64,000 nucleotides of DNA from Lysinibacillus sp. FSL W8-0992 (GTDB lineage Bacteria > Bacillota > Bacilli > Bacillales_A > Planococcaceae). Below are positions 1-64,000 of the stretch, in pieces (the first letter of the stretch is position 1; each line of letters opens with the position of its first letter). The stretch is from assembly GCF_038008685.1 (NCBI RefSeq), contig NZ_JBBOZQ010000001.1:2480001-2544000 (forward strand), read 5' to 3'. Below the pieces are notes generated by a model. The model ran no database searches, was not told the DNA's origin, and saw nothing but the letters and a program-made list of their open reading frames with translations. The position numbers and the translations under genes are program-made.

Positions 1-47
1 GTTAAGATCAAAACGGTTGCAATCGTCCCAATAATAAATTTTTTCAT
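1..47 (-). CDS. Start of an exported protein gene, cut by the window edge
   Basis: Only the first 15 codons are inside the window. They read MKKFIIGTIATVLIL, a lysine pair followed by a hydrophobic stretch, which is the start of a Sec signal peptide or lipoprotein leader. A GGGTG sequence lies a few bases before the ATG. The gene is divergent from the DcuS/CitS-type sensor kinase that follows. Such kinases often sit beside the di- or tricarboxylate binding protein or transporter they control, so a solute-binding protein is a reasonable guess, but nothing in the visible part proves it. Confidence 0.5.
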   Translation of the reverse strand, partial: MKKFIIGTIATVLIL

Positions 48-132
48 ATTCTACACCCAATTGATTCGTATTTTCACATGTTTTTGTTATTCTAACATAA
101 GGAGTAAGCTAAAATATAGTAAGAGGGAGGCA

Positions 133-1740
133 ATGATCTTGAAATTTCAAAAGTTATCGATGAAGGGCAAAATCATGTCTCTTACTTTTTTTATACTTTT
201 GTTGTCTTTTAGTATAGGTGGAACGTTTTTGCTTGGGTTTGTCATGAATGAACAAAAAGAAAAGCTGGCAGAACAGGCATTACTAGTTGCAAAAACTGTC
301 TCGCAGTTACCAGAAATGAAAACGGCTATTGCCAATCGTGATTTCACAGAAGCGACTAAACATATTAATCCTGTTGTTGAAGAAATACGTGATATAAATG
401 GGGCGCAGTATATAGTTGTACTCGATATGCAGCGACGAAAGTATTCCCATCCAAATACGGAGGAAATCGGCACCATCTCACAGTCAGGGGATTTAAACGC
501 TGCATTTTCTGAACATTATTATACATCCATTGCACATGGTGAACGTGGAGATATGGTACGCGCCTTCGTACCAATTATGACTGACAATGGACGTCAAATT
601 GGCGTTGTAATCGTAGGTTATAGTGTATTAACCGTTAGCGAGCTTCTATTATCTATCCAAAAAGAGCTAATGATTACAGTAGCTTTATCACTATTATTTA
701 GTGCATGGGGTGCAAACACATTAGGTCGTCATATGAAAAAGCAAATGTTTGGATTGGAGCCACATGAAATTGCTAAAATGTATGTGGAACGCACTGAAAC
801 TTTTAACGCTATGCATGAAGGGATTATCGCAATAGATACTGAATTGACGATTACAATTTTTAATGAAAAAGCATGTGATATTTTAGGTGTAGCAGAACGG
901 CCATCTTCGTTAATTGGCAAGAAAATTTTCGAGGTGTTACCAGATACCCGTTTACCAGAAATATTAGCGTTAGATCGTCCTATCTATAATCGTGAACTTT
1001 ATATAAATGATCATAGCATTATGAGTAATCGTATCCCTATACAGGTCAATGGTGAAACGGTTGGTGCTGTAGCGATGTTTAAGGATCGCACAGAGGTGAA
1101 GAAATTAGCCGAGGAATTAACCGGTGTGAAGGCGTTTGTCCAGGCATTACGTGTACAAACGCATGAACATAAAAATAAATTGCATACGATCGCTGGTCTT
1201 TTACAGCTTGGACATCATGATCAAGCACTATCCTATTTAACACAAGTTAAGGAAGAACATGATGAAATCACTAATTTTTTAAATGAGCGCATTAAAAATG
1301 AAAATATTTCGGGGTTATTACTTAGTAAAATTGCGCATGCGAAAGAGCATGGGATTACATTAGAAATAGACCGAGCTAGTCGTCTCACAACATTCCCAAA
1401 AAATTTAGATCATCATGATTTTGTCATCTTATTTGGGAATTTAATCGAAAATGCATTTGATGCATTAAAAGATAGTCCAGTTGAAGAAAAGACTGTTCAT
1501 ATTTCTGTAGATGAAGATGATGATGTACTTGCTATTTTAGTAACAGATAACGGAGTCGGCATGACGGAAGCGGTAAAGGCACAAATTTTTGATAATGGCT
1601 ATTCAACAAAAGAAAAAAAGGGTCGAGGTATCGGCCTGTATTTAATAAAAGAAATCGTACAAAAGGGTCAAGGTGAAATTGAGGTAATGAGTGAACCTAG
1701 TAAAGGGACAAGCTTTTTATTAACATTTTATCATCCTTAG
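133..1740 (+). CDS. DcuS/CitS-type sensor histidine kinase
   Basis: Membrane sensor kinase of the family that senses C4-dicarboxylates or citrate and phosphorylates the response regulator encoded next. An N-terminal membrane helix is followed by an extracytoplasmic sCache/PAS sensor containing SHPNTEEIGT, a second membrane helix, and a cytoplasmic PAS domain. The SpoOB-like H box (QTHEHKNKLHTI) and a HATPase domain follow, with NLIENAFDAL, DNGVGM and KGRGIGLYL as N, G1 and G2 boxes. GGGAGG at 125-130 is only two bases from the ATG at 133 but eight bases from an in-frame TTG at 139, so TTG 139 may be the true start. A longer reading from TTG 61 lacks a ribosome site. The ligand cannot be named from sequence. 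Confidence 0.9.
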   Translation: MILKFQKLSMKGKIMSLTFFILLLSFSIGGTFLLGFVMNEQKEKLAEQALLVAKTVSQLPEMKTAIANRDFTEATKHINPVVEEIRDINGAQYIVVLDMQRRKYSHPNTEEIGTISQSGDLNAAFSEHYYTSIAHGERGDMVRAFVPIMTDNGRQIGVVIVGYSVLTVSELLLSIQKELMITVALSLLFSAWGANTLGRHMKKQMFGLEPHEIAKMYVERTETFNAMHEGIIAIDTELTITIFNEKACDILGVAERPSSLIGKKIFEVLPDTRLPEILALDRPIYNRELYINDHSIMSNRIPIQVNGETVGAVAMFKDRTEVKKLAEELTGVKAFVQALRVQTHEHKNKLHTIAGLLQLGHHDQALSYLTQVKEEHDEITNFLNERIKNENISGLLLSKIAHAKEHGITLEIDRASRLTTFPKNLDHHDFVILFGNLIENAFDALKDSPVEEKTVHISVDEDDDVLAILVTDNGVGMTEAVKAQIFDNGYSTKEKKGRGIGLYLIKEIVQKGQGEIEVMSEPSKGTSFLLTFYHP

Positions 1741-1866
1741 TGTTCGGATTTTTCACTCTATAATGGACATAGTACAAAAACATCCACTTCGTATCTCATT
1801 AGAAACAAGTATGTTTAATTCACATTTTAGAGGAGAGTTGTAATCGATTGTATGGAGGGCTAGACA

Positions 1867-2574
1867 GTGACGCAAATAAACGTGTTATTAATAGAGGATG
1901 ATCCAATGGTGCGGGAGGTAAACCGTCAATTTATTGAAAAAGTTGCAGGATTTAATGTAATAGGGCAAGCATCGAACGGCGTAGAGGGAATAGACAAAAT
2001 CCGTACGCTACGACCTGATTTAGTGTTTATGGATATTTTCATGCCCGAGCAAGATGGTATAACTACCTTGCGAAAAATCCGTGAACTCAAAATTCCTGTC
2101 GATGTTATTACTGTAACAGCAGCCAATGATATGGAAACGGTAAAACAAGTTTTGCATCTTGGTGTCTTTGATTATATAATGAAGCCATTTTCGTTTGAGC
2201 GAGTGCAAGGAACGTTAGAAAACTACTACATTCGATTCAAGCAACAAATGCAAACAGAACGGGAGCTAACGCAAGGAGAGCTTGATCAGTTATTCCATTA
2301 TCATAGTGGAGAAGGTAAGGCAGTAGGAGCAATTGAGGAGAAAACTGAGAAAAGTTTGCCAAAGGGTTTTAATCGAGCGACACTAGAGAAAGTAGTGCAT
2401 TATTTGCAAACAGTAGATGGTGCATCAGCAGAAGATGTTGCAAGTGGAGTAGGCATTGCACGTGTGACAGCAAGACGATACTTAGATTTTCTAGAAAAGC
2501 AAAAGGAAATAACGATGGATGTTCATTACGGTGGTATTGGTCGTCCTATTAATTATTATTTTAGTAAAGAGTGA
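1867..2574 (+). CDS. CitT/DcuR/MalR-family response regulator
   Basis: Transcription regulator paired with the upstream kinase. The receiver domain has the acidic pair EDD at residues 10-12, the phosphoacceptor Asp56 in VFMDIFMP, and the conserved lysine in the MKPFSFERV segment. The C-terminal half carries a helix-turn-helix (EDVASGVGIARVTARRYL) typical of regulators of citrate, malate or C4-dicarboxylate transport genes. It starts with GTG, seven bases after GGAGGG (1854-1859). The 126-bp gap from the kinase gene contains a TATAAT at 1759-1764 without a convincing -35, so it may be cotranscribed or have its own promoter. The target is probably the divergent gene at the window edge. Confidence 0.9.
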   Translation: MTQINVLLIEDDPMVREVNRQFIEKVAGFNVIGQASNGVEGIDKIRTLRPDLVFMDIFMPEQDGITTLRKIRELKIPVDVITVTAANDMETVKQVLHLGVFDYIMKPFSFERVQGTLENYYIRFKQQMQTERELTQGELDQLFHYHSGEGKAVGAIEEKTEKSLPKGFNRATLEKVVHYLQTVDGASAEDVASGVGIARVTARRYLDFLEKQKEITMDVHYGGIGRPINYYFSKE

Positions 2575-2687
2575 AAATATAGGTAAATGCTATAGGTAAT
2601 GTCCGTTACAGGTGGATTAAGCTGCAATCCGCGCTAACCACGCAGAATGCCCATGTCTTACGGTTCCGACAGTAAATATATATAAAT

Positions 2688-2727
2688 GACAAAATGCATC
2701 AAGCTAAACATCTTGATGCATTTTGTC
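2688..2727. terminator. Perfect 16-bp hairpin between convergent genes
   Basis: GACAAAATGCATCAAG is followed by an 8-nt loop and its exact reverse complement. It lies between the convergent response-regulator and ispH genes, so it probably acts as a bidirectional terminator. There is no long U run on the plus strand. The rest of 2575-2790 shows no gene. Confidence 0.7.
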
Positions 2728-2790
2728 GTATACTGACGCCATTGTCTGATGAACAATCGAGTACTTTCACATTGCCTTAAGTCGGTTAAA

Positions 2791-3759
2791 TTAATAAGGC
2801 AAAATTTTATCGACAGGCTTAGGCGTTTTTATTTTTGGTAAAATTTTATCAAGTGTAACTGTGCGTTGGATACTATGCGTCGTTTCGTCACTTTCATCAA
2901 ATTGCTCAAGGAAGTTAATAACCTCTTTCACAATAGGTGTTGGTGTTGATGCACCTGCAGTGACTGCAACCGTATTAATTCCTTTTAACCAATCAATTTT
3001 AAGCTCAGAAACATCTGCAATACGATAAGAAGGTGTACCTGCAATTTCTACTGATACTTGTGTTAGACGGTTCGAGTTATTAGATTTTGGATCGCCAACA
3101 ACAATTAATAAATCTGCTTCCCCTGCTTGCTTCGCAACGGCTTCTTGACGAACTTGCGTTGCTAAACAAATTTCTTTATGCACTTCAATATGTGGGAATT
3201 TCTCTTTTAAACTATCCATTAAATGAGCAACATCCCATTGACTCATAGTCGTCTGGTTCGTTACTAGCAATTTATCATTTGTTAAGTTTAATGCATCAAT
3301 ATCCGTTGAAGATTGTACTAAATGAACATGGTCTGGAGCAACACCGATTGCACCTTCTGGCTCTGGATGACCTTTCTTACCAATATAAATAATATCGTAG
3401 CCTTCAGCTGATTTTTCACGAATTAAATCGTGTGTTACTGTTACGTCAGGACATGTAGCATCAATGGATACTAGGCCTTTGCGTTTCGCAATTTCACGAA
3501 TTTCAGGTGAAACACCATGCGCCGTGAAAATAACAGTGCCCGTTTCAACCTGTTCAATAATTTCTAAGCGATTATCGCCGTCTAGTGTAATGATACCATC
3601 TTCTTCAAAGGCATCTGTAACATGTTTATTGTGCACAATCATCCCTAAAATGTAGATAGGTCTTGGTAATGTTTTATCGAGTGCGGCGTTACGTGCAATG
3701 ACCATCGCATCAACAACACCGTAGCAATAGCCACGTGGATTAATTTTTAATACTTGCAT
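2791..3759 (-). CDS. ispH: 4-hydroxy-3-methylbut-2-enyl diphosphate reductase
   Basis: Last enzyme of the MEP isoprenoid pathway. It reduces HMBPP to IPP and DMAPP with an iron-sulfur cluster in the cytoplasm. The three cluster cysteines are Cys12 (PRGYCYG), Cys103 (DATCPDV) and Cys198 (EICLATQ). The substrate-site residues His43, His81 and the HPEPEG loop at 131-136 are present, as is SNNSNR. AAAGGAG lies eight bases before the ATG at 3759, which gives 322 aa, a normal length. An in-frame TTG at 3777 lies before that ribosome site and is rejected. The preceding MEP enzyme gene, ispG, is also in this window at 48.6-49.8 kb. Confidence 0.97.
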
Positions 3760-3828
3760 GGTTGTGACTCCTTTCAAGCTTACCTACCTACATTATAACG
3801 GACAGGCACGGCGAATACAAAGAAACCT

Positions 3829-4383
3829 TCACTCCATAGGTGGCTGGAAAATACGCGGCTTGGATGGAATTGGTTCTCGTGGGGTAGGCGCCGCATTTTT
3901 TTGCGTTGAACGTTTACCTTTAGAGGAGCCTGCTACTTTACTAGCTGCCACTGCATCAGTTGCAGCAGCTGCTGCAACCCCTGCTGCCGCTCCAGCTGCT
4001 GGGAGTCCCTGAAAACCTTTATACAGTTTTAAAAGTGAAGGGATGTTTTTCACCATCGGCATTGCTTGTTGTATATAAGGGGTATACGTTTTAGCAGAGT
4101 TAAATAAACTATTTGCCTGCTGTAAAAATGAACCGATTTTGGAAGGCTCCTGTACGGGTGGCGTCGGCATTTGCCCTCCGAATGCCCCCCTCATTCCACC
4201 GGACATTGGAAAGCCACCTGGAATTCGTGGTTGAGGAAAACCTCCAGGCGGATAAAAGGACTGCGGTGACATCTGAGGAGGTGTTGGCATCCGCATTTGC
4301 GCAGGCATTTGCGCTGGCATCTGCGCAGGCATTTGCATGCCACCCGGATACATCGGGTATTGATAAGGTGGTCTAAATACCAT
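3829..4383 (-). CDS. yqfQ: YqfQ/VrrA-family proline- and methionine-rich protein
   Basis: 184-aa protein of unknown function related to B. subtilis YqfQ and B. anthracis VrrA. The N-terminal half is low complexity, rich in Pro, Met, Gln and Gly, and holds three tandem MPAQ units encoded by a 12-bp repeat. The conserved part near residues 80-115 (IGSFLQQANSLFNSAKTY, then YIQQAMPMVKNIPSL) is the YqfQ signature. An Ala-rich segment and a basic tail end the protein. It lies upstream of ispH, as in B. subtilis. The ATG follows GAAAGGAGATC. Some family members are spore-associated, but function and location cannot be read from the sequence. Confidence 0.8.
   Translation of the reverse strand: MVFRPPYQYPMYPGGMQMPAQMPAQMPAQMRMPTPPQMSPQSFYPPGGFPQPRIPGGFPMSGGMRGAFGGQMPTPPVQEPSKIGSFLQQANSLFNSAKTYTPYIQQAMPMVKNIPSLLKLYKGFQGLPAAGAAAGVAAAAATDAVAASKVAGSSKGKRSTQKNAAPTPREPIPSKPRIFQPPME
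4294..4341 (-). repeat. 12-bp tandem repeat inside yqfQ (possible VNTR)
   Basis: Three full units (CATTTGCGCAGG, CATTTGCGCTGG, CATCTGCGCAGG on the plus strand) and a degenerate fourth. Each encodes Met-Pro-Ala-Gln. The unit length is a multiple of three, so copy-number change keeps the frame. The position matches the variable repeat region of B. anthracis vrrA, though the unit sequence differs. Confidence 0.8.
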
Positions 4384-4571
4384 AATGATCTCCTTTCATT
4401 GTATGCTTTTCATTGATGACATACCTGATTATAGATATGATATGCAGACGCTGATGTTAGCGTTCGACAAATGCTAATAAATGAACAATAGAAAGAGCTC
4501 CTATGTGCTCTTTCATATTAGGTTATGTAAGTCACGATAGAATGGATTATGGGGTAAAGAAAATTCTAAAA

Positions 4572-4607
4572 AAATACACAAAACATTGTATAATATTTTG
4601 TGTATTT
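4572..4607. promoter_or_regulatory. Palindrome with 12-bp arms in a long intergenic gap
   Basis: AAATACACAAAA and TTTTGTGTATTT flank a 12-nt centre that contains TATAAT. It lies in the 419-bp gap between yqfQ (4383) and the 3' end of kdpE (4803). The same gap has a GAAAGAGC/GCTCTTTC hairpin at 4491-4514 and no supported gene. It could be an operator, a promoter element for yqfQ read leftward, or a weak terminator. Confidence 0.4.
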
Positions 4608-4802
4608 GAGCTTATTTGGGTAAAAGAATTATTCTGCATAGGTAGATGAAATGTTTTCTGTTATTGAATAGTCGAATTGTCTTCTACAATTGAGTAAAGG
4701 CATGTCTCCATAGAATAGGAGCCCTGCGCACAGATTTTTACCGTGTAGAAATGGAGTTGTTATAGTTTAATGGCTTATTCGACAGTGCCTTTTGTACTTT
4801 CA

Positions 4803-5507
4803 TTATTCATCATCATTAACTCGTAGCATTCTATATCCAACACGAACGTGAGTCTGAATATACTTTGGTTGTGATGGATTTTCTTCTATTTTCTTTCGAA
4901 GAGTCGCCATAAATACACGAAGACTTGGTACATCTGACTGAAGTGCATTTTGCCAAATCTCTTTCAATAAAAAATTATGTGTAAGTACTTTACCAACGTG
5001 CTTAGATAGCACGACTAAAAGTTTATACTCGATAGGAGTCAAGTGCACTTCTACACCGTTAACAAACACGGTGTTTGCCAAATAATGAATCTCTAACTGA
5101 CCATTAATAAACACTGCGGACTCAGCTTCAAGCTGATGTTCGCTACTAGTTCTTCGTAATGCTACACGGATACGAGCAAGGAGCTCCTCCACGCTAAAAG
5201 GTTTTGTGACATAGTCGTCAGCTCCAGCATCTAAGGCGTTAATTTTATCGAATTCTTCACCACGTGCACTAACAACAATAATGGGTGTTTGGGTCCAGCC
5301 GCGTATTTTATTAATAAAATCTATCCCGTCCATATCTGGTAAGCCTAAATCGAGGATAATGACATGAGGCTTCAACGAAATAGCTTTTTGCAAGGCACTA
5401 GAACCATCCTGTGCAATATCGAATTCATAGTGCTGTGTAGTTAAGGTCATTCTAATTAAATTGCCGATTGCTACATCATCTTCTACGACTAAAATCCGTT
5501 TATTCAT
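4803..5507 (-). CDS. kdpE: KdpE, OmpR-family response regulator
   Basis: Cytoplasmic activator of the divergent kdpFABC operon, phosphorylated by KdpD. The receiver domain has EDD at 9-11, phosphoacceptor Asp53 (ILDLGLP) and Lys102 (VTKPFSVEE). The C-terminal winged helix contains TPIEYKLL and ends with the HVRVGYRML wing. At 234 aa it has the usual length. Its start overlaps the end of kdpD by eight bases, so the two are translationally coupled. Together with the orientation facing kdpA this gives a confident assignment rather than a generic OmpR regulator. Confidence 0.95.
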   Translation of the reverse strand: MNKRILVVEDDVAIGNLIRMTLTTQHYEFDIAQDGSSALQKAISLKPHVIILDLGLPDMDGIDFINKIRGWTQTPIIVVSARGEEFDKINALDAGADDYVTKPFSVEELLARIRVALRRTSSEHQLEAESAVFINGQLEIHYLANTVFVNGVEVHLTPIEYKLLVVLSKHVGKVLTHNFLLKEIWQNALQSDVPSLRVFMATLRKKIEENPSQPKYIQTHVRVGYRMLRVNDDE

Positions 5508-8211
5508 TTATACTGACAACTCCTTTTTTTAAAGTAAAACGAAAGATGGTTCCAGTCGGGTAGTTATCTGCAACTTCTAATTCACTATCATGTAATTTTA
5601 AAATTGTTTGACATAATGCTAACCCTAAGCCTAAGCCCCTTCGACTATCACTACGCTGTACTTTGCCCGTTATAAACGGCTCAAACAGTTTTTCTTTTAA
5701 CGAATCGTCAATACCTGGTCCATTATCAGTAATACTAATGTCAACAAATTGGCCTCTATCTTTTGCTATGAAAGAGATGTCACTACCTGCAGGTGTATAA
5801 GTTAGTGCATTATCTATAATATTTATAATTACTTGAATCATCAGGCGTGCATCCATCAATGCCATGACTAAATCAGGCTCTACATGATAAGAAATATTAT
5901 GTGTATTGTCACGTGGAGTAACATGTTGTAACGCCTCTTGAATAATATCCTCGACTAGCTCTAACTGCATTTCTAATGCAAATTGCCCATCTTCTAACAT
6001 CGAAACTGCCAGTAAGTTTTCAACCATCTGAACAAGCCATTTTGAGTTCTTATATATATCTTCGTATAATCGTGTTTTTTCGATTTCGGGAATATGAGCT
6101 TTATTTGTTAACAGTATATCTGCATTCCCTGAAATAGTTGTAAGCGGTGTTCGTAAATCATGTGAGATGGCACGCAAAAGATTAGCTCTCATCTGTTCAA
6201 GTTCCGCTTCTCTTGCAACTTGCGCATTTAAATTTTGCAAATACCATTTATCGAGAGCAAATGAAAAATCATTCATAATGGCATGTAAAATATCGCGTTC
6301 AAATGCGGGTAGAGGTGCTTGCTTAGAAAGAGCAATTCCTACAATACCCTTAACGCTTCCATTTGAAATAACAGGTAAATAATAGCCATTTACTTCAGGA
6401 AATATATCTGTTGATACACCAGCAAAATGGTTATTATTAATGACCCAATGTATTACACCTAATTCATTTGTATCTTGAAATAGTGATGCTACTTTAGTGT
6501 TCTCCATATTAGACAGACTTGTAGTTGGGAAAAAAATAGTGTTAGTAATTGATTTCTGTTCTATTTCAAAAAATTGAACAGGGTTTTCTACTAATTTAAC
6601 AATTTGTGTCATGCCTTCAGTAATGATTTCTTCGATAGATTTGGCATGTTGTAGCTTGCGATTTGTTTCTAGTAAAACTTCCATCCGATAAGATTTACGA
6701 ACAGCAACGATGGCCTGCTCTTTTATCTTTTTTGTTAAGCTGCTTGTGATGATGCCAGAGAAAAACATAATCAGAAAAGTAATAGGATAGTCCCGATGAT
6801 ATGCTTCTAGGGAAAATCGTGGCTCAGTGAATAAAAAGTTGAATAGAAGTACAGCCACTGCAGAGCTAACAATGTTCATCAGCCATCCGGACGACCATAT
6901 CGCAAGAATTAACACAGTGAGAATATAAATCGTAATAATATTGGATTCGCTGACTCCTATTGTAAAGAAAAATAAAGCTAAAAAAGAACCCAAGATAAAC
7001 ACTACTGCCATTTTTAATAAATCCAACCATTCAATCGTTAATCGATTTCGAACGCCAGTAGGAAAATACAATTGTTCATTTTCTTGATCTGGAACAATAT
7101 GAATAGTTAAATTCGGCGCGAATTCATTGAGCCGGTCACTGATTTTCGGATGTGGCAGCCACCATTTCTTTTTCAAAGCAGTTCTGCCAAGTACTAGCTT
7201 TGTGACCCCACTTAATTGTGCATAGTTTGCTAGGGCAGCTGCGACATCATTCTCTTGAACGATTACGACATGGCCTCCAAGTTGCTCGATCAATTTAATA
7301 TGTTGTTGCAATCGTTCAGCATTCGCTTCATTAAAACTACTTTCTTGCACTTTTTGCACATAAAGCGCAGTGAATTTTCCATGTAATGCTTGGGCAAGTC
7401 TTGCGGCAGTGCGAATTACTTTTGCATTTGTTGGAGAGCTACTAATACCAACTAAAATATGCTCTTCAATTTGTTTCGGTTGCCTAATCGATTCGCAATC
7501 GTTTACGTGTTTGTAATTAATCGTATCTGCAGTCCTGCGAAGGGCAATTTCCCGAAGTGCAACTAAATTTTGTTTGCGAAAAAAAGATGCTAATGCTTTT
7601 TCAGCTTGTTGCTTGTGATAGATTTTGCCTTCTTTTAAGCGTTGAATTAACTCATCAGGTTCAATGTCCACAATTTTAATAAGTGCTGCTTGATCAATTA
7701 AATAATCTGGAATGCGTTCTCGCACTTGTACCCCCGTAATATCTTCTACCACATCATGAAGACTTTCAATATGTTGAATATTTACAGTTGTATATACATG
7801 GATACCTTTCGCAAGTAATTCTTCTACATCCCCAAACCTTTTTGTATGTCGCATAAGTGGAACATTTGTATGTGCCAACTCATCGATTAGCACAATTTCT
7901 GGTTTGCGTTTCAATACTGCATCTATATCTAATTCTTGAAAGTCTCTCCCTTTATAATGAATATTTCTAGTCGGTATTTGCTCAAGCCCGTCAAGTAAGG
8001 CTAATGTATCTGGACGTGGATGTGGCTCTATATAGCCAATTACTACGTCTTTGCCTAGTTTTTTTGCTAGATGGGCTGCATCTAACATGGCATACGTTTT
8101 ACCTACACCAGCAGCATAACCGATAAAAATTTTCAGTCTACCGACAGTTGCTTGCTCCTGATGAATCTTTGCTAAAAACTCTTCTGGAGTGGGGCGCTCA
8201 TTTTCCATCAT
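5500..8211 (-). CDS. kdpD: KdpD, potassium/turgor sensor histidine kinase
   Basis: Sensor kinase controlling the Kdp potassium ATPase. Full length, 903 aa. The N-terminal KdpD domain has a Walker A motif (GYAAGVGKT, residues 31-39) and a Walker B-like IVLIDELAHTN. A universal-stress-protein domain with GRTALKKKW follows, then four membrane helices at roughly residues 390-490, a GAF-like segment, a HisKA H box (RAISHDLRTPLT, histidine near residue 685) and a HATPase domain with DNGPGIDD and GLGLGLAL. Two adjacent ATG codons (8211 and 8208) follow AGGTGAAGG, so the start is uncertain by one codon. In many Firmicutes the USP domain of KdpD binds cyclic di-AMP; that is family knowledge, not visible here. 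Confidence 0.96.
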   Translation of the reverse strand: MMENERPTPEEFLAKIHQEQATVGRLKIFIGYAAGVGKTYAMLDAAHLAKKLGKDVVIGYIEPHPRPDTLALLDGLEQIPTRNIHYKGRDFQELDIDAVLKRKPEIVLIDELAHTNVPLMRHTKRFGDVEELLAKGIHVYTTVNIQHIESLHDVVEDITGVQVRERIPDYLIDQAALIKIVDIEPDELIQRLKEGKIYHKQQAEKALASFFRKQNLVALREIALRRTADTINYKHVNDCESIRQPKQIEEHILVGISSSPTNAKVIRTAARLAQALHGKFTALYVQKVQESSFNEANAERLQQHIKLIEQLGGHVVIVQENDVAAALANYAQLSGVTKLVLGRTALKKKWWLPHPKISDRLNEFAPNLTIHIVPDQENEQLYFPTGVRNRLTIEWLDLLKMAVVFILGSFLALFFFTIGVSESNIITIYILTVLILAIWSSGWLMNIVSSAVAVLLFNFLFTEPRFSLEAYHRDYPITFLIMFFSGIITSSLTKKIKEQAIVAVRKSYRMEVLLETNRKLQHAKSIEEIITEGMTQIVKLVENPVQFFEIEQKSITNTIFFPTTSLSNMENTKVASLFQDTNELGVIHWVINNNHFAGVSTDIFPEVNGYYLPVISNGSVKGIVGIALSKQAPLPAFERDILHAIMNDFSFALDKWYLQNLNAQVAREAELEQMRANLLRAISHDLRTPLTTISGNADILLTNKAHIPEIEKTRLYEDIYKNSKWLVQMVENLLAVSMLEDGQFALEMQLELVEDIIQEALQHVTPRDNTHNISYHVEPDLVMALMDARLMIQVIINIIDNALTYTPAGSDISFIAKDRGQFVDISITDNGPGIDDSLKEKLFEPFITGKVQRSDSRRGLGLGLALCQTILKLHDSELEVADNYPTGTIFRFTLKKGVVSINE

Positions 8212-8246
8212 CCTTCACCTCATTTGTATTATAGCGTCATCTGACA

Positions 8247-8287
8247 TTAAGAAAGTGTAAAGATTTAACCCCTTTATCGTTTCTTAA
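8247..8287. promoter_or_regulatory. Inverted repeat in the divergent kdpD / kdpF region
   Basis: TTAAGAAA and TTTCTTAA are separated by 25 nt in the 161-bp region between kdpD and the kdp structural genes. This is where KdpE should bind, and the AT-rich dyad is the only clear symmetrical element. No good -35/-10 pair was identified. Assignment as a KdpE operator is inference. Confidence 0.35.
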
Positions 8288-8372
8288 TATAAAAAGCGAT
8301 TTCCTAACACTATATTAATTTCAAAGTCAGTATGATGAAAACATCAAATGGAGGGAATGGTGATGTGAATTG

Positions 8373-8462
8373 ATGGACTTTTATATGATTGGCTTATTAA
8401 TCATTAGTTTCGCCAGTCTATATGCGTTAACAATTTGGTGCTATAAGTTAGTCGAAGAGTAG
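8373..8462 (+). CDS. Membrane microprotein preceding kdpF
   Basis: A 29-codon frame (starts MDFYMIGLLII, ends CYKLVEE) encodes one hydrophobic helix with an acidic tail. It sits 11 bases before kdpF in the same direction, at the head of the kdp operon. GGAGGG (8350-8355) lies 17 bases upstream, too far to be ideal, and is followed closely by a four-codon frame ATG-GTG-ATG-TGA (8357-8368) that may feed ribosomes to this start. It is not KdpF, because the next frame matches KdpF better. A second single-span subunit of the Kdp complex is possible. Its reality rests on position and composition only. Confidence 0.45.
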   Translation: MDFYMIGLLIISFASLYALTIWCYKLVEE

Positions 8463-8473
8463 GGGGAATGAAT

Positions 8474-8554
8474 ATGGGAATCGTTATTGGCATTATACTT
8501 ATCTTACTTTTTGGATATTTAGGGTACGCCCTTTTATATCCAGAAAATTATTAA
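8474..8554 (+). CDS. kdpF: KdpF, small subunit of the K+ ATPase
   Basis: 26-residue membrane peptide that stabilises the KdpABC complex. The sequence has one hydrophobic helix and the ending GYALLYPENY, which matches the LYxLLxPE(K)F ending typical of KdpF. AGGGGG at 8461-8466 is seven bases before the ATG at 8474. An in-frame ATG at 8468 directly abuts that site and is less likely. It lies 22 bases before kdpA, its normal place. Confidence 0.85.
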   Translation: MGIVIGIILILLFGYLGYALLYPENY

Positions 8555-8576
8555 TAGGATGCAGGAGGAATAGAGT

Positions 8577-10271
8577 ATGTGGCAAATAGCCATTGTTTGT
8601 ATGATTTATTTACCGCTTGTTATCTTAACGGGTCATTATCTTTTTCATGTAACGATGCATAAAAAAACATGGCTCGATCCAGTGATGGATAAAGTAGATG
8701 ATGTCATTTATAAATTATGTGGCATAAAGCAAGTGGATATGACCGGAAGACAATACGTGCTGTCGTTAATTATGTCAAATGCTTTGATGGTGTTCATTGG
8801 CTATATGCTGTTGCGCATTCAATCTTATCTGTTGTTAAACCCTAATGAAATTGAAAATATGGAGGCAACGCTATCCTTTAATACGATTATTTCGTTTATG
8901 ACAAACACAAATCTACAGCATTATAGTGGTGAATCGGGTTTAAGTTATTTGTCACAAATGCTCGTCATTATTTTTATGATGTTCACATCAGCAGCGACAG
9001 GCTATGCAGCATGTATGGCGTTCTGCCGACGTTTAGTGGCAAAAAGTGATACTTTGGGCAATTTTTATGTAGATTTTGTACGTGTTATCACACGTGTATT
9101 AATGCCAATTTCAATTGTAGTTGCCATTATTTTAGTATCGCAAGGTTCGCCTCAAACATTAAGTGCGAATAAAACCGTCCAAACAATCGAAGGAAAGATG
9201 CAAGATATCGCACTTGGACCTGTTGCATCGCTTGAATCGATTAAACATGTTGGTACAAATGGAGGAGGCTTTAATGGAGCCAATTCGACGACTCCTTTTG
9301 AAAACCCTTCAGTTATATCCAACATCGTAGAAATGCTATCTATGATGTTGCTACCTGGGGCTTGTGTTATAGCATTTGGCTTGATGGTTGCTTATAGAAA
9401 AAAGAAGACGATAGTTGGTAAGCAAGGGCTAGCAATCTTTGGTGCCATGAGTATGCTGTTTCTAATTGGACTAGTAACAGTATACATAGCTGAGCGTGCT
9501 GGAAATCCACTTATTAGTGAGCTAGGTATTACACAGGAACTTGGCAGTATGGAAGGAAAAGAAATGCGTTTTGGTATAGCACAATCGGCTCTGTTCACTG
9601 CTGTCACAACTGCTTTTACAACTGGCTCTGTCAATAATATGCATGATACTTTAACACCGCTTGGTGGTCTTGTGCCGATGTTTAACATGATGGTAAACGT
9701 TGTATTCGGTGGTAAAGGCGTTGGGCTAATGAACATGATGATGTATGTGCTACTGACAATTTTTATTGCGTGTTTAATGATAGGCCGCACCCCACAATTT
9801 TTAGGAAAGAAAATTGAGGAAAAGGAAATGAAGCTTATAGCGCTTTGTATTTTAATTCATCCTGCCATCATCCTGCTATTTTCTGGGCTCGCTGTTGCTA
9901 CGACAGCAGGAGTGGCGGGCATAACAAATCCAGGAGCGCATGGTTTATCGCAGGTGTTATATGAATTTGCTTCAGCATCTGCCAACAATGGCTCTGGCTT
10001 TGAAGGATTAGCCGATAACTCGACATTTTGGAATGTATCGACAGGGCTAGCGATGTTTTTCGGACGCTATTTAACCATCATAATTCAATTGGCAATTGCT
10101 TCGTTACTTGCTAAAAAAATGTTGCATAGCGATTCAATTGGAACATTGAAAACAGATACATCGATGTTTACATTTTTGCTTGTAGGAATTGTACTAATGA
10201 TTGGTGCATTGACATTCTTACCATCATTGGCACTTGGTCCAATTACAGAGCATTTACAAATACATTCCTGA
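8577..10271 (+). CDS. kdpA: KdpA, potassium-translocating subunit
   Basis: Channel-like subunit of the Kdp P-type ATPase that selects and translocates potassium across the membrane. It has about ten membrane helices and the four selectivity-filter regions of the SKT superfamily: TNLQHYSGE, GTNGGGFNGANS, TTGSVNNMHDTL and SANNGSGFEGL. The length of 564 aa is normal. AGGAGG (8563-8568) lies eight bases before the ATG. It is followed by kdpB after 15 bases, so the operon is tight. Confidence 0.97.
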   Translation: MWQIAIVCMIYLPLVILTGHYLFHVTMHKKTWLDPVMDKVDDVIYKLCGIKQVDMTGRQYVLSLIMSNALMVFIGYMLLRIQSYLLLNPNEIENMEATLSFNTIISFMTNTNLQHYSGESGLSYLSQMLVIIFMMFTSAATGYAACMAFCRRLVAKSDTLGNFYVDFVRVITRVLMPISIVVAIILVSQGSPQTLSANKTVQTIEGKMQDIALGPVASLESIKHVGTNGGGFNGANSTTPFENPSVISNIVEMLSMMLLPGACVIAFGLMVAYRKKKTIVGKQGLAIFGAMSMLFLIGLVTVYIAERAGNPLISELGITQELGSMEGKEMRFGIAQSALFTAVTTAFTTGSVNNMHDTLTPLGGLVPMFNMMVNVVFGGKGVGLMNMMMYVLLTIFIACLMIGRTPQFLGKKIEEKEMKLIALCILIHPAIILLFSGLAVATTAGVAGITNPGAHGLSQVLYEFASASANNGSGFEGLADNSTFWNVSTGLAMFFGRYLTIIIQLAIASLLAKKMLHSDSIGTLKTDTSMFTFLLVGIVLMIGALTFLPSLALGPITEHLQIHS

Positions 10272-10286
10272 TGAGGAGAGAATTAA

Positions 10287-12350
10287 ATGGAAACTGTAAG
10301 AAAAAGCTTTATTTCGAGCGATATAATGAAGCAATCCATGATTGGCGCGTTGAAAAAATTTAATCCATTTTATATGATCAAAAATCCCGTAATGTTCGTT
10401 GTAGAGGTCGGATTTATCTTTGTGCTATTGTTATTGTTTTTCCCCAATATACTTGGGAGTGGGGGAGGCGAGCATGATCGACTCTATAATGTTATTGTAG
10501 CTATTATTCTTTTTGTGACGATATTATTTGCTAATTTTGCAGAGTCTATAGCAGAAGGGCGAGGTAAGGCTCAAGTTCAAACGTTAAAAAATACAAAAAC
10601 AATTACACAGGCACGAGTTCTTTTAGCGGATGGTTCGGAAATAATGAAACAGGCACATGAGCTGAAAAAGGGAGATATTGTATTAGTTCAAGCAGGGGAG
10701 GTCATTCCAAACGACGGCGAGGTAATTAAAGGGATTGCAACAGTCGATGAATCGGCTATTACGGGTGAGTCAGCACCTGTCGTAAAAGAACGAAGTGGTG
10801 ACTTTTCATCTGTTACAGGTGGAACGACTGTCACAAGTGATTGGCTCATAATTGAAATTACTTCACTGCCAGGAGAGTCATTTTTAGATAAAATGATTAC
10901 GCTTATAGAAGGGGCTAGTCGAAAAAAAACACCCAATGAAATTGCGTTAAATACATTGTTAGTAAGTTTAACGATGATTTTCTTATTAGTTGTCGTGACG
11001 TTATATCCTATGACGACTTATTTAAATGTTCACATCTCTATTGCAACATTAATTGCACTAACGGTTTGTTTAATTCCAACTACAATCGGTGGCTTACTTT
11101 CCGCCATTGGTATTGCTGGAATGGACCGTGTGACACAGTTTAATGTTATTGCGATGTCAGGAAGAGCTGTAGAAGCGTGCGGTGACGTAGACACACTAAT
11201 ATTAGATAAAACAGGAACAATCACTTATGGCAATCGCATGGCATCTGAGTTTCTACCTGTAAAGGGAGTAGCACCTCTAACATTGATGCAAGCTGCATGG
11301 CTTAGTTCCTTAACCGATGACACACCTGAAGGGAAATCTATATTATCGTTGGCATGCGATTTAGGTGTGAATACGACAGATGAAAAACAAATCATTACAA
11401 CAAGTGAGCATATGGCATTTTCTGCACAAACACGGATGAGTGGCTTAAATTTGAAGGATGGCACAAAAATTCGTAAAGGGGCTTACGATACGATTAAACA
11501 AGAAAGCATCGCTGCAGGGCATCCTATCCCTCGAAATTTGGAGCAGTTAGTCCATCAAGTATCATCTGTTGGGGGGACACCACTTGTTGTGTCGATGAAT
11601 AATAATATTTTAGGCGTAATCCATCTTAAAGATGTTGTAAAATCGGGTTTAAAAGAACGATTTGAACAATTGCGGGCAATGGGCATTAAAACAATTATGT
11701 GTACAGGTGATAATCCACTAACAGCAGCGGCTATAGCTAAAGAATCAGGAGTGGATAGCTTTATTGCTGAAAGTAAGCCTGAGGACAAAATAAAGGTCAT
11801 AAAAGATGAACAGGCACTTGGGAAAGTTGTTGCGATGACAGGGGACGGAACGAATGATGCACCTGCTTTGGCGCAGGCAAATGTTGGTCTTGCCATGAAT
11901 TCAGGGACGAATGCAGCAAAAGAGGCTGCAAACATGGTAGATTTAGATTCAAACCCAACTAAAATAATCGAAGTTGTAGAGATTGGGAAACAATTATTGA
12001 TGACGCGTGGCGCACTTACTACATTTAGTATTGCAAATGATGTTGCGAAATACTTTGCGATTATCCCTGCTATGCTGATGGTGGCAGTACCAGAAATGAG
12101 CTCACTTAATATTATGCAACTCTATTCACCAACAAGTGCCATCATTTCTGCTTTAATTTTTAACGCGGTCATTATTCCGTTATTAATTCCTATAGCGTTA
12201 AAGGGTGTAAAGTATAAGCCGATGAGCGCTGCAAAATTATTACAGAAAAACTTGTTCATTTATGGACTCGGTGGCATCTTTGCCCCCTTTATCGGGATAA
12301 AGGTGATTGATTTACTAGTAGGGCCACTGTTAACCATGCTTGGGCTATAG
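10287..12350 (+). CDS. kdpB: KdpB, ATP-hydrolysing P-type ATPase subunit
   Basis: Catalytic subunit that hydrolyses ATP to drive potassium uptake through KdpA. The P-type hallmarks are all present: TGES at 159-162 in the actuator domain, the phosphorylated Asp307 in [19 protein letters not shown], and [18 protein letters not shown] in the hinge. Ser162 of TGES is the residue reported as an inhibitory phosphorylation site in E. coli KdpB, and it is conserved here. It is 687 aa long with membrane helices near both ends. The gene is 15 bases after kdpA and 12 bases before kdpC. Confidence 0.97.
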
Positions 12351-12362
12351 GAGGAAAATGAC

Positions 12363-13004
12363 ATGAATAGATTTTGGGACAGCGCAAAGCAAGCATTATT
12401 TGTATCATTAACAATGTTTGTATTATGTGGTTTGATTTATCCTTTTACTGTGACTGGCATTGCACAAGGGCTATTTAATGAGCAGGCAAATGGTAGCATT
12501 GTTGAAGTTGATGGCAAAGCTGTTGGTTCAGAACTGCTAGGGCAAGCCTTTACATCACCAGCATTTTTTGGGGGACGTGTTTCTTCTATTAATTATAATG
12601 TATATGCAAAGGAAGATATTGTACCAGATGAACATGGCGCAACTGTTTATGGAGGAGTTAGCTCAGGTACCTTTAACTATGCACCGTCCAATCCAGAATT
12701 AATAAAACGAATAGATGAAGACATTCAGTCATTTTTAGAGGCGAATCCAACAGTCAAACGACAAGAGATTCCTGCTGATTTAATGACAGCCTCAGGGTCA
12801 GGTTTAGATCCGCATATTAGTGTGCAAGCAGCACAAATTCAAATTAACCGAATTGCAAATGCAAGCGGGCTGTCAGTGAAGGAAATTGAAGAAATTGTGG
12901 AGATTAATACAGAAGGACGCACGCTCGGTGTATTTGGAGAAGAGAAAGTAAACTTTTTAATGGCGAATTTAGATATTTTCAAAAAGATGAAGCAATACGA
13001 ATAG
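12363..13004 (+). CDS. kdpC: KdpC, K+ ATPase accessory subunit
   Basis: Single-span subunit required for assembly and ATP affinity of the Kdp complex. One N-terminal membrane helix (residues 12-32) is followed by the KdpC extracytoplasmic domain with SELLGQAF, FFGGRVSS, SGSGLDPHIS and the TEGRTLGVFGE ending. It has the usual length for the Gram-positive family (213 aa). It starts 12 bases after kdpB and is the last gene before the operon terminator. Confidence 0.95.
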   Translation: MNRFWDSAKQALFVSLTMFVLCGLIYPFTVTGIAQGLFNEQANGSIVEVDGKAVGSELLGQAFTSPAFFGGRVSSINYNVYAKEDIVPDEHGATVYGGVSSGTFNYAPSNPELIKRIDEDIQSFLEANPTVKRQEIPADLMTASGSGLDPHISVQAAQIQINRIANASGLSVKEIEEIVEINTEGRTLGVFGEEKVNFLMANLDIFKKMKQYE

Positions 13005-13030
13005 GCGATACAAAGCATTTATTTATACGG

Positions 13031-13075
13031 GCAGATAGAGAAAAGGGTGTAGCATAATTTTCTCTATCTGCTTTT
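13031..13075 (+). terminator. Rho-independent terminator of the kdp operon
   Basis: GCAGATAGAGAAAA pairs exactly with TTTTCTCTATCTGC across a 13-nt loop, followed by TTTT. It starts 27 bases after the kdpC stop. It would also terminate the minus-strand relic that ends at 13098. Confidence 0.9.
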
Positions 13076-13097
13076 AAAGATATGAAACGAAGCTCTA

Positions 13098-13336
13098 TCA
13101 TTGTGAGTTAACAAGAATATGAATATGATTTTTCTCTTGCATTAACGCTTTTTTACTTAAATAAAGGGATTGTTCGACTGCAATAAAGATTGGCCGAGCT
13201 GCATACCCATGTAAATCACCCCACAAATTTCTGTCCAATGTACTTTCATTTTTACTTTTCCATGTGCAATGGCAGGCTCTTCAATATTTTCTACACGGAT
13301 ATCTCTCGCTTTATACCATCTTGCTGCTTTCATCAT
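13098..13336 (-). pseudogene. Collapsed (R,R)-butanediol dehydrogenase gene (bdhA-like)
   Basis: Read leftward from ATG 13333, after an AGGTTGAT ribosome site, the frame gives MKAARWYKARDIRVENIEEP and then GKVKMKVHWTEICG, the N-terminus of zinc-dependent butanediol dehydrogenases. One base is missing near 13216-13220. Reading on in the shifted frame gives DLHGYAARPIFI and VEQSLYLSKK, again matching that family (DLHEY..GPIFIPV). This joins directly to ALMQEKNHIHILVNSQ and a stop, which resembles the extreme C-terminus (EKSQVKILVRPNK). About 270 internal codons, with the cofactor domain and zinc ligands, are therefore deleted. The relic lies between kdpC and cshB and cannot be functional. The family comparison is from memory. 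Confidence 0.75.
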
Positions 13337-13595
13337 CTATCAACCTCAGCATGTGGAAACTATTCAAATTATTAGTTGGATAAAAATACGAAAAGTTCAT
13401 TGGATTTTTTTGCATTATTCACACTTTACATTTTTCATTGCATAATAGTCGCAATTAAAGTAAGTTTGTTAAGGGTTAGCGTTGCATCGATGAAAAAAAC
13501 AAGAGAATATTGTAAATGCTTATGTTAATAGTACGGAAACATACCTAAAAGGCCGAATCATGGTACAATGGGAAAGATGTAAGGAGGAACGAATT

Positions 13596-14897
13596 ATGTC
13601 AAAATATACTGATTATAATTTTCAGCCATTTTTGCAGGACGCAATTGCAAAGCTTGGCTTCACAGAACCAACACCAATACAAAAGGAAATTATTCCGCTA
13701 ATACTTAAAGGGAAAAGTGCGATTGGTCAAGCACATACAGGGACAGGGAAAACGCATAGTTTCCTTATTCCAATCGTGCAACGCATTCAAGTTGACAAGC
13801 AAGAAGTACAAGCTGTTATTACTTCGCCAACACGAGAGCTTGCTCAACAAATTTTTGATGCGTTAAATCAATTAATAGAAGGAACAGAGATTCAAGCGAA
13901 ATTATTTATTGGGGGTACGGACAAACAACGCTCCATTGATAAGTTAAAAACGCAACCACAAATCGTTGTTGGTACACCAGGACGTATTCGTGATCTTGTT
14001 TCAGCTCAAGCGTTATTTGTGCATACGGCACCAATTTTAGTTGTGGATGAAGCGGACCTAGCGTTCGATATGGGCTTTATCGAAGAAATTGATGGCTTTG
14101 CTTCTCAAATGCCAGAAAAACTTGAAATGTTCGTGTTCTCTGCAACAATTCCAGAACGTCTACAGCCATTCCTAAAAAAATACATGGAAGCACCTGTACA
14201 CATTCATATGAACGATAAACGTCCAGTAGCAGAAGGTATTGACTTTGTGCTTGTGCCTGTTCGTTCGAAATCACGCAACAAACGTTTACTAGATGTCATT
14301 GAAGGCATTAACCCGTTTTTAGCGGTCATTTTTACGAATACACGTAAAAATGCAGAGCATGTTGCTGGCTATTTAAACGAGCAAGGAATTCGCTGTGGTC
14401 AAATTCATGGTGATTTAACCCCTCGTGATCGTAAAAAAATGATGAAGCAAGTTCGCGATTTAGAGTTTCAATATATCGTGGCAACAGATCTTGCTGCGCG
14501 TGGTATCGATATTCAAGGGATTTCACATGTCATTAACTATGAAATTCCAGAAGATCTAGAATTCTTTATTCACCGTGTTGGACGAACAGCACGTGCAGGT
14601 AATAAAGGAACGGCGATTACATTATTTGAGCCTTCAGACGAGGACGCATTAGCACGCATTGAGAAAATGGGTATTCCGTTTGAACAAAAGGATGTCAAAG
14701 ATGGTGAATGGTCTGAACTAAAAGAACGTCATGCGCGTAAAAACCGAGTGAAGCACGAAAATGAAATTGATGTAAAAGCAAAATCTTTAGTGCGCAAACC
14801 GAAAAAAGTAAAACCAGGCTACAAACGTAATATGAAATGGGAAATGGAAAAGATTAAAAAACGCGAACGTCGCATAAAAGCACGCGGCAAAAAATAA
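13596..14897 (+). CDS. cshB: DEAD-box RNA helicase CshB
   Basis: ATP-dependent RNA helicase used in cold-shock growth and RNA turnover. From ATG 13596 it is 433 aa. It has the Q motif FTEPTPIQ, Walker A AHTGTGKT (46-53), PTRELAQQ, DEAD at 151-154, SAT at 182-184 and HRVGRTARAG in the second RecA domain. A lysine- and arginine-rich tail should bind RNA. AAGGAGG lies eight bases before the start; an in-frame ATG at 13560 precedes that site and is rejected. Pairing with nfo 12 bases downstream matches yqfR-yqfS of B. subtilis, which supports CshB over other helicases. The upstream gap 13337-13595 shows no other gene. Confidence 0.93.
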   Translation: MSKYTDYNFQPFLQDAIAKLGFTEPTPIQKEIIPLILKGKSAIGQAHTGTGKTHSFLIPIVQRIQVDKQEVQAVITSPTRELAQQIFDALNQLIEGTEIQAKLFIGGTDKQRSIDKLKTQPQIVVGTPGRIRDLVSAQALFVHTAPILVVDEADLAFDMGFIEEIDGFASQMPEKLEMFVFSATIPERLQPFLKKYMEAPVHIHMNDKRPVAEGIDFVLVPVRSKSRNKRLLDVIEGINPFLAVIFTNTRKNAEHVAGYLNEQGIRCGQIHGDLTPRDRKKMMKQVRDLEFQYIVATDLAARGIDIQGISHVINYEIPEDLEFFIHRVGRTARAGNKGTAITLFEPSDEDALARIEKMGIPFEQKDVKDGEWSELKERHARKNRVKHENEIDVKAKSLVRKPKKVKPGYKRNMKWEMEKIKKRERRIKARGKK

Positions 14898-14909
14898 GGA
14901 GGCATATAT

Positions 14910-15803
14910 ATGTTACTTGGCTCACACGTTTCAATGAGCGGTAAAGAAATGCTGCTCGGCTCTAGTAAAGAAGCTCTTTCTTATGGTGCTAACACCTTTA
15001 TGATTTACACGGGTGCTCCACAAAACACGCGTCGAAAACCAATTGCAGATCTTAATATTATGAATGGTCTATTACACATGAAAGAGCATGGCATGACCAA
15101 TATTGTTGTGCACGCCCCATATATTATAAATATTGCAAACACTGAAAAACCTGAAACCTTCCGTCTTGGTGTAGATTTTCTACAATCAGAAATTGAGCGC
15201 ACTGCTGCATTGGAAGCAACACAAATTGTTTTACATCCTGGTGCACATGTGGGCGCAGGAGCAGATGCAGGTATTGCCAAAATTATTGAAGGTTTAAATG
15301 AAGTGCTTTCACAAGACTTTCCCGTACAAATTGCATTAGAAACAATGGCAGGTAAGGGAACAGAGTGTGGGCGTTCTTTCGATGAACTTGCAAAAATTAT
15401 TGATGGTGTTACACATAATGAACGACTTTCTGTATGCTTTGATACATGCCATACGCATGATGCTGGCTACAATATTGTCGAAGATTTTGATGGTGTGTTA
15501 AACGAGTTTGATAAGATTATTGGTGTGGATCGTATTAAGGTCCTTCATATAAATGATTCTAAAAATGTTCGTGGCGCAGGGAAAGACCGTCATGAAAATA
15601 TTGGCTTTGGGCATATCGGATTTGATGCTTTAAAATACGTAGTCCACCATCCTCAATTGATGGACGTGCCAAAAATATTAGAAACACCATTTGTTGCATT
15701 AAACAGTGATGCTAAATCAAAAACAGCACCTTATAAATATGAAATTGAGATGTTACGTAGTGGCGAATATAAACCTGAACTTATTGACGCCCTACGAGGA
15801 TAA
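14910..15803 (+). CDS. nfo: Endonuclease IV (AP endonuclease)
   Basis: Zinc-dependent apurinic/apyrimidinic endonuclease for base excision repair, TIM-barrel fold, 297 aa. Metal ligands can be placed at His68 (VVHAPY), His109 (LHPGAH), Glu144 (ALETMAG), Asp178 and His181 ([13 protein letters not shown]), His213 (LHINDSKN), Asp226 and His228 (KDRHENIG), and the Glu in ILETPF. AAGGAGG precedes the ATG by nine bases. It is cotranscribed with cshB and followed at once by a terminator. In B. subtilis nfo is partly under SigG control in the forespore; no such promoter was recognised here. Confidence 0.97.
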
Positions 15804-15807
15804 TCAA

Positions 15808-15857
15808 ACCGTAGACAAACGCAAAAAAATTTGTGTGTGTCTACGGTATTTTTTTTA
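15808..15857 (+). terminator. Terminator of cshB-nfo
   Basis: ACCGTAGACA pairs with TGTCTACGGT, with further pairing inside the loop, followed by a run of T. It starts five bases after the nfo stop. Confidence 0.9.
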
Positions 15858-16046
15858 GTAATGAAACATGGAAATAAGCACTTTCCACTTTGTAAGAGTC
15901 CAAATTCATCCGAAAAATATCTTGCAAAAACGAGACATATTCTTTGAATTGTTAAATATAGGAAGGTATTTGTTAATATTGTATTGTAAATTGATATGTT
16001 AAAATGAGACAATCTGAAAGACACAGCACTTTTAGAGGATGATCTT

Positions 16047-16484
16047 ATGAAAATTTCAATAGAAGAAATAAGCAAAGAACTGATAGAAGAAATACTTATC
16101 AGGTGCCATGAAGTAGATGAAGAAATACTTGAAATTGTTAATAAGCTGAAAACTGAAACCCCTCTTATACTCGGATATCAAAATGATGGCGTTCATCGAA
16201 TTAATGTTAGGGACATCTATTATTTCGAAGCAGTTGATGGAAAGGTTTTTAGTTACTGCAAGGATAACGTTTTTGAGGTAAAACATAAGCTATATGAATT
16301 AGAAGAGGTATGCAAAGAAGTTCATTGTTTTCGGGCATCCAAATCAACAATAGTAAACATAGCTAAAATTGCATCTATTCACCCGTCTATAAGTGGCCGA
16401 TTCGTAGCGGTACTTGATAATGGGGAACGTCTTGTTGTATCAAGGCAGTATGTGCCTGTCCTTAAAAAAATGCTAGGATTGTAA
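16047..16484 (+). CDS. LytTR-domain DNA-binding regulator
   Basis: 145-aa transcription regulator. Residues 1-45 form an acidic helical segment with no receiver domain, and about 50-145 form a LytTR domain, recognisable from DIYYFEAVDGKVFSY, FRASKSTIVN and SGRFVAVLDNGERLVVSRQY. Stand-alone LytTR proteins of this size are normally encoded with a small DUF3021 membrane protein, as here, which restrains or modulates them. The likely targets are the pair itself and perhaps a nearby transporter or envelope gene. GAGGATGATC precedes the ATG. Confidence 0.9.
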   Translation: MKISIEEISKELIEEILIRCHEVDEEILEIVNKLKTETPLILGYQNDGVHRINVRDIYYFEAVDGKVFSYCKDNVFEVKHKLYELEEVCKEVHCFRASKSTIVNIAKIASIHPSISGRFVAVLDNGERLVVSRQYVPVLKKMLGL

Positions 16485-16496
16485 TAGGAGGTTAAT

Positions 16497-16931
16497 ATGA
16501 AGTTTTTCGAAATTGTGCAAAAGATCGTTAAAGATTTCTTAATCATCTTCGCATCCATCATCATTATTATTACTATTTTACGGCAAATCTTTTATCCTGA
16601 ATTAGCGTTTGATTTAATATCAATCTATATTATTATGGCATTTTCATTTTTAAGTGCATTATTAGGATTAATGTTGTATCTAGCTCATGATATAAGCGAG
16701 ACAAAAATGCGTATAAGAATTGTTCTTCATTTTTTTACACTGGAACTATTATTAATTGCCCTCGCTTGTGGCTTGGATATTGTAAACAATGCAACAGAGG
16801 TCATTATTTTGGCACTACAAATTGCATTCATCTATATTTTAGTTCGTCTACTGTCATGGAATAATGATAAAAAAGAAGCCCAAAAAATCAACGAAAAACT
16901 AAAGACGTTTAAAAAAGACATTACCCAATAA
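16497..16931 (+). CDS. DUF3021 family membrane protein
   Basis: 144-aa protein with four predicted membrane helices (about residues 13-34, 40-65, 74-96 and 100-118) and a charged cytoplasmic tail. It starts 12 bases after the LytTR gene with AGGAGG in front, so the two form one operon. DUF3021 proteins are regular partners of LytTR regulators in Firmicutes. The function is thought to be regulatory and no catalytic motif is visible. Confidence 0.8.
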   Translation: MKFFEIVQKIVKDFLIIFASIIIIITILRQIFYPELAFDLISIYIIMAFSFLSALLGLMLYLAHDISETKMRIRIVLHFFTLELLLIALACGLDIVNNATEVIILALQIAFIYILVRLLSWNNDKKEAQKINEKLKTFKKDITQ

Positions 16932-16968
16932 AATAATAAATTAGCAGTTTTTCTACAAAAAATAGTTA

Positions 16969-16997
16969 GCGGTAAGCATATAGCTTACTGCTTTTTT
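16969..16997 (+). terminator. Terminator of the LytTR-DUF3021 operon
   Basis: GCGGTAAGC and GCTTACTGC form a 9-bp stem with one G-T pair and a 5-nt loop, followed by TTTTTT. Confidence 0.85.
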
Positions 16998-17105
16998 ACA
17001 TCTTATTTGCTTGTAGATACAACTTACTGTTTTTCTATATACTTCCCTTCATCGATTTCTTATGATGAGTTCATAAAAAATTAATCGGAAGAAGGGGTAA
17101 CGACT

Positions 17106-18407
17106 ATGGGGACTTTATTATTATTAATCATGTTGATTTTCGAGATTGCGTTTGCTATTTACTGTATGGTGACAAAGCAAAACCATAAAAAAATGAAGAA
17201 TTGGGTAAGGGTTGCTGTGTTCATTACTTTTGTAATGCTTCTCCTTTCATCGGTAATTGATTGGAATTTCAGCTGGGCGATGCTTACAATTGTACTTTTC
17301 ATTTTCGCAGTAATGGGAATGGGTTCTCTTTTGTATAACAAGAGAAATAGGCAATACAAAACTTCATCTATAATATGGAAAACTATTGTAACGATATTGG
17401 TACTGTGCATAGCAAGTGCACCTGCAATTGTTTTTCCTCAATATAAATCACCAAAAGTGACTGGCACATATCAAGTCGCAACAGCTACTTACACATATAA
17501 AGACCAAAATCGGATTGAGGAATTTACTGATAAGGGGGACAACCGATTTGTTAATGTGGAGTTTTGGTATCCAAAAAATGCCGATAAATCATATCCTCTC
17601 CTTGTATTCTCACATGGTGCAAACGGTATAAGATCAAGCAATACGTCTACCTATACTGAACTTGCAAGTCATGGATATGTAGTCGCTTCAATCGACCATC
17701 CGTACCATTCTTTTTATACTGTTTCAGATGATGGAACAAAGGTACTTATTGATAAAGGTTTTAACAGGGAAGTAAGTAATTCAAATAAAGAAGGCATATA
17801 CACGAAGGAAGAAGTTTATGGTCTTATTCAAAAATGGATGAAGCTTCGAACAGACGATATGAATTTTGTCATTGATACAATACGTTCAAAAACTAAAGGT
17901 GACAATGATCCCCTTTATCAAGCTATCGATATAGAGAAAATAGGTGTGTTTGGACATTCAATGGGGGGTGCTGCAAGTGTTTGGCTTGGCGGAGAACGTA
18001 AAGATGTTCAGGCAGTTGTCAATATCGATGCCCCATTCTTTAGTGAGCTAGTTTATAAGAAAGAGATTGATGATTTTGTGGCAAGAGGGGAAGACTATAC
18101 AACACCACTACTTAATATTTATTCGGACGATGTTTGGAAGCAACTCGACAGCAACTCGATTTATATAGCGAACAAACCTGCCAATATCCATTTTAAAGAT
18201 GCATATACAGTTCATTTTCAAGGAGCAAAACATTTAAGCTTAACTGATTTACCACTTTTCTCTCCTATACTTGCAAATATGTTGCAAGGCGGAAAAGCGG
18301 ACATTGATAAATATTACGCAATTGAAACTGAAAATGAACTCATTCTTAACTTTTTTGACTTTGAATTAAAAGGCATTGGCCACTTTACTCATGAAGACAC
18401 TTATTAA
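17106..18407 (+). CDS. Membrane-anchored alpha/beta hydrolase (PAF-acetylhydrolase-like)
   Basis: 433-aa protein with three or four N-terminal membrane helices (about residues 1-110) and a C-terminal hydrolase domain predicted outside the membrane. The hydrolase part has FSHGANG as oxyanion loop, ASIDHPYH, the nucleophile elbow GHSMGG and a late histidine in GAKHLSLTD, the pattern of platelet-activating-factor acetylhydrolase and dienelactone hydrolases. The substrate is probably an ester or lipid, not defined by sequence. The ribosome site is GGAAGAAGGGG. It has its own upstream gap after the LytTR terminator, so it is probably a separate unit. Confidence 0.8.
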   Translation: MGTLLLLIMLIFEIAFAIYCMVTKQNHKKMKNWVRVAVFITFVMLLLSSVIDWNFSWAMLTIVLFIFAVMGMGSLLYNKRNRQYKTSSIIWKTIVTILVLCIASAPAIVFPQYKSPKVTGTYQVATATYTYKDQNRIEEFTDKGDNRFVNVEFWYPKNADKSYPLLVFSHGANGIRSSNTSTYTELASHGYVVASIDHPYHSFYTVSDDGTKVLIDKGFNREVSNSNKEGIYTKEEVYGLIQKWMKLRTDDMNFVIDTIRSKTKGDNDPLYQAIDIEKIGVFGHSMGGAASVWLGGERKDVQAVVNIDAPFFSELVYKKEIDDFVARGEDYTTPLLNIYSDDVWKQLDSNSIYIANKPANIHFKDAYTVHFQGAKHLSLTDLPLFSPILANMLQGGKADIDKYYAIETENELILNFFDFELKGIGHFTHEDTY

Positions 18408-18432
18408 TATTTTATCGGTAGCATGCAGTAGG

Positions 18433-18458
18433 CGGAACTATTTCGGTCCTTAAACGTC
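18433..18458 (+). promoter_or_regulatory. ECF sigma (SigM-like) promoter upstream of amj
   Basis: CGGAAC at 18433-18438 and CGTC at 18455-18458 are separated by exactly 16 nt. This fits the TGAAAC-N16-CGTC pattern of Bacillus extracytoplasmic-function sigma factors with two mismatches in the -35. It lies 41 bases before the amj start. amj of B. subtilis is a known SigM target. Confidence 0.6.
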
Positions 18459-18499
18459 TACATGTGAAATAATTGGAAAGTTAAGAGTAGGTATAGAGA

Positions 18500-19315
18500 G
18501 TGGAAATTGTAACGGAAAAATTAATTATGATTGCTTTATTTATTCTCATCATTCATTCAATCGAAACCCTTGCGTATGCAGTCCGTTTATCAGGAGCACG
18601 TGTAAGGTTGCTAGCTTCAGCTTTATCGCTTTTTAATGTAATGGTAATGGTTTCGAGGCTAGCGAATATGATGCAACAACCATTTACAGGAAGTTTGGTG
18701 GATACAGCTCCTGCTGACAATGCGTTAGCCTATGTAGAAAACCAGTATCGCATTATTATTGGAGCGGCATCGATAGGAACTCTAATAGGGATATTATTAC
18801 TGCCAACGTTCGTAGCCATCTTTTCGCGAGGGATAATCCATTTGGCTGAGGAAAGAGGTTCGATCCCAGCTTTATTGAAAAAAGGATTTACGCTTGAATA
18901 TGTAAGACGTGGAATTAAACATATTCGTAAGCCAAGTTTTTCGTATTTAAAGGGAATTGGCTTACGAGATATTCCAGTAAAATTATTTGTCATTAACATT
19001 GTCATTACAGCGATTTATACGATTGGCGTTTTATCAGCTTTATATGCTGGGTTATTAGTACCCGAATTAAGTAACACTGCTGTCATGGCGTCTGGACTAA
19101 TCAATGGGATGGCGACGATTTTGTTAATTATTTTTATTGATCCTAAAATTTCAATACTTGCTGATGATGTGATCAACAAGCGGGGTAGCTATTTAGATTT
19201 AAAAAGAGCGTCTGTTATGATGATGACATCCAGATTTTTAGGAACGATTTTGGCGCAAGTTTTATTTATACCTGGGGCACATTATGTTGCTTGGTTTGCG
19301 AAGCTTATTACTTAA
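18500..19315 (+). CDS. amj: Alternate lipid II flippase Amj (YdaH family)
   Basis: Polytopic membrane protein, 271 aa, of the DUF2837/Amj family. In B. subtilis Amj flips lipid II for peptidoglycan synthesis when MurJ is missing or inhibited. It shows about six membrane helices and the family features SIETLAYAVRLSGARV at the N-terminus, FSRGIIHLAEE, GLRDIPVKLF and FIDPKISILADDV. It starts with GTG 18500 behind a weak ribosome site; TTG 18506 is an alternative. The ECF-type promoter upstream fits induction by envelope stress. Confidence 0.88.
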   Translation: MEIVTEKLIMIALFILIIHSIETLAYAVRLSGARVRLLASALSLFNVMVMVSRLANMMQQPFTGSLVDTAPADNALAYVENQYRIIIGAASIGTLIGILLLPTFVAIFSRGIIHLAEERGSIPALLKKGFTLEYVRRGIKHIRKPSFSYLKGIGLRDIPVKLFVINIVITAIYTIGVLSALYAGLLVPELSNTAVMASGLINGMATILLIIFIDPKISILADDVINKRGSYLDLKRASVMMMTSRFLGTILAQVLFIPGAHYVAWFAKLIT

Positions 19316-19385
19316 TTGCTAAGAAGGAATTCGCTTTTAAAACGAGAATTTAAATGAATAATGAATGGATAGGAAGGTGACTTTT

Positions 19386-19736
19386 ATGAATATAAAGGGC
19401 TTTGGAGGGATTTTTTGGAGAACTAAAGATTTAGAGGATATTAAACAATGGTACAGTAAAGTTCTAAATGTGGAAATGGAAGGTTGGAATGGTGCCATTA
19501 TTACACCACAAGCAGGCAATGAAACGATTTTTTCCTTCTTTACCGAGGATGATCGTTATTTTCCATTAGAACAACAAGTGATGTTAAACTTCCAAGTTGA
19601 AAATTTAGATGACAGTATTAAACATCTAGAGAAATTGGGTGTTCCTTTTGTAAAGGAAAAAGAGGTTAGTGAATTTGGAAATTTCATTTGGATTGAAGAT
19701 CCAGAGGGCAGACGAATTGAGCTATGGGAGAAGTAA
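19386..19736 (+). CDS. VOC (glyoxalase/bleomycin-resistance) superfamily protein
   Basis: 116-aa single vicinal-oxygen-chelate domain. It has the beta-alpha-beta-beta-beta pattern, with FWRTKDLEDIKQWYSKVL in the first module, QVMLNFQVENLDDSI at the second, and the usual ending FIWIEDPEGRRIELWE. Metal-binding residues are not all clear, so the protein may be an enzyme or a binding protein. GGAAGGTGA precedes ATG 19386; an in-frame ATG at 19365 lies before that site. It may follow amj without its own promoter. Confidence 0.85.
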   Translation: MNIKGFGGIFWRTKDLEDIKQWYSKVLNVEMEGWNGAIITPQAGNETIFSFFTEDDRYFPLEQQVMLNFQVENLDDSIKHLEKLGVPFVKEKEVSEFGNFIWIEDPEGRRIELWEK

Positions 19737-19790
19737 ACGAATAGAAATTCGTTAACAGGCAACATGGACATTTTTAAAAAATGAATTTTT

Positions 19791-19825
19791 AAGGCACATT
19801 TTCCACAAGAGGATGTGCCTTTTTC
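19791..19825 (+). terminator. Terminator after the VOC gene
   Basis: AAGGCACAT and ATGTGCCTT form a stem followed by TTTT. Confidence 0.85.
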
Positions 19826-19888
19826 ATGTCTTTAGAAGAACCCATTTTGCATTTTGTAAATTATAATTAACTTAATGCAATTTATATA

Positions 19889-19917
19889 TTGCAAAAAGCA
19901 ATGTTGTTTTATATAAT
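19889..19917 (+). promoter_or_regulatory. SigA-type promoter
   Basis: TTGCAA (19889-19894), a 17-nt spacer and TATAAT (19912-19917), 29 bases before the membrane-protein gene at 19947. This is one of the best housekeeping promoters in the window. Confidence 0.75.
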
Positions 19918-19946
19918 AAAATTAATAAAACGAATGGAGGCAAATT

Positions 19947-20450
19947 ATGGCTGCAAGACAGAAGAAGCAAGTTGATGAACGTGTGAAAAATTTACAAAAT
20001 AAAATATACAAAGAAGTTTATGTATTGATCATGATTGTATGTTCAATATCAATCTTAATTAAATTCTTTAAAATGGGTGTGTCCTTGGATAATGTAATAA
20101 CAGAGTGGTTGATTATATTTATATCATCTGTCTATTATTATGTTAGAACGGCTTATCTTGGCATATTGACTGATGAAATAGAGGTTCACGATAGTAATAG
20201 CAAAGTCAAATTAGGAACAAAAAATGTACTTTTTGGTGTTGCATTTGGTTTAGTTTTTGCAATTATTTTAGGACTTAACAGTGCTTTCAATTATGCAGAC
20301 AGCACACAACAAGCTATAGAATATTTCTTCGTTGTCTTTTTAGTATCTCTACTTATATATGTGCCATTTTTTGCAGGGTTTTTGGGATTATCGTATATGG
20401 CTGCTAAAAAGAAAAGTGATCAAGTCGTACAAAAAAATTTAGAAGATTAA
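19947..20450 (+). CDS. Small membrane protein paired with an HTH regulator (DUF6773-like)
   Basis: 167-aa protein with a basic N-terminus (MAARQKKQVDERVKN) and four predicted membrane helices near residues 25-47, 52-70, 91-110 and 125-150, plus a lysine-rich tail. Its architecture and its partnership with a short XRE regulator resemble DUF6773-type proteins. A good SigA promoter and GGAGGC precede it. The role is unknown. It could anchor or respond to the regulator encoded immediately downstream. Confidence 0.7.
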   Translation: MAARQKKQVDERVKNLQNKIYKEVYVLIMIVCSISILIKFFKMGVSLDNVITEWLIIFISSVYYYVRTAYLGILTDEIEVHDSNSKVKLGTKNVLFGVAFGLVFAIILGLNSAFNYADSTQQAIEYFFVVFLVSLLIYVPFFAGFLGLSYMAAKKKSDQVVQKNLED

Positions 20451-20465
20451 CAAGTGGTGATAAGC

Positions 20466-20660
20466 ATGAAAAATATCCGTTTAAAAATGGCTCGAATAGA
20501 ACATGATCTGTCACAAGAAGATTTAGCACAAAAAGTAGGGGTTACTCGACAAACTATCGGCTTAATTGAAGTAGGTAAATATAATCCGACATTAAACTTA
20601 TGTATTGCAATCTGTAAAACGTTAAATAAAACGTTGGATGAATTGTTTTGGGAAGAGTAA
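20466..20660 (+). CDS. Short XRE-family HTH regulator
   Basis: 64-aa protein that is almost only a helix-turn-helix (LSQEDLAQKVGVTRQTIGLIE) followed by the family ending CKTLNKTLDELFW. Such YvaO/Xre-like minimal repressors usually control their own operon. GGTGAT lies just before ATG 20466; an in-frame GTG at 20454 overlaps that region and is less likely. It follows the membrane-protein gene by 15 bases and ends at a strong terminator. Confidence 0.88.
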   Translation: MKNIRLKMARIEHDLSQEDLAQKVGVTRQTIGLIEVGKYNPTLNLCIAICKTLNKTLDELFWEE

Positions 20661-20666
20661 ATTAAA

Positions 20667-20705
20667 GAAAACCTCCATTTTGAACATTGTCAAAGTGGAG
20701 GTTTT
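20667..20705 (+). terminator. Terminator after the HTH gene
   Basis: AAAACCTCCA and TGGAGGTTTT form the stem, seven bases after the stop codon. Confidence 0.85.
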
Positions 20706-20761
20706 ACTATATTTGAGGGAAATCAAAAGTTAAAATTACTGCAATTGTGTTCAAACAAAAG

Positions 20762-20905
20762 ATAAATACTGCGGTTGATTTCCGCTACGGGCGAGCGCTT
20801 TCCGCGGGCACAACGTAAGTCGCAACCCTCGCTAACGCGCGGTTTGTTGCGTCTCACAATGCGTGCGTTCCCGCAGGAGTCGCCCTCCCTTCGCTCCAAT
20901 CAACT
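20762..20905. repeat. GC-rich dispersed repeat, copy A
   Basis: A 144-bp block, far richer in GC than its surroundings, running from ATAAATACTGCGGTTGATT to CTCCAATCAACT. The ends form a short inverted repeat (GTTGATT / AATCAAC). A near-identical copy lies 236 bp downstream without any indel. It has no credible reading frame. Related elements are common in Bacillaceae genomes, as far as I recall. Confidence 0.9.
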
Positions 20906-20997
20906 TATTAAAGTTAAAGCTTCAAAAGAATAAAAAATAGAAAGAAGTGTCGAGTTACTTTTCCATGCCTTTAAATAATTATCGCTTTTTAATAGAC

Positions 20998-21141
20998 ATA
21001 AATAGTGCGGTTGATTTCCGCTACGGGTGGGCGCTTTCCGCGGGCACACCGTAAGTCGCAACCCTCGCTAACGCGCGGTTTGTTGCGTCTCACAATGCGT
21101 GCGTTCCCGCAGGAGTCGCCCGTCCTCCGCTCCAATCAACT
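20998..21141. repeat. GC-rich dispersed repeat, copy B
   Basis: Second copy of the 144-bp element, same orientation as copy A, with fewer than ten substitutions that I can see. It ends 21 bases beyond the stop codon of the ABC ATPase gene, where it may form a structured transcript end. Between the copies lie 92 bp of ordinary AT-rich sequence. Apart from a terminator and the two repeats, 20661-21162 holds no gene. Confidence 0.9.
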
Positions 21142-21162
21142 GAATATGTTGGCAAAGAGAGG

Positions 21163-21801
21163 TCAGACGGGACTTTCTGTTAACACGCCTTCACGCAACC
21201 TAAATACTTGATCACATAATGATTCAATATCGATTTTATTATGTGAAGTTAATAATATGGTAGCACCTCGCTGTTTTTCAGCGTTAATAATGTTATAAAC
21301 ATTTTGGACAGAATCTTCGTCCAAAGCATTCATTGGCTCATCTAGTAAAATTAATTCTGGTGTTTCCATAATGCTTTGAGCAATTGCTAGTTTTTGTTTC
21401 ATGCCAAGAGAGTACGCTTTGACAGGCCGTTTATCTTCTGGGTCTAAACCTACTTTTGATATCGCAGCTTTTATCTCTTGGTCAGTAATTTGCTTACGTA
21501 TTGATGCTAAAAAATTCAAGTTGGAAAACCCTGAATAATGCTCTAAAAATCCTGGTTTTTCAAGAATAACACTTGCACTTTTAGGAAATGAAATATCTCG
21601 ATGTAACACATCCCCGAATAATTTTACGGTTCCGACACTCGGTTTTACTAAGCCACAAATAACGCGAAATAACATCGATTTCCCTGAACCGTTATGACCA
21701 ACAAAGCCATAAATTTTCCCTCGTTCTAGCTGAAAGTTTATATTTTGAAGCACAGTCCTTCCTTTAATCACCTTAGAAACGTTGGATACTTCAATTGACA
21801 T
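21163..21801 (-). CDS. ABC transporter ATP-binding protein
   Basis: 212-aa ATPase that powers the three membrane proteins encoded upstream. It has Walker A GHNGSGKS, Q-loop region SVILEKPGF, signature YSLGMKQKL, Walker B LILLDEPMNALD and H-loop TSHN. It resembles the BcrA/CcmA-like ATPases of ABC-2 exporters and self-immunity systems. It is the last gene of the operon, 12 bases after the third permease gene, and its ribosome site GGGAGGTTACG precedes the ATG. The substrate is unknown; the exported proteins at the operon head are candidates. Confidence 0.92.
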   Translation of the reverse strand: MSIEVSNVSKVIKGRTVLQNINFQLERGKIYGFVGHNGSGKSMLFRVICGLVKPSVGTVKLFGDVLHRDISFPKSASVILEKPGFLEHYSGFSNLNFLASIRKQITDQEIKAAISKVGLDPEDKRPVKAYSLGMKQKLAIAQSIMETPELILLDEPMNALDEDSVQNVYNIINAEKQRGATILLTSHNKIDIESLCDQVFRLREGVLTESPV

Positions 21802-21813
21802 ATCGTAACCTCC

Positions 21814-22512
21814 CTAGAAGTAATCTTTTTTTAATCCGAAGCGAACAATGAGTAGACACATCATACAAATTAATAGCCCTTCGATAAATAAAACAATAGC
21901 GACCATGTTTGCCTCGAAATTTCCCATTAGCCCATAATAGAAAGGAATATAAGGAGCGGATTGCTTAATACCCGCAAAAAATAGAATGATCAGTAGCACA
22001 GATGCAATTTTACCTGAAAACAATAATTCGATTATTTTCCAAAGCAAAGCATGACAGTACATATTGATACACAGAATCAATGCCTGTAGCACAATTAAGA
22101 TATCAAATTGTAGTGTCACGTGAGCTTTTAAAAAAAGGAAGAAGCTCATGAGATAAGTGATTGCGACATAGCATGCAGTGAATATAAGTAGAATTAGCAG
22201 CCGATTAAGCCAAAACCAGCTTTTTGTTGGATAGCGTAATAGCATATTGTATGAAAAAGAAGTGGAGCGAGGCTTCCAAATAATTTGAATTAAAAGCACA
22301 TAACCAAACCATAGCAAAGTCCAGTACATCCAAGTAAGTTCCTCCACTTGTCCCAAAAGGACAGTAAATGCTTGGCGCAATGTCATGCCATCAAAAAGTG
22401 ATGTCATATAGAGTAACAATAAAGTAGTACATAATGGGTAGACGATACAAATACAACAAATTTTAAGGGCATCTTCTCTCAGTAGTTTCCACTCTAACGA
22501 AAATGTTGTCAT
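21814..22512 (-). CDS. ABC-2-type membrane protein 3 of the exported-protein operon
   Basis: 232-aa integral membrane protein with about six helices and few charged residues outside the loops. No known permease motif was recognised. The start overlaps the previous gene by four bases (ATGA), showing translational coupling. With the two preceding membrane genes it should form the membrane part of one ABC transporter. The three permease sequences are not obviously alike, so this is not simple duplication. Confidence 0.75.
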   Translation of the reverse strand: MTTFSLEWKLLREDALKICCICIVYPLCTTLLLLYMTSLFDGMTLRQAFTVLLGQVEELTWMYWTLLWFGYVLLIQIIWKPRSTSFSYNMLLRYPTKSWFWLNRLLILLIFTACYVAITYLMSFFLFLKAHVTLQFDILIVLQALILCINMYCHALLWKIIELLFSGKIASVLLIILFFAGIKQSAPYIPFYYGLMGNFEANMVAIVLFIEGLLICMMCLLIVRFGLKKDYF

Positions 22513-23246
22513 GAATCATCATCTCGCACGTAAAAGTCTAGTTTATTGACTAAATAATGAATGGCATTGATTAACAATATCATAACGGCGACTAATATAA
22601 AGAATGTACTAATAGGTGACGTAAATTCACTTTTATAAAATAAAATAGGCACAATGTGTAGTGTGATTTTATCAACCATAAAAAGAGTCATGACTAAAAT
22701 CAAACTAATAAAATTATTTTTAAGTAGTTGTTGGAGCACTATGTATAGCAAACCACAAATAGCCGTAACACAATAAAACATATAGATAAAGTAAAGCAAT
22801 GAACCGTTTTCTTTAGGCTCAGGCACATATAATAATAGGGCACTGTAATTTGTGATATAGGGATAGAATAACCACTTCGCTAGCGATGTGCTCAACAAAC
22901 TACTTCCGAAAACAATAGCTGTAAAAAAGGCAGTCACCATAAAAATAAAGCAAATTTTATACGAAGCGAATTGCTGGCGGTGACGATACCTTCTAAGCAA
23001 TAGCCAATCATTGTCTTTAGATGAAAAAGGCGCTAATAATATTAAAAATAATAGTGTATAGTAATTTTCATAACGAGAGGCTAATATAAAGTCTTTCAGT
23101 GTATGCCATGTGGTTACTACTGACGTGATTGGGAATACTGCAATCAACTGTAGCAATATTATAAAAATGGCAACAATCCAAAAAAGCATCCTTTTAAAGC
23201 GAATATCCTGTAGACAATACGCGCAGTACTTATAATACATCTTCAT
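22509..23246 (-). CDS. ABC-2-type membrane protein 2 of the exported-protein operon
   Basis: 245-aa membrane protein with about six helices, starting MKMYYKYCAYCLQDI. It has an aromatic, hydrophobic composition and a conserved-looking PFSSKDNDWLLLRRYRHRQQ cytoplasmic loop between helices 2 and 3, as in the coupling region of ABC-2 permeases. The start lies inside the end of the previous gene (17-bp overlap), so translation is coupled. ATG 23240 is an alternative start. Function is inferred from context only. Confidence 0.72.
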   Translation of the reverse strand: MKMYYKYCAYCLQDIRFKRMLFWIVAIFIILLQLIAVFPITSVVTTWHTLKDFILASRYENYYTLLFLILLAPFSSKDNDWLLLRRYRHRQQFASYKICFIFMVTAFFTAIVFGSSLLSTSLAKWLFYPYITNYSALLLYVPEPKENGSLLYFIYMFYCVTAICGLLYIVLQQLLKNNFISLILVMTLFMVDKITLHIVPILFYKSEFTSPISTFFILVAVMILLINAIHYLVNKLDFYVRDDDS

Positions 23247-24123
23247 GTTTCTTCATCCCAATTAAGTAAATGACAAATGTAAGTAATATTTGCAACAGAA
23301 ATTCAGTAACCATAATGGAAATGGAGTTGTCTCCATGTATACCTTCCGGGGCTAAAAAGTAAAATGGAGCCCATTTTGGGTGATTGGCAGCTAAAAACCA
23401 AAGGCTAGTATAAATAATTTGCGGCATAAAAATTAATAAATAATAATTTTTAATAAACATAGATAGGGCTAGTCCTAGACAAACATACGCACTAGCAAAC
23501 AATCCTCCGATAATATAAAATACAGCAACATATGCATATGGAGACATGCTTAGTAAATCCGAAAAAAGAGGTTGAATATCGCCTTTAAAAACACTTATAG
23601 CATTATCTGGTATTGCCAAAGTTCCTTCTACAAACCCTTTATAAATATTGGCATAGGCTGTATAGTCCCAATGATTCGTAAATAGATTAACAAGCACTAT
23701 ACCAAGACATAGTGGCAGTATGAACATAAAAAAGGCAGTTAGAAAAGTAGTAGCAAACTTTGCAGTGTAATATTTTTGTCTATCCATGCGCATAAAAATA
23801 AAATGTTGATAGCCGCTTTTTCTTTCACGATAAATGGAATCCACGAGTGCAATTGAAATCAACAATGGATAAAGAAAATAATACAAATCAGATGGGAAAT
23901 TATTAGTAAAACCGAGCCATTGTTTATGCGGAGATACAAAATTGAGCACATCATCAACAATAGGTTTTTCATATCGTTGATTAAAAAGTCTCTCTGTTAA
24001 TAAATATTCTTCATTATGCTCTTTTACACCTATAAGCACAGCAATCACAACAACTAATAATAAGGCACAAATGCTAAGATAAAAGTTTTTATTTTTAAAC
24101 AGCTTTTTATATTCAATAAGCAT
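23230..24123 (-). CDS. ABC-2-type membrane protein 1 of the exported-protein operon
   Basis: 297-aa membrane protein. One N-terminal helix follows MLIEYKKLFKNKNFYLS; a long extracytoplasmic loop and about five further helices follow, the topology of ABC-2 permeases. The cytoplasmic segment YRERKSGYQHFIFMRMDRQK resembles the conserved region after helix 2 of that family. AGGAGG lies seven bases before ATG 24123; a longer reading to 24228 has no ribosome site and would nearly touch the preceding gene. The 111-bp gap before this start holds a small ATAGGG/CCCTAT hairpin that could reduce permease expression relative to the exported proteins. Confidence 0.8.
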   Translation of the reverse strand: MLIEYKKLFKNKNFYLSICALLLVVVIAVLIGVKEHNEEYLLTERLFNQRYEKPIVDDVLNFVSPHKQWLGFTNNFPSDLYYFLYPLLISIALVDSIYRERKSGYQHFIFMRMDRQKYYTAKFATTFLTAFFMFILPLCLGIVLVNLFTNHWDYTAYANIYKGFVEGTLAIPDNAISVFKGDIQPLFSDLLSMSPYAYVAVFYIIGGLFASAYVCLGLALSMFIKNYYLLIFMPQIIYTSLWFLAANHPKWAPFYFLAPEGIHGDNSISIMVTEFLLQILLTFVIYLIGMKKHEDVL

Positions 24124-24234
24124 TGATATCCTCCTATTCAAAGAATAGGGCCGTCCAGGATAGACCACCCTATCAATAATGCTGATAAAAGAATCACTAT
24201 CAATGTTGTTATATAATAAATTGTGCATGCTATA

Positions 24235-24627
24235 TTATCGTGTGTCTGGATAAAAACTTCCTGAAATACTTACTTCAAAAAGGGCAAATCTTGAATTTTC
24301 TGCTACAAGAGTTACATTGCCGCCAACAGCACTTTGATCTACTGTGAAGAGCCGTGTATCATTATCCGTTACTCTTGTAGTTGTTGGAGATACTTTTGCT
24401 CCTTTAGCATCCACAATCCACATATTTGCAGTGTAATTTTTATCAACTATAGCGTTTTCTACTTTTGATTGACTAGTATTGTCTTTTGTTCCGGTTGCTA
24501 AACTAATATCACCTGAAAATTTCGGCAGTTCCTTCGCATAGGTGATAGCACTCGTCCCTGCACTTGCTATACCTGAACTAACCAATAAACCTAAAGCACA
24601 AACTGTTGTTGCTAGTCTTTTCTTCAT
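24235..24627 (-). CDS. Small exported protein, second tandem copy (DUF2712-like)
   Basis: 130-aa protein with a clear Sec signal peptide (MKKRLATTVCALGLLVSSG, cleavage near ASA-G) and a mature part of about 105 residues with no cysteine. It contains LATGTKDNTSQSKVENAI, NMWIVDAKG, TDNDTRLFTVD, SAVGGNVTLVAEN and the ending SGSFYPDTR. It is closely related to the protein encoded just upstream. The beta-rich pattern resembles DUF2712-type secreted proteins, which I recall beside ABC transporter genes. A bacteriocin-like or surface role is possible; none is proven. Its leader is also duplicated. Confidence 0.8.
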   Translation of the reverse strand: MKKRLATTVCALGLLVSSGIASAGTSAITYAKELPKFSGDISLATGTKDNTSQSKVENAIVDKNYTANMWIVDAKGAKVSPTTTRVTDNDTRLFTVDQSAVGGNVTLVAENSRFALFEVSISGSFYPDTR

Positions 24628-24698
24628 AAAAAACCAACTCCTTCATTGAATTTTGCTGAAAATAAACTGAAAGCAACACAACAACATTGCAACAAAAA
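24628..24698 (-). repeat. Duplicated leader of the exported-protein genes, copy 2
   Basis: The 71 bases before the second exported-protein gene align without gaps to those before the first, with about 55 identities by eye. The conserved blocks are TTGTTGC, TGTTGCTTT, GTTTATT and GAAGGAGTTG. Conservation outside the coding region suggests a shared promoter-proximal or RNA control element, or a recent duplication. Confidence 0.7.
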
Positions 24699-24757
24699 GA
24701 TTATCTTTATGGAAATTCGATAGGACAACCATCTATCTATACTTACATTCATTTATT

Positions 24758-25150
24758 TTATTTTGTATCTGGATAAAATCTCCCGGAAACTTCCACACTT
24801 ACACGTGTTATTTTATCATTTTCTGCTACAAGAGTTACATTGCCGCCGACTGCACTATCATCTACTGTAAAGAACCGTGTATCATTATCAGTTACATCTT
24901 TTGCAGTATTAGAAACCTTTTTCCCACTAGCATCCACAATCCACATAGTTGCCTCGTAATTTTGACCGACTATAGAGTTTTCAACTTTTGAGTCACTGTT
25001 ATTGTCTTTTGTTCCGGTCGCTAAATATATGTTCCTTTTAAACCCAGGCAGTTCCTTCGCATAGGTTATAGCATCAGTACCTGCACTTGCTGCACCGGCA
25101 CTAACTAATAATCCTAAAGCACAAACTGTTGTTGCTAGTCTTTTCTTCAT
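24758..25150 (-). CDS. Small exported protein, first tandem copy (DUF2712-like)
   Basis: 130-aa paralogue of the next gene. The signal peptide and the blocks LATGTKDNNSDSKVEN, MWIVDASGKKVS, TDNDTRFFTVDDSAVGG and SGRFYPDTK are shared, while the segment after the signal and the strand near residue 112 differ. It heads a six-gene operon with three membrane proteins and an ATPase. AAGGAG lies about ten bases before the ATG. The two proteins may be co-secreted partners, or one may be the effector and the other a protective or variant form. The family name is tentative. Confidence 0.8.
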   Translation of the reverse strand: MKKRLATTVCALGLLVSAGAASAGTDAITYAKELPGFKRNIYLATGTKDNNSDSKVENSIVGQNYEATMWIVDASGKKVSNTAKDVTDNDTRFFTVDDSAVGGNVTLVAENDKITRVSVEVSGRFYPDTK

Positions 25151-25221
25151 GTCAATTCAACTCCTTCTTTGTATTTTGATGAGAATAAACCAAAAGCAAC
25201 AAAACAACGAAGCAACAATAA
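25151..25221 (-). repeat. Duplicated leader of the exported-protein genes, copy 1
   Basis: Counterpart of the element before the second gene. It carries the same spaced GTTGC/GTTGTT motifs and the same ribosome site. The 313-bp stretch 25151-25463 otherwise holds only AT-rich sequence and the terminator of the yqfT-like gene; the operon promoter is probably in 25222-25400 but was not resolved. Confidence 0.7.
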
Positions 25222-25418
25222 ACATAGACATAGAGAAAGAGTATTTCATCCTCTAATTATCAATTATTATAAAATTCCAAACTTTCTATTTTCAATATTT
25301 TTGTAAAGAAAAATCTACTTTAATTTACTAAAAAGTTCAAAAAAATTTTAAAATATAGGTAGATTTTGGAGGATGTTTGTCAATGTAAGGATAAGAGGAA
25401 ACAATTTTCACTATTACA

Positions 25419-25457
25419 TAAAAAAAAGCCCGAAAGTCAAAACTGACTTTCGGGCTT
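25419..25457 (-). terminator. Terminator of the yqfT-like gene
   Basis: AAGCCCGAAAGTCA and TGACTTTCGGGCTT form a perfect 14-bp stem with a 4-nt loop. Read on the minus strand it is followed by a U run. It lies seven bases after the stop. Confidence 0.92.
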
Positions 25458-25463
25458 ACTATA

Positions 25464-25700
25464 TTATTTAGTAAATAGTGCAATAAGCTGGCGAGAACGT
25501 TTTCTTCCGAGAACGGCTTCCACTTCACTCAGTACTTCTTTTGGAATACCTAAAAAGAGCCAAGAAAATGAGAATTGCTCAAGATAAGGTCGAAGCTTTT
25601 TCACTTCTGACGTGCTAATTTCAAAACCTTCGGCACGCGCAATGGCAACTACTTCTTTATCAGTACTTTGAGATAATTGCTGTAAAAAATGAATACTCAC
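25464..25700 (-). CDS. Small YqfT-like (DUF2624) protein
   Basis: 78-aa soluble, helix-rich protein starting at GTG 25700, seven bases after AGGAGGG. It has EVVAIARAEGFEISTSEVKK followed by a hydrophobic helix and a basic segment GRKRSRQLIALF. The length and the helical pattern fit DUF2624 (YqfT), and its position between nfo and the zinc genes matches yqfT of B. subtilis, although here it is on the opposite strand. Function unknown. The DUF assignment is tentative. Confidence 0.6.
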   Translation of the reverse strand: MSIHFLQQLSQSTDKEVVAIARAEGFEISTSEVKKLRPYLEQFSFSWLFLGIPKEVLSEVEAVLGRKRSRQLIALFTK

Positions 25701-25730
25701 AACCAATCCCTCCTTTTAAGTTTTGTTTTC

Positions 25731-25759
25731 TTTACAAATATTGAACATTCATTTATACT
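25731..25759 (+). promoter_or_regulatory. SigA-type promoter of the zinc uptake operon
   Basis: TTTACA (25731-25736), a 17-nt spacer and TATACT (25754-25759), upstream of znuC. The predicted transcription start falls at the edge of the Zur box that follows. Confidence 0.6.
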
Positions 25760-25769
25760 TACAACTTGT

Positions 25770-25790
25770 AAATCGTAATGATTTTGAATT
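25770..25790 (+). promoter_or_regulatory. Zur box
   Basis: AAATCGTAATGATTTTGAAT matches the Bacillus Zur operator pattern AAATCGTAATNATTACGATT at all but a few positions in the right half. It overlaps the predicted transcription start of znuC-znuB-zur, a position suited to repression by zinc-loaded Zur. Confidence 0.75.
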
Positions 25791-25808
25791 AGAAAGAAGC
25801 GATCATGC

Positions 25809-26555
25809 ATGAAAAAAACATTAATTGACATCGATAATGTGTCATTTCAATATGACTATACACAAGTATTGAAAAATATCTCATTCCGTGTGGAAGAAGG
25901 AGATTTTTTAGCACTCCTCGGACCTAATGGTTCAGGAAAATCAACATTATTAAAAATTATATTAGGTTTATTGAAACCAATGTCTGGCGAAATTAAGTTG
26001 TTTGGAGAGCCAAGTGCAACATTTAAACATCGTGAATGGATAGGCTACGTTTCCCAAAAATCCAATGCTTTCAACTCAGGTTTTCCAGCAACTGTACAAG
26101 AGGTAGTCATCAGTGGATTAACAAAAAAATTAGGGCTATTTAAAAGACCTACAAAAGATGTCAAAGACAAAGTATATGAGGCTTTAAAGGCAGTAGGAAT
26201 GGACGCCTTTATGAACCAAAATATTGGTGAACTATCTGGTGGACAGCAACAGCGTGTCTTTATTGCACGAGCTTTAGTAAGCGAGCCAAGATTACTGATA
26301 CTGGATGAACCGACTGTCGGCATCGATCACGAGAATGTGCAGTCCTTTTATGATATGCTGGCGAATTTGAATAGGGAACAAGGAATTACGATGATTCTTG
26401 TCACACATGATGTTGATACAGTTTCAAACCGAATTAGCCATGTTGCTTGCCTCAACCAAACGATTCATTTCCACGGCTACAAAGACGAATTTGATTCTAT
26501 TTCTCAGGATGCGCTTGACGCTTGGTACGGCCATTCCGTGAGAAAGATTCATTAG
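25809..26555 (+). CDS. znuC: Zinc ABC transporter ATP-binding protein
   Basis: 248-aa ATPase of the metal-specific (cluster 9) ABC importers, cytoplasmic partner of the permease encoded next. It has Walker A GPNGSGKST, Q-loop YVSQKSNAF, signature LSGGQQQR, Walker B LLILDEPTVGID and switch histidine in VTHD. The Zur box upstream and the Fur-family gene at the operon end make zinc the likely substrate; manganese cannot be excluded from the protein alone. No binding-protein gene is present, so the solute-binding lipoprotein must be encoded elsewhere. The B. subtilis equivalent is also called adcC. Confidence 0.9.
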   Translation: MKKTLIDIDNVSFQYDYTQVLKNISFRVEEGDFLALLGPNGSGKSTLLKIILGLLKPMSGEIKLFGEPSATFKHREWIGYVSQKSNAFNSGFPATVQEVVISGLTKKLGLFKRPTKDVKDKVYEALKAVGMDAFMNQNIGELSGGQQQRVFIARALVSEPRLLILDEPTVGIDHENVQSFYDMLANLNREQGITMILVTHDVDTVSNRISHVACLNQTIHFHGYKDEFDSISQDALDAWYGHSVRKIH

Positions 26556-26569
26556 AAGGAGAAGGCACA

Positions 26570-27433
26570 ATGATTGAAGCAATTATTAACTATGAGTTTT
26601 TACAAAATGCCTTTTTCTCTGGCTTATTGATTGGCATCATCGCACCACTTCTAGGGGTATTTATAGTAGTTCGCAGACTATCACTAATTGCAGATGCTTT
26701 ATCCCATGTCACACTTGCGGGTATTGCTGGTAGCTTGTATGTAAGTCAATCTTTTGCTGCATTTGCAATGCTAAATCCTATTTACCTTGGTATTATAGCC
26801 TCAGTTAGTGGTTCTATATTAATTGAACGCTTACGTCGACTGTATAAGCACTATGAAGAGCTTGCCATACCGATTATTATGTCCGGCGGTATTGGAATTA
26901 GCGCCATTTTTATATCGCTTGCCAGTGGCTTTAGCACCGATTTAATGAGTTATTTATTTGGCTCCGTTTCGGCTGTCTCAAGGCAGGATTTATTGGTTGT
27001 TATTGGGATTGCGATTGTAGTCATTGTCTTTTTATTTTTATTCTTTAAAGAACTTTTTGTGCTATCGTTTGATGAGGAATATGCGAAAGCTAGTGGACTA
27101 CCGGCACGATGGGTTCATCTTTTATTTATGATTGTGACAGCGCTGGTAATTGCAGCAAGTATGCGTATCGTTGGTATTTTACTAGTATCTTCTTTAATGA
27201 CTTTGCCAGTTGCTGCAGCAATGCGTCTTGCAAAAGGCTTTAAGCAAACGATTATCTATGCAATTGTATTTGGCGAGGTAGCGGTATTAATCGGTTTAGT
27301 AAGTGCATTTTACTTAGATTTAGCACCAGGTGGTACAATTGTTGTTACATCAATTCTTATCTTATTACTTGTAATCATAGGTAAGAAAACGATGTTAAAA
27401 CTATCTGCAAAACAAGGGGAGGCAGCACAGTGA
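26570..27433 (+). CDS. znuB: Zinc ABC transporter permease
   Basis: 287-aa membrane protein of the ABC-3 family with about eight helices. It shows [26 protein letters not shown] near the N-terminus and a later [17 protein letters not shown] segment, both typical of ZnuB/AdcB. AAGGAG precedes ATG 26570; an in-frame start at 26522 lies inside znuC and before that site. It is placed 14 bases after znuC and overlaps the Zur gene by four bases. Confidence 0.92.
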
Positions 27434-27858
27434 ATATTTCAAGAGCGTGGGAAATTTTAAAAGAAAACGGCTATAAAAAAACAGATAAACGTGAGTTAAT
27501 TTTAAATATGTTTGCAGAGACGGATAAATATTTAACCGCTCGAGATTTATTAGATGTGCTGAAAAAAGATTTTCCTGGTATGAGTTTTGATACGATTTAT
27601 CGAAATCTCTCAACGTTTGTACAGCTTGGCATATTAGAAGAAACCGAGTTATCCAGCGAACGAAATTTTCGCATGCATTGTGAGTCTGAACATCATCACC
27701 ATCATTTCATATGTATGGATTGTGGCAATGTGAAAGAGCTCAATCTTTGTCCAATGGAGATGCTTGGTGAAAAGCTTCCTGATTATGAAATCGAAAATCA
27801 TAAATTTGAAATATACGGTAAATGTCCAGATTGTAAACATGAAACCCTGTCAAATTAA
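27430..27858 (+). CDS. zur: Zur, Fur-family zinc uptake repressor
   Basis: 142-aa metal-responsive repressor. The N-terminal winged helix includes [16 protein letters not shown]. The metal-binding C-terminal part has [15 protein letters not shown] and a final CPDC, giving the structural zinc site (two CxxC pairs) and a histidine-rich sensor site. It begins at a GTG that overlaps the znuB stop (GTGA), so it is co-translated. Location in a zinc importer operon with a Zur box separates it from Fur and PerR. B. subtilis yqfV (zur) occupies an equivalent place. Confidence 0.93.
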
Positions 27859-27877
27859 TATTTGACAGGGTTTTATT
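27842..27877 (+). terminator. Terminator of the znuCB-zur operon
   Basis: AAACCCTGTCAAA and TTTGACAGGGTTT are perfect arms; the stem begins inside the last codons of zur and ends in a T-rich stretch. Confidence 0.92.
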
Positions 27878-27925
27878 TATTGTGAAGGAGTAATGTTAGA
27901 AGGAAAGGGCATAAGAAGACTACTA

Positions 27926-28261
27926 CTATCTTCTTACAATACGGATAGCATCTATTTTTTTACAGTCAATAATAAGTGGTGTTGTAGAACCTGCTTCTAG
28001 GAAATAAGCACAGCAATTTCTTGCATTAAAGCTCACGAAAGTCAAACCAAGGAAACTAAGGCCGCCTGTTAAGAAAACATCTACTACAGCGCCAACTTCT
28101 AAACATTTTAATTGCTCACAGATACAGCTTCTGCAGTGATTCATTGCTCTATGACCTTTTTCTTCTTTGCACTCATGTTGTTTCTTTTGGTGACAGTTGC
28201 AAGGTTTTTGGCATTTACAAGGAGCCCAATTCATGTGTGTAACATATCTTCTATCTTCCAT
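27926..28261 (-). CDS. Cysteine-rich protein, possibly a spore coat component
   Basis: 111-aa protein. The N-terminal half is rich in Cys, His and Lys (WAPCKCQKPCNCHQKKQHEC). The middle has CRSCICEQLKCLEVG and the C-terminal half is a hydrophobic beta-rich segment with FVSFNARNCCAYFLEAG. Cross-linking cysteine-rich proteins of this kind form the crust and exosporium (CotY/CotZ type), and the C-terminal part faintly recalls them. Upstream, read leftward, CATAGATTA fits the -10 pattern CATANNNTA of mother-cell sigma factors. AAAGGAGG precedes the ATG. The coat role is inference. Confidence 0.6.
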   Translation of the reverse strand: MEDRRYVTHMNWAPCKCQKPCNCHQKKQHECKEEKGHRAMNHCRSCICEQLKCLEVGAVVDVFLTGGLSFLGLTFVSFNARNCCAYFLEAGSTTPLIIDCKKIDAIRIVRR

Positions 28262-28552
28262 TTGATACTACCTCCTTTCGTTAGAATTAATGTAAAGCTA
28301 TTGCCTTACACTTATAATCTATGTTTTGTAAAAGCAAGGAGGTTGGTAATATGTCCGATAGACACTAAAAAAACTATTTTTTCTTTAAAAAAATGCTTTG
28401 TAAGTTTATTTTATTTTGTAAATGTATGTTTGTACCAATGGCATTGTCATAGAGATAGAAGTCTATCATTGGAAAAATAGAAAGAATTTTTAGAAGAAGA
28501 CAGTACATATAAATTATAGAGGGAAGCAATCATGCCATTGTTTCAAAAAACA

Positions 28553-28591
28553 AACGACGAATGATGCTATTTTAAGCAATCATTCGTCGTT
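28553..28591 (-). terminator. Terminator of serC
   Basis: AACGACGAATGAT and ATCATTCGTCGTT form a perfect 13-bp stem nine bases after the serC stop. The remaining part of 28262-28599 holds the upstream region of the Cys-rich gene and no supported gene. Confidence 0.88.
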
Positions 28592-28599
28592 GAATATTA

Positions 28600-29688
28600 T
28601 TATTGGTGTTTTTGTTGGAATGCTACCATAAAGTCGCGTAGTGCTTCACAAGTTTCTAATGGAACAGCATTATATGTTGATGCTCGGCAACCGCCTACTG
28701 AGCGGTGACCATTTAGTCCAATAAATCCAGCTGCTTTTGCTTCTGCAAGGAATTGTTTTTCAAGTTCTTCATCAGCGACGCGGAATGTGATGTTCATTAA
28801 TGAACGACTTTCAGGCGTTGCGTGACCAGTGTAAAAGCCATTACTGTTATCAATCGCATCGTAAATTACTTGTGCTTTTTCTTCATTAAGTTTAGCAATT
28901 GCTTCAACGCCACCTTTAGCGTCAACCCATTTTAATACTTCACCTAACATATAAATACCGAATGTTGGCGGTGTGTTGTATAACGAGTTACCGTCTGTAT
29001 GCGTTGTATACTTTAACATTGTTGGAATGTCTTTGTTCGCTTTTTCTAATAAGTCTTTGCGAATAATAACGACAGTTACACCAGAAGGTCCAAGATTTTT
29101 TTGTGCACCAGCGTAAATAATACCGAATTTGCTGATATCAACAGGTTTAGATAAAATGTCACTCGACATATCTGCTACTAAAGGAACATTGCCTGTTTCA
29201 GGGAATTCTTTCCATTGTGTACCGTAAATCGTATTGTTTGATGTGATGTGCACGTATGCATCATCTTCATTAAACTGAATATCTGATAATGCTGGAATGT
29301 TGCGATATTTATTTTCCTTTGTGCTTGCTGCTTCAACAGGAGTACCAAATAATTTTGCTTCTTTGAATGCTTTTTCAGCCCATGAACCAGATAAAACGTA
29401 GCTTGCTTTTTTATCTGCTTGAAGGAAGTTCATTGGTACCATTGTAAATTGCAGGCTTGCCCCACCTTGTAAAAATAGTACCTCATAGTTTTCTGGAATA
29501 GCATAAAGTTTTTTTAATAGAGCAATTGCTTCATTATGTACTTCGTCGAAGATCGCACTACGGTGGCTCATTTCCATAATAGACATACCTGAATTACGGA
29601 AGTTAACTAATTGTTGTTGAGCGTTTTCTAGAACTTCTAGCGGTAGTGCAGATGGACCTGCGTTAAAATTGTATGCACGTTGTGTCAA
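28600..29688 (-). CDS. serC: Phosphoserine aminotransferase
   Basis: PLP enzyme that converts 3-phosphohydroxypyruvate and glutamate to phosphoserine in serine biosynthesis. It has YNFNAGPSALP at the N-terminus, GGASLQFTMVPMN, the PLP lysine in GAQKNLGPSG and the C-terminal NGHRSVGGCRAS. The start is TTG 29688, nine bases after AAGGAG, giving 362 aa, the normal size; the in-frame ATG at 29727 precedes that site. The gene stands alone here, without serA or serB. Confidence 0.96.
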   Translation of the reverse strand: MTQRAYNFNAGPSALPLEVLENAQQQLVNFRNSGMSIMEMSHRSAIFDEVHNEAIALLKKLYAIPENYEVLFLQGGASLQFTMVPMNFLQADKKASYVLSGSWAEKAFKEAKLFGTPVEAASTKENKYRNIPALSDIQFNEDDAYVHITSNNTIYGTQWKEFPETGNVPLVADMSSDILSKPVDISKFGIIYAGAQKNLGPSGVTVVIIRKDLLEKANKDIPTMLKYTTHTDGNSLYNTPPTFGIYMLGEVLKWVDAKGGVEAIAKLNEEKAQVIYDAIDNSNGFYTGHATPESRSLMNITFRVADEELEKQFLAEAKAAGFIGLNGHRSVGGCRASTYNAVPLETCEALRDFMVAFQQKHQ

Positions 29689-29810
29689 AGTGGTACACTC
29701 CTTGTTTGTTTTGTTTAATAAAAGCACTTTACTGGATTATAACTTAATTTTCAAGAGAAAAAACAAAATTCTCAATATTTTATTTATGTAGGATGAAAAT
29801 GAGCATTTTA

Positions 29811-29844
29811 GTGTCAGGCACGCACACAATTCGCACACAATTTA
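29811..29844. repeat. Short dispersed repeat with GTGTCAGGCAC core, copy 1
   Basis: AGTGTCAGGCACGCACACAA, followed by a local duplication of CGCACACAATT. It belongs to the family found at 39833, 61742 and 61861. It lies between serC and the isochorismatase gene. Confidence 0.7.
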
Positions 29845-29909
29845 TTTGAACACTACAAAAACAAAGAAATTTCGGTATACTATCGTTAAGTAATGAAAGG
29901 GGTGTTTTT

Positions 29910-30446
29910 ATGTTTACAGTAGATCAAGCAAGTCTGATTGTCGTGGATGTGCAAGGGAAATTGGCAACGATTGTAGATGATAGCGAAACAGTTATTCAAA
30001 ATGTGTCAAAACTTGTACAAGGTATGCAAGCATTGGATATTCCGGTACTATGGCTGGAACAAAATCCAAGTCGATTAGGTGGTACTGCGCTAGAAATCGC
30101 AAAGCATCTTCAAGGGAATCCAATTGCTAAAATGGCTTTTAGTGCATGCCAAGAAGAAGAGTTTATTGACGCAGTTAAAGCGAGTGGACGTACGCAATTT
30201 ATTGTAACGGGTATTGAAACACATATTTGTGTCTATCAAACAGCAAGACAATTGAAGGAGCAGGGGTTTGAAGTAGAGGTAGTTGTTGATGCCGTATCTT
30301 CTCGCACTAAAGCCAATAAGGAAATTGGGTTAGATAAAATGAAGGCACTAGGCATTTTGCCAACGAGCACGGAGATGATTTTGTATGAGCTTTTACAAAG
30401 AGCAGATCATACACATTTTAAAACGGTACTGCAACTTGTTAAATAA
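29910..30446 (+). CDS. Isochorismatase-family cysteine hydrolase
   Basis: 178-aa hydrolase of the isochorismatase-like superfamily (YcaC branch). The catalytic triad can be placed at Asp13 (VVDVQGKL), Lys74 (IAKMAFS) and Cys107 (GIETHICVYQTA). These enzymes hydrolyse amides or vinyl ethers; the substrate is not defined here. AAAGGGGTG precedes the ATG. It is a single gene bounded by repeats on both sides. Confidence 0.9.
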   Translation: MFTVDQASLIVVDVQGKLATIVDDSETVIQNVSKLVQGMQALDIPVLWLEQNPSRLGGTALEIAKHLQGNPIAKMAFSACQEEEFIDAVKASGRTQFIVTGIETHICVYQTARQLKEQGFEVEVVVDAVSSRTKANKEIGLDKMKALGILPTSTEMILYELLQRADHTHFKTVLQLVK

Positions 30447-30562
30447 ACAATACGATGCGGTCTCTATAGGATAGGTTGAAATCAGGGGCAAAGGTGCTTG
30501 TAAGTTTGCTATTTATAATGAAGAAGACTTAGCTATCTTTCTTTTGCAATCGTTTTAATTTA

Positions 30563-30628
30563 GACTGCTGCGGGAACGTATGCATCGTAAGACCAACAAA
30601 CTGCCGTAGCGGACAGCGATGGCGCAGC
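30563..30628. repeat. Decayed GC-rich repeat, copy C
   Basis: Read on the minus strand, TCCGCTACGG, GTTTGTTG and ACGTTCCCGCAGCAGTC appear in the same order as in copies A and B, with internal losses. It abuts the hairpin at 30629-30669. Confidence 0.65.
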
Positions 30629-30669
30629 AAAAAGTGTTAGATTGATTCTTAGTCAATCTAACACTTTTT
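30629..30669. terminator. Terminator-like hairpin next to repeat C
   Basis: AAAAAGTGTTAGATTGA and TCAATCTAACACTTTTT are perfect 17-bp arms with a 7-nt loop. It sits between the convergent isochorismatase and PCYCGC genes and suits bidirectional termination. A relative lies at 37700. Confidence 0.85.
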
Positions 30670-30694
30670 CACTTTTATCGCAGCTTCTAAATAT

Positions 30695-31201
30695 TTAAGC
30701 AGGCATTTCCGTTGGTGTTGGTTTCGCATAACCATTTTTGTACGTCTCATCAATAGTTTGACGGATTTCTTTCAAGCTCATGCCATCTTTATGCATTTTT
30801 GCTGATTGTAGTGCAATTTCCAAGCAAACGCCACAACGTGTACCATGGTCGTCCCAGACGATTGTGCCATCTTCACGCTTTTCCTGAATGAAGCAGTTTA
30901 AATTGCTTTTATGTCCTGCGGATTCTCCACAGCCACAGTAGCAAGGCATCCACTCTAAAATGTCTGTTGATTGCCCCGCAATTTGGTAAACTAAGCGAAT
31001 ATTTTCAGTTTGGCTATCTAAAAATGATGGTAATACATCGGCACCTGCTGTTTCTTCCTGAATGTCTCCTGAAACATGAGCATGTCCATCATGTGAAGCC
31101 TCATCTTGTGAATCATTCGGATTTTCTTTAATTGCTTTATCTGTCCCGCAAGCACTTAGTACGAGTAACAACAACGTAAAAATGGATACAAGTTTTTTCA
31201 A
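30695..31201 (-). CDS. PCYCGC-motif lipoprotein
   Basis: 168-aa predicted lipoprotein. The signal peptide ends in the lipobox LSAC-G (Cys18). An Asp/His-rich stretch (SHDGHAHVSGD) precedes the conserved domain with MPCYCGCGESAGHKS, a second cysteine before FIQEKREDG, and DDHGTRCGVCLE. The cysteines and histidines suggest metal binding or redox activity outside the membrane. Proteins with this PCYCGC domain occur in Bacillales and are uncharacterised to my knowledge. It ends the leftward run that begins with the YhgE/Pip gene 80 bases upstream. Confidence 0.85.
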   Translation of the reverse strand: MKKLVSIFTLLLLVLSACGTDKAIKENPNDSQDEASHDGHAHVSGDIQEETAGADVLPSFLDSQTENIRLVYQIAGQSTDILEWMPCYCGCGESAGHKSNLNCFIQEKREDGTIVWDDHGTRCGVCLEIALQSAKMHKDGMSLKEIRQTIDETYKNGYAKPTPTEMPA

Positions 31202-31281
31202 AACAAACGCCTCCTACATGTTTACAATATTTCCATTATAACATTGTCCCTGTCCATATTTATAGCAGACAAGGACGGATT

Positions 31282-33579
31282 TCAATGAAATATATCTAAA
31301 CCGCGTGTTTTGTTCATTAAAAGTTCCATTTTTTCGCCTAGTAATTTTTTTAAGAAAAAGCCAAATAGTATAAAAATTAACCAAAAGCCTAACAAAAATG
31401 CGAGGTCTATCCATACCTTTTGCCAAATGATGCCACCAACTGCCTCTCGCATCATTTCAATTGCATAGGTAAACGGTAAAAACGGATTAATAACTTGGAA
31501 AAACTTTGGCAATAACTCTACGGGATAGGTGCCTCCAGAACCAGCAATTTGTAAGACCAACATAACAATTGCTAACGCCTTCCCAACATTTCCAAATACG
31601 GATACTAGCGTGTAGACAACAGTTATAAAAACAAAGCTAATGATTAGCCCAAAAATTATAAAGAAGTAGGGCGCACTAATAGAAACATCTAATAATAAAG
31701 CATCGCCAATGGTAATAATTAAAGTTTGGATTAATGAAATTGTTGCAAACGTCAGTAATCGCCCAAAGTAAATTTCACGAATACTATATTGTTGGTTGTC
31801 GTGTATATTTACCGCAAGTAGTGAGATAAGTAACAAACAACCTACCCAAATAGATAGCACCGTATAAAAAGGAGTCATTGCTGTACCGTAATTCGCGATT
31901 GGAAACATTCTATGTTCTTCTAGCTGTACAGGTTCTTCAAAGAAATTCCGTTCAGCATCGACATCGTTCTTTAATAATTGAACAATTTCAGAAATATCGG
32001 TTTCATTTTCCAGTGCTCGAAGCTTATTAGCAAGATCGGTAATTTTTTTGCTTAGCGTTGGAAAGTCTGACTGAATTGTAGAAATCGCCTTATTGGCTGT
32101 TACGAGCGTATTTTTAGCATTATTTAACCGTTGTTGTGCCTGTGGAATTGAGCTTTGTACCTTTGTAAGCATTGTTGATGCATTTGTTAAAGTATCTTTC
32201 GCAGCATTCAAAGTTGTATGAATTTGCGGCTCCAGATTTTCTGAATAGTAGCTAAGAAATTGTTTTAAATTGTCGGCAGCATCTTGAGCAGTTTTTTGGA
32301 CTTCAGCAATATCGTTTTTTATCTTTTCTTCATCAATATTATTTATTTGCTGAACTTTACTTGTTATATCCGTTAATAAAGCATTTAGTTGACGTAATGA
32401 AGAGAGCGCACCCGTCGAAGAGTCGGTAATTGTAGGATTAGCTCGTAGCGCTCCTTGTATAGACTCCAATTGCTGAATAATGTCTTTATTATTATCGTTA
32501 GAGCTGTTTTGTTGAAGTGATGTAATAACATTTTGGAGCGAATTTTCAAGTTGTTTACGAGATGTTGCATCTGCCTGTGTGAGTTTTTGTAAAGCCTCTA
32601 AAGCCTGAATACTACTGTTTACTTTGTCTAGCGAAGATGTTAATTGTTGTTGCAGTTCGTCTTTTGATTGCGCTAATGTCGAAGTATCGGAAGTAGCATT
32701 TTGCAGCTTTTCTAAAAGATTTGTGAATTGCTGTGCGATTGTTTGCGCACTTTCTAAATCCTTTTTAACGATTGGCGAAAGCTGATTGAACAGTGTATCT
32801 GCTTCATTAATTAGCTTTAATCCACCTTGAATAGTTGTAAGACCGTTATTCGTAATTTTCACTATTTCTGGAATTTCACTAATAGTAGTATTTAATAATT
32901 TCTCGGCATCTTTTCCACCTGTTGCAGTTTTTGCTAAAAAAGACTCTATATCAGGTAAATGTTGCTCGATTGTAAAAATATACTGTTCAAATTTTTTGAA
33001 GTCTGGAAGTTCATGCTCTATTTCAATACCAATTGTATTGAACATCGAGAAAAGAGTGCCATTTACTGTTGATATAAACTCACTAGAAACTTGTTGGGTA
33101 ATAACGCCAGCGCCTTTACTCGTAATTTTAGGGGCAATGGGATTTATTTTTTCGTTTACATAATAGTCAATATGCGCTTTTGTTGGTTCATCTGTCAGAA
33201 TGGATGTTAGCTTCTCGGAAAAGTCACTAGGAACAATCAGTACTGCGAAATAGTCACCATTTTTTAATGAATCGAGCGCTTCTTGCCTAGGGGTAAAATA
33301 CCAGGAAAAACTATTATTTTCTTTTAAATTTGTCATTAATTCCTTTCCTATATTTAGATCTTCTCCTTTAATAGTCGTCCCGTCATCTTCGTTTACTACA
33401 GCAATTTTCATATTGGCAGTGTGAGCGTATGGATCCATGGAAGCGTAAATATTAAGCCATGCATAAAGAGAAGGTAAAAAAATAAGACCACCAACGATAA
33501 CAGCAACTACCCAGTTTGATACAATATTTTTAATATCACTTTTGTAAATTCGAAAGACATGTTGGAAAGTGTGTTTCAT
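31282..33579 (-). CDS. YhgE/Pip-family membrane protein
   Basis: 765-aa protein of the family that includes phage infection protein Pip, YhgE and the YueB/EsaA group. One N-terminal membrane helix is followed by a conserved block (MKIAVVNEDDGTT, then LKNGDYFAVLIVPSDFSEK), a large extracytoplasmic region of about 480 residues with coiled-coil heptads rich in Gln, Asn and Ser, and a C-terminal ABC-2-like block of about five helices ending near residue 755. Such proteins act in export or serve as phage receptors. No secretion-system genes are adjacent, so a type VII role is not supported. The ORF has normal full length. Confidence 0.88.
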   Translation of the reverse strand: MKHTFQHVFRIYKSDIKNIVSNWVVAVIVGGLIFLPSLYAWLNIYASMDPYAHTANMKIAVVNEDDGTTIKGEDLNIGKELMTNLKENNSFSWYFTPRQEALDSLKNGDYFAVLIVPSDFSEKLTSILTDEPTKAHIDYYVNEKINPIAPKITSKGAGVITQQVSSEFISTVNGTLFSMFNTIGIEIEHELPDFKKFEQYIFTIEQHLPDIESFLAKTATGGKDAEKLLNTTISEIPEIVKITNNGLTTIQGGLKLINEADTLFNQLSPIVKKDLESAQTIAQQFTNLLEKLQNATSDTSTLAQSKDELQQQLTSSLDKVNSSIQALEALQKLTQADATSRKQLENSLQNVITSLQQNSSNDNNKDIIQQLESIQGALRANPTITDSSTGALSSLRQLNALLTDITSKVQQINNIDEEKIKNDIAEVQKTAQDAADNLKQFLSYYSENLEPQIHTTLNAAKDTLTNASTMLTKVQSSIPQAQQRLNNAKNTLVTANKAISTIQSDFPTLSKKITDLANKLRALENETDISEIVQLLKNDVDAERNFFEEPVQLEEHRMFPIANYGTAMTPFYTVLSIWVGCLLLISLLAVNIHDNQQYSIREIYFGRLLTFATISLIQTLIITIGDALLLDVSISAPYFFIIFGLIISFVFITVVYTLVSVFGNVGKALAIVMLVLQIAGSGGTYPVELLPKFFQVINPFLPFTYAIEMMREAVGGIIWQKVWIDLAFLLGFWLIFILFGFFLKKLLGEKMELLMNKTRGLDIFH

Positions 33580-33770
33580 AGTTAAATTTCACTCCAAATT
33601 CATTTTGAGCTTATAGTAGTATGTTTCCATAAATGCACTGAATTATGTTTGAATAGTTGGAAAATTTAATATGAAAGACTAATTAGTTTACTAGGTTCTA
33701 AAAACACTTTATAATCAATCCCAAATACACTAAAAGTAGGACATTTTTGTGTGAAAATGGAGGAGTTTAA

Positions 33771-34250
33771 TTGAAAAAATTACTAATTATTGGTTCGGTT
33801 ATTGTTGTATTATTTGCAGCAATCATTGTGCTTACAAATTTATCGAACAAAAACAAACTTGCTAGTGCAAATAATCCGTATGGTGACAAAAAGTTAACAC
33901 AAGAAACAATCGATCAATTAGATGATAAAAATTACCAAAATATAATGTTACCAGATGAGCTAGAAAAGAAAATTAAAGCAGGAGAAGATGTGAACGCATA
34001 CTTCTTTAGTCCAGTTTGTGTACACTGCCAAGCATTTACACCTGTATTAATGCCGATTGCTGATGAACTTGGTGTAAACGTTGCTCAATTAAACGTATAT
34101 GAATATACAGATCTATGGGATAAGTATGGTATTGAAGCAACACCAACTTTCATTCGTTTTGAAGATGGTAAGGAAGCAGCACGCTTTGTAGGTGCTTTAG
34201 CAGAACAAGATTTACGCTCTTTCTTAGATAAAGAAGTGTTAAAAAAATAA
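33771..34250 (+). CDS. Membrane-anchored thioredoxin-like protein
   Basis: 159-aa protein. A single N-terminal membrane anchor (KKLLIIGSVIVVLFAAIIVL) is followed by a linker and a thioredoxin fold with the active site CVHC in FFSPVCVHCQAFTP and the cis-proline in EATPTFIRF. The domain should face outside and take part in disulfide exchange of exported proteins. The TTG start follows GGAGG. It is transcribed divergently from the YhgE gene and ends at its own terminator. Partner oxidases such as BdbC are not nearby. Confidence 0.88.
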   Translation: MKKLLIIGSVIVVLFAAIIVLTNLSNKNKLASANNPYGDKKLTQETIDQLDDKNYQNIMLPDELEKKIKAGEDVNAYFFSPVCVHCQAFTPVLMPIADELGVNVAQLNVYEYTDLWDKYGIEATPTFIRFEDGKEAARFVGALAEQDLRSFLDKEVLKK

Positions 34251-34258
34251 AGCATGTA

Positions 34259-34299
34259 AGAGACTGATCCAAAGGAAATATTGGACAGTCTCTTTTTTA
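34259..34299 (+). terminator. Terminator of the thioredoxin-like gene
   Basis: AGAGACTGATCCAA and TTGGACAGTCTCT pair with a small mismatch, followed by TTTTTT. Confidence 0.88.
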
Positions 34300-34451
34300 T
34301 AGAATTGGTACATTCTAATATAAGGTGAGCTCACGAACACGCTTAATGATGGAAGTGGGGCATTTTAAATAAAACATAGTTTGTTTACGATACGGAATAT
34401 GTATAATGTATATTATAAAGACTGTAAAGTTTTAAACTGGAGGAAATTTGT

Positions 34452-35153
34452 ATGACAATGGATGATTACTTTTATAATGGAGAGCTGATGAAATGTTATG
34501 AAGCTGCTTTGCAAGTAACAGAAGGACCAGAAAAGGCCTTAGCTATTAAATATATAACTTTACTAGAGGAATACGACTTTGCCACATTCCCCAAGCCAAC
34601 ACTTTTAGAAGAATTACAGCATAAGGAACGTGCGAATGAAAGTTACCCTGAATCCGATGCCGTTGTAGAAATACGTGCTCTAAAAGATGAAGCTGCATTT
34701 TCGAAGCGTGTTAAAGAGCTTGAGGAAATAGCTAAAACAGGGACAGCAATTGAAAAAGCACAATCATTTTTTACACAGGGTGAGCTATTTTTATTTGCAC
34801 ATCATTATAATGAAAGTGTCCATTGCTTCAAACAAGCAGTTAAAGAAAATCCGAACAAAGCTTTATACTGGGGAATAACAGGTCAAACAATGCATCGTTT
34901 TGGCTGGATGCCTTTTGATGCGCTTGGTTATTTGGAACAAGCCATTAATTTAGATCCAATGAATGCACGCTGGAAGTGGAATAAAGCACTTGTACTGATT
35001 CAACTTGCAAAAGATTTACAGATGGCTCCCTTTATGGCCAATGCAGCGATTGCATTAGAAGAAGCGATTGCTACTTGCGACGAGCAACAGCGTTCTTTAA
35101 AAGAGGCTATTCAAAATACAATTGATAATATGGATAGTTATGTATTTTCATAA
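34452..35153 (+). CDS. Tetratricopeptide-repeat protein
   Basis: 233-aa cytoplasmic protein without signal peptide or membrane helix. Helical repeats are visible in the C-terminal part, where YNESVHCFKQAVKENPNKAL, GWMPFDALGYLEQAINLDPM and NARWKWNKALVLIQLAKD have the TPR spacing of small and aromatic residues. The N-terminal 90 residues are acidic and helical. It probably mediates protein contacts; the partner is unknown. GGAGG precedes the ATG. It is a single-gene unit with a strong terminator. Confidence 0.8.
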   Translation: MTMDDYFYNGELMKCYEAALQVTEGPEKALAIKYITLLEEYDFATFPKPTLLEELQHKERANESYPESDAVVEIRALKDEAAFSKRVKELEEIAKTGTAIEKAQSFFTQGELFLFAHHYNESVHCFKQAVKENPNKALYWGITGQTMHRFGWMPFDALGYLEQAINLDPMNARWKWNKALVLIQLAKDLQMAPFMANAAIALEEAIATCDEQQRSLKEAIQNTIDNMDSYVFS

Positions 35154-35180
35154 ACTAATGCATAATCACATTCTTTTTTT

Positions 35181-35227
35181 AAGACTGAAGACAAACTCGG
35201 AAAATTCGAGTTGCCTTCGGTCTTTCT
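35181..35227 (+). terminator. Terminator of the TPR gene
   Basis: AAGACTGAAG with AACTCG pairs with CGAGTT and CTTCGGTCTT around a short loop, followed by T residues. Confidence 0.85.
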
Positions 35228-35440
35228 ATTTTTAATGGAAAAAATACTAATATTAAAGCGGGTTATAATAGGAATTTAGTAATCCTATTAAATTTTCATC
35301 GTTACTCAATAAAGACTATAAACAAAATTTTCTTTTGATTGAAATTTAGGTATATCATGGTAATCTATTAGTAGAATATTAGCTTTAAATTATATATAAA
35401 TAATGAATTACTTATGGGCAAAGAGAAGGTAGGGGTCATC

Positions 35441-37612
35441 TTGTGGGAATTAAATAAACAATATTCTTTTTTGAGGCAAGGGATTCAATTCATTATATAC
35501 TCCATTGTTATTTTGCTAATTATCGGTTACTGGAGTGAAGAATTTTACGCGATTTTCGGAAAGCATAATTATGTTTCAATTCATTTGCTAATGGAAATTC
35601 TTATTATTGTTGTAACAATGACAATTGCAATACAGTCGTGGTTAACGACACCTTATATATTATCTAATAAAACTTTATACATAGGTGCTTTATTTTTAAC
35701 TTGTAGTTTTATTGAGGTGGCACACGCACTTGCTTATAAAGGAATGCCATTTTTTATTACGGAGAGTTCTAGTTATGCCGCCACATGGTTTTATATAATT
35801 GGTAGATTGGTATTGTCCTGTGGAATACTAGGCATTTTTTGTCTAAAGGAAAGAACTATTCGAAAAAATACATATCGATGGTTTATTTACAGTACGCCAT
35901 TATTTGTGATTGTTGCTTTAGTTATGCTGATATATGCGCCGAATCCTATACTTCCACCACTTGTTATTGATGGTGTTGGTCCAACAGCTTTGAAAAATTC
36001 ATTGCAGTATGTCGCAATTGTATGCCATATCGCTATCATGATCATATTATTAAAAAAATTCAACAATGCGCCTAAAATCATTTTTCTATTACTAGGGAGT
36101 GCTATTTATTTAATAATTAGTGATATTCTTTTTACAATATATAAGGACGTCTACGATATTAAAAACTTTATAGGACATATTTTTCAATTGAGCTCATTTT
36201 ATCTTCTTTTTAAAGCAGTTTATTTTTCCTCTATAGAAAAGCCATTTCGAGAATTATTAGAAATGCAAAAAAATCTAGAGAAATCTAGAGAAAAGATGCA
36301 TTACATGGCTTATCATAATGAAGTTACAAATTTACCAAATGAACGATTTTTAATGGAATCACTACAAAAAAATTTATACAAAACCAAAGGCAATAAGGCT
36401 ATTTTGGCTGTAGAAATCGAACGGTTTTCAGCGATTAAAGCTTCACTGGGCAGTTCATATGCAGATAAATTGCTCAGTATGGTGGCACAAAGGCTGAAGG
36501 ATACCTTACCTGAAAAGTATTTACTAAGTATGTTACGAGAAGATTGTTTTATCGTTTTTATTGATGATGCGAAAAATACACAACGTATTATGCAGCTTTG
36601 TAAACAGCTACAGGTGGCCATGTTGGCGTCTTTCCAAATCCAACATTTTTCATTGAATGGGAATTTAAATATCGGGATATCTTTATTCCCATCAGATGCC
36701 TATAAGGAAGAGGAGCTCGTAAGGTTTGCTGTTTATGCGATGCATGAAGCTAGCAAAGTGCCTTCACGCATATTATTTTATGAAACTTCAATGTCGAGCG
36801 ATATTACCGAGAAACTTATTTTAGAAAATGATTTACATCATGCAATAGAAAATAATGAGTTATTACTGGAGTATCAGCCACAGGTTGATTTGCAAACTGG
36901 GCAAATTCTATCTGTTGAGGCATTAGTCCGTTGGCAACATCCTCGCAAAGGGATGATTTCACCAGGCGTCTTTATTCCGATTGCGGAGGAGTCAGGTATC
37001 ATTATTCCGATTGGGCAATGGGTGTTAGAAACAGCATGTAAGCAAGTGAAGGAGTGGGAGCGAGCAGGGTTACCACCCATCAAAGTAGCAGTCAATCTTT
37101 CGTTAGGACAATTGTTTCAACAAAATATAGTGGAGATGATTGAGCAAGTCCTTGAACAAACAGAATTAGATCCAAAATATTTACAATTAGAAATTACAGA
37201 AAGTATGACGATCAATATAGATCATATGACAATGATTTTACATCAATTAAAGGCGCTTGGTGTAACGATTGCTGTAGATGATTTTGGTACTGGTTACTCA
37301 TCATTATCCTATTTAAAGGATTTTCCAATTGATTGCTTAAAAATTGATCGTTCCTTCGTCCAAAAAATTCAAAGCGATGATACAGATAAGGCTTTAGTCG
37401 ATATGATATTATCAATGGCTAAGCATCTCCGTTTAAAGGTAGTTGCCGAAGGTATTGAGGAAGTAGAGCAGCTTAATTATTTATTAGCTGGTCATTGTGA
37501 AACAGTACAAGGCTTTTTATTTAGCAAGCCATTACACCCAGCCTTTTTGCAAGAAAACTATCAAATGCTTCAACATAATGCACAAAATATTTTAGAGAAA
37601 TTACATGTGTAG
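35441..37612 (+). CDS. MASE3-GGDEF(degenerate)-EAL membrane protein, probable c-di-GMP phosphodiesterase
   Basis: About 723 aa. The N-terminal third has seven or eight membrane helices with features of a MASE3 sensor (TPYILSNKTLYIGALFL, FIEVAHALAYKGMPF). A coiled coil leads to a GGDEF-fold domain whose signature is replaced by LREDCFIVF, so it cannot make c-di-GMP. The EAL domain looks active: VEALVRWQHP, ITES, VAVDDFGTGYSSLSYLK, LKIDRSFV, VVAEGIE and VQGFLFSKP. The protein should sense a membrane-soluble or envelope signal and hydrolyse c-di-GMP. TTG 35441 follows AGGGG closely; ATG 35414 has no ribosome site. Confidence 0.88.
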   Translation: MWELNKQYSFLRQGIQFIIYSIVILLIIGYWSEEFYAIFGKHNYVSIHLLMEILIIVVTMTIAIQSWLTTPYILSNKTLYIGALFLTCSFIEVAHALAYKGMPFFITESSSYAATWFYIIGRLVLSCGILGIFCLKERTIRKNTYRWFIYSTPLFVIVALVMLIYAPNPILPPLVIDGVGPTALKNSLQYVAIVCHIAIMIILLKKFNNAPKIIFLLLGSAIYLIISDILFTIYKDVYDIKNFIGHIFQLSSFYLLFKAVYFSSIEKPFRELLEMQKNLEKSREKMHYMAYHNEVTNLPNERFLMESLQKNLYKTKGNKAILAVEIERFSAIKASLGSSYADKLLSMVAQRLKDTLPEKYLLSMLREDCFIVFIDDAKNTQRIMQLCKQLQVAMLASFQIQHFSLNGNLNIGISLFPSDAYKEEELVRFAVYAMHEASKVPSRILFYETSMSSDITEKLILENDLHHAIENNELLLEYQPQVDLQTGQILSVEALVRWQHPRKGMISPGVFIPIAEESGIIIPIGQWVLETACKQVKEWERAGLPPIKVAVNLSLGQLFQQNIVEMIEQVLEQTELDPKYLQLEITESMTINIDHMTMILHQLKALGVTIAVDDFGTGYSSLSYLKDFPIDCLKIDRSFVQKIQSDDTDKALVDMILSMAKHLRLKVVAEGIEEVEQLNYLLAGHCETVQGFLFSKPLHPAFLQENYQMLQHNAQNILEKLHV

Positions 37613-37699
37613 TTTGGCGTAAAATAAAAACATATTAATAGATTATGCATGTTGGTTGAAGAGGGCGACACTTCAAACAACATGCCACTAGAACAATAG

Positions 37700-37742
37700 A
37701 AAAAAGTGGTAGATTGACTGCAATCAATCTAGCACTTTTTTT
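37700..37742. terminator. Terminator-like hairpin next to repeat D
   Basis: AAAAAAGTGGTAGATTGA pairs with TCAATCTAGCACTTTTTTT. It is homologous to the hairpin at 30629, and again lies directly beside a decayed GC-rich repeat. It can terminate the EAL gene. Confidence 0.8.
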
Positions 37743-37743
37743 G

Positions 37744-37846
37744 CTGTTGATACCCGCTACGGCGCATGCTTTCTGCAGGAACACCAGTAAGAGGTACCTG
37801 AATTTTTTCTAAGCAGGAGACACAACCTCTTTGCTTCAATCAATTC
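37744..37846. repeat. Decayed GC-rich repeat, copy D
   Basis: GTTGATACCCGCTACGG, GCTTTCTGCAGGAACACC and the end TTGCTTCAATCAATT follow the order of copies A and B, with the middle degraded. The interval 37613-37995 holds this element, the hairpin, and no supported gene. Confidence 0.65.
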
Positions 37847-37995
37847 AATAAAAGGCATAAAGAGCAAACGAATGCATTTTGTATTAAAAATATAATTTTG
37901 GTTAGTACTATAACGAATGCTATTTGTAAAATTATAGCGGAGTTTACGAGATAAATGTATTGCAGGATAAGGAATGAAAGATTGGAGATTTGACG

Positions 37996-39177
37996 ATGGA
38001 TATTATGAAAAAAGCAATAGAGTTGCACAAGGAAGCACGAGGGAAAATGGAGATTGTTGCTAAGGTGCCAGTACAGGATACATATGATTTAAGTCTAGCT
38101 TATTCACCTGGCGTTGCACAACCATGTATGGAAATCCAAAAAAATCCCCAAGCAGTATACGATTACACCATTAAAGGAAATCTAGTTGGCGTTGTTACGG
38201 ACGGGACTGCAGTTCTAGGTTTAGGTGATATCGGCCCAGAAGCGGCATTACCTGTAATGGAAGGGAAAGCAATTTTGCTAAAGCGTTTTGCAAATATTGA
38301 TGCATTCCCTATTTGTCTCGCAACTAAGGATGTTGATGAAATTGTAAGGACTGTTAAGGCAATCGCTCCAACTTTTGGTGGCATTAATCTTGAAGATATT
38401 TCAGCACCAAGATGTTTTGAAATTGAAAATCGTCTTCGTCAAGAATGTAATATTCCAGTATTCCATGACGATCAGCATGGAACTGCGATTGTAGTAGGAG
38501 CGGGCTTAGTTAATGCAATGAAAATTGTTAACAAAAAACCAGAGGACATGAAGGTAGTCATTAATGGGGCTGGTGCTGCGGGAATTGCGATTTTACGCAT
38601 GTTAATACAATTGGGATATAAAAATGTAGTAATGTGTGATACAAAGGGGATTATTTATAATGGTCGTAAGGAAGGGATGAATGTCATCAAAGACCAAATT
38701 GCAAAAATCTCAAACCCGCTAAATTTAAAAGGGACATTAGAGGATGCCATTGCAGAAAGTGATGTTTTTATTGGTGTATCTGTAGCCAATTTATTAACAA
38801 AAGGTCATATCGAGTCAATGAACAAAAATCCGATTGTTTTTGCCCTAGCAAACCCTAATCCAGAAATCACCTATGATAATGCGAGAGCATGGGGCGTTCG
38901 TGTCATGGCGACTGGTCGCTCGGATTACCCTAATCAAGTGAATAATCTGTTGGCGTTTCCTGGGATTTTCAGAGGTGCATTGGATGTTCGCGCCACAGAT
39001 ATAAACGAGGCAATGAAGATAGCTGCAATAGATGCTATTGCATCATTAGTATCTGAAAAAGAATTAAAAGAAGAATCTATAATCCCAAAATCAATGGATG
39101 AGCGCGTAGCAAGCGTTGTTGCAAAAGCTGTTAGTGATGCAGCAATTGAATCAGGCGTATCAGCATTATTCCAATAA
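37996..39177 (+). CDS. NAD(P)-dependent malic enzyme
   Basis: Cytoplasmic enzyme that decarboxylates malate to pyruvate. 393 aa, the short bacterial form without a phosphotransacetylase domain. It has DLSLAYSPGVAQPC, the catalytic lysine region GKAILLKRFANIDAFPIC, the metal site FHDDQHGTAIVV and the nucleotide-binding INGAGAAGIAI. GGAG lies eight bases before ATG 37996; TTG 37990 is too close. B. subtilis has four such enzymes (MaeA, MalS, YtsJ, MleA); the form cannot be chosen safely, although the length is near YtsJ. Confidence 0.93.
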   Translation: MDIMKKAIELHKEARGKMEIVAKVPVQDTYDLSLAYSPGVAQPCMEIQKNPQAVYDYTIKGNLVGVVTDGTAVLGLGDIGPEAALPVMEGKAILLKRFANIDAFPICLATKDVDEIVRTVKAIAPTFGGINLEDISAPRCFEIENRLRQECNIPVFHDDQHGTAIVVGAGLVNAMKIVNKKPEDMKVVINGAGAAGIAILRMLIQLGYKNVVMCDTKGIIYNGRKEGMNVIKDQIAKISNPLNLKGTLEDAIAESDVFIGVSVANLLTKGHIESMNKNPIVFALANPNPEITYDNARAWGVRVMATGRSDYPNQVNNLLAFPGIFRGALDVRATDINEAMKIAAIDAIASLVSEKELKEESIIPKSMDERVASVVAKAVSDAAIESGVSALFQ

Positions 39178-39276
39178 CACCATAGCCAAACCTAAACGTT
39201 GTCCATTTCTTTCTATTCAACAATCATGGTATGATAGGGAAGAAATGATTTGTTGAGATAAGGACGGGTTTTTATC

Positions 39277-39834
39277 ATGGCACAAGAAGTAGCGAATAAA
39301 TTTATTGAAAATGTATGTCATCATTTAGTACGAAATATGAACATTGAAAAGGTCGAGCAGCACTTTAATCAGACGATTGAGATGCAACGTCAATCAGCAT
39401 TATCTAAAACGGATTTTTGGGATATGCTAATGGTGAATATGCTGTATTTCACTGATAATGAACAAGTTTGGGAAAATGAGCTTATCAATATGCTAGAGAA
39501 AAAACAATGGTTAAAACCTGCAGTACTGGAAGAGGAATTGCTCATGCATCAAATGCGGATTCGTCAGCAAGTAGCTGAACGGATGGAGATGGCAAAAGAG
39601 TTGTTTCATCAACAATATGAAACAGATGGCTTATCTGAAGAAGATATTATCTATGATTACGCATATAGCTCTGCAGGACATTCGATGCGCATGGATTTAC
39701 TAACAGTACTTGTATCCACGCCTGCGCAATCAAAAGTATTATTTGACGCTAATCCACAGGAAACACTGCGCATCATTAACGGTTATATAGCCTATCATAC
39801 GGACGGGCTTATTTCAAAAACAAACTTAAAATAA
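39277..39834 (+). CDS. Conserved-looking cytoplasmic protein of unknown function
   Basis: 185 aa, helix-rich, methionine- and glutamate-rich, with no signal peptide or membrane segment. I do not recognise a family. Visible features are FIENVCHHLVRNMNIEKVEQ at the start, a long amphipathic helix (MRIRQQVAERMEMAKELFHQ) and YDYAYSSAGHSMRMDLL near the end. Codon use is like its neighbours. It lies between malic enzyme and an esterase gene in the same direction, with separate spacing, and may be transcribed alone. Confidence 0.7.
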   Translation: MAQEVANKFIENVCHHLVRNMNIEKVEQHFNQTIEMQRQSALSKTDFWDMLMVNMLYFTDNEQVWENELINMLEKKQWLKPAVLEEELLMHQMRIRQQVAERMEMAKELFHQQYETDGLSEEDIIYDYAYSSAGHSMRMDLLTVLVSTPAQSKVLFDANPQETLRIINGYIAYHTDGLISKTNLK

Positions 39835-39856
39835 AGTGCCAGGCACTCAAACAATT
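39833..39856. repeat. Short dispersed repeat with GTGCCAGGCAC core, copy 2
   Basis: AAAGTGCCAGGCACTCAAAC followed by AATT. It is the reverse complement of the copies at 61742 and 61861, and begins on the stop codon of the preceding gene. Confidence 0.75.
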
Positions 39857-39867
39857 CTAGTAACCAA

Positions 39868-39932
39868 GTGAAAATCCACGGAGACTCCTGCGGCTTATGT
39901 GTGTGCCTGCGGAAAGCGAAGTGGATTTTTAC
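39868..39932. repeat. GC-rich repeat relative, copy E
   Basis: The arms GTGAAAATCCAC and GTGGATTTTTAC flank a core with ACTCCTGCGG and GCCTGCGGAAAGCG. The core is the reverse complement of blocks in copies A and B (CGCTTTCCGC, CCGCAGGAGT) but the arms differ, so this is a related subtype. Confidence 0.6.
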
Positions 39933-40036
39933 GTTTTAGAAAGCTAGAAATAATCGTTTATAAAAACAACATCTGTGCAGGATAATCGCGCAATATGATA
40001 AAATAGGACTGAGTTTACTTGAAAGGAATTATGTCC

Positions 40037-40690
40037 ATGAATACACCATTCACATATAAACATACACAACCAACAAATATGGACCCGACTAAAAAATATC
40101 CAGCTATTTTTCTTTTGCATGGCATGGGTAGTAATGAGGAGGATCTACCGCAATTAGTACAAGAATTTCAAGATCAATGTCATATAATTAGCGTAAGAGG
40201 TCCTATCACACAAAAGCCTGGTTATGCCTTTTTCACAATTCAGGAAGTTGGAAAACCAGATCGAGCTATTTTTGACAAAGTGTTAATTGCTCTTCAACGC
40301 TTTATGTTAGAAGCTATTGAAGAGTTTCAAATTGACCCTCACAAAGTATATGTACTTGGATTTAGTCAAGGTGCGGTATTGGCACAGTCATTAGCTTTTG
40401 TTATGGGCAATTTAATTACAGGTATTGTAGCATTGAGCGGATACACGCCAAAATTTGTCACTGAGGAGTATGCAATTCGTACAGTTAATCATCTACATGC
40501 CTTTATTTCTCATGGCGATTATGATTATGTGATTCCATCTCAATGGGGTGTTGAAAGCAAGGAACTATTTGAGCAATTCGGTGCATCTGTTTCATTCAAA
40601 CAATATCCAGATGGACATGGTGTTACGCCGGAAAACAGACAAGATTTAGTGATGTTTTTAACACAACAATTACAAGAGAATATGCAGTAA
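40037..40690 (+). CDS. Serine esterase / carboxylesterase
   Basis: 217-aa alpha/beta hydrolase of the phospholipase/carboxylesterase family. It has LLHGMGSNEEDL as oxyanion loop, the nucleophile elbow GFSQGAV, the catalytic aspartate region HGDYDYVIP and the histidine in PDGHGVTP. No signal peptide is present, so it acts in the cytoplasm. AAAGGA lies nine bases before ATG 40037; ATG 40031 is too close to it. The substrate is a small carboxylester, not further defined. Confidence 0.9.
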   Translation: MNTPFTYKHTQPTNMDPTKKYPAIFLLHGMGSNEEDLPQLVQEFQDQCHIISVRGPITQKPGYAFFTIQEVGKPDRAIFDKVLIALQRFMLEAIEEFQIDPHKVYVLGFSQGAVLAQSLAFVMGNLITGIVALSGYTPKFVTEEYAIRTVNHLHAFISHGDYDYVIPSQWGVESKELFEQFGASVSFKQYPDGHGVTPENRQDLVMFLTQQLQENMQ

Positions 40691-40701
40691 CGATAGAAAA
40701 T

Positions 40702-40740
40702 AAAAGGCATCGGGAATAAATTTCTCGATGCCTTTTAAAA
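40702..40740. terminator. Bidirectional terminator between the esterase gene and proC
   Basis: AAAAGGCATCGGGAA and TTCTCGATGCCTTTT form the stem. It lies between convergent genes. Confidence 0.88.
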
Positions 40741-40748
40741 TTTATGCT

Positions 40749-41549
40749 TTATTTAGAAAGACTGCGGTCCTTATCCGTTACAGCCGCAACTGCATCGTGG
40801 ATTGTCGTTTCGAAATGATTGCTTTGCAGTGAAGATACGCCTTGAATTGTCGTTCCACCTGGAGAGCATACTTGATCGACAAGTGCCCATGGGTGTTCTT
40901 TTGATTGTAAGATCATTTTCGCACTGCCTAATACAGCGTTCGCTGCTATATCAAGTGCCATATTTTTAGGCATACCTTCGCGCACAGCTGCTCGAGCTAA
41001 TGCATCAATATACATATAGGTGAAAGCGGGTGAAGCCCCACCTATTGTCGTAAAGATGGAGAATAAGTGTTCAGGTACTTCAATAATCGTGCCAATTGTT
41101 TCAAATAATGTTGTGATGAGTCGAAGTTGTGAATCTGTCACCTGCTCATTTGTAGTGTAGCAACTTGTTGATGCGCCAATTAGGGCATTGATATTTGGCA
41201 TAACGCGAATAATTGGAGTGGACTCTGAAAGGTAGCCTTGGAAGTAGTTGAGATTTTTACCAGCAGCAATGGATACAATCATGTGCTTTTCTTGTAAATG
41301 GTTTTTAACTTCTGGCAAAACATCAGGTAGCATTTGTGGTTTTACACCTAAAATAATGACATCACAATTTACCATCAGTTCCTCGATAGAAGTTGTCGCT
41401 TGTATGCCATAAGAGGTAGCAAGTTTAGTTGTTTTAGATTTTGTGCGATTATAGCCATATATATAAGAGGAATCAAAATCTCCGCTATTGCACATTCCTT
41501 TTATAATGGCTGTGGTCATATTACCTAGACCAATAAATCCGTATTTCAC
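40749..41549 (-). CDS. proC: Pyrroline-5-carboxylate reductase
   Basis: 266-aa enzyme that reduces pyrroline-5-carboxylate to proline with NAD(P)H. It has the Rossmann start GFIGLGNMTTAI, the segment DVIILGVKPQMLPDVL, IRVMPNINALIG and the C-terminal signature VCSPGGTTIQGVSSL. B. subtilis has several isozymes (ProG, ProH, ProI); which one this represents cannot be decided. It is a single gene on the minus strand with an upstream AAGGAGTG. Confidence 0.94.
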   Translation of the reverse strand: MKYGFIGLGNMTTAIIKGMCNSGDFDSSYIYGYNRTKSKTTKLATSYGIQATTSIEELMVNCDVIILGVKPQMLPDVLPEVKNHLQEKHMIVSIAAGKNLNYFQGYLSESTPIIRVMPNINALIGASTSCYTTNEQVTDSQLRLITTLFETIGTIIEVPEHLFSIFTTIGGASPAFTYMYIDALARAAVREGMPKNMALDIAANAVLGSAKMILQSKEHPWALVDQVCSPGGTTIQGVSSLQSNHFETTIHDAVAAVTDKDRSLSK

Positions 41550-41855
41550 GTGTTAGACACTCCTTCAATTAAATAGAACATACCTATTAGTATAGAGCAG
41601 ATTGTTTTTCTTGAATAGCATTATGCAGGAAAGAAGGCAATTAGGTTCAAATTCATGCTAGTCGGTGGTATCATAGAAGAAGTTGTGATTTGGCTTAAAC
41701 CTATTTCATTCATGAAATCATGTACTTTATGTGAACTTTGAGACATAGCTGCCCTAAAAGGGGTAAAATAATAATTTGATATGTTGAATGCAAAAAATGT
41801 CTCTTTCTATCGAAGGACGCATATAGAAATTATAATAGAAAAGGAATTAAGAGGA

Positions 41856-42806
41856 ATGGAACAAAATCTAAAAACGGATCAAAATCCACAGACTGTAGAA
41901 AAGACAATAGAGAAACACTCGCTCTCTAATGTTTTAGCACAAACAGTTAAAACAGGTATTATAAAATCCAATTTAATTCCTATGTGGGCTGGCTTAACGC
42001 TAGGGATGTATAAAAATAAAATGACGCTTTTGGACAATATACCAGAAATCATTTTTGCAACAGTTGGTTCAGCACTTGTTATCGGTGCTGCCGGTGCGTT
42101 TAATAACGTGTATGACCGTGATATAGATGCCATTATGCCACGTACAAAAAATCGTCCTACAGTAACAGGCGAAATGTCAGCAAAAACAACGATGATTTTA
42201 GCAATTGTTATGCTAATTGTTGGAGTAGGTGTATTAGCATTAGCTTCACCACTAGCTGCATTATTTGGTTTTATTGGTGTCTTTTTATATGTTGTACCGT
42301 ATACTATGTGGACAAAACGTCGCACAATTTATAATACCGAAGTAGGGAGTATATCAGGCGCTGTACCACCTTTAATTGGTTGGGCGGCTGTATCTTCAGA
42401 TATTACACACCCAGCTTTAATGGGTCTCTTTTTTGTCATGGTCATATGGCAAATGCCACACTTTTATGCGATTGCTATTCGAAAGCATGCAGATTATGAA
42501 GCGGCCAGTGTTCCAATGTTACCTGTAATAAAAGGGATGCGTCGTACTTATTACCAAACGAACTTTTATTTAATATTGCTAATATTATCTAGCTTTTTAT
42601 TTGGTTCGTTAAGTAAGGGTATTATGCTTGTCGCACTAATATTAAGTGTCGCATGGCTTGCAATGAGTATATACGGTTATCATAGCAATAAAAATCAAGA
42701 GAAGTGGGCGACAAAAATGTTTGTATTCTCACTTTTGCATATGACAATCCTCTTCTCAACAGTTATTATTTATTCGCTAGCTGGGGTTATATTTAAACTA
42801 TATTAA
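41856..42806 (+). CDS. ctaB: Protoheme IX farnesyltransferase
   Basis: Integral membrane prenyltransferase that makes heme O for cytochrome oxidase. From ATG 41856 it is 316 aa with about nine helices. The prenyl-diphosphate site is NNVYDRDIDAIMPRTKNRP and the second conserved loop is RRTIYNTEVGSISGAVPPLIG. AAAAGGA lies ten bases before that ATG; upstream in-frame starts to 41781 lack a ribosome site. ctaA and the oxidase genes are not adjacent, so this may be a detached or second copy. Confidence 0.93.
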   Translation: MEQNLKTDQNPQTVEKTIEKHSLSNVLAQTVKTGIIKSNLIPMWAGLTLGMYKNKMTLLDNIPEIIFATVGSALVIGAAGAFNNVYDRDIDAIMPRTKNRPTVTGEMSAKTTMILAIVMLIVGVGVLALASPLAALFGFIGVFLYVVPYTMWTKRRTIYNTEVGSISGAVPPLIGWAAVSSDITHPALMGLFFVMVIWQMPHFYAIAIRKHADYEAASVPMLPVIKGMRRTYYQTNFYLILLILSSFLFGSLSKGIMLVALILSVAWLAMSIYGYHSNKNQEKWATKMFVFSLLHMTILFSTVIIYSLAGVIFKLY

Positions 42807-42832
42807 CTGTTGTTATAGGTAAAACTAAATAG

Positions 42833-42868
42833 AAAAGCCAACAAGTTATTCTAAGCTTGTTGGCTTTT
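42833..42868. terminator. Terminator shared by ctaB and the phosphatase gene
   Basis: AAAAGCCAACAAG and CTTGTTGGCTTTT are perfect 13-bp arms. The stop codon of the minus-strand phosphatase gene falls inside the loop. Confidence 0.9.
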
Positions 42869-43580
42869 CACTTTCAACAGATGTAAATTGACGGTGCGGC
42901 CATTCGAAAGCGTGAAGCTTCCCTCCAAATACAGCACCACCATCTATGCCGATAATATTATTGTCACCAAAATAAACATCGTAATTTGTTGGGTCCTGAT
43001 GCAACTTATAAGTAGGGGTATGGCCAAAAATCACCGTTTTCTCTCCATCATAGCCTGTATGAAATTCTTCTCGAATCCATATAAGTTGTAAAGGATCTGT
43101 GTCAGCCAATGCTACGCCAGGCACAACGCCGCCATGTACAAAAATTGCATCTTCTAACTCTATATAAGTTTCAAAAGTTTCTATAAGTTGTAAATGTTCT
43201 TCAAGCTTCGGTAATGTTTGAATGTAACTAGGTAATGTATTGCTGACAATAGCATCTTCAAAATCTTCCACATGATAGCCATAGCTGGCAAGTGTTGCAT
43301 CTCCACCACAGAGTGAAGTCCAATGATTCCAAGCTTTTGGAGTCCCTGTACGACAGGCTTTTAGCATAATAGCTTCATGATTGCCTAGTAGAACGCGTAC
43401 CCCAGTTGCTTGTAGTTCCGCAACTATATTTAAAACACCACAAGAAGCAGGACCTCGATCAATATAATCTCCAAGTAAAAATAGTTCATCTTGTGTGGCA
43501 TCGAACTTTACCTTTAGCAATAATTCTTCCAAAAGTTCTAGTTCCCCATGTATATCACTAATTGCTAGTATACGTGTCAT
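42846..43580 (-). CDS. PPP-family metallophosphoesterase
   Basis: 244-aa phosphoesterase of the serine/threonine phosphatase / Ap4A hydrolase fold. The metal-binding motifs are SDIHGE, GDYIDRGP, GNHEAIM, VHGG and FGHTPT. The two-metal active site is complete, so it should be active; protein phosphatase and dinucleotide tetraphosphatase activities are both possible. AAAGGA lies nine bases before ATG 43580; ATG 43589 overlaps that site. It stands alone. Confidence 0.88.
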   Translation of the reverse strand: MTRILAISDIHGELELLEELLLKVKFDATQDELFLLGDYIDRGPASCGVLNIVAELQATGVRVLLGNHEAIMLKACRTGTPKAWNHWTSLCGGDATLASYGYHVEDFEDAIVSNTLPSYIQTLPKLEEHLQLIETFETYIELEDAIFVHGGVVPGVALADTDPLQLIWIREEFHTGYDGEKTVIFGHTPTYKLHQDPTNYDVYFGDNNIIGIDGGAVFGGKLHAFEWPHRQFTSVESEKPTSLE

Positions 43581-43907
43581 AAAAAGCATCCTTTCCAGTA
43601 AAACAGGCGTTACATTTCATTATAGAGATTAATCTTACAAAATTCGACTTTTCTCATTTAGTAATGACGGAAAAATACCTGAAACATTTTTTAGATAAGT
43701 AACCATTTTAGAGAATTATGTTCATACGATAAAGCATCTTCTGCAAATTATCGCCTTCTTTTATCTTATGTCAGAGAGAGTTTGAGCATTTAATCGTTTG
43801 TCTATAGATTTGCAATAAATGAGGGGAGGAGTTGTGGTAGTGCAAGCGTTGATGGCAAATAAAAAGTATTCTAGATGTTCCTTAGAGATTTTTGTTGTGA
43901 AATATAA

Positions 43908-43949
43908 TTTGAATATAAACCTCCTCGGGAATAGGGATTTATATTCAAA
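43908..43949. terminator. 12-bp inverted repeat downstream of the HTH gene
   Basis: TTTGAATATAAA and TTTATATTCAAA enclose an 18-nt loop. It directly follows the minus-strand HTH gene at 43956 and probably ends its transcript. The surrounding gap 43581-43955 contains only a doubtful 37-codon plus-strand frame at 43840-43953. Confidence 0.6.
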
Positions 43950-43955
43950 TTAGTT

Positions 43956-44408
43956 TTAACTATTTTTAATTTTGTTCCATTCTTGCTCCGCGATACTTTC
44001 GTCAAAGGTTGAAAGCAAGCGGTAGTTGTCGGTATCTAAAATTCGATAATGTTGACTAATCACATTTTGTTGTAAACGATAGCCTTTCCACTCGTTTACA
44101 TTTTTCCACCATATGTATCCGCCCATCGTTTTTTCCTTTGGTTGTAAAGTGCCATTATTGGCGATTAAGTCAACTACCTCAAGGGGATCACCGCCTAGCT
44201 CATGCTGTAAAATTGAACTTTCACGACATAGTGCACATACAGCAACTGCAGTGGTCCAGCCTGTTGTAATGCGACCTTTTTCAATTTGCACGAGTGTTTT
44301 TTTTGAAAGCCCTAATAGGTTGCTCATTTGGTCTTGCGTTAATGTTTTTTCTGTTCGAATTAATTTTAGTTTCTCTGAAATGAGGGAAATTAGTTGTTCA
44401 CGATTCAT
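43956..44408 (-). CDS. XRE-family HTH transcription regulator
   Basis: 150-aa DNA-binding protein. Residues 10-65 form a helix-turn-helix (TLTQDQMSNLLGLSKKTLVQIEKG). Residues 80-150 carry a domain with GGYIWWKNVNEWKGYRLQQN and HYRILDTDNYRLLSTFD, whose role is unknown but which might sense a ligand or dimerise. AAAGGATG precedes the ATG. No target is evident; autoregulation is common in this class. Confidence 0.85.
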   Translation of the reverse strand: MNREQLISLISEKLKLIRTEKTLTQDQMSNLLGLSKKTLVQIEKGRITTGWTTAVAVCALCRESSILQHELGGDPLEVVDLIANNGTLQPKEKTMGGYIWWKNVNEWKGYRLQQNVISQHYRILDTDNYRLLSTFDESIAEQEWNKIKNS

Positions 44409-44514
44409 GCAAACATCCTTTCATCAGGTTGTTACGCTCCATTATACATGAAAGTCAAAATAGTAGTGCGAAGATCTGGGGAGCTAGCATTTGAAAAGGT
44501 AATAGAATACGGAG

Positions 44515-44562
44515 CGAAAGAAAAAGACTGCTCAAAGAAGAATCTTTCTCATTGAGCAGTCT
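44515..44562 (-). terminator. Terminator of the gene at 44584-44988
   Basis: AGACTGCTCAA and TTGAGCAGTCT form a perfect 11-bp stem, with an A run on the left that gives a U run on the minus strand. Confidence 0.88.
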
Positions 44563-44583
44563 GTTGATTGTGATAACAGGCAA

Positions 44584-44988
44584 TTAATATTCATATTTTT
44601 TTGTGTCAGAAATAACACGGAAATGAATTCCTTTAATTTGCGCACTTACTTTATGGCGTAATGTATCAAGATCAACTAGCTCGTCTCCATCATTTACACA
44701 CTCAGCGATTTCTTGTAATAGTTTCGTAAATGCTTCTTTGAATAATGAGCGCATATTATCAAAGTCAAGACTTCTGAAGCTTCCATCAATATCAAATGCC
44801 TCAACAGAATTTAACTGCTTTGAAGCGCCAGCGAAGCGGTCATCGTATACTGTATAGTTTTCGTCAGTTACAACGATAATATATAAAATTTCTCCTGTAA
44901 TCGTTTTTAATTCGATATTTGTCTTATGTTTTTTGACATCGGTAATAATGTGGATACCGTCTGAATGATAAAGTTTAAAAAGTTTCAT
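44584..44988 (-). CDS. Small protein of unknown function
   Basis: 134-aa soluble protein starting MKLFKLYHSDGIHIITDV. The N-terminal half is predicted beta-rich (IELKTITGEILYIIVV) and the C-terminal half helical (RSLFKEAFTKLLQEIAECVN). I do not recognise a family. AGGGGG lies seven bases before ATG 44988; an in-frame ATG at 45015 precedes that site. It has its own terminator and lies apart from neighbours. Confidence 0.75.
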   Translation of the reverse strand: MKLFKLYHSDGIHIITDVKKHKTNIELKTITGEILYIIVVTDENYTVYDDRFAGASKQLNSVEAFDIDGSFRSLDFDNMRSLFKEAFTKLLQEIAECVNDGDELVDLDTLRHKVSAQIKGIHFRVISDTKKYEY

Positions 44989-45147
44989 AACATTGCCCCC
45001 TGAAAATAAAATCATTTATATAAACATTATATATAAATATGGCTAATAATGGAATGAGTCAAAAAGTATATAGAAATACTAGTATAGCCTTATTTATCTT
45101 AAGTTTTGATTGCCATTTGATGCTTCTAACGAAGGAAAATTGTCCAG

Positions 45148-46491
45148 TTAACTTTCTGTTGTAACAGGGGCAGCTTTTTGGAGCGGACGTACTTCGATAT
45201 AGTGAAGCTGATGACCACGTTGTTCATAAATGCTAAATACATATTGTTCCAGCTCGATGTTTTTACTAGCTCTAATGCCATTATTCACGGTTAAGAACCA
45301 ACCACCGAGTGTTTCTACATCATCTGTATCTAGTGAAATTTGTAGTAAATTTTCTACATCTTCTACAAGCATTTTGGCATTCAAAATATAATGATTGTTA
45401 CTTATTTTTCGAATTTCAGCAATTTCATCATCGTCAAACTCATCACGAATCTCTCCAACGATTTCTTCTAAAATATCCTCAACCGTGACAAGTCCGCAAG
45501 TACCACCATATTCGTCCATTAAAATAGCCATATGAATGCGTTCCTTTTGCATGCGGCCAAGTAATTGTTGAATAGGTGTCGTTTCTATTACACGTATAAC
45601 AGGGTTAATAAAATCTTCAAGCACAAAAGAATCATCCGTTAATTGTTCAAGTAGACCATGGGTAAATAATTCTTTTGCATTGATAAACCCTAAAATATTA
45701 TCTCGGTCACCATCATAAATAGGGTAGCGAGTATATTTTTCAGCGGCGATAAAATGAATAATATTGGTGAAGGTTTCGTTTTTTTCAATGCCTGCAATTT
45801 CTGTGCGGGGAACCATAATTTCACGAGCAATTCGCTCGTCAAATTCAAAGACATTATTAACGAATTTTAACTCAGTTTTATTGATTTCACCGCTTTTAAA
45901 ACTTTCAGATAGCAATGAGCGCAATTCTTCTTCCGTATGCGATATCTCGTGCTCATTTGCTGGCTTCATGCCGAAGAAGCCTAGAAGAATACGTGCTGAT
46001 CCGTTCAAAAACCAAATGAATGGGTACATCAATTTATAGAAAGCGATAATCGGTTTAGCAAAAAGTAATGCAATCTTTTCCGTCTTTTGGATAGCTGCTG
46101 TTTTTGGCGCCAATTCACCAACGACAACATGTAAAAAAGTAGCGATAGCGAAAGCGGTACCAATTGTGAAAATCGGTATATACTTATCAGCAATTCCGAT
46201 TATTTCAAATAATGGGTGCAGCATAAATTCAAAGGTTTTTTCTCCTACCATCCCGATACCAAGTGCTGTTATCGTTATGCCAAGCTGACAGGCGGATAGG
46301 TATTCATCTAAGTGATTGACAACATGCTTCGCGGGAATGGCATTTTTATTGCCTTCTGCGATTAATTGGTCAAGCCTAGAGGAACGCATTTTAACAATTG
46401 AAAATTCCGTTGCGACGAAAAACGCGGTTAACGCTAATAAAATCGTGAAAATTGATAAATTCAGTATGGTCTCCAAATAGTCGTTCTGCAA
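45148..46491 (-). CDS. CNNM/CorC-type membrane protein (hemolysin family)
   Basis: 447-aa protein. The N-terminal DUF21 (CNNM) domain has about four membrane helices (residues 10-170). A pair of CBS domains follows (MVPRTEIAGIEKNETF, MDEYGGTCGLVTVEDILEE) and then a CorC_HlyC domain with ETLGGWFLTVNNGI. B. subtilis relatives (MpfA/YhdP, YugS) export magnesium or otherwise protect against divalent metal stress. A MerR regulator gene lies 16 bases upstream in the same operon, so metal or stress control is likely. Hemolysin in the family name is historical. Confidence 0.92.
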   Translation of the reverse strand: MQNDYLETILNLSIFTILLALTAFFVATEFSIVKMRSSRLDQLIAEGNKNAIPAKHVVNHLDEYLSACQLGITITALGIGMVGEKTFEFMLHPLFEIIGIADKYIPIFTIGTAFAIATFLHVVVGELAPKTAAIQKTEKIALLFAKPIIAFYKLMYPFIWFLNGSARILLGFFGMKPANEHEISHTEEELRSLLSESFKSGEINKTELKFVNNVFEFDERIAREIMVPRTEIAGIEKNETFTNIIHFIAAEKYTRYPIYDGDRDNILGFINAKELFTHGLLEQLTDDSFVLEDFINPVIRVIETTPIQQLLGRMQKERIHMAILMDEYGGTCGLVTVEDILEEIVGEIRDEFDDDEIAEIRKISNNHYILNAKMLVEDVENLLQISLDTDDVETLGGWFLTVNNGIRASKNIELEQYVFSIYEQRGHQLHYIEVRPLQKAAPVTTES

Positions 46492-46507
46492 AACAGAACG
46501 TCACCTC

Positions 46508-46927
46508 CTAGGTATTAATAAGTAATAATAAAGATTGCATAAGTGCAATACTTTCAGGTGAAACATTTTTTTTAATTGATTGAATATTTTTATTGTCTTG
46601 ATTGTTCATTTGTTCAAGTAAAGATGATACATCATGTTCTAAATCTTGCATTTTTAAACGTAGCATTTGAACATCGATTTCTTCATAACTAGTAATATTG
46701 AGTGCGTTTTGTATTTCTCCTAGTGAAAGCCCTTCTTGTTTACGCTGTTCAATAAAATAAAGTCGATCAATCATGGCAGGGTCGTAAAAGCGATAGTTTG
46801 ACTCGGAACGTTCTGCCTCCAATAGGCCTAAATTTGTATAATAATCAATTGTTCTTTTTGTAATGCCTGTTTTTTGAGCAAGCTCACCAATTTTTAGTTT
46901 TTCTGTCCCAATGCAATGACCTCCCAA
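46508..46927 (-). CDS. MerR-family regulator, probably autoregulated
   Basis: About 135-aa regulator with a winged helix (LKIGELAQKTGITKRTIDYY, then NLGLLEAERSESNYRFYD) and a long coiled-coil dimer helix ending near residue 115. There are no effector cysteines, so it is not a classical metal sensor. The only in-frame standard start, TTG 46927, lies before the ribosome site GGGAGGT (46919-46925). The in-frame ATT at 46912 stands six bases after it and may be the real start. A SigA promoter and a dyad operator overlap the start. It is followed by the CorC-type gene, which it probably controls. Confidence 0.85.
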   Translation of the reverse strand: MGGHCIGTEKLKIGELAQKTGITKRTIDYYTNLGLLEAERSESNYRFYDPAMIDRLYFIEQRKQEGLSLGEIQNALNITSYEEIDVQMLRLKMQDLEHDVSSLLEQMNNQDNKNIQSIKKNVSPESIALMQSLLLLINT

Positions 46928-46975
46928 CCATCACGTGATACTTTGATTATAACGTGATGGTTTACTAGCATTCAA
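46926..46975 (-). promoter_or_regulatory. Promoter and dyad operator of the MerR-CorC operon
   Basis: On the minus strand TTGAAT (46975-46970) and TATAAT (46951-46946) are 18 nt apart. An 11-bp perfect inverted repeat, AACCATCACGT (46926-46936) and ACGTGATGGTT (46952-46962), flanks the -10 box. The long spacer and flanking dyad are typical of MerR-type control. Confidence 0.75.
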
Positions 46976-47064
46976 ATAATAAGCTTTAATATTTCTAAAT
47001 TGTAAGATTAATTTGTGTCATTGGAATTTGTTTAGGTAAGGTGATGCAAATGGAGTTACTCTAC

Positions 47065-47106
47065 ATAAAAATAGCTTTTCTTAACGTTAATCGTCAGAAA
47101 AGCTAT
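47065..47106 (-). terminator. Terminator of the lipoprotein gene
   Basis: ATAGCTTTTCT and AGAAAAGCTAT are perfect arms; on the minus strand they are followed by a U-rich stretch. Confidence 0.82.
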
Positions 47107-47111
47107 AAGAA

Positions 47112-47606
47112 TTATTTTTTTAAATATGTATCATATAGATGATGAAGGGCATCATCACCACTTAATTGTAGTATCTTCTCTTGATTGAATACAAGCGTTA
47201 CTTCTGTCTGTGAGCTATCAATTTGATCGTCTTGGATTACACAAATAACGGTTACCAAACCCGTCTCAGCAAGCTGTTTTTGCATATGGTCATCCCAAGC
47301 TTGTTCAGAGAATAACGGTGCTTGCCAAGTGCCTTGGACATGAAGCTCGTTTTTTTTGCCGTCATATTCCCAGCGTATGTCACGTAAAATAGTTTTAAAT
47401 AGGTCATTAATAGTAAAGGATTCGTCATTGTAATTAATTGTAAGTGCTCTTATTGCATGCACATCTTGGCTAACTGCGCTAGCTGCTGCATCAGCCGCTG
47501 AGTTAATGCCAGAAAAGGCATCTTTAATTTCAGTTAGTCTATCACCGCAGCCAGCAAGTAAGACAGACAGGCATGTAACAATAGCAAGTTTTGTCATCCA
47601 TTTCAC
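47112..47606 (-). CDS. Lipoprotein of unknown function
   Basis: 164-aa predicted lipoprotein with signal peptide and lipobox LAGC-G (Cys20). The region after the cysteine is an Ala/Ser-rich linker (AADAAASAVSQDV). The mature domain has INDLFKTILRDIRWEYDGKK and an alternating beta pattern (VTLVFNQEKILQL). I do not recognise a domain; it loosely resembles small extracytoplasmic domains of Bacillus lipoproteins such as YjcN-type proteins, without proof. AAGGAG precedes the ATG. Confidence 0.75.
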   Translation of the reverse strand: MKWMTKLAIVTCLSVLLAGCGDRLTEIKDAFSGINSAADAAASAVSQDVHAIRALTINYNDESFTINDLFKTILRDIRWEYDGKKNELHVQGTWQAPLFSEQAWDDHMQKQLAETGLVTVICVIQDDQIDSSQTEVTLVFNQEKILQLSGDDALHHLYDTYLKK

Positions 47607-47797
47607 AAGGAGTACCCCCCAGTTCCACTAGTTGTTACTACTATCTTAACGAAAAGAAAATTATGAAGAAAGGGTATGTAAGAGGCAGATTGTGACGTTT
47701 TTTCAACGATACGGCCTTTTCCAAAGTATGCTTGATGGTAAAGAATTAATAGACTGAATTTTTAAATAATTACCACTTGAAAGGGGAGCGTTTTGGG

Positions 47798-47926
47798 ATG
47801 AAAATTAATGATGAAATACTCGACCGATTAGGAACTTATTTTGTGTATCACGCAGTATATGATAATTATGGGATAACTTTTGAAAATTTTGTGGAGCGTT
47901 GGTTACGGGGGATTCTTGAAGTTTAA
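47798..47926 (+). CDS. Small protein (42 aa) of unknown function
   Basis: Frame starting MKINDEILDRLGTYFVYH and ending VERWLRGILEV, with AAAGGGGAG eight bases before the ATG. It is acidic and aromatic and probably one or two helices. The ribosome site and the downstream terminator at 48006 support expression. I know no family for it. Confidence 0.55.
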   Translation: MKINDEILDRLGTYFVYHAVYDNYGITFENFVERWLRGILEV

Positions 47927-48005
47927 ACGTGCAATAAATTTCTTTGTCACAGCAGTTGTGTTGCCATGGGCGACTTTTAGACAAGTTTTGCATTGCAACA
48001 ATCTG

Positions 48006-48047
48006 AAAAGAGTCGTGTTCCACAAAGGAAACACGACTCTTTTGTTT
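48006..48047. terminator. Bidirectional terminator between the small gene and yqfW
   Basis: AAAAGAGTCGTGTT and AACACGACTCTTTT form a 14-bp stem between convergent genes. Confidence 0.9.
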
Positions 48048-48061
48048 AATTTTTATAAGTT

Positions 48062-48634
48062 TTACTTAAAGTATTTAGTGATAAATTGATTTGCTTCTTG
48101 CCAATTATAAACGCGCACAACATTGTCAGGTACAGCAAGTCGATTATATGGTGTGTCGAATAACACCACGGGTATTTTTAATTCTTCAGCGAGCATCACA
48201 GCATTATCATGTTTATCCTCAAAGAAAGCTGCTACACTATGCTTTTTCGCTGAAGCTAGTTTGTCATGACTCCCTATAAGTTCAATATGATCAAATGGGA
48301 TAGCCTGTGACTTAAACCAGTTCATCGTAATATCTGATACATTTTGACCGCGTGCAGAAATGTAATATAACTCATAAGTATTTTGCCAAGCACTTAAAAT
48401 TTCTTTGGCATCTTTTGCGGCCTCCGAAACTTCATACATATAAGGCTCATTTTCCTTAAACCACGCGTTGAATGCTGTACGATCTACGGGATGTGGGAAA
48501 GCTGATAAAAAATCATATTCGCATACATCATCAAGCGTAATATTTACATTATACTGCTTATTGATGTGAGGAATGAGTGTACTTGGACATGTTACTGTTC
48601 CGTCAATATCGATTCCAAAACGAGGCTTTGTCAT
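48062..48634 (-). CDS. yqfW: YqfW, HAD-family 5'(3')-nucleotidase-like protein
   Basis: 190-aa hydrolase of the HAD superfamily, NT5C branch. Motif I is GIDIDGTVT, motif II is YISARG, and motif III/IV residues lie in HDKLASAKKH and AFFEDKHDNA. It is predicted to dephosphorylate deoxynucleotides or related phosphates. It lies 12 bases after ispG in the same direction, so the two are probably cotranscribed. In B. subtilis yqfW also lies near ispG (yqfY). Confidence 0.88.
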   Translation of the reverse strand: MTKPRFGIDIDGTVTCPSTLIPHINKQYNVNITLDDVCEYDFLSAFPHPVDRTAFNAWFKENEPYMYEVSEAAKDAKEILSAWQNTYELYYISARGQNVSDITMNWFKSQAIPFDHIELIGSHDKLASAKKHSVAAFFEDKHDNAVMLAEELKIPVVLFDTPYNRLAVPDNVVRVYNWQEANQFITKYFK

Positions 48635-48646
48635 GCTAGCACCTCC

Positions 48647-49762
48647 TTAGGCGTTCGCTTTTGCTGCTTCTTCAGCCGCACGTTTTTCTACCATTTCAGC
48701 AGCAAGCTTATCGATTTCTTTTTTCAACTCTTCTACCATTGTTTCTTCTGGCACTTTACGGACAGTTTTGCCTTTCATAAATAACAGCCCCTCACCACGC
48801 GCACCAGCAATACCGATATCTGCTTCACGTGCTTCACCTGGACCATTAACCGCACAGCCTAGAACAGCAACTTTTAAAGGAACATTCAATTTTGAAATGT
48901 ATTCTTCAACTTCGTTAGCGATAGAGATAAGATCGATTTCAATACGTCCACATGTAGGGCAAGAAATCAATGTCGCCATATTAGATGCTAAACCAAATGA
49001 TTTTAATAGCTCACGTGCAACTTTCACTTCCTCTACAGGATCTGCAGAAAGAGAGATACGAAGCGTATTCCCAATGCCTTTTGACAAAATGGCGCCAAGC
49101 CCAGCTGCTGATTTTACAGTCCCTGCAAAAAGTGTACCTGATTCTGTAATCCCTAAATGTAAAGGATAATCAAATGCTTTTGCAGCTTTTTCATATGCTT
49201 CAATCGCTAAATTGACGTCTGATGCCTTCATCGACACGATAATATCGTGGAAATCTAAGTCTTCCAAAATTTTAATATGGTGTAATGCAGATTCTACCAT
49301 GCCATCTGCAGTTGGATAGCCGTATTTTTCAAGAATATGACGTTCTAGTGAACCAGCATTTACGCCGATACGAATAGGAATGCCTTTTGCTTTCGCTGCT
49401 GTAACAACCGCTTCAACTTTTTCTTTACGCCCAATATTACCTGGATTAATACGAACTTTATCGATACCATTTTCAATTGCTTTTAAAGCTAATTTATAGT
49501 CAAAGTGAATATCAGCTACTAATGGAATATGGATACGTTTCTTTATTTCTGCGATTGCATCAGCCGCACGTTCATCTGGGACTGCAACGCGAACGATTTG
49601 ACAGCCTGCTTCTTCAAGTCGAAGAATTTCTGCTACTGTTGCTTCGACATCATGTGTTTTTGTTGTACACATACTTTGAATGAATAATTCATTACTACCA
49701 CCAATTGTTAAATTACCGACACGTACTGGACGTGTTTTTGAACGGTGACATATTTCACTCAT
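48647..49762 (-). CDS. ispG: 4-hydroxy-3-methylbut-2-enyl diphosphate synthase
   Basis: Penultimate MEP-pathway enzyme, which converts MEcPP to HMBPP, the substrate of IspH. 371 aa. A TIM barrel ([32 protein letters not shown]) is followed by the iron-sulfur domain with cluster ligands Cys268, Cys271 (ISCPTCGR) and Cys303, Glu310 ([11 protein letters not shown]). A short basic and Ala-rich tail ends it. GGAGAGAAAG precedes the ATG. It needs ferredoxin or flavodoxin as electron donor, encoded elsewhere. Confidence 0.97.
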
Positions 49763-49858
49763 TAACTTTCTCTCCTTTTCGGGCCACTACTTTCAGCCGT
49801 CACTGACACTTATTTTATCAGTGTAAGAAAATAAGGACAAGGAAGAAACGTTAACTTT

Positions 49859-50203
49859 TCATTTTCCGCATTTATTTTCGAATTCAAAAGAGAGAGGAAG
49901 CTTAATATTTTCGCCTGGTACAAGTGCTTGTAATTGTAAATGTGGATTTAATTGATAAAAAAGCTCTAGTCGTTCTGGAAAGGTCATCGGCACTTTTGCA
50001 GGATGTAGTGCAAATAAGCTATGTATCGTATCGCCTTGAATCGTTTGTACACTGATGTAAGTAGGTTCGCGTTGGTTTTCACAAAATGCATTTTGACTTT
50101 CTTTAGGATAGAAGGCAGCAAGAGATAATGTTCCTTCTGTTAAATCTACTTTAACGACAAAAGCGATAAGCACGATTGCAACGGTTAATAAGAATGCACG
50201 CAA
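49859..50203 (-). CDS. yqfZ: YqfZ-like LysM-domain protein
   Basis: 114-aa exported protein. It starts at TTG 50203 behind AAGGAGGGG. A hydrophobic N-terminal segment (RAFLLTVAIVLIAFVVKV) acts as signal or anchor. The C-terminal half is a LysM domain (ISVQTIQGDTIHSLFAL, LNPHLQLQALVPGENIKLPL) that should bind peptidoglycan or spore cortex. In-frame sequence upstream to 50422 overlaps the previous gene and lacks a ribosome site. Its position beside ispG and yqgB matches B. subtilis yqfZ, a sporulation gene of unknown function. Confidence 0.8.
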   Translation of the reverse strand: MRAFLLTVAIVLIAFVVKVDLTEGTLSLAAFYPKESQNAFCENQREPTYISVQTIQGDTIHSLFALHPAKVPMTFPERLELFYQLNPHLQLQALVPGENIKLPLSFEFENKCGK

Positions 50204-50256
50204 AAAATCCCCTCCTTTTTCTACACTATATTGAGAAGAGAGGGGAATCATGCCTA

Positions 50257-50766
50257 TTATTTTGAAATTGGTTGTTTTGGATATTTTGTAAAGGCTACGA
50301 TTAATAGAGTTATCGTTAGTAGTAAAGACAAGATCGAGATAATCGTAGCGGCATTTGGAATGTATTCTGCTAGCATACTTAAAATAGTGGCCCATGTAAT
50401 AGCGAATGTTGTTGTGCGCCAAATATGGCGGTATTCACCACGGCGTTTCATGATTTTTAAAATAAATAATCCTGCTAACGCATAGAGAGCAATTTGCCCA
50501 AAAATCAACATTGTTGTCATTACAAACAGCATAATGAATGTGACAGGGTATAAGAGCCACTTTATTTGTTCTATGTATTCGGTTATACCGCTAATGTCAA
50601 TCGTATTGATAGACATATCAGCAGAAAAACGTCCAAAAGAAAATACTGTAACAATCGTAATTAATAGAAAGGTATATTGAATAACTTTCCCAATAGGTAG
50701 TAAACGATAGGCTGCTAGTTTTTTAGGATGTATTAAGCTATCGATAAATAATTGTGAGTGTTTCAT
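50257..50766 (-). CDS. yqgB: YqgB-like DUF1189 membrane protein
   Basis: 169-aa protein of the DUF1189 family. It has LIHPKKLAAYRLLPIGKVIQ before the first helix, four or five membrane helices, and the conserved segment EYRHIWRTTTFAITWATIL. The function is unknown; an RND/envelope link has been suggested for some relatives. GGAGG precedes the ATG. The order yqfZ-yqgB agrees with B. subtilis apart from yqgA, which is missing here. Confidence 0.82.
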   Translation of the reverse strand: MKHSQLFIDSLIHPKKLAAYRLLPIGKVIQYTFLLITIVTVFSFGRFSADMSINTIDISGITEYIEQIKWLLYPVTFIMLFVMTTMLIFGQIALYALAGLFILKIMKRRGEYRHIWRTTTFAITWATILSMLAEYIPNAATIISILSLLLTITLLIVAFTKYPKQPISK

Positions 50767-50960
50767 TTATATCTCCTCCAAACGATATTCTAACATGTTC
50801 AGGAATGACTAGATATGGACATTAGTAACTTTATCTGTGAATACGATGCTAAAATGTTAACATTGTGTAAAGAAGTTAAAGGTATTCTTTACTTTTTGTA
50901 CAATTTCATTTAATGATTAGGAATAGAGTAGTAGAGACGTAGGAATTGGAGCGAAAACCA

Positions 50961-52592
50961 TTGACAATAGATTGGCAAAGCATATTATTTCAATTTTTAG
51001 GCGGATTAGGGGTCTTTTTATTTTCCATAAAATACATGGGCGAAGGTTTACAAAAATCGGCAGATGATAGACTTCGAGAATGGCTAAATCGATTTACGAC
51101 AAATCCGCTAATGGGTGTGTTAGTTGGGATAATCGTAACGGTTTGTATCCAGTCAAGCTCAGCGACAACCGTGATTGCTGTTGGCCTAGTAAGTGCAGGC
51201 TTCTTAACACTTCGTCAAGCTATTGGCGTTATTATGGGAGCTAATATAGGTACAACAATAACCGCATTTATTATCGGTATTAATATTGGTATTTATTTTT
51301 ATCCATTACTTGCGATTGGTGCAGCATGTTTGTTTTTCTTTAAAAAAGCAATCTATCATCATATTGGGCAAATTTTATTTGGCTTTGGTGGTTTGTTTTT
51401 AGGGCTGGAGTTAATGAGTGCAAGTATGCAGTCGCTGCATCAATTAGCGGATTTCGAATCATTAACTATTCATCTAAGTAACCAGCCGGTAATTGGAATA
51501 TTTCTAGGTACTATTTTTACGTTACTCGTACAAAGCTCGACAGCGACAGTCGGGGTACTTCAAGGCTTATATGCCGAGAATTTAATTGGCTTAGATAGTG
51601 CGCTACCGATTTTATTTGGCGAAAATATAGGGACGACGATTACAGCTGTTTTAGCTTCGTTGGGTGCTTCAATCTATGCAAAGCGTGCTGCGGCAGCACA
51701 TGTGTTGTTTAATGTTATTGGGACAGTTATTTTTATGTTGCTTTTTACCCCGTTTATAAACTATGTAAATTGGATTAGTGGTCTATTTCACTTGGAGCCG
51801 CGTATGCAAATTGCTGTAGCACATGGCTCATTTAATGTTTTTAATATGATGATTCAGCTACCATTTATTGCAGGGTTAACGTTGCTAGTAACAAAACTAT
51901 TACCTGGCAATGATGGCAATATTGATGTTACGACGAAGCATTTAGATCCAGCATTTATCGATTCTTCTCCTGCCATTGCACTAGGGCAGGCAAAAGAGGA
52001 AGTTTTACGGATGGGCGAGCATGCTCTTAGGGGATTAGAAGAAACGTTTTTATATATGAAAACTGGGGAATCCGCACATATTCCGACAGTATTACAATTG
52101 GAAGTTGGACTCAATCACTTAGATAAAGAAATAACAAATTATTTAGTTATGGTCTCAAAGCAGCCACTTTCTCATGCTGATTCGGTTCGTCACCATACTC
52201 TTTTAACAAATGTACGCGATATTGAGCGTATCGGCGACCATTTTGAAAATATATTAGAGCTTTTACAATATAAAGATCACCATGAAGTTAGTTTAAGTAA
52301 ATCAGCGCGACAAGATTTAATTGGTATGTTTAGTCTCGCGATTGAGGCAGTGCGTAAAAGCATAGAAGCGCTTGATACAGCGAGTCTTAGTTTGGCACAA
52401 GAAGTAACAGAGCTCGAGAGTTTAATTGATGATATGGAGGATAAACTAAGACAAAAGCATATCGCACGCTTAAATACTAATGAATGTAGTGGCGCTGCGG
52501 GTATCGTTTATACCGATATTGTGAGCAACTTGGAGAGAATAGGGGATCATGCTGTTAATATTGCAGATTCTATATTAGGCATTCGTCATTAG
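50961..52592 (+). CDS. Na+/phosphate cotransporter with PhoU-like domain
   Basis: 543-aa membrane transporter of the PNaS family (NptA-like). The two inverted Na_Pi_cotrans repeats have VCIQSSSATTVIAVGL and LLVQSSTATVGVLQGL, with ANIGTTITAF and ENIGTTITAV. A C-terminal PhoU-like helical domain (about residues 340-540) includes NVRDIERIGDHFENI and SNLERIGDHAVNIAD. It should move phosphate, low affinity and sodium-coupled, and complements the Pst system 6 kb downstream. TTG 50961 has GGAG nine bases upstream; TTG 50946 is an alternative. Confidence 0.9.
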   Translation: MTIDWQSILFQFLGGLGVFLFSIKYMGEGLQKSADDRLREWLNRFTTNPLMGVLVGIIVTVCIQSSSATTVIAVGLVSAGFLTLRQAIGVIMGANIGTTITAFIIGINIGIYFYPLLAIGAACLFFFKKAIYHHIGQILFGFGGLFLGLELMSASMQSLHQLADFESLTIHLSNQPVIGIFLGTIFTLLVQSSTATVGVLQGLYAENLIGLDSALPILFGENIGTTITAVLASLGASIYAKRAAAAHVLFNVIGTVIFMLLFTPFINYVNWISGLFHLEPRMQIAVAHGSFNVFNMMIQLPFIAGLTLLVTKLLPGNDGNIDVTTKHLDPAFIDSSPAIALGQAKEEVLRMGEHALRGLEETFLYMKTGESAHIPTVLQLEVGLNHLDKEITNYLVMVSKQPLSHADSVRHHTLLTNVRDIERIGDHFENILELLQYKDHHEVSLSKSARQDLIGMFSLAIEAVRKSIEALDTASLSLAQEVTELESLIDDMEDKLRQKHIARLNTNECSGAAGIVYTDIVSNLERIGDHAVNIADSILGIRH

Positions 52593-52655
52593 GTATGAAA
52601 CTTTTGGCAATATGTTTCGTATAAAAGTCAATGCACGACAAAAGGAGAGATTGTT

Positions 52656-53135
52656 ATGGAAGTCGTTGGCTGGATCGTAGTAATTGCCTGCTTTATCATT
52701 TCATTTGTAGGTTTAGTGTATCCGATAATCCCTGGCGTTTTATTTTTACTCGGTGGTTTTTTACTGTATGGATTCTTTTTCTCATTCGCCGATTTAAGCT
52801 GGTGGTTCTGGGCTATTGAAATATTATTTGTTGTCTTGCTATTTGGTGCTGACACCGTTGCAAATGCTTTTGGCATTAAAAAATTTGGCGGTTCAAATGC
52901 AGGGATGTGGGGAAGTACAATTGGCTTATTGATTGGTCCATTTGTTATTCCAGTTGCAGGAATATTAGTAGGTCCATTTTTAGGAGCGGTTATTGCGGAG
53001 CTTCTAGTGGAGCGAAGAACAGTTGGGGAAGCTGTGAAAAGTGGTGTTGGTTCCCTCATCGGCTTTTTAACATCAACTGTAGCGAAAGCAGTTATTCAAA
53101 TTGTGATGATTGTTATTTTCTTCATTGCTATATAA
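52656..53135 (+). CDS. yqgC: YqgC-like DUF456 membrane protein
   Basis: 159-aa protein of the DUF456 family with four or five membrane helices and glycine-rich repeats. Examples are GLVYPIIPGVLFLLGGFLLY and a later GPFLGAVIAELLVERRTVG, which together give the duplicated glycine-zipper pattern of this family. Function unknown. AAAGGAGAG precedes the ATG. It lies immediately before sodA, as in B. subtilis. Confidence 0.85.
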   Translation: MEVVGWIVVIACFIISFVGLVYPIIPGVLFLLGGFLLYGFFFSFADLSWWFWAIEILFVVLLFGADTVANAFGIKKFGGSNAGMWGSTIGLLIGPFVIPVAGILVGPFLGAVIAELLVERRTVGEAVKSGVGSLIGFLTSTVAKAVIQIVMIVIFFIAI

Positions 53136-53330
53136 TTTGTTCGTGCACTTTTGTGGGTGTAATTATAAAGTTTAACAAAATAAAGAAGTGGGTATGATAG
53201 AGATTGGATTGTTTTTTCGGTCAAAAGGCTGAAATCTTTGATTTGAGGTATTTTTCATTGAATGGTTTGACCAATTTTGATAATCTAAGGATGTACTAAT
53301 TATTTCTTTATTTTAGGGAGGAACTTAAAA

Positions 53331-53936
53331 ATGGCTTACGAATTACCACAATTAACTTATGCTTATGACGCATTAGAACCAAATATTGATGCAAAAACAA
53401 TGGAGATTCACCATTCTAAACATCACAATACTTATGTAACAAATTTAAACGCAGCAGTAGAAGGTACTGAATTTGCTGAAAAAGACATTAATGACTTAAT
53501 CGCAAACATCGACACACTTCCAGCTGACAAACAAACTGCAGTTCGTAACAACGGTGGCGGACATGCTAACCACACACTATTCTGGGAATTAATCACTCCA
53601 GGCGGTTCAAAAACTCCAGTTGGTGAAGTAGCAAAAGCAATCGATGCTAAATTTGGTTCTTTCGATGCTTTCAAAGAAGAGTTTGCTAAAGCTGCAACAA
53701 CTCGATTCGGTTCAGGTTGGGCTTGGTTAATCGTTGATGGTGATTCAGTAGCAGTTACTTCTACACCAAACCAAGACTCTCCAATCATGGAAGGTAAAAC
53801 ACCAATCTTAGGATTAGATGTTTGGGAGCACGCTTACTACTTAAACTACCAAAACCGTCGTCCAGATTATATCGGTGCTTTCTGGAACGTAGTAAACTGG
53901 GATGTAGTAGAAGCTAAATTCCAAGCTGCAAAATAA
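53331..53936 (+). CDS. sodA: Superoxide dismutase (Mn)
   Basis: 201-aa cytoplasmic superoxide dismutase. The metal ligands are His27, His82, Asp164 and His168, in [21 protein letters not shown] and [19 protein letters not shown]. The Gly77 and Gly78 region (NNGGGHAN) fits a manganese enzyme. GGGAGG precedes the ATG. It is probably monocistronic with its own terminator; the 195-bp leader contains AT-rich sequence but no promoter I would defend. Confidence 0.97.
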
Positions 53937-54015
53937 TCATTTGCGAGAAAACAATTATATTTCTGCGAAGCTGACGTCAGTAAAGTGGAACTATAAAAAT
54001 TAATTTTCGAGTAGA

Positions 54016-54057
54016 GGGCTATGCAATGGGTGAAAATCACCTTGCATAGCCCTTTTT
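54016..54057 (+). terminator. Terminator of sodA
   Basis: GGGCTATGCAA with GGTGA pairs with TCACC and TTGCATAGCCC, followed by TTTTT. Confidence 0.9.
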
Positions 54058-54234
54058 AAATGAATTTATCGCATCAAGTGATAACTTTCCAATGTAGTTT
54101 ACTAATTTAAAGAAATCGATATGTTTTGAAGGAAACTTTTCTTGCAAAGTACCGTCAAATAAATGAAGCTATTAGTAAGGAATTATAAAGTGAGTTCATT
54201 TCATAAGTAGTTTTTCTTGGGGAAATAACGAATT

Positions 54235-54345
54235 TCAATGGAGCGAAGGGCGAAGATGCCAGGGGATAAGCAAGCCTAGGCTGAGCGTGGCGATGGAAAA
54301 CGCTTAGTGCTTGCCAAGGAAAGCGTTTGCCTGTTGCATAATGAT
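54235..54345. repeat. Decayed GC-rich repeat, copy F
   Basis: On the minus strand the element runs from CGCTTTCC, through a degraded middle, to TCGCCCTTCGCTCCATTGAA, close to the end of copy A (CCTTCGCTCCAATCAAC). The gap 53937-54500 holds the sodA terminator, this relic and a probable pbpA promoter, and no gene. Confidence 0.55.
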
Positions 54346-54445
54346 GCAAACAATCCTGTTCTATATTTTTTCAATATTTTCTTTTAATGGAAAACAACAT
54401 TTATGAAATTGATTCTTGTGTATGCTTTTCTGACTTAACTTCGAA

Positions 54446-54454
54446 TGGTATACT
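54446..54454 (+). promoter_or_regulatory. Extended -10 promoter of pbpA
   Basis: TGGTATACT is a TGn-TATACT extended -10, 46 bases before the pbpA start. The -35 region is weak, which is tolerated with an extended -10. Confidence 0.45.
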
Positions 54455-54500
54455 AGGTATCGTGTATTTAAACAGTTATTAGATGAGGAGGGTAATACAT

Positions 54501-56705
54501 ATGCGCAAAGCACCGGGGAAAAATCGCGCAGCGAGTGTTAAAGCAAAGCATCATTCTAATTTAACATTTCGTATGAATGTCCTTTTCTTTGCAATATTTA
54601 TCGTATTTTCGATGTTAATTTTTAGGCTTGGTTATATGCAAATTGTAAAAGGGGAAGATTATGTTCGTATTTTAGAGCGGACAGAGGAAGTACCTGTTAA
54701 TACAAGTGTACCAAGGGGTAGAATGTATGATCGTTATGGGCGAATTTTAGTTGATAACCAACCGGAAAATGCCATTACATATACGAAAATGCAGACGACA
54801 AAAACTGAGGATATGCTAGCAATAGCTGAAAAGCTTGCGCAGCTGATTGAACAGCCGATAGACCGTATCACACTACGTGATAAATATGATTTTTGGATTT
54901 TAAAAAATCATGATGCGGCATACGCAAAAATTTCTGATGCAGAGCAAACTAAAATTAAAACCCAAGAAAATATTACGACAAGTCAAGCAAATGCAGAGAT
55001 TGATAAGGTTGTGCGTGAGCGCATTACCGACGAAGAATTAGCACAATTAACTGATGATGATTTAGAAGTACTAGCAATTTACCGAGAGATGGTATCAGGC
55101 TATAATTTATCGCCACAAATCATTAAAAGTGAAAATGTTACAGCTGATGAATTTGCACGTGTTTCTGAGCGTTTAACGGAGTTGCCAGGAGTCAATACAA
55201 CGACAGACTGGAAGCGTGTCAAACTATCTTCACTTTCTGTGTTAGGCCGCACAACTGTTCCAACGAAGGGGATTCCGAAAGATAAGCTGAATTATTATTT
55301 GGCACGGGATTATTCTCGTAATGACCGCGTAGGAGAAAGTTATATTGAAGCGCAATATGAAGAGCTTTTACAAGGGCAAAAAACAGTTGTCAAAAATATT
55401 ACGAATAAAAAAGGGCAAGTTGTCGATACCATTACAACATATGAAGGCGAGCCTGGAAAAGATTTAGTATTAACATTTGATAGTGAGTTACAGGCAGCTA
55501 ATGAAAAAATTGTAGAGGAAGAACTGCTTAATTTAAAAGCGATGTCTGGCTCTAGTTTATTGGATCGCGCTTTCTTAATCATGATGGATCCGAACACTGG
55601 TGACATTTTATCAATGGTCGGTAAAAAAATAGAAAAAGATTCAGAAACTGGGAAAAATGTAGTTGTGGATTATGCATACGGATCGTTCACAACAGCTTAT
55701 GAAGCAGGATCTGTCGTAAAAGCAGCCACTTTGCTTACAGGTTATAAACTAGGGGCAATTTCGCCGAGCACAGTATTGGGAGATGAACCTATCCATTTAC
55801 TTGGTACACCAGTAAAAAAATCGATCTTTAACCATGGTGGGTATATTTCAATGGACGGCTTAAGTGCACTTGAACAATCTTCTAACGTTTATATGTTTAA
55901 AACAGCAATGCTGATCAATGGCACACCATATAGTTATATGATGCCATTACGATTAAATGATCAAACATTCCCAAATATGCGTAATTCCTATGCACAATTT
56001 GGCTTAGGTGTTAATACAGGTATTGATTTACCAAATGAATTTAGTGGAGTGGAAGGTCCTTCAGGTCCTACGATGGGTGGTAAAACACTCGACTTAGCTA
56101 TTGGACAGTATGATACGTATACACCGCTACAACTAGCACAATACATCTCAACGATAGCGAATGGTGGCTACCGTATTCAGCCCCATGTTGTGAAAGAAGT
56201 GCGTGATCCATCAAAAGATGGTCAGCAGCTTGGACAATTAGTGACAGAAGTAGGACCGAGAATTTTAAATCATATCGATAATACTGATGATGAAATTAAT
56301 TATGTTAAACAAGGATTGCACCGTGTTTATACAGGCTCTCGTGGTACTGCACGATCAGCATTTGCGAATGCGCCGTATACAGCTGCCGGAAAAACGGGAA
56401 CAGCCGAAGTTGTATATTATGGTCCGTTAAAAGAGCGTTATGGTACAAATACGATTAATTTGACGCATGTTGGCTATGCGCCATATGAAAATCCTGAAAT
56501 TGCCTATGCTGTTGTGATTCCTTGGGCAACTACTAACCTAGATCAACATTTATCAAACAATAACGTTATTGCAAGACGTGCTTTAGATAAATACTATGAG
56601 CTAAAAGAAAAGTACGACACGACAAAAGTGACAGATAATAAAGTAGAGCAACCAATTTTACCTGCTATTACAAATGATAAAATTGGCGAGGATGAACAAG
56701 AATAA
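54501..56705 (+). CDS. pbpA: Class B penicillin-binding protein (PbpA-like transpeptidase)
   Basis: 734-aa peptidoglycan transpeptidase. A basic cytoplasmic tail and one membrane anchor (FRMNVLFFAIFIVFSMLIF) are followed by the dimerisation/pedestal domain and the transpeptidase domain. The active site has SVVK (serine near residue 403), SSN in LEQSSNVYMF, and KTGTAE near residue 630. There is no PASTA domain, unlike PbpB. AGGAGGG precedes ATG 54501; ATG 54483 lies before that site. Location upstream of pstS matches pbpA (PBP2a) of B. subtilis, an elongation-phase enzyme, although the family also includes Pbp3-like proteins. Confidence 0.9.
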   Translation: MRKAPGKNRAASVKAKHHSNLTFRMNVLFFAIFIVFSMLIFRLGYMQIVKGEDYVRILERTEEVPVNTSVPRGRMYDRYGRILVDNQPENAITYTKMQTTKTEDMLAIAEKLAQLIEQPIDRITLRDKYDFWILKNHDAAYAKISDAEQTKIKTQENITTSQANAEIDKVVRERITDEELAQLTDDDLEVLAIYREMVSGYNLSPQIIKSENVTADEFARVSERLTELPGVNTTTDWKRVKLSSLSVLGRTTVPTKGIPKDKLNYYLARDYSRNDRVGESYIEAQYEELLQGQKTVVKNITNKKGQVVDTITTYEGEPGKDLVLTFDSELQAANEKIVEEELLNLKAMSGSSLLDRAFLIMMDPNTGDILSMVGKKIEKDSETGKNVVVDYAYGSFTTAYEAGSVVKAATLLTGYKLGAISPSTVLGDEPIHLLGTPVKKSIFNHGGYISMDGLSALEQSSNVYMFKTAMLINGTPYSYMMPLRLNDQTFPNMRNSYAQFGLGVNTGIDLPNEFSGVEGPSGPTMGGKTLDLAIGQYDTYTPLQLAQYISTIANGGYRIQPHVVKEVRDPSKDGQQLGQLVTEVGPRILNHIDNTDDEINYVKQGLHRVYTGSRGTARSAFANAPYTAAGKTGTAEVVYYGPLKERYGTNTINLTHVGYAPYENPEIAYAVVIPWATTNLDQHLSNNNVIARRALDKYYELKEKYDTTKVTDNKVEQPILPAITNDKIGEDEQE

Positions 56706-56706
56706 A

Positions 56707-56744
56707 AAAACCGCTAGCGCATTTTAAATGCCTAGCGGTTTTTT
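56707..56744 (+). terminator. Terminator of pbpA
   Basis: AAAACCGCTAGCGCA and TGCCTAGCGGTTTT form the stem, followed by T residues. Confidence 0.9.
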
Positions 56745-56795
56745 ATTTATAGTCAAAGCGTCTATTTTCGCGTCTAATTTTCTAGAGGCGATTTA

Positions 56796-56990
56796 CTAGA
56801 CAGAAAGTTGTTGAATTGCTAATTCAAACTGTTGCTTCGGTTTTTTTCCATAGAGCTCTATATTATTAAAGAAATAAGATGACACCATAAAATCAATAGC
56901 CTCCTGTAAAGAAAACTCCCGATGATCCATGATAAGTGTTAAATATGTTTTAAAGTAATCGGCATTTTGCACTTTTGCATGATTAATCAC
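56796..56990 (-). CDS. Small protein of unknown function
   Basis: 64-aa protein starting at GTG 56990, nine bases after GAGGGG. The sequence MINHAKVQNADYFKTYLTLI continues into REFSLQEAIDFMVSSYFF and is helix-rich with no membrane segment. No family is recognised. It lies on the opposite strand between pbpA and the pst operon and is divergent from pstS, so it could share the Pho-controlled region. Confidence 0.65.
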   Translation of the reverse strand: MINHAKVQNADYFKTYLTLIMDHREFSLQEAIDFMVSSYFFNNIELYGKKPKQQFELAIQQLSV

Positions 56991-57072
56991 AAAGTCAAAC
57001 CCCTCTTATAGTATTTCCTGACACAAATGCTTATTATAGCATTTTTCCTAAAGGAAGCAAGTAAGAATGTGA

Positions 57073-57131
57073 TTGTAAATGATTCTTTACAATCATTTAC
57101 AAAGCATTACATTCCTTTACGTGTCTTTTAC
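57073..57131 (+). promoter_or_regulatory. PhoP boxes upstream of pstS
   Basis: TTTAC-type hexamers start at 57086, 57096, 57106 (ATTAC), 57116 and 57127, one helical turn apart, as in PhoP-binding Pho boxes (TTAACA-like repeats). The first two also lie in a perfect dyad, TTGTAAATGATT (57073-57084) and AATCATTTACAA (57091-57102). This fits phosphate-starvation induction of pst. Confidence 0.8.
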
Positions 57132-57222
57132 GAACGATTTATACGAATTCAACAATAAGTCATTATAGTAAAGATTGTAAGGCAAACAACAAATAAAAAA
57201 GTTAGTGACGGAGGCAAATGAG

Positions 57223-58200
57223 ATGAAAAAGTGGAAGTACTTAACGATGACAGCGGTAATGGGTTCAGCATTAATGCTAGGTGCATGTAGTGGAGACAAC
57301 TCAGCGCAAAATGGTAACAATGCAGAAACGAATGCACCAGCGAACTCAGGACAAGAAGCTGCTGACGAGAAACTGCAAGGTTCAGTTGCTGGAGATGGTT
57401 CATCAACAGTAGCACCAATCATTGAAGCAGTTGTTGAAGAGTATGCAGGTGCACAACCGGATGTCAAAGTATCGGTAGGTGTTTCTGGTACTGGTGGCGG
57501 CTTTGAAAAATTCATCGCAGGTGAGACAGACTTTTCAAATGCATCTCGTTTTATAAAAACTGAAGAGAAAGAAAAACTAGAGCAAGCAGGAATTGCTTAC
57601 ACTGAGTTAGCTTTAGCATATGATGGTTTATCTGTAGTGGTGAACCCTGAAAATGATTGGGCAAAGGACTTAACGATAGATCAATTAAAGAAAATTTGGA
57701 CTGAAGATGGCACAGAGAAAAAATGGTCAGATATCGATCCATCATGGCCAGCAGAGAAAATCGTCTTCTATTCACCAGGTACTGATTCAGGTACGTATGA
57801 TTACTTTGATGAAGTAGTTTTAGATGGTGCTGATCTAGTAAGTGCAGCAACATTATCAGAGGATGATAATATGCTAGTCCAAGGTGTTGCTGGTGACAAA
57901 AACGCAATTGGCTTCTTCGGCTTCGCTTACTACTTAGAAAATAAAGATAAATTAAACATTGTGAAAGTAAATGGCATTGAACCAACACATGACACAATTG
58001 AAGCTGGGGAATATACGCCACTTTCACGTCCGTTATTCACATATGTGAAAAACAGTGCAATTAAAGATAATGCAGCAGCATATGATTTCATCAAATTCAC
58101 ACTTGAAAATGCAGGGGATATGGCAGAGGCAGTAGGTTATGTTAGTCTACCTGAAGAAAAATATGCTGAAGGCTTAAAAACTTTAGAAGGTTTAAAATAA
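57223..58200 (+). CDS. pstS: Phosphate-binding lipoprotein PstS
   Basis: 325-aa high-affinity phosphate receptor, lipid-anchored outside the membrane. The lipobox is LGAC-S, then an Asn/Gly linker. The binding loops are GDGSSTVAPI, SGTGGGFEKFIAGETDFSNA and SPGTDSGTYDYF, with the fold ending in SRPLFTYVKNSA. GGAGG precedes ATG 57223; an in-frame start at 57205 lies before it. First gene of pstS-C-A-B-phoU, under the Pho boxes. It is one of the most expressed genes under phosphate starvation in Bacillus. Confidence 0.97.
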   Translation: MKKWKYLTMTAVMGSALMLGACSGDNSAQNGNNAETNAPANSGQEAADEKLQGSVAGDGSSTVAPIIEAVVEEYAGAQPDVKVSVGVSGTGGGFEKFIAGETDFSNASRFIKTEEKEKLEQAGIAYTELALAYDGLSVVVNPENDWAKDLTIDQLKKIWTEDGTEKKWSDIDPSWPAEKIVFYSPGTDSGTYDYFDEVVLDGADLVSAATLSEDDNMLVQGVAGDKNAIGFFGFAYYLENKDKLNIVKVNGIEPTHDTIEAGEYTPLSRPLFTYVKNSAIKDNAAAYDFIKFTLENAGDMAEAVGYVSLPEEKYAEGLKTLEGLK

Positions 58201-58264
58201 GCAGACATGCATAGAGGGAAAGAGATGTATGCTCTTTCCCTTGCTTAATGGAAAGGAGTACCCA

Positions 58265-59212
58265 ATGGTTTCTCATAAAGAAAATAAGACATCATCTGTG
58301 CAACAATTAATTGCAAATTCGCGCAATCATAAAACTAAGAAAATAGTGGAAAAAGCCATGCCAGCTTTATTATTTTCTGCAGCGCTTATCTCGATTTTGA
58401 CGACATTTGGCATTGTTTTCACCCTTATTTTTGAAACGTTTGAGTTCTTTAAACGTGTTTCGATTACGGATTTTCTATTTGGTACACAGTGGCTACCGTT
58501 TTCTGGGAAGGAGCCTTTGTTTGGGATATTACCACTTATTGCAGGGACACTTAAAGTAACATTTATTGCAGTTGCCGTAGCTGTACCATTTGGAATTGCT
58601 TCAGCAATCTATTTGAGTGAATATGCAAGCGAGAAAATACGACGTACCGTTAAACCGATATTAGAAGTGTTAGCAGGTGTTCCAACAATTGTCTATGGTT
58701 TCTTTGCATTGACGTTTGTAACACCTTTGCTACAAGGAATCATTCCACAACTGAAGCTGTTTAATGCACTTAGTCCAGGGATTGTAGTGGGCATTATGAT
58801 TTTGCCAATGATTACATCACTATCAGAGGACGCGATGTCATCTGTACCAAACAGTATGCGTGAAGGGGCTTTAGCCTTAGGTGCAACGAAGTTTGAAGTT
58901 GCTATAAAAGTCGTGTTACCAGCAGCTTTGTCAGGGATTATTGCATCGGTAGTACTCGCTATTTCCCGGGCAATTGGGGAAACGATGATTGTATCACTTG
59001 CTGGTGGATCAACACCGAAATTTGATCTTGATGTGACAGATTCCATCCAAACAATGACAGCTTATATTGTACAAGTGTCAACTGGTGATGCTGGTTATGG
59101 AACGACGATTTATTACTCGATTTACTCAGTTGGATTCACTTTATTTATCTTTACTTTAGTAATGAATCTAATTGCTCATTATATTTCGAAACGCTTCAGG
59201 GAGGTTTACTAG
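58265..59212 (+). CDS. pstC: Phosphate ABC transporter permease PstC
   Basis: 315-aa inner permease. It has a cytoplasmic N-terminal segment of about 45 residues, then six helices. The permease coupling motif is seen in MREGALALGATKFEVAIKVVLPAA. GGAAAGGAG precedes ATG 58265; in-frame starts upstream precede that site. It begins 64 bases after pstS, long enough for an RNA processing or stem-loop region that could lower its expression relative to pstS; none was clearly resolved. Confidence 0.95.
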   Translation: MVSHKENKTSSVQQLIANSRNHKTKKIVEKAMPALLFSAALISILTTFGIVFTLIFETFEFFKRVSITDFLFGTQWLPFSGKEPLFGILPLIAGTLKVTFIAVAVAVPFGIASAIYLSEYASEKIRRTVKPILEVLAGVPTIVYGFFALTFVTPLLQGIIPQLKLFNALSPGIVVGIMILPMITSLSEDAMSSVPNSMREGALALGATKFEVAIKVVLPAALSGIIASVVLAISRAIGETMIVSLAGGSTPKFDLDVTDSIQTMTAYIVQVSTGDAGYGTTIYYSIYSVGFTLFIFTLVMNLIAHYISKRFREVY

Positions 59213-59213
59213 C

Positions 59214-60092
59214 ATGCGCTATATCGATGATACAGTCGTCAAGAAACGAATGACAAAGCGTATTACATTCAATAAAGTGTGGAAGTTCTTATTTTTCTTG
59301 GCAACTACATTTGCACTTGTGATGCTAGCTATTTTGCTCTACCGGATTGTGACACAAGGAATTGGCTATTTAAACTTTGATTTCTTAACAAATTTTGCTT
59401 CTCGTTTTGCGAATAAGGCGGGAATTAAAGCGGCATTAGTTGGCTCGCTGTGGTTGATGGCGGTTGTAGCTCCCGTATCAATCATTCTAGGTGTAGGAAC
59501 AGCCATTTATCTAGAAGAATATGCAAAGAAAAATAGACTAAATGATTTTATTCGTATGAATATTTCAAACTTAGCAGGTGTACCTTCAATTGTTTTTGGA
59601 TTACTTGGCTTAACAATTTTTGTTCGTATGATGGGACTTGGTAAAAGTATTCTAGCTGCAGGTTTAACAATGAGTTTGTTAATTTTACCTGTAATTATCG
59701 TGGCAGCGCAGGAAGCAATTCGTGCTGTACCGAATGAACAACGTGAAGCATCTTACGGTATGGGTGCAACAAAATGGCAAACGATTTTACGAGTCGTTTT
59801 ACCAGCAGCTATACCGGGAATTTTAACAGGTAGTATTTTGGCGTTGTCCCGTGCGATTGGTGAAACAGCTCCGTTAGTAGTACTTGGGATTCCAGTTATT
59901 TTACAGTTTTTACCTAATGATCTTTTAAGTCAGTTTACGGCATTGCCAATGCAAATTTACGATTGGGCAAAACGTCCGCAAGAGGCATTTCAATATGTAG
60001 CGGCAGCGGGTATTTTAGTGCTGATGATTGTGCTGTTACTGATGAATTCGATTGCCATCTTTATTCGAAATAAATTCCAAAAACGTTATTAA
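59214..60092 (+). CDS. pstA: Phosphate ABC transporter permease PstA
   Basis: 292-aa second permease, forming the translocation channel with PstC. Six helices and the coupling motif EASYGMGATKWQTILRVVLP, plus ALSRAIGETAPLVVLG. It starts one base after the pstC stop, with GGGAGG before ATG 59214, so the two are translationally coupled. Confidence 0.95.
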   Translation: MRYIDDTVVKKRMTKRITFNKVWKFLFFLATTFALVMLAILLYRIVTQGIGYLNFDFLTNFASRFANKAGIKAALVGSLWLMAVVAPVSIILGVGTAIYLEEYAKKNRLNDFIRMNISNLAGVPSIVFGLLGLTIFVRMMGLGKSILAAGLTMSLLILPVIIVAAQEAIRAVPNEQREASYGMGATKWQTILRVVLPAAIPGILTGSILALSRAIGETAPLVVLGIPVILQFLPNDLLSQFTALPMQIYDWAKRPQEAFQYVAAAGILVLMIVLLLMNSIAIFIRNKFQKRY

Positions 60093-60104
60093 TGAGGTGA
60101 CCTT

Positions 60105-60938
60105 ATGGTACTAGATTTTAAAGAGGAAAAATCAGTTGTTAAATCGATTAATATAAATGTAAAGGCTAGCGCTGAAGTGGCGAAAAAAGTAGTGTATGAT
60201 ACGCGCAACTTAAATTTATGGTACGGAGATCATCATGGTTTAAAAGACATTAATTTAAGTATTTATGAAAATGAAGTAACAGCTATTATCGGCCCTTCAG
60301 GTTGCGGGAAATCAACTTATTTAAAAACGTTGAACAGAATGGTAGAACTAGTACCAACTGTCCGCACTTCGGGAGAGATTTTGTATCGTGAGCGCAATAT
60401 TTTAGATAAAAGTTATACAGTAGAGGAATTACGTACTCGTGTGGGGATGGTTTTCCAAAAGCCTAATCCGTTCCCAAAATCTATTTATGATAATATTGCT
60501 TATGGCCCTCGTATCCATGGCATAAAAAACAAAAAAATTCTGGACGAAATTGTTGAAAAGTCTCTGCGAGGTGCAGCGATTTGGGACGAAGTAAAAGATC
60601 GTTTAAATCAAAATGCATACGGTCTATCAGGTGGACAGCAACAACGTATTTGTATCGCACGCTGTTTAGCGATAGAGCCAGATGTTATTTTAATGGATGA
60701 GCCAACGTCTGCACTTGACCCAATTTCTACATTAAAGGTAGAAGAGCTTGTACAAGAGCTTAAAAAGGATTATTCAATTATTATCGTTACACATAACATG
60801 CAACAAGCAGCACGTATTTCGGACCGTACAGCATTTTTCCTTAGCGGCGAAGTCGTTGAATATGACAAAACAGATGTGATTTTCCAAACACCTGCTGATC
60901 AACGTACAGAAGATTATATTTCAGGACGCTTCGGCTAA
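60105..60938 (+). CDS. pstB: Phosphate ABC transporter ATPase PstB
   Basis: 277-aa ATPase of the Pst importer. Walker [13 protein letters not shown], the family-specific [17 protein letters not shown], signature [12 protein letters not shown], Walker [14 protein letters not shown] and the switch histidine in VTHNMQQAA. There is one copy here, whereas B. subtilis has pstBA and pstBB in tandem. GAGGTGA precedes the ATG. An N-terminal extension of about 28 residues before the ATPase core is not essential to the fold. Confidence 0.97.
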
Positions 60939-60956
60939 GCAGAGGAGGAACGATAG

Positions 60957-61616
60957 ATGGCAGTACGTGAACGCTTTGAGCAAGAGCTTAAAGAAATTCA
61001 AGAACAGTTTGTGGAAATTGCAACAAGTAGTATTAATGCGTTAAAAATTTCATTTGAAGCATTACAAGAGCAAAATTTGGAGAAGGCGTTAAAAATTCTT
61101 GAAGATGATTTAATTATTAACCGCCTTGAAGAAGAAATTAATGATCGAGTTATTTTAATGATCGCCAAGCAGCAGCCCGTTGCAACAGATTTACGTCGAC
61201 TTATGGTGCTTGTAAAAGCGGCATCCGATATGGAAAGAGTGGGCGATTATGCGGTCAATATTGCTAAAGAGACAATCCGTATAGGCAAAGAGCCATTGGT
61301 CTTTCCGACAACAAATTTACAAACAATGTGCAATAAAACTGTAGAAATGCTTGAGAGCATTATTACTGCATTTAAGGACGAAGATACAGTTCGTGCCAAA
61401 GAAATTGCTGATCTGGACGATTATGTAGATGATTTATATGGAGCGACCGTTACATTATTGCTTCGTGCTGGTGCAGAAAATCCAGCGCATATTTCGCAAA
61501 TAACACATTTAACGTTTGTTTGTCGTTATCTTGAACGCTCAGCTGATCATGCAACTAATATTGCTGAACATTTATTTTACTTAATCAAAGGTAAACATTA
61601 TGAATTGAATAATTAA
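60957..61616 (+). CDS. phoU: PhoU, phosphate signalling regulator
   Basis: 219-aa cytoplasmic helical protein with two PhoU repeats. The metal-binding-type motifs are ASDMERVGDYAVNIAKET in the first and CRYLERSADHATNIAEHL in the second. PhoU limits Pst activity and links it to the PhoPR system in many bacteria. It is the last gene of the operon, 18 bases after pstB, followed by a double hairpin. Confidence 0.95.
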   Translation: MAVRERFEQELKEIQEQFVEIATSSINALKISFEALQEQNLEKALKILEDDLIINRLEEEINDRVILMIAKQQPVATDLRRLMVLVKAASDMERVGDYAVNIAKETIRIGKEPLVFPTTNLQTMCNKTVEMLESIITAFKDEDTVRAKEIADLDDYVDDLYGATVTLLLRAGAENPAHISQITHLTFVCRYLERSADHATNIAEHLFYLIKGKHYELNN

Positions 61617-61643
61617 AAGAGGGCTGCATTGTGAGGCCCTTTT

Positions 61644-61689
61644 AGACTATAGCTAACTCGAAAAACTTCGAATTGGCTATAGTCTTTTT
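61644..61689 (+). terminator. Terminator of the pst operon
   Basis: AGACTATAGC and GCTATAGTCT form a stem with further inner pairing (CGAAAAACTTCG), ending in TTTTT. A weaker GGGCT/GGCCC hairpin precedes it at 61619-61640. Confidence 0.9.
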
Positions 61690-61741
61690 CATTTTAAAAT
61701 AGATATTTACGTCTATCTATTACATTTACGTGTGGTGCATT

Positions 61742-61766
61742 AAATTGTGTGAGTGCCTGACACTTT
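61742..61766. repeat. Short dispersed repeat with GTGCCTGACAC core, copy 3
   Basis: AAATTGTGTGAGTGCCTGAC continuing to ACTTT. It is the same orientation as copy 4, 119 bp downstream. The interval 61617-62048 holds the pst terminator, the two repeats and no supported gene. Confidence 0.8.
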
Positions 61767-61860
61767 ATAAAATATTCGGTTACTCATGAAGCTAACAAGC
61801 GAAATGTAACATCTTCAATTTTTACAGTTCCCCCCATGAATCAAAGTTGGCCAGTCATCA

Positions 61861-61885
61861 AAATTGTATGAGTGCCTGGCACTTT
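61861..61885. repeat. Short dispersed repeat with GTGCCTGGCAC core, copy 4
   Basis: AAATTGTATGAGTGCCTGGC continuing to ACTTT, two differences from copy 3. The core AGTGCCTGGCACT is an imperfect palindrome. Confidence 0.8.
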
Positions 61886-62048
61886 GGGCTGCTTTCTGCA
61901 TTAAATAACTACATAAACAAAATTGCAGCAACATTGCACTCTGCCTGTGCGTCAAATACTGTAGGGTGTTATTGTATTGTCAAAAAAAAAATTTGGTTAT
62001 ACTATAGACATTATCCCGAAAAAATAGGTGCTTAGGAGGTGCTGCTGC

Positions 62049-62921
62049 ATGAAAGACAGTGTAGAATCACTTATGAAGAAATTTGGTCTAGAAATTTCAA
62101 TAGAACAACGCAAATACTTAGGTTTTCTATATGAAAATTTACATCTAGAAGAGTTAAGTGATAAGGAACAACATTTTTTTATTGACTATTTTTACAAGAG
62201 TGAGACACTACGAAATATGGCAGCATTTGCACTTGAGCTAGCGGATGTCATGCATGAGATTCGTGAAAACGTTCCAACTATTGAACAGGCAGAGCAGTTA
62301 GCGAATGGGAAAGAGCAGCGCTTGTATTATGAGCAAAAGTGGCAAGAAGCTAGACGCCAAAAACTAAAGCAACAAACGACAAAAAGTGGTAATATTCTAT
62401 ATGTTCCATTTGTTGACTACAAGGAAGAGCAAGGCCCAATGGTTATATGTCTTGAACAAACATCTGGAATGGCCAAATATTCAGAGCTGTGTAAAAGCAT
62501 GATTTTGTCTTTATTTATGGATGCGCATCAGGAGCAAAGAGATTTATATATCGTGCCATATGATTGTCAAATTCATGTCCATTATCGCTTTGAAAATGGA
62601 CATTTAAATCTATCTGATTTTAAAGATTTTATTGAATATAAGGCAAAAGGGGAAGCGGCAATTTTACCTGTTCTACAGTTTGTAAAAGGATTGCTACAGG
62701 AAAATCAGCAATGTGCAGAAACAGATGTTATTATTTTTACTGAAGGTAATCCTGTTGATGGGCAATATTTATTAGGGAAGCGTGCAAAGACAATGATAGA
62801 GGAAATGAAGCAGCGTTATCATGCCGAATTTTCAGTAATTGCGATGAATGAACAACGTTTTAATGAGCATCATTTTTGGTTTGCAAATAAGGCTATTTTT
62901 GCAGACGATGCGATTCAATAA
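62049..62921 (+). CDS. VWA-like protein without a canonical MIDAS site
   Basis: 290-aa cytoplasmic protein. Residues 1-130 are helical (IEQRKYLGFLYENLHLEEL, YYEQKWQEARRQKLKQQ). From about residue 135 a von Willebrand A-like fold can be read: GPMVICLEQTSGMAKYSE, LYIVPYDCQIHVHYRFENG and TDVIIFTEGNPVDG, the layout of ViaA/CoxE-type proteins. The metal motif DxSxS is replaced by EQTSG, so metal binding is doubtful. AGGAGGTG precedes ATG 62049; the in-frame start at 62028 precedes that site. A MoxR-type ATPase partner, usual for ViaA, is not in the window. Confidence 0.65.
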   Translation: MKDSVESLMKKFGLEISIEQRKYLGFLYENLHLEELSDKEQHFFIDYFYKSETLRNMAAFALELADVMHEIRENVPTIEQAEQLANGKEQRLYYEQKWQEARRQKLKQQTTKSGNILYVPFVDYKEEQGPMVICLEQTSGMAKYSELCKSMILSLFMDAHQEQRDLYIVPYDCQIHVHYRFENGHLNLSDFKDFIEYKAKGEAAILPVLQFVKGLLQENQQCAETDVIIFTEGNPVDGQYLLGKRAKTMIEEMKQRYHAEFSVIAMNEQRFNEHHFWFANKAIFADDAIQ

Positions 62922-62928
62922 AATGTAC

Positions 62929-62962
62929 AGCTGACCAGAGAGCTTTTGGTCGGCTTATTTTT
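62929..62962 (+). terminator. Terminator after the VWA-like gene
   Basis: AGCTGACCA and TGGTCGGCT form a 9-bp stem with one G-T pair, followed by TTATTTTT. Confidence 0.75.
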
Positions 62963-63038
62963 ACTGATCGGTCATACCGTTTTTGACAGTATTAAAACAT
63001 TTACAAAAATGTACATAGGTAAGTAAAAGGAGAATTAC

Positions 63039-64000
63039 ATGGATTCAATGAAATGGTTATTACCGAACTTGACTGCGCCAACATGGATGGACATTACAGT
63101 TGCAGTCGCGTTTTGTGTATTTGGTTGGCTATTCCAGCATTTTGTGCTGAAGAAAATAATTACGAGCAGTGTAACGTTTTTAAAAAAGAGACAACGTAAT
63201 TTTCAAGCGACTGTGCTTGCACAATTTAATAACGCAATCCGTTATGCGTTTATGTCTGCAGTAGTTGTACTTAGTTTATCGAATTTACTTAAAATATTTT
63301 TATTTACACATTTTGCAACGAAAAATTTCGTATTATCTATCATGGTGTTTTTTGCATTTAAAGGTATATATGATGTTCTTCATTATTATACAAAGCAGCC
63401 ATTACAGTTAAATAACGATGAAGAGCGAAATGTTCTTCTCCCGTTCTTCCTTCGTATCGGTAAAGTGCTTGTGATGATATTAGCCATGTTTACAATAGCT
63501 TCATTTTGGGACTTTAATATAAATGGCTTTTTAACAGGGATTGGTCTAACAGGAGTAGCGATTGCCTTTGGTATACGTGATACGTTGGCGCATGTTTTTG
63601 GTGGAATGTCGGTTGCACTTGACAATCCTTTTCAAATTGGCGACTGGATTGCAACAGAGGATCAAAAAATAGAAGGCACAATTGAAGATATCAACCTTCG
63701 TAGTACGCTCATTCAAACAGGCGACAAAGGGCTTGTATATGTGCCAAACTCTTATTTAGTTAATCGTCCGATATATAATTTATCAAAACGAGAAAAACGA
63801 AAATGTGAACTGTTTTTATATGTAGCCGCAGAAAACGAAGAGGAACAATTGCGCAGTGCTTTAAGTACGATTCATCAGCAAATTTATTTACATGCTAATA
63901 CTGAAAAAGAAATGATTCATGTTTATATTGATGAGTTTCACCAAACATCATATCGTGTTCTTGTTCGCTTCTTTGTTGCAACAAATGATACGGCAGTAAT
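63039..64000 (+). CDS. MscS-family mechanosensitive channel, truncated by the window
   Basis: At least 320 codons are open to the end of the window. AAAAGGAG precedes ATG 63039. It has about four membrane helices; the last is the pore helix of MscS, GLTGVAIAFGIRDTLAHVFGG, followed by DNPFQIGDWI and the beta domain (EGTIEDINLRSTLI, YVPNSYLVNRPIYN). It should release ions on osmotic downshock. The C-terminus is missing only because the window ends. Confidence 0.92.
   Translation, partial: MDSMKWLLPNLTAPTWMDITVAVAFCVFGWLFQHFVLKKIITSSVTFLKKRQRNFQATVLAQFNNAIRYAFMSAVVVLSLSNLLKIFLFTHFATKNFVLSIMVFFAFKGIYDVLHYYTKQPLQLNNDEERNVLLPFFLRIGKVLVMILAMFTIASFWDFNINGFLTGIGLTGVAIAFGIRDTLAHVFGGMSVALDNPFQIGDWIATEDQKIEGTIEDINLRSTLIQTGDKGLVYVPNSYLVNRPIYNLSKREKRKCELFLYVAAENEEEQLRSALSTIHQQIYLHANTEKEMIHVYIDEFHQTSYRVLVRFFVATNDTAV

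Follow-up and report, generated by a model that had tools for sequence, protein, structure and literature searches.

Lactococcin 972 acts through lipid II to block septum formation, and LanFEG transporters provide self-protection against a neighboring product. Bacteriocins of the lactococcin 972 family, for example that of pneumococcal scbABC, are characterized in PMC11796350 as Sec-secreted, unmodified and beta-structured, with a membrane protein and an ABC ATPase adjoining; the same text calls the functions of B and C unverified. A third system is the yybN operon of Bacillus subtilis (yybN, M, L, K, J), described as "of unknown function" in PMC11841835. That paper and PMC2978689 link the operon to Rok and DnaA and propose its horizontal acquisition, and Table 1 of the latter lists yybN as a Rok-repressed unit together with sbo-alb, sunA, sdp, and yyd. 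PMC11466899 lists YybJ2KL as a type V exporter of unknown function. The open-licence literature yielded no paper on the function of DUF2712, DUF2705, WxPxxD, PF10916, PF10920, NF035952, or yybNMLKJ.

We analyzed a cassette in a 64,000-nucleotide stretch of Lysinibacillus sp. FSL W8-0992 (hereafter, the window). Its six ORFs, all on the minus strand between 21163 and 25150, encode two exported proteins followed by P1, P2, P3, and an ABC ATPase, and read as one operon. This layout had been proposed in a sequence-only reading; every ORF was found in its place, and only the start of P1 had to be corrected. Exported protein 1 (24758..25150; 130 aa, with a Sec signal peptide predicted to be cleaved near residue 23, at A-G, and a mature part of ~106 aa) and its tandem paralog, exported protein 2 (24235..24627; 130 aa), are 74% identical overall, 92% within residues 1-24 and 70% in the remainder, in agreement with the claimed pair of signal-bearing proteins with similar mature parts. 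The leaders 5' of each copy look alike by eye, and no further member of the family is present in the genome. Permease P1 (23230..24123; 297 aa) is ABC-2 like and better conserved than the other permeases of the cassette; it most likely starts at the ATG at 24123, since AGGAGG lies directly upstream, rather than at 24228 (332 aa). It is followed by the fast-evolving membrane protein P2 (22509..23246; 245 aa), membrane protein P3 (21814..22512; 232 aa), and the ATPase (21163..21801; 212 aa). P1 and P2 overlap by 17 nt and P2 and P3 by 4 nt, with a gap of 12 nt between P3 and the ATPase; with mutual hhalign probabilities of at most 7.9%, the three membrane proteins are indeed as dissimilar as had been claimed.

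A promoter-like site, TTGAAA-18-TATAAT (25266..25295, minus strand), lies upstream of exported protein 1. It matches 11 of 12 positions and ranks first among 32 sites, the number expected in shuffled sequence being 21.1 (all grades); the TATAAT stretch is also present upstream of the exported gene in relatives. The leader from exported protein 2 to P1 (24124..24237, minus strand) contains a hairpin immediately 5' of the P1 ribosome-binding site. In the window this hairpin falls short of significance (z = -1.40), and it is stronger in relatives: across 30 leaders, z is -2 or lower in 21, and 12 reach the top 5% of random windows from their own locus. It is only suggestive of an exported protein made in excess over the transporter.

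Neither exported protein of the window shows a match above cut-off in Pfam or NCBIfam. When 26 exported relatives were scanned, Pfam identified one as DUF2712 (1.7e-38), its other matches being weak (best 3.2e-4), and NCBIfam gave a single chance-like match. The protein is predicted to be beta-rich; two structure models were poor (mean pLDDT 55 and 65), the first of which had no Foldseek match in PDB at E <= 0.001, and the best hit of a PDB sequence search had an E-value of 0.2. The mature parts of both proteins lack Cys. The combination of a Sec-type signal with the absence of a lipobox Cys makes an ABC exporter unnecessary for these 130-aa proteins and rules out both ABC export and a lipoprotein or anchored binding protein; the lipid-anchored, Cys-bearing extracellular protein of binding-protein-dependent ABC importers thus has no counterpart here.

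Among the six proteins, Pfam and NCBIfam named only the ATPase with confidence. P1 falls just short of PF12730 (ABC2_membrane_4; E = 3.2e-5, 24.4 bits, cut-off 27), and P2 has no NCBIfam match. The best of the NCBIfam models listed for the ATPase is TIGR03740 (lantibiotic protection), which scores it at 157.8 bits (cut-off 309.75), and the same model is the best listed for 10 further ATPases of such modules (157.3-188.1 bits, always below cut-off). The ATPase therefore stands close to protection-type ATPases, which counts for a protective role, and we reject its membership in LanFEG itself. With LanFEG, the cassette has in common this best model and a multi-permease ABC-2 layout; it differs in having three permeases and, as partner, a signal-peptide protein instead of a modified peptide. 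As in the lactococcin 972 family, a predicted beta-rich protein with a Sec signal lies next to ABC genes, but the window has four transporter genes instead of two. The association with that family drawn from sequence alone does not extend to membership: no lactococcin 972 model in Pfam or NCBIfam matched the exported proteins at E-values up to 1, and the ATPase scored 104.4 bits against TIGR03608 (L_ocin_972_ABC; cut-off 254.85). Anti-phage defense was rejected as well, given that PADLOC scored none of the exported proteins or permeases and gave just general matches to the ATPase.

The closest named relative is likely found elsewhere. The window exported proteins do not match the DUF2712 model PF10916, and this model has no match among 121 relatives (own genome included), two matching genomes among 398 Bacilli, and one among 14 controls (B. 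subtilis). Nevertheless, profile A1 of the exported family (12 rows, all from a sequence search blind to neighbors) matches the DUF2712 locus of genome G337 with an E-value of 5.7e-5, a locus to which PF10916 gives 2.6e-38. Profile-profile comparison of the exported family with DUF2712 at full length gave hhalign probabilities of 96.2% (profile A7) and 93.9% (A1). After removal of the signal peptides the probability was 77.0%, with a score of 32.6, none of 60 column-shuffled decoys scoring above 13.9. DUF2712 proteins are thus remote members of this secreted family. We take YybN to be a DUF2712 protein, our searches showing only that B. subtilis has a PF10916 match; as DUF2712 belongs to the family, the yybN operon is probably a relative of the window cassette. 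Both consist of a small exported protein, three membrane proteins and one ATPase in the same order, and P1 of DUF2712-type cassettes is distantly homologous to P1 of the window (hhalign 95.6%). Two Priestia plasmid cassettes have the order DUF2712, hypothetical or DUF2705 protein, WxPxxD, DUF2705, ATPase. The middle permease of the yybN type is a WxPxxD protein (NF035952; 277 bits in the DUF2712 cassette L073), a model that P2 of the window does not match, and several DUF2712 cassettes have an extra one-TM protein downstream, which the window cassette lacks. The earlier mention of DUF2712 proteins near ABC genes was therefore apt. The description of the cassette as an undescribed system holds in that the members tested have no Pfam or NCBIfam model outside the DUF2712 branch, and must be qualified in that it probably has a named relative, the yybN operon.

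Within this wider group, P1 is homologous across the compared cassettes (hhalign 70-98%). In other cassettes, a ~500-aa membrane protein that is apparently a P2-P3 fusion corresponds to P3 over its residues 293-422 (hhalign 90.9%); P2 itself reaches at most 26% with membrane proteins of other cassettes and is too divergent for a reliable link.

Failure of the exported and ABC genes to co-occur in other genomes had been set beforehand as a refuting outcome; the two were instead found together as a conserved unit. A single-protein search gave 12 places in 9 of 121 relatives, each with P1 within 2.8 kb. Searching the 398 Bacilli genomes with A1, we found 28 places in 21 genomes, 27 of them with a P1-family permease within 2.2 kb and 25 with a same-type ATPase (>220 bits) within 4.6 kb, as judged with P1 and ATPase profiles that include rows from those same loci. 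The exceptions are L071, which lacks both and has a truncated exported gene, and L057 and L060, which lack the ATPase and lie at contig ends. The window ATPase alone matched the neighboring ATPase of intact loci with E-values of 7e-50 or better (phmmer); in its own genome it gave 88 ABC matches, one outstanding and the second best at 1.2e-34, a rough comparison as the databases differ in size. The recurrence of the gene set in many Bacilli is more than chance.

The converse linkage is looser. The P1 profile (A3) matches 64 of the 398 genomes; among the 68 places inspected, of 71 with E <= 1.4e-15, the ATPase is present at 63 (the other five reach, or come close to, a contig end), and an exported homolog lies within 3 kb at 31. 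The other 37 have no detectable exported gene, some of them holding small exported proteins that are too divergent (L140, E = 0.0012; L129, E = 0.19). Comparing 27/28 with 31/68, the exported gene practically never occurs without the transporter, whereas the transporter often occurs without the exported gene and has a life of its own. Immunity can outlast its toxin, whereas no toxin can be kept without immunity; this asymmetry counts for a secreted antimicrobial with its protection transporter. The asymmetry, the Sec signal without lipobox Cys and the closeness to TIGR03740 would also suit a resistance transporter that works with a secreted helper. Here the transporter would protect against a foreign envelope-active compound, and the exported protein would serve as an extracellular binder of that compound or of its target. 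Twelve of the 37 places are family-f16 loci, and in all 12 PadR and a 255-aa membrane protein stand in front of the exported-less transporter; the same regulator pair occurs in L079 beside two exported genes and a GntR gene, the L064 ATPase lies next to two-component genes, and the ATPase resembles protection-type ATPases. Such a resistance module nonetheless seems unlikely, if worth serious attention, as an unanchored helper is unusual for a Gram-positive transporter and the exported genes of L079 and L089 are opposite in orientation to the transporter genes.

The cassette is accessory and mobile. It is absent from its site in 18 of 20 Lysinibacillus genomes checked. In 16 of the 20, an 80-aa gene (25464) directly adjoins a gene that we take to be nfo-like (14910), and in G010 and G013 ~0.45 and 1.3 kb separate the two. 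Between these genes lies the cassette in G000 and G017, and likewise in G020, G022, and G024; G008 has none at this site and a cassette at another address (L082). The same cassette was found in L. mangiferihumi, and relatives reside on Priestia plasmids, one of them a 10-kb mobilizable plasmid. Searches of plasmids with the window exported protein or the L056 protein, and of phages with the window protein, gave no match, and no relative could be confirmed among viral contigs, for which three individual proteins served as queries. The plasmid copies and the patchy distribution (9/121 relatives) argue against a surface or matrix protein served by an assembly or quality-control transporter in development, biofilm formation or adhesion, and by eye the exported C-termini carry no sortase or wall-anchoring motif. 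We consider such a role improbable, while noting that it would agree with a beta-rich secreted protein and with the tandem copies in the window and L079.

Next to the window cassette lies an ABC locus that is presumably of the zinc type (znu). A metal or nutrient system, in which a ligand is captured or masked by the exported protein and moved by the transporter, might be read from this neighborhood; the locus is, however, also present in cassette-free Lysinibacillus genomes, so the adjacency is incidental, and both Cys in the mature parts and an anchored binding protein are absent. In favor of such a system, a yybN deletion in B. subtilis is reported (PMC6212828) to cause moderate sensitivity to the iron chelator dipyridyl. 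Altogether we regard it as very improbable.

On the strength of the asymmetric linkage, the mobility, and the units listed with yybN as Rok targets, we favor, at a confidence just short of even, a beta-rich antimicrobial that is secreted and has its own dedicated transporter for protection. The cassette would make one or two Sec-secreted, disulfide-free proteins of ~105 residues. Its ABC transporter, expressed from the transcript that encodes them or from a neighboring one, would have one ATPase and three membrane subunits, or two in the variants with the apparent P2-P3 fusion. We infer that the secreted protein attacks rival Gram-positive bacteria at their cell surface, and that the producer is spared because its transporter clears the protein, or the complex it forms, from the membrane, a logic that would resemble lactococcin 972 or LanFEG. 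The rates of protein evolution bear on this reading in two ways. The mature exported part evolves fast (dN/dS 0.12-0.52) compared with the ATPase (0.05-0.11), in its favor; P1 (0.14-0.24), P2 (0.15-0.30), and P3 (0.11-0.61) also stay below 1, and values all below 1 indicate relaxed rather than positive selection, which is ruled out and counts against it. Also against it count the exported-less permease places, the poor structure models and missing PDB matches, the weak hairpin of the window, and the reported dipyridyl sensitivity (PMC6212828), which an antimicrobial would not predict.

More broadly, these loci may form a large family of Sec-secreted beta-sheet antimicrobials with their own protection ABC transporters, carried among Bacilli by islands and plasmids. 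The yybN operon would be its best-known member, and the PadR transporter-only loci would be orphan immunity; we hold this to be possible, if somewhat on the doubtful side. If true, unmodified antimicrobial proteins, each paired with its immunity, would exist beyond the families named by our Pfam and NCBIfam scans. The cassette joins DUF2712, DUF2705-type permeases and many unmodelled secreted proteins in one recurring unit, and gives the Rok target yybN a hypothesis testable in B. subtilis.

In G337, two cassettes flank genes for a polyprenyl synthase (1.1e-16), a histidine kinase, a LuxR-type regulator and a 56-aa ORF without family, by layout presumably a ComQXPA-like quorum-sensing locus, and this arrangement counts for the antimicrobial reading. 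Between G020 and G022, identity is 97% for the ATPase, 94% for P3, 83% for P2, and 70% for the mature exported protein, so that these cassettes are mosaic; between the window and G024, the exported proteins are 97-98% identical and P2 78%, and P2 thus does not follow the exported allele. Elsewhere, the exported gene is split (L063) or its frame lies in two pieces (L133), P2 is cut (L080), and transposase-like ORFs lie between the exported gene and P1 (L067, L070). In L056, which has one truncated and one full exported gene, the two enclose genes for a SUKH-1 protein (3.7e-12) and for a protein whose HNH match is weak and below cut-off.

The cassette lies within a larger stretch of the window (15803-25464) whose two bordering genes are adjacent in most relatives. 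The other genes of this stretch vary as cargo and comprise a LytTR-like regulator, a hydrolase, DUF6773, and HTH genes. Two copies of a 126-bp repeat (20774-20899 and 21010-21135) immediately follow the operon on its downstream side. This is an interspersed repeat family, with at least 49 matches in the same genome when scoring covered 40 of the 160 initial candidates, and small clusters are frequent among the matches.

Several cassettes encode an additional protein of ~200-240 aa with one predicted transmembrane segment, directly 3' of the ATPase gene; the three that we scanned (L073:2587-3192, L087:8666-9301, and L062:3176-3892) gave no match to Pfam. L073 carries two cassettes, and between them (L073:6706-9994) lie genes for a polyprenyl synthase, a histidine kinase, and a LuxR-type regulator, together with a 56-aa ORF, a group that we take, judging by its layout, to be ComQXPA-like. 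At another locus (L056:5128-7724), a truncated exported gene is followed by genes for a protein with a weak HNH match and a SUKH-1 protein, and then by a full exported gene and the transporter.

Among the loci that have permease and ATPase genes but no detectable exported gene, one family (L141-L143, L146-L149, L151, and L167-L170) has the transporter preceded by PadR and a 255-aa membrane protein, the latter without a Pfam match. Finally, the match in L090 comes from a Listeria record filed as a plasmid, yet the record is 2.9 Mb long, which is the size of a chromosome, and the plasmid designation is therefore a labelling problem.
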